This document shows positions 1 through 24,210 of a stretch of DNA of 24,210 bases, piece by piece (within the stretch, counting starts at the first letter, position 1; each line of letters starts with the position of its first letter). A program made the translations under genes and the position numbers. The stretch is taken from positions 1-24,210 of IMG/VR virus record IMGVR_UViG_3300013233_000067; one strand, 5' to 3'. The stretch comes from a virus. The notes beneath the pieces were generated by a model. The model did no database searches. It saw only the letters and a program-made list of their open reading frames with translations, and was not told the DNA's origin.

Positions 1-12
1 CCGCCCCCCTTC
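1..12 (-). promoter_or_regulatory. possible Shine-Dalgarno of the next downstream gene
   Basis: On the minus strand, the bases just after the stop codon at 20-18 are purine-rich (GGGAAGGGGGGCGG). They resemble the G-rich ribosome binding sites seen elsewhere in this operon. This suggests another gene follows outside the window. Only its leader is visible, so the call is tentative. Confidence 0.35.
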
Positions 13-17
13 CCTGT

Positions 18-653
18 TTAATCTCCGCTTTGGCGCTCTCTGGGCCTCTGAGGGGCAACCGGGCGCTTCATCGGGCCATAGATCCGCTCATACTTCTCCG
101 GGTGGGCCTCGATGAAATCGAGCAGGTCGTCCGGCGATGGGCTGTCCCCGGCGCCCGTAGCAAAGTCCAGCCCGCCGACCCGCCATGCGTCGAGAATCAG
201 CTCGCTGCACACCTCGTAGGTGCCGAGCCTCCCGATTCGCCTCGCCCAATATGTCCGGCGCCGCCGGAGCTTCCCGATCAGACCGTCGACGAGAAAGAGG
301 ATCAGCCTCATCCTGCCATACTTCGCGCCAACCCGGGAGCGGAGGCGTTGCAGGATCGCCTCTCGCTGCTCCGGGGTGACGGCCGGGTCGGTCATTCGCC
401 AGACCTCCATCGCCGGATAGCCGTCGAGGATGCGCTCAGACATCGACCGAGAGACAACACCGCGGCGAAGAGCTTCGATGATGAATGCTCGGACGAACGC
501 CCCGGCGAGCTGAATTGCCCCGTTGTGAGATGTTCTTGTCGGCTCTTCGCCCGGTGTGCGCTCAATCCAGTCGATAACGGAGTCGATCCACGTCCCGCGC
601 TTGTCGAAAAACACGAGATCCAGCGGACGAAGCTCCGGAAGCGGTCTGCTCAT
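18..653 (-). CDS. permuted papain-like (YiiX/C92-type) cell-envelope hydrolase
   Basis: The 211-residue protein fits the circularly permuted NlpC/P60 (YiiX/YebB-like) pattern. An N-terminal 'LDLVFF' strand is followed by a histidine in 'TSHNGAI' (H43), a glutamate in 'FIIEA' (E60), and only near the C-terminus the nucleophile in 'EVCSELI' (C149). An ordinary NlpC/P60 enzyme has cysteine before histidine. Members act as amidases or peptidases, often on peptidoglycan or lipid-linked substrates; the substrate here is unknown. It ends with 'SPDDLLDFI', also common in the family. The ATG overlaps the stop of the upstream NlpC/P60 gene by four bases (ATGA), so it is translationally coupled to the lysis genes. 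It may help lysis or remodel the envelope. The family call is from motif order only. Confidence 0.7.
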   Translation of the reverse strand: MSRPLPELRPLDLVFFDKRGTWIDSVIDWIERTPGEEPTRTSHNGAIQLAGAFVRAFIIEALRRGVVSRSMSERILDGYPAMEVWRMTDPAVTPEQREAILQRLRSRVGAKYGRMRLILFLVDGLIGKLRRRRTYWARRIGRLGTYEVCSELILDAWRVGGLDFATGAGDSPSPDDLLDFIEAHPEKYERIYGPMKRPVAPQRPRERQSGD

Positions 654-1093
654 GCGATCTCCTCATAGGGTACGCGGCAATAGAACAGGTTCGACAAAGA
701 TCCCCGTGGCTCGATCTTGCGGATCTTGACATAGGCGTTATCGGTGATCGCATCGCCCTCGGTCTGCGTCTGCGAGTCCCCCCCCGAAGCGCCGATCGAA
801 AGAAGCGGATCGAGGTTGAACACCATTTCGATGTGGCGGATATGAACGCCCTGATTGTCCGGACCCCAAAAGACCAGATCGCCGGGCTGAATCTCCCGAA
901 GATCTGCCTTGAAGAAAAACGTGTGAAGCCCCCGGGCAGTCATGTCAAGATCCCGCGGGAAAGCCCCTGCGCTTTGCAGCGCTTCGATCACGGCGCCGCT
1001 GCAATCGTAGCCGCTCGGATCATCTCCGCCCCATTTGTAGAACGTCCCATACAGCTGCTTCATCACCCAGAGTGCAATCTCTCTTCGTGTCAT
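650..1093 (-). CDS. NlpC/P60 (C40) cell-wall hydrolase, probable endolysin
   Basis: The 147-residue single-domain NlpC/P60 protein has the catalytic cysteine in 'GYDCSGAVIEAL' (C31). This is followed by the 'IQPGDLVFWG' strand and a histidine in 'HIRHIEMV' (H87, or H84). The family cleaves peptide bonds in peptidoglycan stems, classically the D-Glu-meso-DAP bond. I chose the ATG at 1093 because an AGGGG Shine-Dalgarno lies about eight bases upstream and the family fold starts right after it; a longer in-frame start would overlap the upstream gene. No signal peptide is visible, so release would need the holin-like protein encoded just upstream. Position after the tail fibres and holin-like gene, outside the tail-tip block, favours endolysin over virion peptidase. 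A G8 run lies inside the gene at 785-778. Confidence 0.78.
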   Translation of the reverse strand: MTRREIALWVMKQLYGTFYKWGGDDPSGYDCSGAVIEALQSAGAFPRDLDMTARGLHTFFFKADLREIQPGDLVFWGPDNQGVHIRHIEMVFNLDPLLSIGASGGDSQTQTEGDAITDNAYVKIRKIEPRGSLSNLFYCRVPYEEIA

Positions 1094-1112
1094 ATCTTTC
1101 ACCCCTCTCGTT

Positions 1113-1505
1113 TTACGGAACCCGAACCCCTGCGCCCGCAGCATCAGACCAGATCCTCTTGAGAAACGCCGCGAAGACAGGGGAGATCACGAGCGGCATG
1201 AGCAGGAGTAGAATGCCGCCGATAATGATCGCCGTCCTATTCAGATTCTTCGCTTTTTCGATGTCGTCTTTGGTCGGCATGGTCGCGATCGCCGTTTCTA
1301 TCTTTGCAAGACCTTCCGTATGGGCGTCGCACGGGGCGGCTTCGCATCGCGTTTTCAGGTTCGCAAGCCGTTCTTCTGTGGCGGCGGATTTCTCCCTTTC
1401 TTCCGAAATCTTCTCAAGCACGTCTGTCTTCACCGACTCGATCCGGTTCAATATCTCTACCGCGAAATGCGGATACCCATTCCCGTTGATTCGATCATCC
1501 GCCAT
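1113..1505 (-). CDS. coiled-coil, single-span membrane protein (holin-like, XhlA-type architecture)
   Basis: The protein has 130 residues. Residues about 15-85 are charged and helical with heptad-like spacing, probably a coiled coil, and contain two cysteines seven positions apart (C54, C59 within 'TRCEAAPC'). Residues about 92-116 form one hydrophobic segment rich in Ile and Leu, followed by basic and small residues. This layout resembles XhlA-type lysis accessory proteins and some phage holins, but no family is certain. The ATG at 1505 follows a strong GGAGGG site; the longer open frame upstream overlaps the fibre gene in another frame and is not coding. Placement between the tail fibres and two cell-wall hydrolases supports a role in releasing the endolysin at the inner membrane. 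Confidence 0.6.
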   Translation of the reverse strand: MADDRINGNGYPHFAVEILNRIESVKTDVLEKISEEREKSAATEERLANLKTRCEAAPCDAHTEGLAKIETAIATMPTKDDIEKAKNLNRTAIIIGGILLLLMPLVISPVFAAFLKRIWSDAAGAGVRVP

Positions 1506-1516
1506 TCCGCCCTCCT

Positions 1517-2296
1517 TTACCGATGTATAATGCCCTCGATTGCGATACGAGACGCCCCCTTGACATCTGCCGGGGAGACAATCGTGATATACGAACCGGC
1601 GGCGTAGTCCGTATAGCCGCTGATCCCCGTGAGATAGCCGTCGATCACGCCGGACGTCGAGCAGCGAAGCGAACCGACGGAGGCGCCGTTGACCTGAAAA
1701 TCGAAGCTGATCGTCGCCGTCGGATGGTTGAGCGCGATTCCCGTCCAAAGGCCGCGCTGAGTTCCGCCGGAATACCGATCTTCATAGAGACGGAAAGGGG
1801 CATCCGAATACCAGACAAGCTCCTCAGTCCCGGCGAGCGGCGAATGAACGAACGTCTCGACGCTGCGGTAGGATCGTGCGACTGGAGTCACGTCCGTGCC
1901 GTCACACCAGAGCGCCACCCGGCCCATACTGTAGCAGGTGGCGACGCGGCCAGAAGGAGTCGGCGGAGAAGCACTCCAGTCGAACGCGCTCGTCCCGCCG
2001 ATCACCGCCTTGCGATCCGCCTGATTATCGACAAACAGAAGCCCGCGCACGATTTCCGGGATGACGACGATGTTCGGCTGCGAGGAATAGGCGACGCTAT
2101 CCGTGAGGAGAAGCGTCGAGGAGGAGAGGACATCTGAGCCGGTGGGCTTCCAGACGTAGCTGTCGCCCGCCACGAAATCGTGTGAGACGCTGTCCGTGAG
2201 CATTGCATCCAGATCGCGAAGGCGCCGGTTTACACCCTTCCAGAGATTCCCCGGCGTGTTCCCGAGAGAGGCGAGCTGAAGGTTGTTTGACGGCAT
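1517..2296 (-). CDS. tail-tip/fibre protein, second of two paralogues
   Basis: The 259-residue protein has no catalytic motifs I recognise. A short helical N-terminus (about 1-40) is followed by beta-rich sequence. It shares landmarks with its upstream neighbour: 'CDGTDV' (131-136), then 'FRLYEDRYSGGTQRGLWTGIA' split across 168-188, near the same positions as 'CDGTDV' and 'VRIYEDV...WVGVAF' in the neighbour. The shared order, spacing and similar length (257 and 259) indicate an old tandem duplication. Proteins of this sort after the megatron usually form tail-tip spikes or receptor-binding fibres. The start at 2296 has an AGAGG site about four bases upstream, nine bases after the neighbour's stop. 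Function is inferred from position. Confidence 0.6.
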   Translation of the reverse strand: MPSNNLQLASLGNTPGNLWKGVNRRLRDLDAMLTDSVSHDFVAGDSYVWKPTGSDVLSSSTLLLTDSVAYSSQPNIVVIPEIVRGLLFVDNQADRKAVIGGTSAFDWSASPPTPSGRVATCYSMGRVALWCDGTDVTPVARSYRSVETFVHSPLAGTEELVWYSDAPFRLYEDRYSGGTQRGLWTGIALNHPTATISFDFQVNGASVGSLRCSTSGVIDGYLTGISGYTDYAAGSYITIVSPADVKGASRIAIEGIIHR

Positions 2297-2306
2297 GAGC
2301 CTCTCC

Positions 2307-3080
2307 CTACTGCGAGAACACCATGCTCACGGCGAAATCTCCCGGAGTACCGACGAAGGCATTGACGGTGAGCCTGAGGTCTTCGTCGGTACTCATCTCG
2401 TAATAATCGCCCGTTGGGTTGATGTATGAACTCATGTAACCGCTTGATGCTGCGAACTCGACGTACCCGATATTCGTTCCCGCGCCGGAGCCTACCAACA
2501 CGTCCCATTTAACAAGGATTCCTCCGATGGTAAACGCCACCCCCACCCATGATTCCCGGGAGGTCGCTGCTTGTACGTCCTCATAAATCCGCACCGGATA
2601 CGGCGCCCGCCATCCCATGGCGATAGCCCCAACGGCCGGAATCGTACCCTGAAGGAACAGGGGGACGAGCAGTTTTGAGTTCACTCGACGGACGTCCGTT
2701 CCGTCGCAATACAATTCCTCTGAGCACATCGACCGGATTTCCACCGTGACCGCTGCTCCCGCCGCCGCAGAACACACGACCGCCAACGCCCGATGCCCGT
2801 CGTTGCGAACAATGAACTTTCCATTCTTAACCGCCGGAAAGGTAAGCGTGTTTTTTACGGGCGCTCCGCCGGTAAATCCCACGGCATCCGTAATGATATA
2901 GACCGCGTATCGAGTAGCATCCGACGACGTCACGGTGATTGCCTGCGAATCGCCAGACGTGAAATTGATCGTCAAGATCTCCGTGAGCTTCGCGTCGATC
3001 TCCGCGTTCGTGTCGTTCACGGTCTGGTACTTATTGTTCTGTGACCCAAGCATCTGAGTCAGAGACAGATTAGAAGACAT
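2307..3080 (-). CDS. tail-tip/fibre protein, first of two paralogues
   Basis: The 257-residue protein starts with a polar helical segment (about 1-38) that could trimerise or attach to the tail tip. Beta-rich sequence follows, with a 'GKFIVRNDGHRALAV' strand pair (87-101) typical of phage fibre repeats. 'LYCDGTDV' (123-130) and 'VRIYEDVQAATSRESWVGVAF' (163-183, shared with the neighbour) come next, then a C-terminal beta region that differs most between the paralogues. The ATG at 3080 lies 11 bases inside the megatron gene and has a GGAGG site upstream. A receptor-binding or tip-decoration role is likely from position, but neither the fold nor the target is shown by the sequence. Confidence 0.62.
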   Translation of the reverse strand: MSSNLSLTQMLGSQNNKYQTVNDTNAEIDAKLTEILTINFTSGDSQAITVTSSDATRYAVYIITDAVGFTGGAPVKNTLTFPAVKNGKFIVRNDGHRALAVVCSAAAGAAVTVEIRSMCSEELYCDGTDVRRVNSKLLVPLFLQGTIPAVGAIAMGWRAPYPVRIYEDVQAATSRESWVGVAFTIGGILVKWDVLVGSGAGTNIGYVEFAASSGYMSSYINPTGDYYEMSTDEDLRLTVNAFVGTPGDFAVSMVFSQ

Positions 3081-6000
3081 TGAGCTTCACCTCCACTTTC
3101 CTCGCGAATCCCCGCCCGACCTGCGAGGAGAGTTGAAATACCTTCACCCATATACTGCCGACGCCCGCCGGGATTCCGTCCGTCGTCTGGTCGCTTATGG
3201 AATAATTATAGCGGTTCTGCTCGATGGATTCCGAGTCGATCGTACGAACGAGCGTTCCCTCCGGGTAGTAGATCTCGATTTCATATACCTCAACATCTTC
3301 GTAGAGCGGCGCCTCCGGGGTTCCGTCCAGCCAATCGCCCCGGCATCGAGTCCTCCGTTGCCACGTCAAGACGATGTCGCCGATCCCGCGAGCGCCGGAG
3401 ACGATCTCCTCGATGTCGCCGAGCGTGTCCCACGTCCAGAGATCGGTCACGCGGTGGCCACGAACAGCGCATGGAGCATAGGGCATGAGTGAACGGCCGA
3501 TCGGGATGATATGGATTTCGTTCGCGTCGTCAAGAGCCTGATCGAACGCCACGACCTTCAGGGTCAGCTCTTGCCCGAGTCGTTCGAGCGGGACTTGGAT
3601 CATCGCCGGGAACTGAGCATTCGTTCCATCCTCGGACCACTCAGCAAGAAAAATCGTTGAGCCGACGGGCGCGATTTCATCCATCGCATCTGACGTTCCA
3701 CGAAGCGCTCTAGATAAATGGCTTAAATTAACGACGGGGTTGATTCCGTAAGAATAATCTGCGCCAACGATCTCACAGAGACCGGACGGGTGAATACAAT
3801 AAACCCAATAGGAGTAACCGTTTTTATACGATACGACGGGTGGCCCGGATTCTGGGGCTGTCCCGATCTGGAGTTGGTAATAAAGACCTATCAGCCCGGT
3901 CTGTGAATATTCACTGAAATTCGGCGGGAAAAATGTGAATCGTGTCCGCCCCCACATGAACTCTTTCGTCACACGCCCCACGATCTCATAATTCCCATTC
4001 TCGTCGGCGAGCCAGATCGTTGCACCGATAAACGGGAGGTCGTCCTCTCGCACCCGGGAGACGAACACCGCGAGGTTGAACACCGTTCGATCACGAGGCT
4101 CGAACTGATCATGCGGCGTCGGCATATCCACTACCTGAACCATGAGGTCGGGGAACGCCGCCGCTTCCTGCTGAGGGAACCCATCCCCCATGTAGGCCGT
4201 CGAAGCGTCCGTGTACTGCGCGGTTGCCTGCGCCACCCCGTCGTAGTCGATCTGCTTCGACGCGCCAAGCGCCTCCCGCACGATTCGCGAGGTGTAAATC
4301 GTCCCGTCGTCGAGCGTCACGGTTACCACGTCACCAATGTCGAGGGCAATCCTTTGCCACGGAAGTGAGAAGCGGTGCGTCTCCCGCTCTGTCCAGATTC
4401 CGTTCAGGATCTTCTCCGCCTGCTGCCTCGCGAAGTCCGGGTTCATCACCAGCGCGATGTCGTGGGTTGCCGCTTCGTTTGATCGCATCGAGGGAACCGG
4501 GCTGAGAATCCGCGCCGCTCGAACGTTCGCCGTGTGGTAATCCGCGTTCGCGTCAATGAAGTTCAGCGTCATCTCGCGGGGAAGAGAGAGGTCATCGAGG
4601 CGCGTCTCGGAGAATCCTGAGGTCTGATCCCCGGATTGCTCGCAGAGATCGGACTCCATCAGAGAAAGAACCGGCGTCGCCGTTCGCTGGATGTACTTGA
4701 TCTTCCCGTCGGATTCCACGGCGTCGAAAAGATAGACCGCCGCGAGGTCTTCCATCACCGCCCGGGCTGTAGTTGAGCGCGTGATTTCGTATCCGAGAAT
4801 ACCGAGAGATGCCACGCCAGTTGTATCGTAGTCCGAGGCAGCAAGACCGCACCGAGAGGAAAGATCAGCGAGAACGGAATCGAGCGAGACGGCAGGAATT
4901 TCATGACGCAAGATAGGGAAGCGAACAAGCCCGCCAGAGGAGGCTGGCGCATAAATGGACCATTGAAGGCCGTGATACATTCCGGCACCGTCCGGCGCCG
5001 TGCTCCCGTAGACCACACCGTCCATCTCAACCTCTCCGGTTGCATTGGAGACTGTGTATATCCGGTTGCCCACAATATAGGCGTAGACCTTGTCATATCC
5101 GTGATCTAAGAACGGGTTCGCATAGGCTGTCGGGAGTTCGGCTAGGTTCGTTGCCCGCCACGAAACGGTATCTGTTACCGGGTCGTATTTCAGGATGACC
5201 TTTCCCGACCCCCCGGTTTCGTCTTCTACGCTGAAGATAATCATCTCACCAAACGGGTCGAACCTAGCCCCGTTTCCTGCTGACACGAAACGAACCGCGC
5301 CGGGGACAAGAGATGCGGGCGTTTTCGTGGCGACAAGAACCGGGTCGGAGACCGTATCCGTGAGCGCGTCGACGTCGATTCGATAGAGGTAGATTGAGCC
5401 GCCATCCGCCCCGAGAGAATAGTTCGGCCCGGTCAGGATATAGGCCGAACGTGTCTGCGTTGTTGTCCCGTCATATGTAGACGGCCCTCGAATCAGAGCG
5501 AGGATCTTCGTGCCTGAGAATACCGAGGGATACCAATCGTCAACCGAGGTCCAGAGAACCGAGAGGTCCGCCTTGAGGACGCCGACCGCCATTCCTTTGT
5601 ACCCGGTCCCGCCTGCGCCGGTGACGATGTAGTTCGAGGCACCCCAGTAATCGTTGATCGTTCCGTCCGTCAGCGCGAAGTGCATCGGCGGTTCGAGATA
5701 CCATTTCCCGCCAGAGTATGAGAAGCCATAGCTCGCCGCCGAGTTCTCCCCCACCCGGGCAATCTCTTGCATCGTGACGTGATCGACGCGGACGATGGGA
5801 ACGCAGACATCTCCGCTCCCGTTGTCTCCAAGCACGACCAGAATATCCTGATTGTTCAGGAGGGCAAGAGGTGCCTCATCGTGCATCTTCTGGCCGAAGC
5901 CCATGTCGTTGCAGCTATAGCCGCCGGTCTCCGTCAGCGTCGGCGTGGGGAGGGTCATGTCCGCGTTCAGGTCGATCTTGCGAAGCCCGGTTTTCGCGGT

Positions 6001-6801
6001 GTTCCCCGAGGGGAGAAGCACCTGTAGATAGCCGGTTGTCCCGCTTGGCTGATTCCCAACCGTTATCGCAATCTTCTTCGTGTCGTAGGCGTCCGTGTCG
6101 AACGGACTTCCCTCCGCAGCCGTGATCAGATCCGTTGTGATCGTCTGCGTCCCGTCCGAGTAGGAGTAGGCGATTTCCGCCTCGATCGAGGGCTTCCGGT
6201 TTCCGAACTTCTCCAAGTGGAGCATATCGAGAACGGCGTAGACGGTCCCGCGAAACGCGGGCGCCCGATTCGCCGGGACATCCGCCTGAATATCCGGGTC
6301 CACGGCTTGTGTTGCTGATCCGGTGTAGAGTCTCGGCCCGGCACCGGCGCCCGGCCAGACGACGGAAGAACGGTGAAGTGCGTCATAGATCAATTTCCCA
6401 TCTGCCCATATTCGGATAATCTTTCCGTCTGTCGCCTCGCCGAAAGCAATTGCGGCGGTCCAATAGTACTCATACCATTCGTAGACGACACGATCGCGTG
6501 TCTCCGAAAGCCGCACCGCCATGATTCCATCATTCCCGCTCTGCTCCCAGATCACCGTTCCGGGAACCCGAAAGCCCCCATAGCCGAAAGGTCGCGCCCT
6601 TCCGTATGAGCTGCTCATCGCGCCAAGGTCGGTCAGCTTCGATGCCGTCTGACGGTCTTGCCGGTGGTCGTAAAGCCACTTGGAGTCAACCCAGCTTCCG
6701 ATGTACGACCCGACGGCCGTTGCTGCCGCCGTCGCGACCACTCCGGCTTCGTAGTGCGCCGCGATCGCCGACCCCGCCGCCATGAACGCTACCGTAGCCA
6801 T
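3070..6801 (-). CDS. megatron-type tail tip / host specificity protein (GTA g15-like, gpJ-like)
   Basis: The 1243-residue protein starts with a hydrophobic, alanine-rich stretch (1-35). 'SSYGRARPFGYGGFRVPGTVIWEQ' (64-87, family signature) marks the tail-tip hub. A beta-rich region (about 240-620) follows, then the second hub part from 'LDSVLADLSSRCGL' (640-653) to about 860, beta domains to about 1105, and a C-terminal FN3-like domain with 'LTWQRRTR' (1145-1152) and 'PLYEDVEVYEIEI'. These match GTA and phage megatron proteins (Pfam 'Putative phage tail protein' type), which form the tip channel and contact the host. The GTA TIM-barrel hydrolase signature is not evident. The ATG at 6801 forms a TGATG overlap with the upstream peptidase; earlier in-frame starts lie inside that gene. 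Confidence 0.85.
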   Translation of the reverse strand: MATVAFMAAGSAIAAHYEAGVVATAAATAVGSYIGSWVDSKWLYDHRQDRQTASKLTDLGAMSSSYGRARPFGYGGFRVPGTVIWEQSGNDGIMAVRLSETRDRVVYEWYEYYWTAAIAFGEATDGKIIRIWADGKLIYDALHRSSVVWPGAGAGPRLYTGSATQAVDPDIQADVPANRAPAFRGTVYAVLDMLHLEKFGNRKPSIEAEIAYSYSDGTQTITTDLITAAEGSPFDTDAYDTKKIAITVGNQPSGTTGYLQVLLPSGNTAKTGLRKIDLNADMTLPTPTLTETGGYSCNDMGFGQKMHDEAPLALLNNQDILVVLGDNGSGDVCVPIVRVDHVTMQEIARVGENSAASYGFSYSGGKWYLEPPMHFALTDGTINDYWGASNYIVTGAGGTGYKGMAVGVLKADLSVLWTSVDDWYPSVFSGTKILALIRGPSTYDGTTTQTRSAYILTGPNYSLGADGGSIYLYRIDVDALTDTVSDPVLVATKTPASLVPGAVRFVSAGNGARFDPFGEMIIFSVEDETGGSGKVILKYDPVTDTVSWRATNLAELPTAYANPFLDHGYDKVYAYIVGNRIYTVSNATGEVEMDGVVYGSTAPDGAGMYHGLQWSIYAPASSGGLVRFPILRHEIPAVSLDSVLADLSSRCGLAASDYDTTGVASLGILGYEITRSTTARAVMEDLAAVYLFDAVESDGKIKYIQRTATPVLSLMESDLCEQSGDQTSGFSETRLDDLSLPREMTLNFIDANADYHTANVRAARILSPVPSMRSNEAATHDIALVMNPDFARQQAEKILNGIWTERETHRFSLPWQRIALDIGDVVTVTLDDGTIYTSRIVREALGASKQIDYDGVAQATAQYTDASTAYMGDGFPQQEAAAFPDLMVQVVDMPTPHDQFEPRDRTVFNLAVFVSRVREDDLPFIGATIWLADENGNYEIVGRVTKEFMWGRTRFTFFPPNFSEYSQTGLIGLYYQLQIGTAPESGPPVVSYKNGYSYWVYCIHPSGLCEIVGADYSYGINPVVNLSHLSRALRGTSDAMDEIAPVGSTIFLAEWSEDGTNAQFPAMIQVPLERLGQELTLKVVAFDQALDDANEIHIIPIGRSLMPYAPCAVRGHRVTDLWTWDTLGDIEEIVSGARGIGDIVLTWQRRTRCRGDWLDGTPEAPLYEDVEVYEIEIYYPEGTLVRTIDSESIEQNRYNYSISDQTTDGIPAGVGSIWVKVFQLSSQVGRGFARKVEVKLNVF

Positions 6802-7220
6802 CAGAACGCCTCTCTGAAGCGGAACGTATTCCGCCACCGATAAAGCCACGGGCCACCGAGCCGAACCTCGACGACGCGGCCCGTCACATCACACGCATGA
6901 ATGAAGCTGTCGATGCCGCGGCTCCGGGTCGCGATTCCAAGATGCGAAGAGAACGGCCCGTAAGAGAACAGAAGAAGGTCGCCCGGCTGAACATCGCTCC
7001 GGTCGATCACATCGCAGCACTCGCGGATGCGCTCGATATGAGTCTTCTGGTCTCGGCCGTACCGTGAAAGATCCTCGGGGTGAAGTAGACCGGCGGAGTC
7101 GCAGACCCGAGCGACAAGACCGGCGCAATCGAGCGGGTTCCCCTTCGGGTGACCCCGAAACGTGCAAGGTTCCCCCACAAGACCCCGAGCCGCCGCTACG
7201 ATGGCATCCCGGTCGATCAT
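6801..7220 (-). CDS. NlpC/P60 tail-tip peptidase (GTA g14-like)
   Basis: The 139-residue peptidase has the catalytic cysteine in 'NPLDCAGLVARV' (C32), 'VQPGDLLLFSYG' (77-88) and the histidine in 'SSHLGIAT' (H93). A second histidine in 'FIHACD' (H108) follows. It sits exactly where GTAs and related siphoviruses encode their cell-wall peptidase, between the DUF2163 protein and the megatron. In those particles it is part of the tail tip and opens peptidoglycan during DNA delivery. The ATG at 7220 overlaps the DUF2163 stop by four bases (ATGA). The long reading frame extending further upstream is a shadow of DUF2163. The ending 'WRNTFRFREAF' is typical of this phage subfamily. Confidence 0.88.
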   Translation of the reverse strand: MIDRDAIVAAARGLVGEPCTFRGHPKGNPLDCAGLVARVCDSAGLLHPEDLSRYGRDQKTHIERIRECCDVIDRSDVQPGDLLLFSYGPFSSHLGIATRSRGIDSFIHACDVTGRVVEVRLGGPWLYRWRNTFRFREAF

Positions 7221-8872
7221 ATCGTCTGCGGTCCCGTCGTCATCAGAGAGTCTCCGCCGGGGATGTACGGTTCCCCGCGAAAGTTGATGTCGTTCGCGAA
7301 CGTGTCGCCGCAGGTCGCGAGCTTCTTGTCGCAGCCACGATAAAGGCGGAGCTGTTGCCCCGGATAAACCGTCTGCGGCGTGGCCCGATACAGCTCGATC
7401 TGTCCGACCTCCGGCGAGCCAGACCACGAAAGCGTCCACGTCTTGACCTCGAAAGCGTTCGCGAGGTTCGTCGGGCCGGTCTCGAAGACGATGGCACCGG
7501 AATCGAACCATCCCGTCACGGCCCGGTCTTCTTCGACGCGGATCGTGAAGTTCTCGCCGTCGATCACCGTTTCCACTTCTGCGTCGCGCATCCATGAATC
7601 CCGGCAGGTCAGAACCGCCGTCCCGTCTGTCGTCGTATTCCCGACCGTCGTATCGTAGGTCGGCTGAGTTCCTGCCGTTGTTCCCGCCGTGGTCACTTCG
7701 TAGATTCTGTTCTCGTAAAGCCGCTGGCTGGAGAAGGCTGCCGAGGTAACTTGAACGGCCAGCTCTACCTTGTCAAAACACGAATTGATTTCCGAGCCGG
7801 AATACAGAAAGACCATCAGCCGGATGCGGATATACCGTGTGTTCGCCGGAACTGCCTTGAGCGCAACCCCGCGGAAAAACCATGTCCCGGTTGGCGTGAT
7901 CACCTCTTCACCGGAATCGTAACAGGTGCTGATCACGGTCTTCGACGAATCGAGGAATTCCACGAGAACGCGGCCCTTGTCCGAGGCCGCATTGTTCGCA
8001 CGATAAACAGCGAATTGATTTACCCGGGCATTCCCGGCGTCGATGTCCGCCGCCAGAAGACCGGCGTTCAGGAGGTCCACGTCCTGATAGCACTCGCCGT
8101 CGCCCGCGCTTCCACCCATCAGATATTGCGTGTGGTCGTAAGCCGAAAGGCCGGAATAGGTATCGCGCAAAGCGAACTCGATCCCGGTCGGGATGATCCA
8201 CCCTGTTAGCGCCGAACCGTCTCCGGCGCCGGTTATCACCCCGGTCGTTCCGATCTCGAAAGTAGGATTCTGCGCGAGGTTATCCCAGATGCGCGGAGAC
8301 GTAGGTGAGAGCGTGGCCACCCGGTAGTACTCTCCAATCGCAACCGCCGCACTCCGGCCAAGAACGGCCGGACGAAGCGGAATCGAGCAAGCGGAATCGC
8401 CGAGATCGGCGCGGCACGTCGCCTGATAGGTCTGCGTGATTCCCTGATCGAGCCGGGCGAGCTTCGATACGAATGCCGCCACGAAGGTCCCGTCGTCGGT
8501 CATCGTGATTTCGCCGACATATCCCTCCTTCAGTATGATCTCGCCGTCTGAAGGAGATGCCCAGTTCACAAGCGCGATCTTCACCGTCGCACCGTCATAG
8601 ACCCCGCCGCGAAGATCCGCCGCGGTGATCTCATCCGCCGAAAGAATACCTGCGATGTCCGCATTACCCGCCGCGAAAGAGGCTGCTGATTCGAGCGCGG
8701 AAACATCGAAGCCGCTCGCCGCCGCGAACGTCTGTCCGCCGAAAACGATATCCAAGTCGTGGTCGGTGTAGCGCATGATCGTTCCGTCTGTACGTGTGAT
8801 CGTATATAGGCGCGACACCGTTGTCGTCGTCTGCGTGAGATGCGTGGCCAGAGCAGAGGGAACCGTTTTCAA
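7217..8872 (-). CDS. DUF2163 tail hub protein (GTA g13-like) with a large inserted domain
   Basis: The N-terminal part (1-195) has DUF2163 features: 'YTDHDLDIVFGGQTF' (35-49), 'GYVGEITMTDDGTF' (117-130), and 'ATCRADLGDSAC' with C153 and C162. The C-terminal part (about 380-551) ends with 'GCDKKLATCGDTFANDINF' and 'EPYIPGGD', again typical, with C514 and C521. Usual family length is about 300 residues; this one has 551. Residues about 199-372 look like an inserted jelly-roll, carbohydrate-binding-like domain ('NLAQNPTFEIG...LTGW...SCFDKVEL'). The protein should form the hub joining distal tail to tip. The start is TTG at 8872, overlapping the DUF2460 stop as TTGA, with a GGGAGG site about ten bases upstream; no better start fits the family N-terminus. 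Confidence 0.85.
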   Translation of the reverse strand: MKTVPSALATHLTQTTTTVSRLYTITRTDGTIMRYTDHDLDIVFGGQTFAAASGFDVSALESAASFAAGNADIAGILSADEITAADLRGGVYDGATVKIALVNWASPSDGEIILKEGYVGEITMTDDGTFVAAFVSKLARLDQGITQTYQATCRADLGDSACSIPLRPAVLGRSAAVAIGEYYRVATLSPTSPRIWDNLAQNPTFEIGTTGVITGAGDGSALTGWIIPTGIEFALRDTYSGLSAYDHTQYLMGGSAGDGECYQDVDLLNAGLLAADIDAGNARVNQFAVYRANNAASDKGRVLVEFLDSSKTVISTCYDSGEEVITPTGTWFFRGVALKAVPANTRYIRIRLMVFLYSGSEINSCFDKVELAVQVTSAAFSSQRLYENRIYEVTTAGTTAGTQPTYDTTVGNTTTDGTAVLTCRDSWMRDAEVETVIDGENFTIRVEEDRAVTGWFDSGAIVFETGPTNLANAFEVKTWTLSWSGSPEVGQIELYRATPQTVYPGQQLRLYRGCDKKLATCGDTFANDINFRGEPYIPGGDSLMTTGPQTI

Positions 8873-9495
8873 TCGACCCTTACCTCCCGAATCTTCACAT
8901 TCGGAATCCCCGCGTAACCGGGGAGGAACATCTCATTGTCCCATTCATCCATTGCGAATCGAACGACATGGTCGAACTCGCAGACGATCCCGACCGACAC
9001 GCTCGATCCCGGCGCCACGACGAAGGTGATGATCCCTGTCGCCGCGTCCATGGAGTAGTCGCCCGGCTCCGCCTTCGGCGTTCCGCCGACGTAGACCGTA
9101 TAGGTTCCGGCGACGATCTTCGTGATGGTCTTCTCGTAGGTATAGCCGCCGGAGGCGTACCGCTTCACGACCTGAAAGGTCTTGTTCGAGCCGTCCCCCG
9201 TCCCGATTTCCTGCGGCGAGCTTCCGCCACCGTCCGGGATCTCGTAGTCGCCGTGATCTTTGAAACGGAACGAATGCGCCTGTCCCTGCCGGGCCATGAA
9301 GAAGTCGCGAACGGCGTATCGCTGCTCGATCAGGTTCTCGCCGAAGCCGATGTCCCATTCTCCCCGCGTCTGGCTCCACTCGATATTCCGTTTCTCGTAT
9401 CCACCGCGAAGCGAGATCACCGTCGTCTTGAAACGCGGCCCGCCGACTGCTCCAAGCTCAACCGCCGTCGGAAGCTGTACATCGTGAAAGGCCAT
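8869..9495 (-). CDS. DUF2460 distal tail protein (GTA g12-like)
   Basis: The 208-residue protein shows the DUF2460 (TIGR02217) pattern. An N-terminal 'FHDVQLP' and 'GGPRFKTTVISLRGGYEKRN' (19-38) are followed by 'WDIGFGENLIEQRYAVRDFFMARQG' (47-71, family signature) and 'AHSFRFKDHGDYEI' (73-86). The middle is 'GDGSNKTFQVVKRYASGG', and the C-terminal strands include 'FDHVVRFAMDEWD'. In gene transfer agents this protein forms the distal tail ring above the hub. Length is normal for the family. The ATG at 9495 follows the tape measure stop by one base and has a GGAGG site upstream. Its neighbours DUF2163, NlpC/P60 and megatron follow in the conserved order, each overlapping the next. Confidence 0.9.
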   Translation of the reverse strand: MAFHDVQLPTAVELGAVGGPRFKTTVISLRGGYEKRNIEWSQTRGEWDIGFGENLIEQRYAVRDFFMARQGQAHSFRFKDHGDYEIPDGGGSSPQEIGTGDGSNKTFQVVKRYASGGYTYEKTITKIVAGTYTVYVGGTPKAEPGDYSMDAATGIITFVVAPGSSVSVGIVCEFDHVVRFAMDEWDNEMFLPGYAGIPNVKIREVRVD

Positions 9496-9496
9496 G

Positions 9497-11878
9497 CTAT
9501 CCTGTCCTCCTCATTGCGCGGCGCATCGCCGTTTCATATCGCGCCGCAATCTGGCTCGAACTCCGCCGGAACTCGTCCGCCCGAATCGGGTTCTGGACGA
9601 TGATCGTAACACCGGCGCCCGCTTTGCCGCGAGAAGAGGCTGGTTCGACCGTGACCCTCTCCCCGGGCGTGGCGCGGAAGGCGACGAGCTGGCTGTCTGT
9701 TCCCCCGGCGCCGCCGACCGAGAAGCTCCCACCGGAAGCGAAGGCGGGCATATTCGGGTCGAGGCCGACGGGGGCGCTCGGTGTGAACGACGCACCCCCT
9801 CCGCCTCCTCCGCCCGCCGAGGAGCCACCCGAGAAGAGCCATCCCATGAGCGGCTGCAAAACCCTCGTCTCGTAGATGATTCTCGCGGCCGATGCCGCGA
9901 CTGATCGGGCGAGGTCTCCCCATGCGATTTTCCCCGTTTCCGCCATCTGCGAGAAGGCGTCCCCCATCGAGCGAAGGGCGCTCTCCGTGATCCGCGCTGT
10001 ATCCGTCATCGTCTGTCCGTAAGTTCTCGCGAAGTCGCCCATTCGACGGAAGGAAGATCCCGACTTCGTAACGGCCTCCGTGGCGTCTCCGTCCTCTCCG
10101 GTTTTGAGCGTGAAGACCTTCTTCGCTCTGTGCGCCGATCTCCCGGCTCCGCGCCTCCCATCCTGAAACGGCCCCATCATTGCGGCCTCAAGCGCCGCCC
10201 TCCTATCCTGCCACGCCTTGAGATTCCGCTCGGCCGGAGAAGACCAATCCATTCCGTTGACGAAGTTCTCCCAGTGTGTTTTCATGTCCGATTCAAACGC
10301 AGCACCCGTTGCATCCAGCCCCTTGCGTAACTCCGTTCCGGCGTTCTGCATCCCCGCCGCGATGATCCCCGGGATCTCTTCCCATCTTGCAAAGATAGCC
10401 GCTTGAAAAATATCAGCCACTATCTGAACGTGGCGAGCAAGCCAAGGAATGAAGTCGATGAAGAAAGCCCGCGCCATGTCAAAGAAGAACGTGAACGTGG
10501 ACTTCGCGGCCCACTTGATAAACTCCCAAGCGTTTTTAGCAAGTGCGACGAATTCGCCCCAGAACGACTGCCATTGCGTGAGATCGGGCGGCCGGAATGA
10601 CTGAAGTCCGGTGTTGATCGCGTCTTGCAGCCTCGCCTCGAAGGCATCAACGTCCGCAGCTCCGGCATTCAGATCATCAAGAAGATCCCGTATCTCCCCG
10701 GCAACCGTTCCGATGATTGAGAAGAGATCGGAAAAGATCAGCCAGACCACGCCGAAAGTATCCTTTGTCCACTCAGCGAACGTGAGCAGGTTATCCCGGT
10801 TCACTCGAATCCACTCTGTGAAATCCTGTACCGAACCCTGAAGCCCGTCGCCGAAGGAATTGAAGATGTCCAGCGAAACCGACTCCACCACCGACTTCAG
10901 CGTCTTGAATGACCCGGAGAGCGTGGAACGCATCTTGTCCGCCAGAGTCTCCGCCTCCCCGCCGACGTTGGCGAGCGTGTCCTGAAAGTCCTTCGTCTCC
11001 TTCGTCGCGTTCTGAATCACGAGCGCCGCCGTCCCGGCCCGAATACCGAACAGCTTCATCACGTCGGCCGGACTCGCGCCCATCTTCGTGAGGTCGTCCA
11101 TCACGTCAACTAGATCGCCGCTCTCCAGATTGAACTTCCGCGCCACCTCCTGCGCCTTCTGAATCGCCATCGCGAGCTGCGTCCCCGCCATGCTTCCTTG
11201 AATACCGGCATTGCCGAGCATACCGATCAGCCCGGCCGTCTCCTCGATGGAATAGCCGAACGCTTTGGCCCGGGGGGCCACGTACTTGAACGACTCCGCC
11301 ATCATTTCCATATTGGTGTTCGACCGGGTGATCGTACCGACGAATACGTCGTTCACCCTGCTAAGCTCTTCGACCGGGAGGCCCATTGCCGTCAGGGCGT
11401 TCGAGGCAATATCGGAAGCGCGACCGAGTTCGATCCCCCCGGCCGTTGCGAGATCGAGGACGCCGGGAAGCGCCGTGATCGCCTTCGACGCCTGAAACCC
11501 TGCCATACCGAGAAACTTCAGCCCCTCGCCCGCCTGAGACGCGGTGAACTCCGTCGTCGCGCCCATCTTCCTTGCTTCTTCTGTGAGCGCGGCGAACTCG
11601 CCCTTTGTCGCCCGCATCACGCCACCAACCGTAGTCATGGTCTGCTGGAAGTCCGCGCCCGTCTTCGCGATCTTTGCGAATATCACCAGCCCGGCGGCAC
11701 CACCGGCGAGGCCGACCATTGCCCCGGTCGTCGAGACGATCGCCGCCGTCAGACCCTTCATCGCCGTGGCGCCGGTCGTCGCGAACCGGGTGATTTGCGC
11801 TTTCGCCAGAGCGGTCCCCGCGACGAGTCCCTTTGTGTCGGCGCCGATATGAGCGGTGAGAGTTCCAATGCTGGCCAC
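9497..11878 (-). CDS. tail tape measure protein
   Basis: The roughly 793-residue protein has an N-terminal 'MASIGTLTAHIGADTKGL', common in tape measures, then a hydrophobic stretch (about 42-72). A PhageMin_Tail (TP901-type) domain follows (about 80-330) with 'ARKMGATTEFTASQAGEGL'. Further hydrophobic helices (about 363-395 and 450-500) may reach the host membrane. A lambda-family C-terminus follows: 'MGDAFSQMAETGKIAWGDL' (638-656), a glycine run (687-694), and 'GGTDSQLVAFRATPGERVTV' (724-743). It sets tail length and is packed inside the tube. By the usual 1.5 angstrom per residue, the tail would be near 120 nm. The start is GTG at 11878, directly after the stop of the T reading frame, with an AGGGGG site upstream. 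Confidence 0.93.
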   Translation of the reverse strand: MASIGTLTAHIGADTKGLVAGTALAKAQITRFATTGATAMKGLTAAIVSTTGAMVGLAGGAAGLVIFAKIAKTGADFQQTMTTVGGVMRATKGEFAALTEEARKMGATTEFTASQAGEGLKFLGMAGFQASKAITALPGVLDLATAGGIELGRASDIASNALTAMGLPVEELSRVNDVFVGTITRSNTNMEMMAESFKYVAPRAKAFGYSIEETAGLIGMLGNAGIQGSMAGTQLAMAIQKAQEVARKFNLESGDLVDVMDDLTKMGASPADVMKLFGIRAGTAALVIQNATKETKDFQDTLANVGGEAETLADKMRSTLSGSFKTLKSVVESVSLDIFNSFGDGLQGSVQDFTEWIRVNRDNLLTFAEWTKDTFGVVWLIFSDLFSIIGTVAGEIRDLLDDLNAGAADVDAFEARLQDAINTGLQSFRPPDLTQWQSFWGEFVALAKNAWEFIKWAAKSTFTFFFDMARAFFIDFIPWLARHVQIVADIFQAAIFARWEEIPGIIAAGMQNAGTELRKGLDATGAAFESDMKTHWENFVNGMDWSSPAERNLKAWQDRRAALEAAMMGPFQDGRRGAGRSAHRAKKVFTLKTGEDGDATEAVTKSGSSFRRMGDFARTYGQTMTDTARITESALRSMGDAFSQMAETGKIAWGDLARSVAASAARIIYETRVLQPLMGWLFSGGSSAGGGGGGGASFTPSAPVGLDPNMPAFASGGSFSVGGAGGTDSQLVAFRATPGERVTVEPASSRGKAGAGVTIIVQNPIRADEFRRSSSQIAARYETAMRRAMRRTG

Positions 11879-12211
11879 TTACTCGCCCCCTTCTTTCATC
11901 TTTCCCATCATGACCCGCTTCACGTCATCCGCCACGCGCTCGCCCTTCGGCCGGAAGTCAGGATCTTCAGGAACGAACATATCCGCCGTCATTCTCCGGG
12001 CGCTCTTCCCGGACATCATGTTGACCACTGCCGAAGCGACGATCCCTGCTCTGTGATACGCCACCCTTTCGCCCCACGGTTCCAGACTGTAAAACGCCAT
12101 CCATTCCGTAATCTGCCTGCTTGTCAGTCTCCCGACAAGCTCGTCGGGGTGAGCGCACCCGAGTCGGAGACAGAGCCGGAAGAGGAACCGCCGGAAAGCG
12201 TTTCGGGTGAG
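11879..12211 (-). CDS. T-domain of the tail assembly chaperone, made as a G-T fusion by -1 frameshift
   Basis: This frame has no good start of its own before the conserved domain and is reached from the G gene by slipping at 12217-12211. Reading from 12211 gives 110 residues starting 'LTRNAFRRFLFRLCLRLG', then 'CAHPDELVGRLTSRQITEW' and 'MAFYSLEPWGERVAYHRAG', then a C-terminal 'MFVPEDPDFRP'. This is the well-known 'HPD..L...LTSRQ..EW.AY..LEP.GE' pattern of phage tail T-domains. The fusion would have 229 residues (119 from G). In lambda, gpGT brings tape measure and tube subunits together. An internal ATG at 12100 could be mistaken for the start but would cut the domain in half. The stop directly abuts the tape measure start. 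Confidence 0.85.
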   Translation of the reverse strand, partial: LTRNAFRRFLFRLCLRLGCAHPDELVGRLTSRQITEWMAFYSLEPWGERVAYHRAGIVASAVVNMMSGKSARRMTADMFVPEDPDFRPKGERVADDVKRVMMGKMKEGGE

Positions 12212-12567
12212 TTTCCCATCTCTTCCTCGACGGCCGGAAGTCCCATACCCGAGAGGCGCCGGGCTGTGTCGAAGATCCGGTCGAGCGCCGCCGCCGACTT
12301 CCCGCCCAGCTTCCCGCTGTCGGCCGGAGTGAACAGAAGATTTCCCGCGTCATCTACGCAGGTCATCGTGGCGATTCGTGCGCGGATATTCACCAGCGCT
12401 GCGCCGTTCTGCTGTGCAGCAGCGAAATCCTTCTCCACCGAATCCCGTTGCGATCCGGTTAGCTCCTGAACCCAGACACTCCCACCCCATTCGGGGACTT
12501 CAACGCACTCCCGCTTCAAGTCCTTCGAGGAGAGAATCGAGTCTTTGGTTAAGACCTTCTTTTCCAT
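12124..12567 (-). CDS. tail assembly chaperone (lambda gpG-like)
   Basis: The 147-residue protein opens with 'MEKKVLTKDSILSSKDLKRE', then 'CVEVPEWGGSVWVQELTGSQRD' (21-42), the typical first strands of gpG/TAC proteins, and a helical middle with 'LFTPADSGKLGGKSAAALDRIFDTARRLSGMG' (78-109). After residue 119 the zero-frame tail is a low-complexity Ser/Gly stretch ending 'LSGD', the short form left when ribosomes do not slip. It should bind the tape measure and be absent from the virion. It lies between the tube protein and the tape measure, the standard place. The ATG at 12567 has an AAAGGG site upstream. Family call from pattern and context; the frameshift makes it strong. Confidence 0.88.
   Translation of the reverse strand: MEKKVLTKDSILSSKDLKRECVEVPEWGGSVWVQELTGSQRDSVEKDFAAAQQNGAALVNIRARIATMTCVDDAGNLLFTPADSGKLGGKSAAALDRIFDTARRLSGMGLPAVEEEMGNSPETLSGGSSSGSVSDSGALTPTSLSGD
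12211..12217 (-). promoter_or_regulatory. programmed -1 ribosomal frameshift site GGGAAAC
   Basis: On the minus strand, the zero frame reads G GGA AAC at codons 118-119 of the G gene, a canonical X XXY YYZ heptamer. Slipping back one base gives GGG AAA and continues in the T frame from 12211. Lambda uses GGGAAAG at the equivalent place. Immediately downstream, 'GAAACGCTTTC' could form only a small hairpin; I did not identify a strong stimulatory structure. Confidence 0.85.
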
Positions 12568-12583
12568 TACCGAATCCCTTTCT

Positions 12584-13000
12584 TTACGAGGAAACCGTAA
12601 CCTGTCCGTCGACCTTGATCTTCACCGTGGTGGTGATCTTATCGTCCGGTACGATATTGAGCGGAAGCTCTGTGACGAGGCCCGCGAAATCGAACTGCGT
12701 CCCGTAAGTATCGGGAAGCGTGATCCGGTAGTTCTTCGATGCGGTCGCCTCGAAGTCCAGCTTCATCTGCTCATATCCCGCATACGTGAAGTTCATTTCC
12801 AGCGTCACATCGCCGCCATCCCGGAACCCGCGAATGAACGTCCGGTATCCGCCGGTCGTGTCCAGACTCGTCGTGTCGATGAAGTCAGCCGTCATCGTCG
12901 GCCCGGAAATCGAATTGATCTCCGCGATGGCCGTGTACGCCGAACCCGAATCATCCTGACGCGCAAAAATCGTTCCCACTCCAGAGATTGCACTACTCAT
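12584..13000 (-). CDS. major tail (tube) protein
   Basis: The 138-residue protein matches small tube proteins of siphoviruses. It has 'MSSAISGVGTIFARQDDSGS' at the start, 'IAEINSISGPTMTADFIDTTSLDT' (25-48), 'FIRGFRDGGDVTLEMNF' (55-71), and a C-terminal strand pair 'GLVTELPLNIVPDDKI' and 'TTTVKIKVDGQVTV'. The 'D.TSLDT...' loop and the 'G.RD.GD...' segment are characteristic of this TP901/lambda-like tube group. It should polymerise around the tape measure. It sits between the tail terminator-like gene and the chaperone, as expected. A strong GGAGGT site precedes the ATG at 13000, fitting a protein needed in many copies. Confidence 0.88.
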   Translation of the reverse strand: MSSAISGVGTIFARQDDSGSAYTAIAEINSISGPTMTADFIDTTSLDTTGGYRTFIRGFRDGGDVTLEMNFTYAGYEQMKLDFEATASKNYRITLPDTYGTQFDFAGLVTELPLNIVPDDKITTTVKIKVDGQVTVSS

Positions 13001-13016
13001 TATCTCTCACCTCCTA

Positions 13017-13412
13017 TCATCCGTTCGTCCTGTGCGCCGTGAAGTTCACGGAAAACATCGGACGGTTCTTCTCATCTCTCCCGATAAACAGAACGTCGCC
13101 CTTCGGCCAGATCGCCAGATACCGCGCCGAGTTCTTCGTCTGGTTTACTATGCCCTTGAGATAATCGCGAATCGCCTGACCCCGCATCTGCGCGGCTCGA
13201 TAGGCGCCCTTATCTCCCCTGATTCTTACCTGAACCGAAGGACGCTCATAGGTGTAATCCATCTCAATCCCATCTCCGCCCGAATCGTACACCCCGACCA
13301 CGGCGTCCGGAGAGTCCGGCGTATACCCGACGAAGAGATCCGTCCCGAACGTGAGTGCGAGGCTGCTATCGTCGAGCAGGAAGTCTTTGATGTCTTCACT
13401 CGGCGGATTCAT
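13017..13412 (-). CDS. tail terminator-like protein (minor capsid/tail completion family)
   Basis: The 131-residue protein begins 'MNPPSEDIKDFLLDDSSLAL' and includes 'LFVGYTPDSPDAVVGVYDSGG' (26-46), 'YERPSVQVRIRG' (54-65) and 'AYRAAQMRGQAIRDYL' (70-85), then 'FIGRDEKNRPMFSVNF'. The 'P....V.VY...G' and 'P.VQV..RG..Y..A......' features occur in tail terminator proteins that cap the tube, sometimes annotated as minor capsid protein. Position between gp10-like and tube genes agrees. Its ATG shares one base with the preceding stop (TAATG at 13414-13410), so it is coupled to it. Assignment rests on weak motifs plus strong context. Confidence 0.72.
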   Translation of the reverse strand: MNPPSEDIKDFLLDDSSLALTFGTDLFVGYTPDSPDAVVGVYDSGGDGIEMDYTYERPSVQVRIRGDKGAYRAAQMRGQAIRDYLKGIVNQTKNSARYLAIWPKGDVLFIGRDEKNRPMFSVNFTAHRTNG

Positions 13413-13789
13413 TACCTTACCCTCGCCAGAGCTTGAATAATCTGAAGCACCCGCTTCCTCTCTTGGATCATCGCCGTTTCAAGGAACTTCCACTGCCCGT
13501 GCGGATTTTCGCTCGTATAGTGCTTGTCGATCTCGTGAACGAACACCGCGTAGGCCGCCGTATAGCCGATTTCTGCTGCCGGGCCGTTCGCCTGATCTTT
13601 TACGATCGTGTATGCGGAGTTCTGGAGGTGGCCCGTCTTCTTCGGCGTGATCAAGAGGGACCTCCCCTTGACATGAAGAGCCGCTGCCCGAACTCCCGCT
13701 TTCGTCCGCCCTTTGATCCCGCGTACCTTTGCATTCAGTGTCGCGATCATTCGGCTCCGCCCAGTTATCGCAAACGTCCCGCCGCTCAT
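13412..13789 (-). CDS. HK97 gp10-like tail completion / neck protein
   Basis: The 125-residue protein has the gp10-like core 'AGVRAAALHVKGRSLLITPKKTGHLQNS' (31-58), ' AAEIGYTAAYAVFVHEID' (71-87) and 'GQWKFLETAMIQERKRVLQII' near the end. The motif of a helix, 'P..TG.L..S', and 'VG....YA..VHE' is the mark of the HK97 gp10 family, which acts at the head-tail joint. The start is the ATG at 13789, which overlaps the upstream stop as ATGA; the longer reading frame upstream of it lies in another frame of the preceding gene. A product of this length is normal for the family. Confidence 0.87.
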   Translation of the reverse strand: MSGGTFAITGRSRMIATLNAKVRGIKGRTKAGVRAAALHVKGRSLLITPKKTGHLQNSAYTIVKDQANGPAAEIGYTAAYAVFVHEIDKHYTSENPHGQWKFLETAMIQERKRVLQIIQALARVR

Positions 13790-14157
13790 ACCAACATCAC
13801 CGCCTTCACCGTCCGCGTCGCGTCCGTCGTCGAGGGCGTCTCCATGATCGCCTTGACCTCGTAGGCCGTTGCAACCTGAGCCGGGTCGACGCCTTGCGCG
13901 GAATCGAGCGCAGAGAGAGAGCCGAGGTACAGATAGTCCCCGAGCGCGATTGTCCCGGCATGATACACCGTCGCCCGGGCGGTCACCTCTTCGCCGTTCT
14001 GGTCGAGGATCACAACCGACTTCTCCTGCCAGCGAACCGAGATTTCCACTCCGGCGGAAAACGTCTTCACTCCGAAACCGCTCACACCGGAGTACACCCA
14101 ATGCACCGCCGTCTGTCGATAGGCGCCCGAGGGCCACCCTGAACGGCTAGGCGTCAT
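13786..14157 (-). CDS. head closure / stopper-like protein
   Basis: The 123-residue protein includes 'AYRQTAVHWVYSGVSGFGVKTFSAGVEISVRW' (12-43), then 'VVILDQNGEEVTARATVYHAGTIALGDYLYLG' (48-79) and 'TAYEVKAIMETPS'. The layout, with 'tavhW...G.d.fG..tF..p..i..RW' followed by a 'NG.E......VY....I..GDYL..G' sheet, matches small connector or stopper proteins found between the gp6-like connector and gp10 in many siphoviruses. The ATG at 14157 lies 11 bases inside the upstream gene with a GGGAG site. Precise identity as stopper is inferred from gene order. Confidence 0.72.
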   Translation of the reverse strand: MTPSRSGWPSGAYRQTAVHWVYSGVSGFGVKTFSAGVEISVRWQEKSVVILDQNGEEVTARATVYHAGTIALGDYLYLGSLSALDSAQGVDPAQVATAYEVKAIMETPSTTDATRTVKAVMLV

Positions 14158-14530
14158 TCGGAACTCCCATCACCTCGAACTTCGCGGAGGTCGCCCCACC
14201 GTTCAGCGAAGCGAACTTCCCTTGGAAGTCCAGAATCATCACCTGCTGTCCATAGGCCGTGAATTCCAGCCCTTTGCCGCTCTTCCCGTGATAAGTGGTC
14301 GCCGCGTCTCCGATCTTCTCCTGAGCGATCTGAGGGTCTCTCACGGAGGCGAAGTGAGCCGCGAGCCACATCTCGATTTTCGCGAGGAGGGCGGAATCAT
14401 AATCCGCATCGGAGCCGACGAGCTTCGTCACGATCACGTTGGACGTTTCGAGAAACGGCGTGATCTGCTCTTCGGTCAGCGACGTATCCATGATGCTGAG
14501 AACTTCGGCCTCGGTCACTCGATTGCTCAT
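14147..14530 (-). CDS. head-tail connector protein (gp6-like)
   Basis: The 127-residue protein begins 'MSNRVTEAEVLSIMDTSLTE' and continues 'EQITPFLETSNVIVTKLVGS' (21-40), then 'LLAKIEMWLAAHFASVRDP' (48-66) and 'GLEFTAYGQQVMILDFQGKFASL' (87-109). This mostly helical N-half and 'YGQ.....D..G.LA.L' ending are recurrent in the connector proteins of the gp6/adaptor type. The ATG at 14530 overlaps the sulfotransferase-like stop by four bases (ATGA), so the modification cassette and the tail genes are one transcriptional unit. The longer reading frame above 14530 is not needed, as the conserved N-terminus starts here. Confidence 0.75.
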   Translation of the reverse strand: MSNRVTEAEVLSIMDTSLTEEQITPFLETSNVIVTKLVGSDADYDSALLAKIEMWLAAHFASVRDPQIAQEKIGDAATTYHGKSGKGLEFTAYGQQVMILDFQGKFASLNGGATSAKFEVMGVPNDA

Positions 14531-15255
14531 GTTCCTGTCTCCACGGAGGAGGAGGCGCCGAACACCCCGCTCGCCCAAAGTGCCGGGGAAAGCGCATCAT
14601 TCGCCCGGTCGTCATCCCACGTCATACCGAGATCCGTCACCAGTCGCTTCGCCGCGTCGAGCTTTCCGGAGAACATCCGCCCCGGCCAACATTCCAGCGA
14701 CAGGCTGGCCGCCTTCGCGATTTCCTCGAAGCGATCCGTGTAGCTGTTCGCCCACGCCGGAATGTCGCCGACAGCGTCGCGGATGTATCGTGTTGCCATG
14801 CACGAGGCGATCACGTTCTTCTCGTCGCGCCGGACGATCACCCAGCGAGACGCGGGGAACGCTTCCAGCCAGACGGGCCACGCGAGACTGGCGTCTCCGC
14901 CCCAGTAGATCCACGGGCCGCCTTCATAGCCGTGGCCGTGCAGATAGTGGAGCATCCGCCTCCGCCATACCGGCGCGACCGCTGACGCAACCGACCGAGA
15001 TCGTTCAACGGCTCCGCCTGTCACCCCCCGCCCGGTCGGCGCTTCCCGTATCCCACGAAAGTACGGGCGGATGATCCGGTCCCGAAGCTCCGCGTTTGGC
15101 CCGTGCTTGTCGTCCGTCTCCGAGTCCCCGGGCCACGCACCGAACGCTCGGAGGAGGGAGGCAACGATCCCGATTCCCGAGCGCGGAATCCCCGTCACGA
15201 TGATCGGCTCTTCGTGTCCCGCAAATCGATTGATGTTGTAATCACCCACGCTCAT
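14527..15255 (-). CDS. sulfotransferase-like P-loop protein
   Basis: The 242-residue protein has a P-loop-like 5'-phosphosulfate motif 'IIVTGIPRSGIGIVASLLRA' (18-37) and the 3'-phosphate motif 'WVIVRRDEKNVIASCM' (138-153), with Arg143 and Ser151 eight residues apart as in PAPS-dependent sulfotransferases. A helical C-terminus ('YTDRFEEIAKA') follows. The family moves sulfate from PAPS to hydroxyl or amine groups, commonly on carbohydrates. Here the acceptor is unknown; two glycosyltransferases upstream suggest a sugar. It is the last gene of the inserted cassette and overlaps both neighbours (ATGA). Family members in phages have also been annotated only as P-loop proteins, so the activity is inference. 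Confidence 0.75.
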   Translation of the reverse strand: MSVGDYNINRFAGHEEPIIVTGIPRSGIGIVASLLRAFGAWPGDSETDDKHGPNAELRDRIIRPYFRGIREAPTGRGVTGGAVERSRSVASAVAPVWRRRMLHYLHGHGYEGGPWIYWGGDASLAWPVWLEAFPASRWVIVRRDEKNVIASCMATRYIRDAVGDIPAWANSYTDRFEEIAKAASLSLECWPGRMFSGKLDAAKRLVTDLGMTWDDDRANDALSPALWASGVFGASSSVETGT

Positions 15256-15953
15256 TGCTTCCTGTGCGAGAGGTGAAGAGCCACGGCTCGCCCGACAAAA
15301 CAGAAGTGAACCCCGCGTCTACTAAGGCGGTTCGCAAGGTCTTCATCACTTCGTCCGGGGAGGCTTTCGTCGTACCCGCCGACAGCGTCGAAATCTTCGC
15401 GGTGGATCGCCCCGAGGAAGAGGAACGGCGCCATCCGCTCGACGCCGGTATACAAGCGCAACCGCGCCGGGCCGACCAGCGGAACCGGGAGCCGATCGCC
15501 GTTCGTCTCGGGTGAGAACACATTCGCATCTTCCTCGATCGCGTATGCCTCCGGCTCTGCAAGGATCGCTTTGAGTTCCCGCGGGCCACCGTCGAAGACG
15601 CGAGCGAGAGCCACCGTCCCCGGAGCGCAATGCTCCAGAAGCGGGTCGACGCAGTTCGCAACATGGCAAACCTCCCCGCCTTGCTCGATCACGACGTCCG
15701 AAGACGCGATCGAGTGACCGATGTTGAACACGGCGCCGGGATTCCGTCGATAGGCGCCGTCTCTTTCCAACCGCCGGAACGTGCCGCCGGGGAACCGCGA
15801 ACGGAATCGAGCGAGAACCTCCGGCGTTCCGTCGGTCGAGGCGTCGTCCACCACCACCGTCTCGACGCCGTCATATTTTCCGGCGATCGAGGATAGCCCG
15901 GCGGAAAGCTGCCGGTAACGGTTGCGCGTTGCGATCACGATAGATGCCCTCAT
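15252..15953 (-). CDS. GT2-like glycosyltransferase
   Basis: The 233-residue GT-A fold protein opens 'MRASIVIATRNRYRQLSAGL', followed by 'VETVVVDDASTDGTPEVLARF' (30-50, nucleotide-sugar binding strand with D36-D37). Later come 'FLGAIHREDFDAVGGYDES' (179-197) and 'SDEDLANRLSRRGV' (202-215), which supplies the usual acidic acceptor-site residues. The metal-binding DxD expected after the donor region is not canonical: the equivalent stretch reads 'VVIEQGGEVCHV' (88-98). Donor and acceptor are unknown. I chose the ATG at 15953, which shares one base with the radical SAM stop (TGATG); a GTG at 15956 is possible. It is the fifth gene of the cassette. Confidence 0.83.
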   Translation of the reverse strand: MRASIVIATRNRYRQLSAGLSSIAGKYDGVETVVVDDASTDGTPEVLARFRSRFPGGTFRRLERDGAYRRNPGAVFNIGHSIASSDVVIEQGGEVCHVANCVDPLLEHCAPGTVALARVFDGGPRELKAILAEPEAYAIEEDANVFSPETNGDRLPVPLVGPARLRLYTGVERMAPFLFLGAIHREDFDAVGGYDESLPGRSDEDLANRLSRRGVHFCFVGRAVALHLSHRKQ

Positions 15954-16927
15954 CACACGAACTCCCTGTGGTTGACCGGCTCCGTCATGATCTCAAGCGC
16001 CGCATTGTACTGGTCATAGTAGCACCGAGAACAGATCGAGCCGTTGAAGTTCTCGCCGTTCTCCCAGAGCCGAACCATGTCCCGCCAATGTCCGAGCCGC
16101 ATCCTTTCGTTCACGTCTCGCGGCGCCTCCTCGATCGCATACTGAGCGCCGCAACAAGGGTAGAGGTAGCCGTCTGCCGCGATGACCGGCTTCAGCAAAC
16201 TGATCAGACACTTCTCCCGGCCCTTCGCGTAGACCTTTCGCCCCTGATAGATCACAAGGTCGCTGCCGGGGAGACCCTCGATCTCTTCCATGACCCCGTC
16301 CATGTCCGGCACCCGATCCAGATCAAGGAGGTCTGAGACGATCCGAACGTGCGTGAAGCCATGCGCACCGGCGAACCGAACCGCTTTCCTGAGCCGCGCC
16401 ATGTCCGGCTTCGCCGTCAGGACATAGCTGAACGCCCAGTCGATTTCGGGATGCGCTTTCACGCTTACAGACATTCGCTCATAGTATTCATCCGAGGCAT
16501 CCATCTCGTCCGACCGCGATACGCGGAGCCATGTCACGCCCTTCGACTTGAGACGGTGAAGGAGGTTTCCGTTGCTGACCAGACCGACAACCAGCCCAAG
16601 GTCGTTCGCCGCGGCGATCGTCTCGTCGAGGTGCGGGTAGAGCATCGGCTCGCCTCCGCCGCTGATCGTGACGGCGCGGGTTCCGAGATAGGCGAGCGTT
16701 CCGAGGAGATCCTCCATCTCGTTCCACGCCATGCGGACCGTGTTCTTCCGGTCGGCGCAGGAGCAGAACGAACAGGAAAGATCGCAGGCGTTCGTCGGGT
16801 AGAGCTGCGCGTGGTACGGGACGATCCGGCCGTCTTTGTTCATCGGCCAGACCTTCAGGAGCTTGGCCGGAAACGTCCCCGCAACAGAGTACGATTCCAC
16901 CCGGTGCTTTTCATCCTGCGTCTGCAT
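15953..16927 (-). CDS. radical SAM protein with SPASM-like C-terminal cysteines
   Basis: The 324-residue protein has the canonical CxxxCxxC in 'CDLSCSFC' (C48, C52, C55), preceded by 'AQLYPTNA'. The 'ISGGGEPMLYP' glycine motif (88-98) that holds SAM and 'GLVVGLVSNG' (111-120) follow. A C-terminal set, C240, C258-C259 ('LYPCCGAQ') and C299-C302 ('ICSRC'), could bind an auxiliary iron-sulfur cluster as in SPASM or Twitch enzymes. Such enzymes perform radical chemistry on peptides or sugars; the substrate is not shown here. I chose the ATG at 16927, with a GGAGG site upstream, giving a 17-base overlap with the methyltransferase gene. Flanking glycosyltransferases suggest carbohydrate chemistry. 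Confidence 0.9.
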   Translation of the reverse strand: MQTQDEKHRVESYSVAGTFPAKLLKVWPMNKDGRIVPYHAQLYPTNACDLSCSFCSCADRKNTVRMAWNEMEDLLGTLAYLGTRAVTISGGGEPMLYPHLDETIAAANDLGLVVGLVSNGNLLHRLKSKGVTWLRVSRSDEMDASDEYYERMSVSVKAHPEIDWAFSYVLTAKPDMARLRKAVRFAGAHGFTHVRIVSDLLDLDRVPDMDGVMEEIEGLPGSDLVIYQGRKVYAKGREKCLISLLKPVIAADGYLYPCCGAQYAIEEAPRDVNERMRLGHWRDMVRLWENGENFNGSICSRCYYDQYNAALEIMTEPVNHREFV

Positions 16928-17483
16928 CGTCGCCCTCCTCCTCGTCCCGATTCCAGACGGCATAAAGCATTCGCTTTGCCATCTTCCGCATCATCGTGGA
17001 GATGGCGAACTCGGCGTTCTCCAGCTCGGCCCGTGTCCAGCCGGATTGATGCTTCTGAAACTCGTTCACCATGCGGGGAACACCGTACACCCTTTGAACG
17101 GCCGAGGCGGATTCTTCCGGCGTCTGCTTTCTGAATCCCTCCGGGGTGTAGAGAATGACGCGACGCCGCGCAACCTGCTTCGCCGCTTCGAGAAGGCGAT
17201 CCCCCTCGCGCTTCCGAAGATGCTCGATCACGTCGATCAGCAGAACCAAGTCAAAGGAACCGGGCTTTTGCCGCGCACACCAGTTGATGGCGTCCTCGCA
17301 GTAGAACCGCGCTTCGTTGTCCTTGACGTACCGGAGATAGGGTTCGTAGATCTCGACACCGACGCGGCGAGGAACGATATTTCTGATGGCGTGGAGATAC
17401 TCCCCGAACATCGCACCAAGCTCCACGACGGAATCGAAACCCTCAGCGTCGCGCTGGACCATACGGGCAAGTTCAGCGTCCAT
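16911..17483 (-). CDS. class I SAM-dependent methyltransferase
   Basis: The 190-residue protein has motif I 'SVVELGAMFGEYL' (18-30), the acidic end of strand 2 in 'VGVEIYEP' (41-48), 'FYCEDAINW' (60-68), and 'FDLVLLIDVIEHL' (77-89), the standard post-motif. 'HQSGWTRAELE' (145-155) near the end is common in small-molecule and sugar methyltransferases. No DNA methylase catalytic motif (DPPY/NPPY or PCQ) is present. The ATG at 17483 lies 11 bases inside the glycosyltransferase gene, and a G8 run just before it acts as the ribosome binding site. Third gene of the cassette; likely adds a methyl group to the glycan or its precursor, by context only. Confidence 0.85.
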   Translation of the reverse strand: MDAELARMVQRDAEGFDSVVELGAMFGEYLHAIRNIVPRRVGVEIYEPYLRYVKDNEARFYCEDAINWCARQKPGSFDLVLLIDVIEHLRKREGDRLLEAAKQVARRRVILYTPEGFRKQTPEESASAVQRVYGVPRMVNEFQKHQSGWTRAELENAEFAISTMMRKMAKRMLYAVWNRDEEEGDDADAG

Positions 17484-18210
17484 GGTTCCCCCCCCAATGC
17501 TCGATCATCCACGGCAAGAGGGAAACACCGCGAGGCCGTGGGGTTCCGTGAAAGCAGATTACCCGCGCATCTTCAGGCAGCTTGTTCCGCTTCGGCCGGA
17601 CGTCATACTTGTAGCTGTAGATCCCGCTGAACGAATCCTGAATCAGCTGGAAGCCGTCGCGAATCTGAAACTCTTCATACTGCTTCACGAACCACTCCTG
17701 ATCTCCGCGAACCTTCCCGTCTCGCATGATCATCTGCGGCGTCGTCTGAACCGTGCCGCCGAAGTATTGAGGCTCGTCGAGAAGATCCTCCTCGAAGAGC
17801 GGGAGAATCCAGTCCGGATTGTAGCCGTCCGGGCAGACGATCATGCCCGTCTGGATCGGCGGGCGGGGCTTGAAGCCCTTCAGGAACGCAAGATTGCCTT
17901 CGATCTGAAGGAGCTTCGCGATCGGCCCGACGATCACGGTGTCGAGGTCGAAGTAAACCCACGGCCCCGGAAGACGGAACAGCTCCATCTTCGCCCACCA
18001 TCCGCGCCACCCGTTCCGAAGCTCGATCACGTCGTCCACGAGAGAGCGGTCGAAAGCCGCCGGGTGCGCGTCAGTCAGAACGGTGAAGCGGTGCGGCTCG
18101 TCTCCCATCCCCCGCCGCACCTGAGTCGCCAGCCGGTGGACGTCGTCCACGATAAAGCGCCGCCGCCGGGAGGTTCGGTAGACGCAGAGGATTCGAGGGA
18201 TCGCGCTCAT
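17473..18210 (-). CDS. GT-A glycosyltransferase with DxD motif
   Basis: The 245-residue protein has 'RILCVYRTSRR' (6-16) at the N-terminus, 'HRFTVLTDA' (40-48), and 'GWWAKMELFRLPGPWVYFDLD' split at 70-90, where D88-L-D90 is the metal-binding DxD. Later 'GTVQTTPQMIMRDGKVRGDQEWF' leads to a C-terminal 'VICFHGTPRPRGV' with a histidine typical of this clan and 'EHWGGN'. It resembles GT8-like and unnamed phage/giant virus transferases using UDP- or GDP-sugars. Donor and acceptor cannot be read from sequence. The ATG overlaps the previous stop by four bases (ATGA). Its 3' end has a G8 run that doubles as the Shine-Dalgarno of the methyltransferase gene. Confidence 0.85.
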   Translation of the reverse strand: MSAIPRILCVYRTSRRRRFIVDDVHRLATQVRRGMGDEPHRFTVLTDAHPAAFDRSLVDDVIELRNGWRGWWAKMELFRLPGPWVYFDLDTVIVGPIAKLLQIEGNLAFLKGFKPRPPIQTGMIVCPDGYNPDWILPLFEEDLLDEPQYFGGTVQTTPQMIMRDGKVRGDQEWFVKQYEEFQIRDGFQLIQDSFSGIYSYKYDVRPKRNKLPEDARVICFHGTPRPRGVSLLPWMIEHWGGNHGR

Positions 18211-18974
18211 AGCCCACCTCCCCCGGCTTCCAGCGGGCGCGTTTGCGGCGATTTCTCCGCCTCGCCGCCCGTTTCTACCGCCTCGGCCCCGTTTTCGTCG
18301 CCGTGGGCGCCGCTGCGTGTCTGGTGAGCTTCCTGCCGGGGGGGGTAGGTCTCTTCCGGCGAGACGACCGGAAACTCCGTCAAGCCGCTTCCCGGGGTCG
18401 CGTTCGTACAGGAAATCTTCAGCCGGGCAAGATCGCGGGCGACCGCAGGGAACGGCACCAGAAAGCTCCGATACGGGTTCTTGGCCGGGGGCGCCGGAGT
18501 CTTCGCCTTCTCCTCGTGCCAGTTACAGTACTCATCGACCCGTCGCATATCGAAGCCGTACAGAACGATGTCTGTCGCCCCAAGGTGGACGGCGAGATTG
18601 ATCGCACATGCACCCGAAGAGGTGTTCCATACGAGGACGCCCCGATCGCTCGAAATCCCCGGCGGCGAGTTCCGCTTTCGGACGATACGAATACCCGGGT
18701 CGCTGAACGCTGGCTCCGCCTCGCAGGTGGAGACCTTCATCCCGGAGAAGTCCCGGAGCCGCTCGCCGTAATCCATGTAGAACGCCTTGTCGTTGAAGAA
18801 CATGACATCCGCCCACGGCGCCGCCATGAAGGCGTGGTTGACCGCGATGACGTGCTGGCCCTTCAGGCGGGAGAGGTCCACCTGATTCAGCCCCGGACCT
18901 CCGCCGAGAATATAGCAGCGGGCGTTCTCCCACAGCTTCGGCACGACCCAGAAGCCATCGTTCCGCGCTCTCAC
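18207..18974 (-). CDS. DUF115/MptE-like Rossmann-fold protein of the glycan cassette
   Basis: The 255-residue protein has a nucleotide-binding-like 'CYILGGGPGLNQVDLSRLKG' (20-39), followed by 'HVIAVNHAFMAAPWADVMFFND' (41-62) and 'NTSSGACAINLAVHLGATDI' (117-136), then 'VLYGFDM' (137-143). The pattern of 'GGGPSL', 'N.a....p.aD....D' and 'SG..A..LA..LGA..I.L.G.D' is shared with DUF115 and 6-hydroxymethylpterin diphosphokinase MptE-like proteins, often found with glycosyltransferases. The last 45 residues are charged, low complexity. I place the start at GTG 18974, which overlaps the previous stop (GTGA) and has a GGAGG site six bases upstream; the longer frame overlaps the upstream gene. Function is uncertain; it starts the cassette. 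Confidence 0.72.
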   Translation of the reverse strand: MRARNDGFWVVPKLWENARCYILGGGPGLNQVDLSRLKGQHVIAVNHAFMAAPWADVMFFNDKAFYMDYGERLRDFSGMKVSTCEAEPAFSDPGIRIVRKRNSPPGISSDRGVLVWNTSSGACAINLAVHLGATDIVLYGFDMRRVDEYCNWHEEKAKTPAPPAKNPYRSFLVPFPAVARDLARLKISCTNATPGSGLTEFPVVSPEETYPPRQEAHQTRSGAHGDENGAEAVETGGEAEKSPQTRPLEAGGGGL

Positions 18975-19438
18975 GCCCCGCCTCCTTTCGCCGCAGCCTC
19001 CTCGATCGTCGCCTCCGCTTCTTCCCGTGTCAGCGTCTCCCCCACCGTTTCGCCGGTCGTGAGATTGACCACGTCGAATGCTCTCTGATCTCTTCGACCC
19101 GGAACAATGCGGAACTCGCCCGCCTCTGTCACGGGCCGCGCCGCGTCTTCTTCGGTGGTGGTTCCGCCGACAATCGCCTCCGCCTCTTCCTTCGTCAGCG
19201 GTACGTCGTTCACTCGGCCGCCCTCGGGATTGATCACATCCCACCGTCCGTACTTCGCCGGACGCGCGATCAGACCGACGCGGGGCTGCGGGGGCGGCGG
19301 ATCGGGGTCAAGCTGCTCGAACTTGTCGATCGCGCCGCCCAGCTCTTTCTTCTCGCATTTCACAATCTGCCCCGGGATGACTGTCTCCCCCGAACGCAGA
19401 CGGTGTCGACCCATCCCTTCTTTCATCCGAAACCGCAT
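18971..19438 (-). CDS. capsid-adjacent protein with two internal repeats
   Basis: The 155-residue protein has no firm family name. The first 45 residues ('KEGMGRHRLRSGETVIPGQI', then 'AIDKFEQLDP') resemble a small domain seen in proteins next to phage capsid genes. A proline run (46-51) is followed by two related units: about 56-90, 'GRWDVINPEGGRVNDVPLTK' and 'EEAEAIV', and about 108-146, 'RAFDVVNLTTGETVGETLTR' and 'EEAEATI'. Each unit shares aromatic-D-V-(I/V)-N, a turn, then LT(K/R)EEAEA. The protein could cover the capsid or aid head completion, but that is inference. It is the last gene before the inserted cassette, with a GGGGGAG site upstream. Confidence 0.6.
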   Translation of the reverse strand: MRFRMKEGMGRHRLRSGETVIPGQIVKCEKKELGGAIDKFEQLDPDPPPPQPRVGLIARPAKYGRWDVINPEGGRVNDVPLTKEEAEAIVGGTTTEEDAARPVTEAGEFRIVPGRRDQRAFDVVNLTTGETVGETLTREEAEATIEEAAAKGGGA

Positions 19439-19495
19439 CTTCTCCCCCTTGTTAACAGGTCGGCATGGTTAGCCCGATTCCTGTGAGATTCCGAT

Positions 19496-20470
19496 CTACG
19501 ACAGGTGAACGATCCCGCTGTTGCCGTCCTGATCCGCACGGATCTGCGGAACGATGATCGACATCACCTTGAAGTGGTTGACCAGACCACCCTTGACTTC
19601 CCATTCGACCGTGGTGGGATTCAGGCCGATCACGACCCGAGAGGTCTCCGGCACGAACTCGGCGAGGACAACGTTGTCCGCCGTGAGGCGATCCGCCGTC
19701 TTCACGTCGATGATGCCCTCGGTCTCGCGGAGACGCTGACGAATCGTCATGTCGCCATTCGCCTTGAAGTCGTCATCGAGCGGGGCATCGTATCCGGTCG
19801 GGACATAGAGCATCCACGGCCCGTAGTGCTTCGCGTCGATGCTCGCCTGCTTCATGGCCAGAACGTCGTCGAGGATGTTGTTGCCCGTCTTCGACGAGTC
19901 ATCCCACGCCGTGGAGAGCGAGACGGTATTCCGGTTCGGGTGATCGGTGTAACCGCGAACGGTTCCGCCGCCGAACGTATATGCCGAAGCGCCGTTGAAG
20001 AGCGTGTCCTCGATCTTCTCTGCGACCTTCCGCGACGCCACAGCCGCATAGGTCACGTCAAGCGGCTGGCCGAGCTGCCGTGAAGACTCCAGAACCCGGA
20101 GGTTCACCTTGAAGTCTTTGTGCGTCAGCGGGAGAGGAAGAGATTTCAGGCTGTAGGCCACCCGATCCATGTTCCCCTCGTCTTCACCGTCCATCGACAT
20201 TCCAGCGTCGGTCATGTCGCTCGCGTCCTCGTACTGAAGAACGGTCGTTCCGAGACCACGCCCGCCGAGGTCGAGTACCAGACCCCGCGAAACGAGATCG
20301 CCCACTCCGACGAGCCGATCCTTCGCAATGCCGACCACGGCATCGTCGAGCGTTTTCCACTCGTCCTTTCGGAGAAGCGTGTTCGTCCGCAGGGCGTTGA
20401 CGTTGAAACCGTTTGCCATAAGGCGAGACGCTACGCTTCCATAAGCGGCGCCATTCAGAATCGCATCCAT
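19496..20470 (-). CDS. major capsid protein (HK97 fold, encapsulin-like)
   Basis: The 324-residue protein contains 'LKSLPLPLTHKDFKVNLRVL' (108-127), then 'LGQPLDVTYAAVASRKVAEK' (133-152) and 'IEDTLFNG' (153-160), followed by 'GGGTVRGYTDHPNRNTV' (167-183). The run of 'P.P..HKDF....R.L..S...G.PLD' then 'AA..VAE..ED.LF.G' is shared with encapsulins and encapsulin-like phage capsid proteins. C-terminal segments 'LYVPTGYDAPLDDDF' and 'MSIIVPQIRADQDG' fit the A-domain and final strand. The real start is the ATG at 20470, which has a full GGAGGT site, not the longer frame upstream. Strong initiation fits an abundant structural protein. No large N-terminal delta domain is seen; scaffolding comes from the DUF2213 protein. 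Confidence 0.9.
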   Translation of the reverse strand: MDAILNGAAYGSVASRLMANGFNVNALRTNTLLRKDEWKTLDDAVVGIAKDRLVGVGDLVSRGLVLDLGGRGLGTTVLQYEDASDMTDAGMSMDGEDEGNMDRVAYSLKSLPLPLTHKDFKVNLRVLESSRQLGQPLDVTYAAVASRKVAEKIEDTLFNGASAYTFGGGTVRGYTDHPNRNTVSLSTAWDDSSKTGNNILDDVLAMKQASIDAKHYGPWMLYVPTGYDAPLDDDFKANGDMTIRQRLRETEGIIDVKTADRLTADNVVLAEFVPETSRVVIGLNPTTVEWEVKGGLVNHFKVMSIIVPQIRADQDGNSGIVHLS

Positions 20471-20496
20471 GAAAATACCTCCTTTCTTTCTTCGCG

Positions 20497-20949
20497 TTAC
20501 GCGATTTCCACGATGATGCGGCCGGACGGATCGACGCCCGAGGAGCCGCTCATGTCCACCGCTTCCGTGGCGAACCCGATGACGCTGCCGGTCACGACCA
20601 GACCGACCGAGCTGTCGGCGTCCACGACGCGGAGCGTTCCGTCTCCGGCCGATTCGAGCCACGACCCGACCGAGGCATTCTCGCCGTTGGCGAGCAGCGC
20701 ATAGACGCGATCACCGGGCTTGAAGTGGCCGGTCTGAACCTGATTGTTGTCGGTGTAAGCCGTGCCGATCTCATTTCCCTGAAGATCGTCTTCGAGGGCG
20801 AAGATCGCAGCGGCCCTTCCGCCAGCGGTCGCGTGAGACTTGATCCCCGTAGAGACCAGCTCGCAGAGATGTCCCGGCGTGACCGCGCCCTCCGCGATAT
20901 ATTCGCGGCGAACCGGATCACCCGAAACGGTGATGGTTTTCGTTGCCAT
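20497..20949 (-). CDS. head decoration / capsid-stabilising protein
   Basis: The 150-residue protein has features of small capsid decoration proteins: 'EYIAEGAVTPGHLCELVSTG' (16-35), 'AAAIFALEDDLQGNEIGTAY' (46-65), 'GHFKPGDRVYALLANGENAS' (74-93) and 'GSWLESAGDGTLRVV' (95-109). A C-terminal strand ends 'IIVEIA'. This order of beta hairpins is usual in proteins coded directly before the major capsid gene in phages with DUF2213 scaffolds. The ATG has a GGAGG site. The stop codon TAA lies in a short palindrome CGCGTTACGCG (20493-20503), ahead of the capsid Shine-Dalgarno. Family unnamed in my assignment; role is from layout. Confidence 0.72.
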   Translation of the reverse strand: MATKTITVSGDPVRREYIAEGAVTPGHLCELVSTGIKSHATAGGRAAAIFALEDDLQGNEIGTAYTDNNQVQTGHFKPGDRVYALLANGENASVGSWLESAGDGTLRVVDADSSVGLVVTGSVIGFATEAVDMSGSSGVDPSGRIIVEIA

Positions 20950-20970
20950 CGTCCTTTCCTCCTTTCGTGT

Positions 20971-22470
20971 TTACTGCGTCGCCCACGGGGACGGCGCTTC
21001 GGGAATCGCGTTCGGGTCTTCATTCGACACCGGACGGTTCCCGCGACCGCTGTAATCAGCCGGGCGCTCGACGTCCGCCAGATTCGCGATCGTCTTCAGT
21101 TCCTTCAGGCTCTTGCTTTTCAGCTCGGCCTCGGTGAACCCGTTCTTCTTGTTCGCCATCAGGGCGCTCACGACGCCCTCTTTCTCGGCGGTGTGGCGTT
21201 CCAGCGCGTCGTTCAGCACCTCGCGGATGCCATCCGGCGCCTGCTGGATATACTCTTCCGCCGTCTTCGGGGCTTCCTCCGAAGCACCATCTCCCGCCGA
21301 AGACTCGGCCACCGTCGACTCGGGATCAGAATTCGGCGTTGCTTCGTCATGCGCGGCCTCCTTCGTCTCCGGGTTCGGCTCTTCCTCTTCCGGTTTCTCC
21401 TCAGCCGGAACCGCCTGCATCTTTTCGAGCTGGTTGACCGTCATCTTCGTCAGCCAGTCCTCGTCCTCATTCGTGAACCGGGTGCATTCGCATCCGATCA
21501 GGCTCTGGACGAGTTCGTCCTTCTTCACAGCTTCTCCTCCTTTCGCGGGGTCTTCCGCGTTTGCTGTCACGGGAACGTAATCCACGGTGCGCCGAACCTC
21601 TTCGACCGCTTCAGCGATCGTTACTTTCCCGTCGTTGTCAACCGTGTAGTCGCGTTTGAAATACGCCGGGCCACCACTATCAATCGCCACGGCGCCTCCG
21701 TCGCCGGTGTTCATTTTCTCGTAAACGAAATACGAGTCGTACACCTCGGTGACGACGTGAACCGCCGTCCGGGTGTCGAGAGCGTCCACAGCCCCCTGAA
21801 GCGCGCGGCGAATCTCATTGTGGCCGATCTCCATGACGAAGTACCCGGCCTTCTGAAGCGCGACCACCATGGCATCGCGCACCATACCTCCCCCCTTTCC
21901 GTTTGCGCGCACTCCGCAGCCGTCTGCGACAGAGCACGCGCCCATTGAATGCGGTAGTAAAGCGAGATGATCGGGGCGGATGTTGCGAACTGAGGATGCG
22001 TACTGTTCGCCGTTCCATTCGCCCGGGGTTCCGTCATCGTCGGCATACAATCCGGTTGAGACCTCCATGACCTCTCCGCGCTGTAGCCGCGCCAACGCAT
22101 TCGGATCATGCTCCTTCATCAACCGCTCGTCAAGCCATAGCTCGTACCGAAGCCCGCGGATGGAAGGGTCGTATGCGGCGCCGAAGATCCTTCCGACCCG
22201 GACCTTCTCCGCCACGGCCGGTTCCGCCGATGCTGAGACCGGGGCGCCGTCCCGGTTGACCGGATGATCGACGACAATCGGCTCGCCGTTCCACGCCTCC
22301 GCGAAACGCTCGATCTCCGCCGCCGGGTAGAAGACCGGCCCCTCCGAACCGGAGTGAACGCCCTCGATCAGAGCGATGCAGGGAACGACGATGTGCGCTC
22401 GCCCCTCGTAGGTCTCGTTCCGAGCCGTGTATCCCGAGACGGCCGAGCGGGCGAGTGTCTGTAGCTTCAT
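20971..22470 (-). CDS. DUF2213 prohead protease-scaffold protein
   Basis: The 499-residue protein starts 'MKLQTLARSAVSGYTARNET'. The DUF2213 part (about 10-190) has 'HIVVPCIALIEGVHSGSEG', 'PIVVDHPVNRDG' (H69), 'LQRGEVMEVSTGLYADDDG' (S138) and 'RPDHLALLPHS' (H168). His, Ser and His are good candidates for the serine protease site proposed for this family, which matures heads. The middle (about 195-300) has a second domain ('YDSYFVYEKMNTGDGG', 'YFKRDYTVDNDGKVTIAE'). The rest is acidic and helix-rich (353-470), as in scaffolds, with 'NGFTEAELKSKSLKELKTI' near the end. The start at 22470 has a GGAGGG site and overlaps the prior stop (ATGA). Protease and scaffold appear fused in one chain. Confidence 0.85.
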   Translation of the reverse strand: MKLQTLARSAVSGYTARNETYEGRAHIVVPCIALIEGVHSGSEGPVFYPAAEIERFAEAWNGEPIVVDHPVNRDGAPVSASAEPAVAEKVRVGRIFGAAYDPSIRGLRYELWLDERLMKEHDPNALARLQRGEVMEVSTGLYADDDGTPGEWNGEQYASSVRNIRPDHLALLPHSMGACSVADGCGVRANGKGGGMVRDAMVVALQKAGYFVMEIGHNEIRRALQGAVDALDTRTAVHVVTEVYDSYFVYEKMNTGDGGAVAIDSGGPAYFKRDYTVDNDGKVTIAEAVEEVRRTVDYVPVTANAEDPAKGGEAVKKDELVQSLIGCECTRFTNEDEDWLTKMTVNQLEKMQAVPAEEKPEEEEPNPETKEAAHDEATPNSDPESTVAESSAGDGASEEAPKTAEEYIQQAPDGIREVLNDALERHTAEKEGVVSALMANKKNGFTEAELKSKSLKELKTIANLADVERPADYSGRGNRPVSNEDPNAIPEAPSPWATQ

Positions 22471-22673
22471 GATTCCCTCCGTTTCAGCGGCGCGGGGCGC
22501 TTTGTGTCTTGCTCGAACAGCAACCCGCCATCCCCGTCCACCGCCGAGGTGTGCTGCCCGCCTTCCTCCCAGATCACGGCCGGTATTTCTTCGAATGCCT
22601 CGCACGCCCGGAACGCCCGGCGACGATCATAACGAGCGCAGGACATACACGCAGGCGCCGCCATTGTTGTCAT
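22467..22673 (-). CDS. small cysteine-rich phage protein
   Basis: The 68-residue protein contains 'CMSCARYDRRRAFRACEAFE' (C9, C12, C24), then 'EIPAVIWEEGGQHTSAVDGD' and 'GGLLFEQ'. This pattern, a CxxC, a third Cys, 'AF...IP..I......H....GD.G..FE', is shared with small proteins often encoded next to MuF-type genes in phages; their role is not known. The cysteines with a histidine could bind one zinc ion. The ATG shares one base with the MuF stop (TAATG), and the G8 run at 22686-22679 serves as Shine-Dalgarno. The stop overlaps the DUF2213 start, so it is likely made with the head proteins. Confidence 0.68.
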   Translation of the reverse strand: MTTMAAPACMSCARYDRRRAFRACEAFEEIPAVIWEEGGQHTSAVDGDGGLLFEQDTKRPAPLKRRES

Positions 22674-24210
22674 TACAGCCCCCCCCTTGCCTTCCGTATC
22701 ATGTCAATTGCCTCCTCGGTTTTCCTCATGATTTCACGAGCCATTGCCCGTGGTGTTTCTGAAGATGTCATTTCTGAATATGCTTCCGCGAACATCTCAA
22801 GAACATTCGTCCCGCCATATTCGGAGAGCCTCGCCCTTCGGTCGGCACTCGTCATCGTGCGTATCTCGTCCCAGAGAGTTTCCAGCTGCTTGTTCGGCAG
22901 GTTTGGGTGACCCATAATGAGGCCATCGAACTGACTCAGATACACTCCGCCCCGCTTGACCTCGACGCCGAGCGCCGTCCTATGCCGTAGCTGTCCGTAA
23001 GTAGAATCAATCACATGGCCCATTTCATGACGAATAATGGAGCGCGGGGAGTTCGCCCCCTTAGGCGCCCAGCCGTTGGCAGCATCGTTCGCCTTTGACA
23101 TGCGGAGGCTGGCCTCGGCGTCTTTCCCGAACCATCGCTCGTTGAGAGAGATTCTCCGTTCGAGGCCCGACCAATGCCCGTAAGTGTTCGAGGAACTAAA
23201 CGCTGATTTCCCAGCCACCCGGAAGCCTGCCATGTGATCCGCCACCTCGGGGTATTTCTTCAGGACCGCGAGATATTCCTCTACCATGTCACGAGCAATC
23301 GCCGGGCTAACCTTGTTCAGACCAGAGAACCCCTTGCGACCCTCGGAGCCCACGATCTTTCGATTGAACGGAAGATTCTTGTTCCCCCACCCTTGAAGTT
23401 TCACCGAGGTGTCGAGGTTTGCCGGAACAGACTCCGGAAGTGGATCCCCGACAACCCATTCACCAATCGGCTTCTTCTTCGGCTTCGGCGCCCGCTTCGG
23501 TTTCGCCTTCGGCGGAACAACCCGCGTCGGTGTGACCAGCTTCGGTTTCTGCATCGGAACCCGTCCGCGCTTACGTATGATCTTCGGAATCGCCACGCAC
23601 CGGCAGTTCGGATGAACAGGGATCAGGCTCTCCGCCTCATCGAGTGTGTAGTCGGTCTTCTGCGCGAGGTCCCAGCAGTCCGGGCAAGCCGTCGCCGCGA
23701 TCTGAAGTTCGGCCTCGACGGTGACGCGGACCTCGAAACCCTGATCGGCAATCTCCTTCTCAAGAAGTTTCATCTCGCCGATGTTGCCCTTGTGGTGCGC
23801 GGCGATCGTTTCCGTCCGTGCGATCATCCGCGCCCGGGTCTTTCCGATCACCTTGACGGTGTGGTTCAGGTCTTTGACCAGCTCCCGGGCGATCGTCCTC
23901 GGGTGCTTCCCCTCGGCGAGACCGCGAGCAAGGCCGTCCGTCAGACCGTCCGCGAGCTGTCGACGGAGACGGGCGTTCGTCACGGCGGTGACTGTCTTCA
24001 GGTCTTCATAGGTCCGCGAGTAGATCAGCCCGACGCGCTCGGCGTGGAAAGGACGGTTGAAGGCGCCCGCAATCCCGCCCAGCCCACGCTCGCGCTCCGG
24101 CGTCAGGAACTGTCCGTAGATCCCCTTCGCGCGAAGCTCGCGCCGGATCTCAGAGCGGGAGCGGAGGATGCCGCGCTGATAGGCCGTCTGGATATAGGTG
24201 TCCGTCCACG
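22673..24210 (-). CDS. MuF / SPP1 gp7-type minor head protein with C-terminal metallopeptidase-like domain (partial)
   Basis: The reading frame stays open to the window edge, so the N-terminus is missing; 511 residues are visible. The first 205 or so form the MuF domain: 'NRPFHAERVGLIYSRTYEDL', 'KTRARMIARTETI', a CxxC in 'ACPDCW' and the signature 'IPVHPNCRC'. A Lys/Pro-rich linker (codons about 23560-23460) joins a second domain of about 215 residues with 'IIRHEMGHVID', an HExxH zinc site (codons 23029-23015), and a downstream 'NVLEMFAEAYSEM' that may give a third, glutamate ligand. MuF proteins enter the head with portal; known MuF fusions carry toxin or enzyme domains. A GTG at 23983 would give a shorter product that lacks part of the MuF domain. 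Confidence 0.85.
   Translation of the reverse strand, partial: WTDTYIQTAYQRGILRSRSEIRRELRAKGIYGQFLTPERERGLGGIAGAFNRPFHAERVGLIYSRTYEDLKTVTAVTNARLRRQLADGLTDGLARGLAEGKHPRTIARELVKDLNHTVKVIGKTRARMIARTETIAAHHKGNIGEMKLLEKEIADQGFEVRVTVEAELQIAATACPDCWDLAQKTDYTLDEAESLIPVHPNCRCVAIPKIIRKRGRVPMQKPKLVTPTRVVPPKAKPKRAPKPKKKPIGEWVVGDPLPESVPANLDTSVKLQGWGNKNLPFNRKIVGSEGRKGFSGLNKVSPAIARDMVEEYLAVLKKYPEVADHMAGFRVAGKSAFSSSNTYGHWSGLERRISLNERWFGKDAEASLRMSKANDAANGWAPKGANSPRSIIRHEMGHVIDSTYGQLRHRTALGVEVKRGGVYLSQFDGLIMGHPNLPNKQLETLWDEIRTMTSADRRARLSEYGGTNVLEMFAEAYSEMTSSETPRAMAREIMRKTEEAIDMIRKARGGL

Follow-up and report, generated by a model that had tools for sequence, protein, structure and literature searches.

The DNA analysed here (the window) is a stretch of 24,210 nucleotides, positions 1 to 24,210 of the virus record IMGVR_UViG_3300013233_000067, and the contig is probably incomplete. 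Six intact, overlapping genes lie on its minus strand between rep, a small gene that follows the capsid gene, and a connector gene of the DUF4054 type. The genes of this region, all in the same orientation, are as follows:

19496..20470, minus strand: major capsid protein (DUF6260 / encapsulin-like HK97 fold; PF19774 4.4e-29, phrog_771 1.6e-28), the left border gene of the hotspot
18971..19438, minus strand: rep, a small protein in which a repeat occurs twice; its gene immediately follows that of the capsid (weak phrog_20529)
18207..18974, minus strand: DUF115-like / Maf-like glycosyltransferase with a GTG start (phrog_4603 2.2e-29; model pLDDT 86.3)
17473..18210, minus strand: DxD glycosyltransferase with the conserved D (phrog_1962 1e-27, the P1 PmgQ / P7 HdmD family)
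16911..17483, minus strand: class I SAM methyltransferase with its motifs retained (PF08241, Methyltransf_11, 3.6e-5, above cut-off)
15953..16927, minus strand: radical SAM protein carrying the CX3CX2C motif and, at its C-terminus, four auxiliary Cys (twitch-like; PF04055 9.2e-11)
15252..15953, minus strand: GT2 glycosyltransferase (PF00535 1.7e-10, above cut-off)
14527..15255, minus strand: sulfotransferase-fold protein (model pLDDT 76.5; Sulfotransfer_3 0.0012, below the curated cut-off)
14147..14530, minus strand: DUF4054 connector-type protein (PF13262 0.014, phrog_37884 1.1e-10; synteny kept in relatives), the right border gene

No internal stop was found in any island gene, in rep or in the connector gene, and the overlaps from rep to the connector are 4 (GTGA), 4 (ATGA), 11, 17, 1 (TGATG), 4 (ATGA) and 4 (ATGA) bases, exactly as a preliminary description of a tightly overlapping six-gene cassette at the capsid-to-connector junction had stated. 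The island overlaps head/tail genes on both flanks, and its surroundings are genuine head and tail genes (head decoration, capsid, connectors, major tail protein and tape measure). The gene after the island is of connector type as proposed, but its matches are to DUF4054, and a gp6-like identity is not supported. The weak phrog_20529 match of rep is shared by orf6.5 of phage D3, and a PHROG search for a head-fibre identity of rep gave nothing firm. Because rep is also found at junctions that lack the island, it is part of the head module, not of the cargo, and was rejected as a member of the cassette.

Based on a lineage scan built on the major capsid protein of the window, the junction proved to be a hotspot. 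The same junction exists in 77 non-redundant relatives, with a gap of 418-8848 bp (about 0.4 to 8.8 kb; median 4276). It is filled in 71 of them, with a DUF115-like gene first, directly after rep, in 70 of the 71; in 53 a sulfotransferase-like gene closes the island. What lies inside varies strongly: the 427 cargo proteins fall into 119 clusters, and the mean shared-family Jaccard index is 0.10-0.15 for pairs with 40-69% capsid identity. The commonest interior gene is the phrog_1962-type DxD glycosyltransferase, present in 55 of the 77 junctions. The cargo of other islands also belongs to sugar chemistry, with GT9, GT11, GT29, a DXD-type glycosyltransferase, UDP-glucose dehydrogenase, NAD epimerase, transketolase, hexapeptide and cupin proteins, methyltransferases and radical SAM proteins. 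The host lineage of the island is largely uncultured phages; hundreds of uncultured relatives retain the first enzyme and usually the same last one, and exchange nearly everything between.

The cassette had been called unusual, yet it is the rule in this capsid lineage, being present in 71 of the 72 capsid-sampled loci of sufficient extent. The view of a glycan-building cassette translated together with head and tail genes was supported: it is phage-linked, occupies one junction, and has empty counterparts in some relatives, cultured phages among them. A chance arrangement can be rejected since the order recurs in more than 70 non-redundant loci, as can an insertion peculiar to the window since the island is lineage-wide. 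An origin as a bacterial polysaccharide locus is contradicted by the best-scoring of the 43 bacterial and archaeal DUF115 relatives, which mostly adjoin the same head genes. A prophage of the cultured Thalassobaculum litoreum DSM 18839 (L209) carries capsid, rep, DUF4054, DUF115-like, sulfotransferase-like and methyltransferase genes. In two of the DUF115 relatives (L205 and L208) an HK97-type capsid gene is apparently on the same contig, contigs being matched by number, whereas some weaker matches in bacterial and archaeal genomes (e.g., L236 and L237) have only glycosyltransferase neighbors.

The first enzyme of the island resembles flagellin O-glycosyltransferases of the Maf type (Magnetospirillum, Aeromonas and Clostridium). 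The best PDB match of its predicted structure is Maf 5mu5 (Z 16.5 over 194 residues, rmsd 4.2), followed by CstII with Z 12.8, whereas unrelated folds gave Z 4.4 and below; the model thus has the fold of the central Maf_flag10 domain. Maf has Rossmann-like N-terminal, central and helical C-terminal domains, whereas the 255-aa protein of the window consists of the central domain alone with a low-confidence tail. It misses the gathering score of PF01973 (19.3 bits versus 34.6) and has G at a position where S is 98%-conserved. We propose that it is a putative enzyme that places the first sugar on protein. Since Maf is the best match of the model, the likely mechanism is that the DUF115-like enzyme starts, in the cytosol, a glycan that is linked to a virion protein.

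The last gene is a weak sulfotransferase call by sequence (Sulfotransfer_3, 19.6 bits versus a gathering score of 27; the weak matches are mainly to tyrosylprotein sulfotransferases, TPST), and the fold is supported by prediction: TPST1 (5wrj) matches the model with Z 14.5, many sulfotransferases exceed Z 10, and the 3-O-sulfotransferases lie at about Z 11.2. Judged from the alignment, the window protein is a member of a divergent subclass without conserved motif residues. Its 5'-phosphosulfate loop, RSGT(S/T), reads RSGIG, whereas RSGTS/T is found in 53 of the 72 aligned copies; the loop has thus lost its Thr, and the FEN motif has lost its Glu, two residues that most relatives retain. R142/R143 and S151, which by motif position likely form the 3'-phosphate site, are invariant in the alignment. 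In one relative, L046, a canonical copy is followed by a divergent copy that adjoins the connector, and in four islands (L012, L103, L062 and L038) an APS kinase-type gene adjoins the canonical copy. A tblastn search of cultured-phage and plasmid collections with a canonical copy gave zero matches. Because its own copy has lost the conserved motif residues, sulfation by the window phage is doubtful. What had been described as a complete transfer-modify-sulfate set thus keeps its six gene types but not its completeness, as, in addition, neither an APS kinase nor a sugar-nucleotide gene was recognized among the cassette genes of the window.

In the radical SAM protein, C48, C52 and C55 of the CX3CX2C motif are invariant across the alignment, as are four auxiliary Cys in a twitch-like arrangement; a full SPASM domain is below the cut-off (13.8 bits versus 21.5). 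Relatives of this protein were found in glycosyltransferase clusters of other phages, and the best-matching families are generic, none of them allowing a substrate to be named.

Bacterial O-antigen and capsule loci have conserved flanks and a swapped glycan-building interior. The island is like them in both features, but it has no membrane export or polymerization genes and is set in a phage head operon. Multi-gene glycan cassettes in structural operons already have precedent, contrary to the earlier claim that such a set is unusual: genes 35-38 of mycobacteriophage Corndog encode an O-methyltransferase and three glycosyltransferases between portal and protease (PMC4351075), and enzymes of this type are reported to modify capsid and tail tube (PMC11600133, citing Freeman 2023). 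Compared with this published description, both systems place glycosyltransferases and a methyltransferase inside the structural operon; however, the site here is the capsid/connector junction, and the radical SAM and sulfotransferase-fold genes, the fixed first gene and the strong content swapping are additional. In Pseudomonas phage D3 (P. aeruginosa; orf6.5-orf7) a DUF115-type gene lies between the capsid gene and the connector, at a short distance from the former, as in the window. Tetraselmis viridis virus S20 (TvV-S20; TVGG_00050-00041) has one or more DUF115-type genes at the same site, within a multi-gene glycosyltransferase/methyltransferase cassette whose last gene is PmgQ-like by eye. 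These two phages differ from the window in capsid family, no sulfotransferase-fold gene was noted there, and no description of their genes as virion glycosylation was found in the accessible text. Phage P1 carries a DUF115-type and a phrog_1962-type gene (PmgO/PmgQ; HdmD in P7) in one operon, as in the window, but in the stretch read this operon is located elsewhere than at a capsid/connector junction. In the stretches read of CcrColossus, Domovoi, P1 and XacN1, DUF115-type genes lie apart from the capsid gene; the capsid site is therefore not essential. A search of the open-access literature found no paper on this island, although absence is not proof.

Taken together, the six genes probably represent one allele of an island for virion glycosylation that is hypervariable and occupies the fixed rep/DUF4054 junction, with a virion protein as the putative acceptor. 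The Maf-like enzyme would act in the cytosol, before the virion is assembled or while assembly proceeds, and attach the initial sugar (perhaps a nonulosonic acid) to Ser/Thr of that protein. Both the DxD and the GT2 glycosyltransferase would lengthen the chain, the methyltransferase and the radical SAM enzyme would modify it, and the sulfotransferase-fold protein, usually last, would cap it with sulfate in most relatives, while that of the window phage may be inactive or altered. The glycan may serve for masking from receptors, antibodies or competitors, or for particle stability. Counting against this, rep, a candidate acceptor, also occurs without the island.

A change of the host surface late in infection was also suggested earlier; in this alternative the island would act on O-antigen or capsule, either at that stage or in a lysogen, and so block superinfection. 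Glycosyltransferases, epimerases and UDP-glucose dehydrogenase are LPS-type genes too, O-antigen conversion is known in phages, and like genes of pelagimyophages were interpreted in that way (PMC7029224). However, none of the 427 cargo proteins of the 71 islands has two or more membrane spans as predicted by simple hydropathy, and neither a flippase nor a polymerase nor a GtrA-like protein was seen, so that membrane-based conversion by a Gtr cassette was rejected and O-antigen conversion in general is disfavored. The overlap with head/tail genes and a first-enzyme fold nearest a protein O-glycosyltransferase also speak against this alternative, which we consider quite unlikely. Modification of phage DNA into glycosylated hypermodified bases is very improbable. 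Radical SAM enzymes do act in some DNA hypermodification pathways, but no nucleotide hydroxymethylase or base kinase was recognized among the window genes and the cargo examined, and the late head-operon position and the sulfotransferase and Maf-like folds fit poorly, even though phage DNA can be glycosylated by phage glycosyltransferases (PMC12619734).

Two alternatives concern the last protein. Sulfation of virion protein tyrosines instead of a sugar would agree with its TPST-like structural and sequence matches; yet the acceptor cannot be read from a fold, the gene accompanies glycosyltransferases in nearly all islands, and the window copy has lost its motif residues, which together make such an activity improbable. 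The divergent protein might instead have ceased to be an enzyme and serve the neighboring connector as an assembly or binding partner, as its retention beside DUF4054 despite the lost residues and the gene order in L046 suggest. This remains unlikely, because in many relatives the copy looks active or is missing altogether, and the conserved R and S of the probable 3'-phosphate site persist.

Returning to virion glycosylation, the swapping of interior genes implies that virion coats should differ between relatives. It is possible, though short of probable, that the island is a serotype-like locus with a fixed protein-priming glycosyltransferase, a capping enzyme that is usually fixed as well, and an interior of more than 100 families that are exchanged freely, giving each relative a different virion glycan, sulfated in some with the help of a phage APS kinase. 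If this is true, the exchange of genes at a single site can make phage coats as variable as bacterial O-antigens, and a Maf-like enzyme opens the pathway. D3 orf7, P1 pmgO/pmgQ and other unexplained genes thereby gain a testable reading, and the island indicates where many compact enzymes of glycan building, among them radical SAM and sulfotransferase types, could be sourced. It also raises the question of what selection lies behind differing coats on phage particles.

The IMG/VR viral contig, whose 24,210 bases make up the entire window, bears all of its main genes on the minus strand, in the following order:

22673–23983 (-), MuF-like minor head protein, whose metallopeptidase-like C-terminal region contains HEMGH (HExxH; Pfam M91/M90, about 0.006)
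next (-), protease-like protein, head decoration protein and DUF6260 capsid protein
18971–19438 (-), small protein with a two-copy repeat (rep)
14527–18974 (-), six-gene cassette: DUF115-like protein, DxD glycosyltransferase, methyltransferase, radical SAM protein, GT2 and sulfotransferase-like protein
next (-), DUF4054 protein, more connectors, major tail protein, tape measure and tail genes

All of the cassette ORFs are intact and overlap one another by 4, 11, 17, 1 and 4 bases, and the cassette overlaps rep and the DUF4054 gene by 4 bases each; the overlapping cassette of the preliminary description was thus correct to the base.

The glycan island, with fixed ends and a variable interior, is a real feature of the whole lineage and is more structured than the preliminary description could see. 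Relatives were collected by scans with a DUF115 alignment (best 80 of 562 kept) and a capsid alignment (best 80 of 557, the closest by capsid sequence), and profiles built up from the window genes served to annotate the junctions. Complete capsid–DUF4054 junctions numbered 108, or 77 once near-duplicates were removed, with gaps of 418 to 8848 bases (median 4276). The DUF115-like gene is first in 70 of the 71 filled junctions, preceded only by rep, and the sulfotransferase-like gene is last in 53 of the 71. Six of the 77 have no DUF115 gene inside. Four of these (L016, L018, L019 and L194) have empty junctions of about 0.55 kb, whereas in L104 and L114 DUF115 follows DUF4054 rather than lying inside the junction. 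L209 likewise has it just after DUF4054, and thus the entry point can move by one gene. In the capsid-sampled set, which involved no selection for sugar genes, DUF115 was found in 71 of the 72 loci extending far enough past the capsid gene, a figure that describes the subclade, because only the loci nearest in capsid sequence were retained. Among cultured phages, Brevundimonas phage StAshley and Halorubrum phage Hardycor1, both more distantly related, have an empty junction. In most of the 16 loci yielded by a capsid-protein scan, sugar genes occupy the stretch from capsid to connector, though the sets differ. The gene order described for the window recurs closely in L042 (DUF115, DxD glycosyltransferase, two methyltransferases, radical SAM, GT2, sulfotransferase-like, DUF4054), L038 and L041.

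Clustering of the 427 island proteins of the relatives gave 119 clusters, of which 81 had a single member. At capsid identities of 40 to 69%, the mean Jaccard index for interior families is 0.10 to 0.15 and about half of the pairs share none; above 80%, nearly all are common (six pairs only). Representative proteins include glycosyltransferases (GT9, GT11, GT29 and a DXD type), UDP-glucose dehydrogenase, NAD epimerase, transketolase, zinc dehydrogenase, hexapeptide and cupin proteins, several methyltransferases, a B12-type radical SAM protein and a second sulfotransferase. Two radical SAM variants stand out in islands other than that of the window: a fusion to a methyltransferase (L041, 12471–14042) and the B12 type (L189, 2938–4206).

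The AlphaFold2 model of the DUF115 protein, built from 54 aligned relatives, is confident (pLDDT 86.3). Its top structural match is the Magnetospirillum flagellin O-glycosyltransferase Maf (5mu5, Z 16.5, 194 residues), ahead of the Campylobacter sialyltransferase CstII (Z 12.8), which Foldseek by itself put first. Maf enzymes transfer nonulosonic acids to Ser/Thr of flagellin (PMC11339370). The phage protein corresponds to the central domain only and does not reach the Pfam cut-off for the Maf-type domain; it probably works like Maf, though it is not classed as one. A protein-priming role would fit its almost invariant first position.

In the window, the GT2, methyltransferase and radical SAM proteins have intact motifs, the last with CX3CX2C and four more invariant Cys, and the DxD glycosyltransferase belongs to the P1 PmgQ / P7 HdmD family. 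Radical SAM relatives on other viral contigs lie mostly, by eye, within clusters of glycosyltransferase, methyltransferase or sulfotransferase-like genes, so the partnership with glycan genes is stable.

The sulfotransferase-like protein has weak sequence support, and its model (pLDDT 76.5) best matches tyrosylprotein sulfotransferases (Z 14.5), followed by carbohydrate 3-O-sulfotransferases (about 11.2). Enzymes of the APS kinase class produce the sulfate donor, and in four islands an APS kinase-type gene lies immediately next to a canonical copy or overlaps it (L012 and L103, assigned by Pfam; L062 and L038, by clustering). Sulfation in the lineage is likely. Among 72 aligned copies, RSGTS/T is found in 53 and FEN in 51, but the window copy departs from both: it has RSGIG, and its FEN segment is lost. 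The divergence extends to a group of the copies most closely related to it. Hence sulfation by the window phage itself is uncertain. In L046 (8120–9623), canonical and divergent genes lie in tandem, the divergent one adjoining the connector.

As to where the glycan goes, simple hydropathy predicted at least two membrane spans in none of the 427 island proteins, which makes lipid-linked export unlikely. This result and the overlap with head and tail genes make cytosolic building on a virion protein the best reading; the glycan would be assembled on the capsid, decoration, rep or tail proteins, candidates among which none is favored. Both rep and D3 orf6.5 (L029, 3840–4127) show weak similarity to phrog_20529, the matched halves being different, and the small gene that follows the capsid gene may belong to a single family shared by heads that are otherwise unrelated.

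A free bacterial polysaccharide locus, the alternative to a phage link, is argued against by a genome scan: of 43 loci, the best-scoring mostly bear the same head genes (some weak hits aside), and those with head genes include a Zixiibacteriota chromosome (CP070742) and the cultured Thalassobaculum litoreum DSM 18839. D3 and TvV-S20, from other head families, have DUF115-type genes at the same junction. D3 orf12 and orf13 (L029, 5897–7292), GT9-like by eye and an annotated methyltransferase, lie among head–tail genes and, with orf7, may form a split glycan cassette. Mycobacteriophage Corndog has an O-methyltransferase and three glycosyltransferases among its structural genes (PMC4351075); PMC11600133, citing Freeman 2023, reports that these enzymes modify the capsid and the tail tube. 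Corndog is thus a precedent for virion glycosylation from the structural region. Virion glycosylation as such is already known, and this island would be a variant within that phenomenon.
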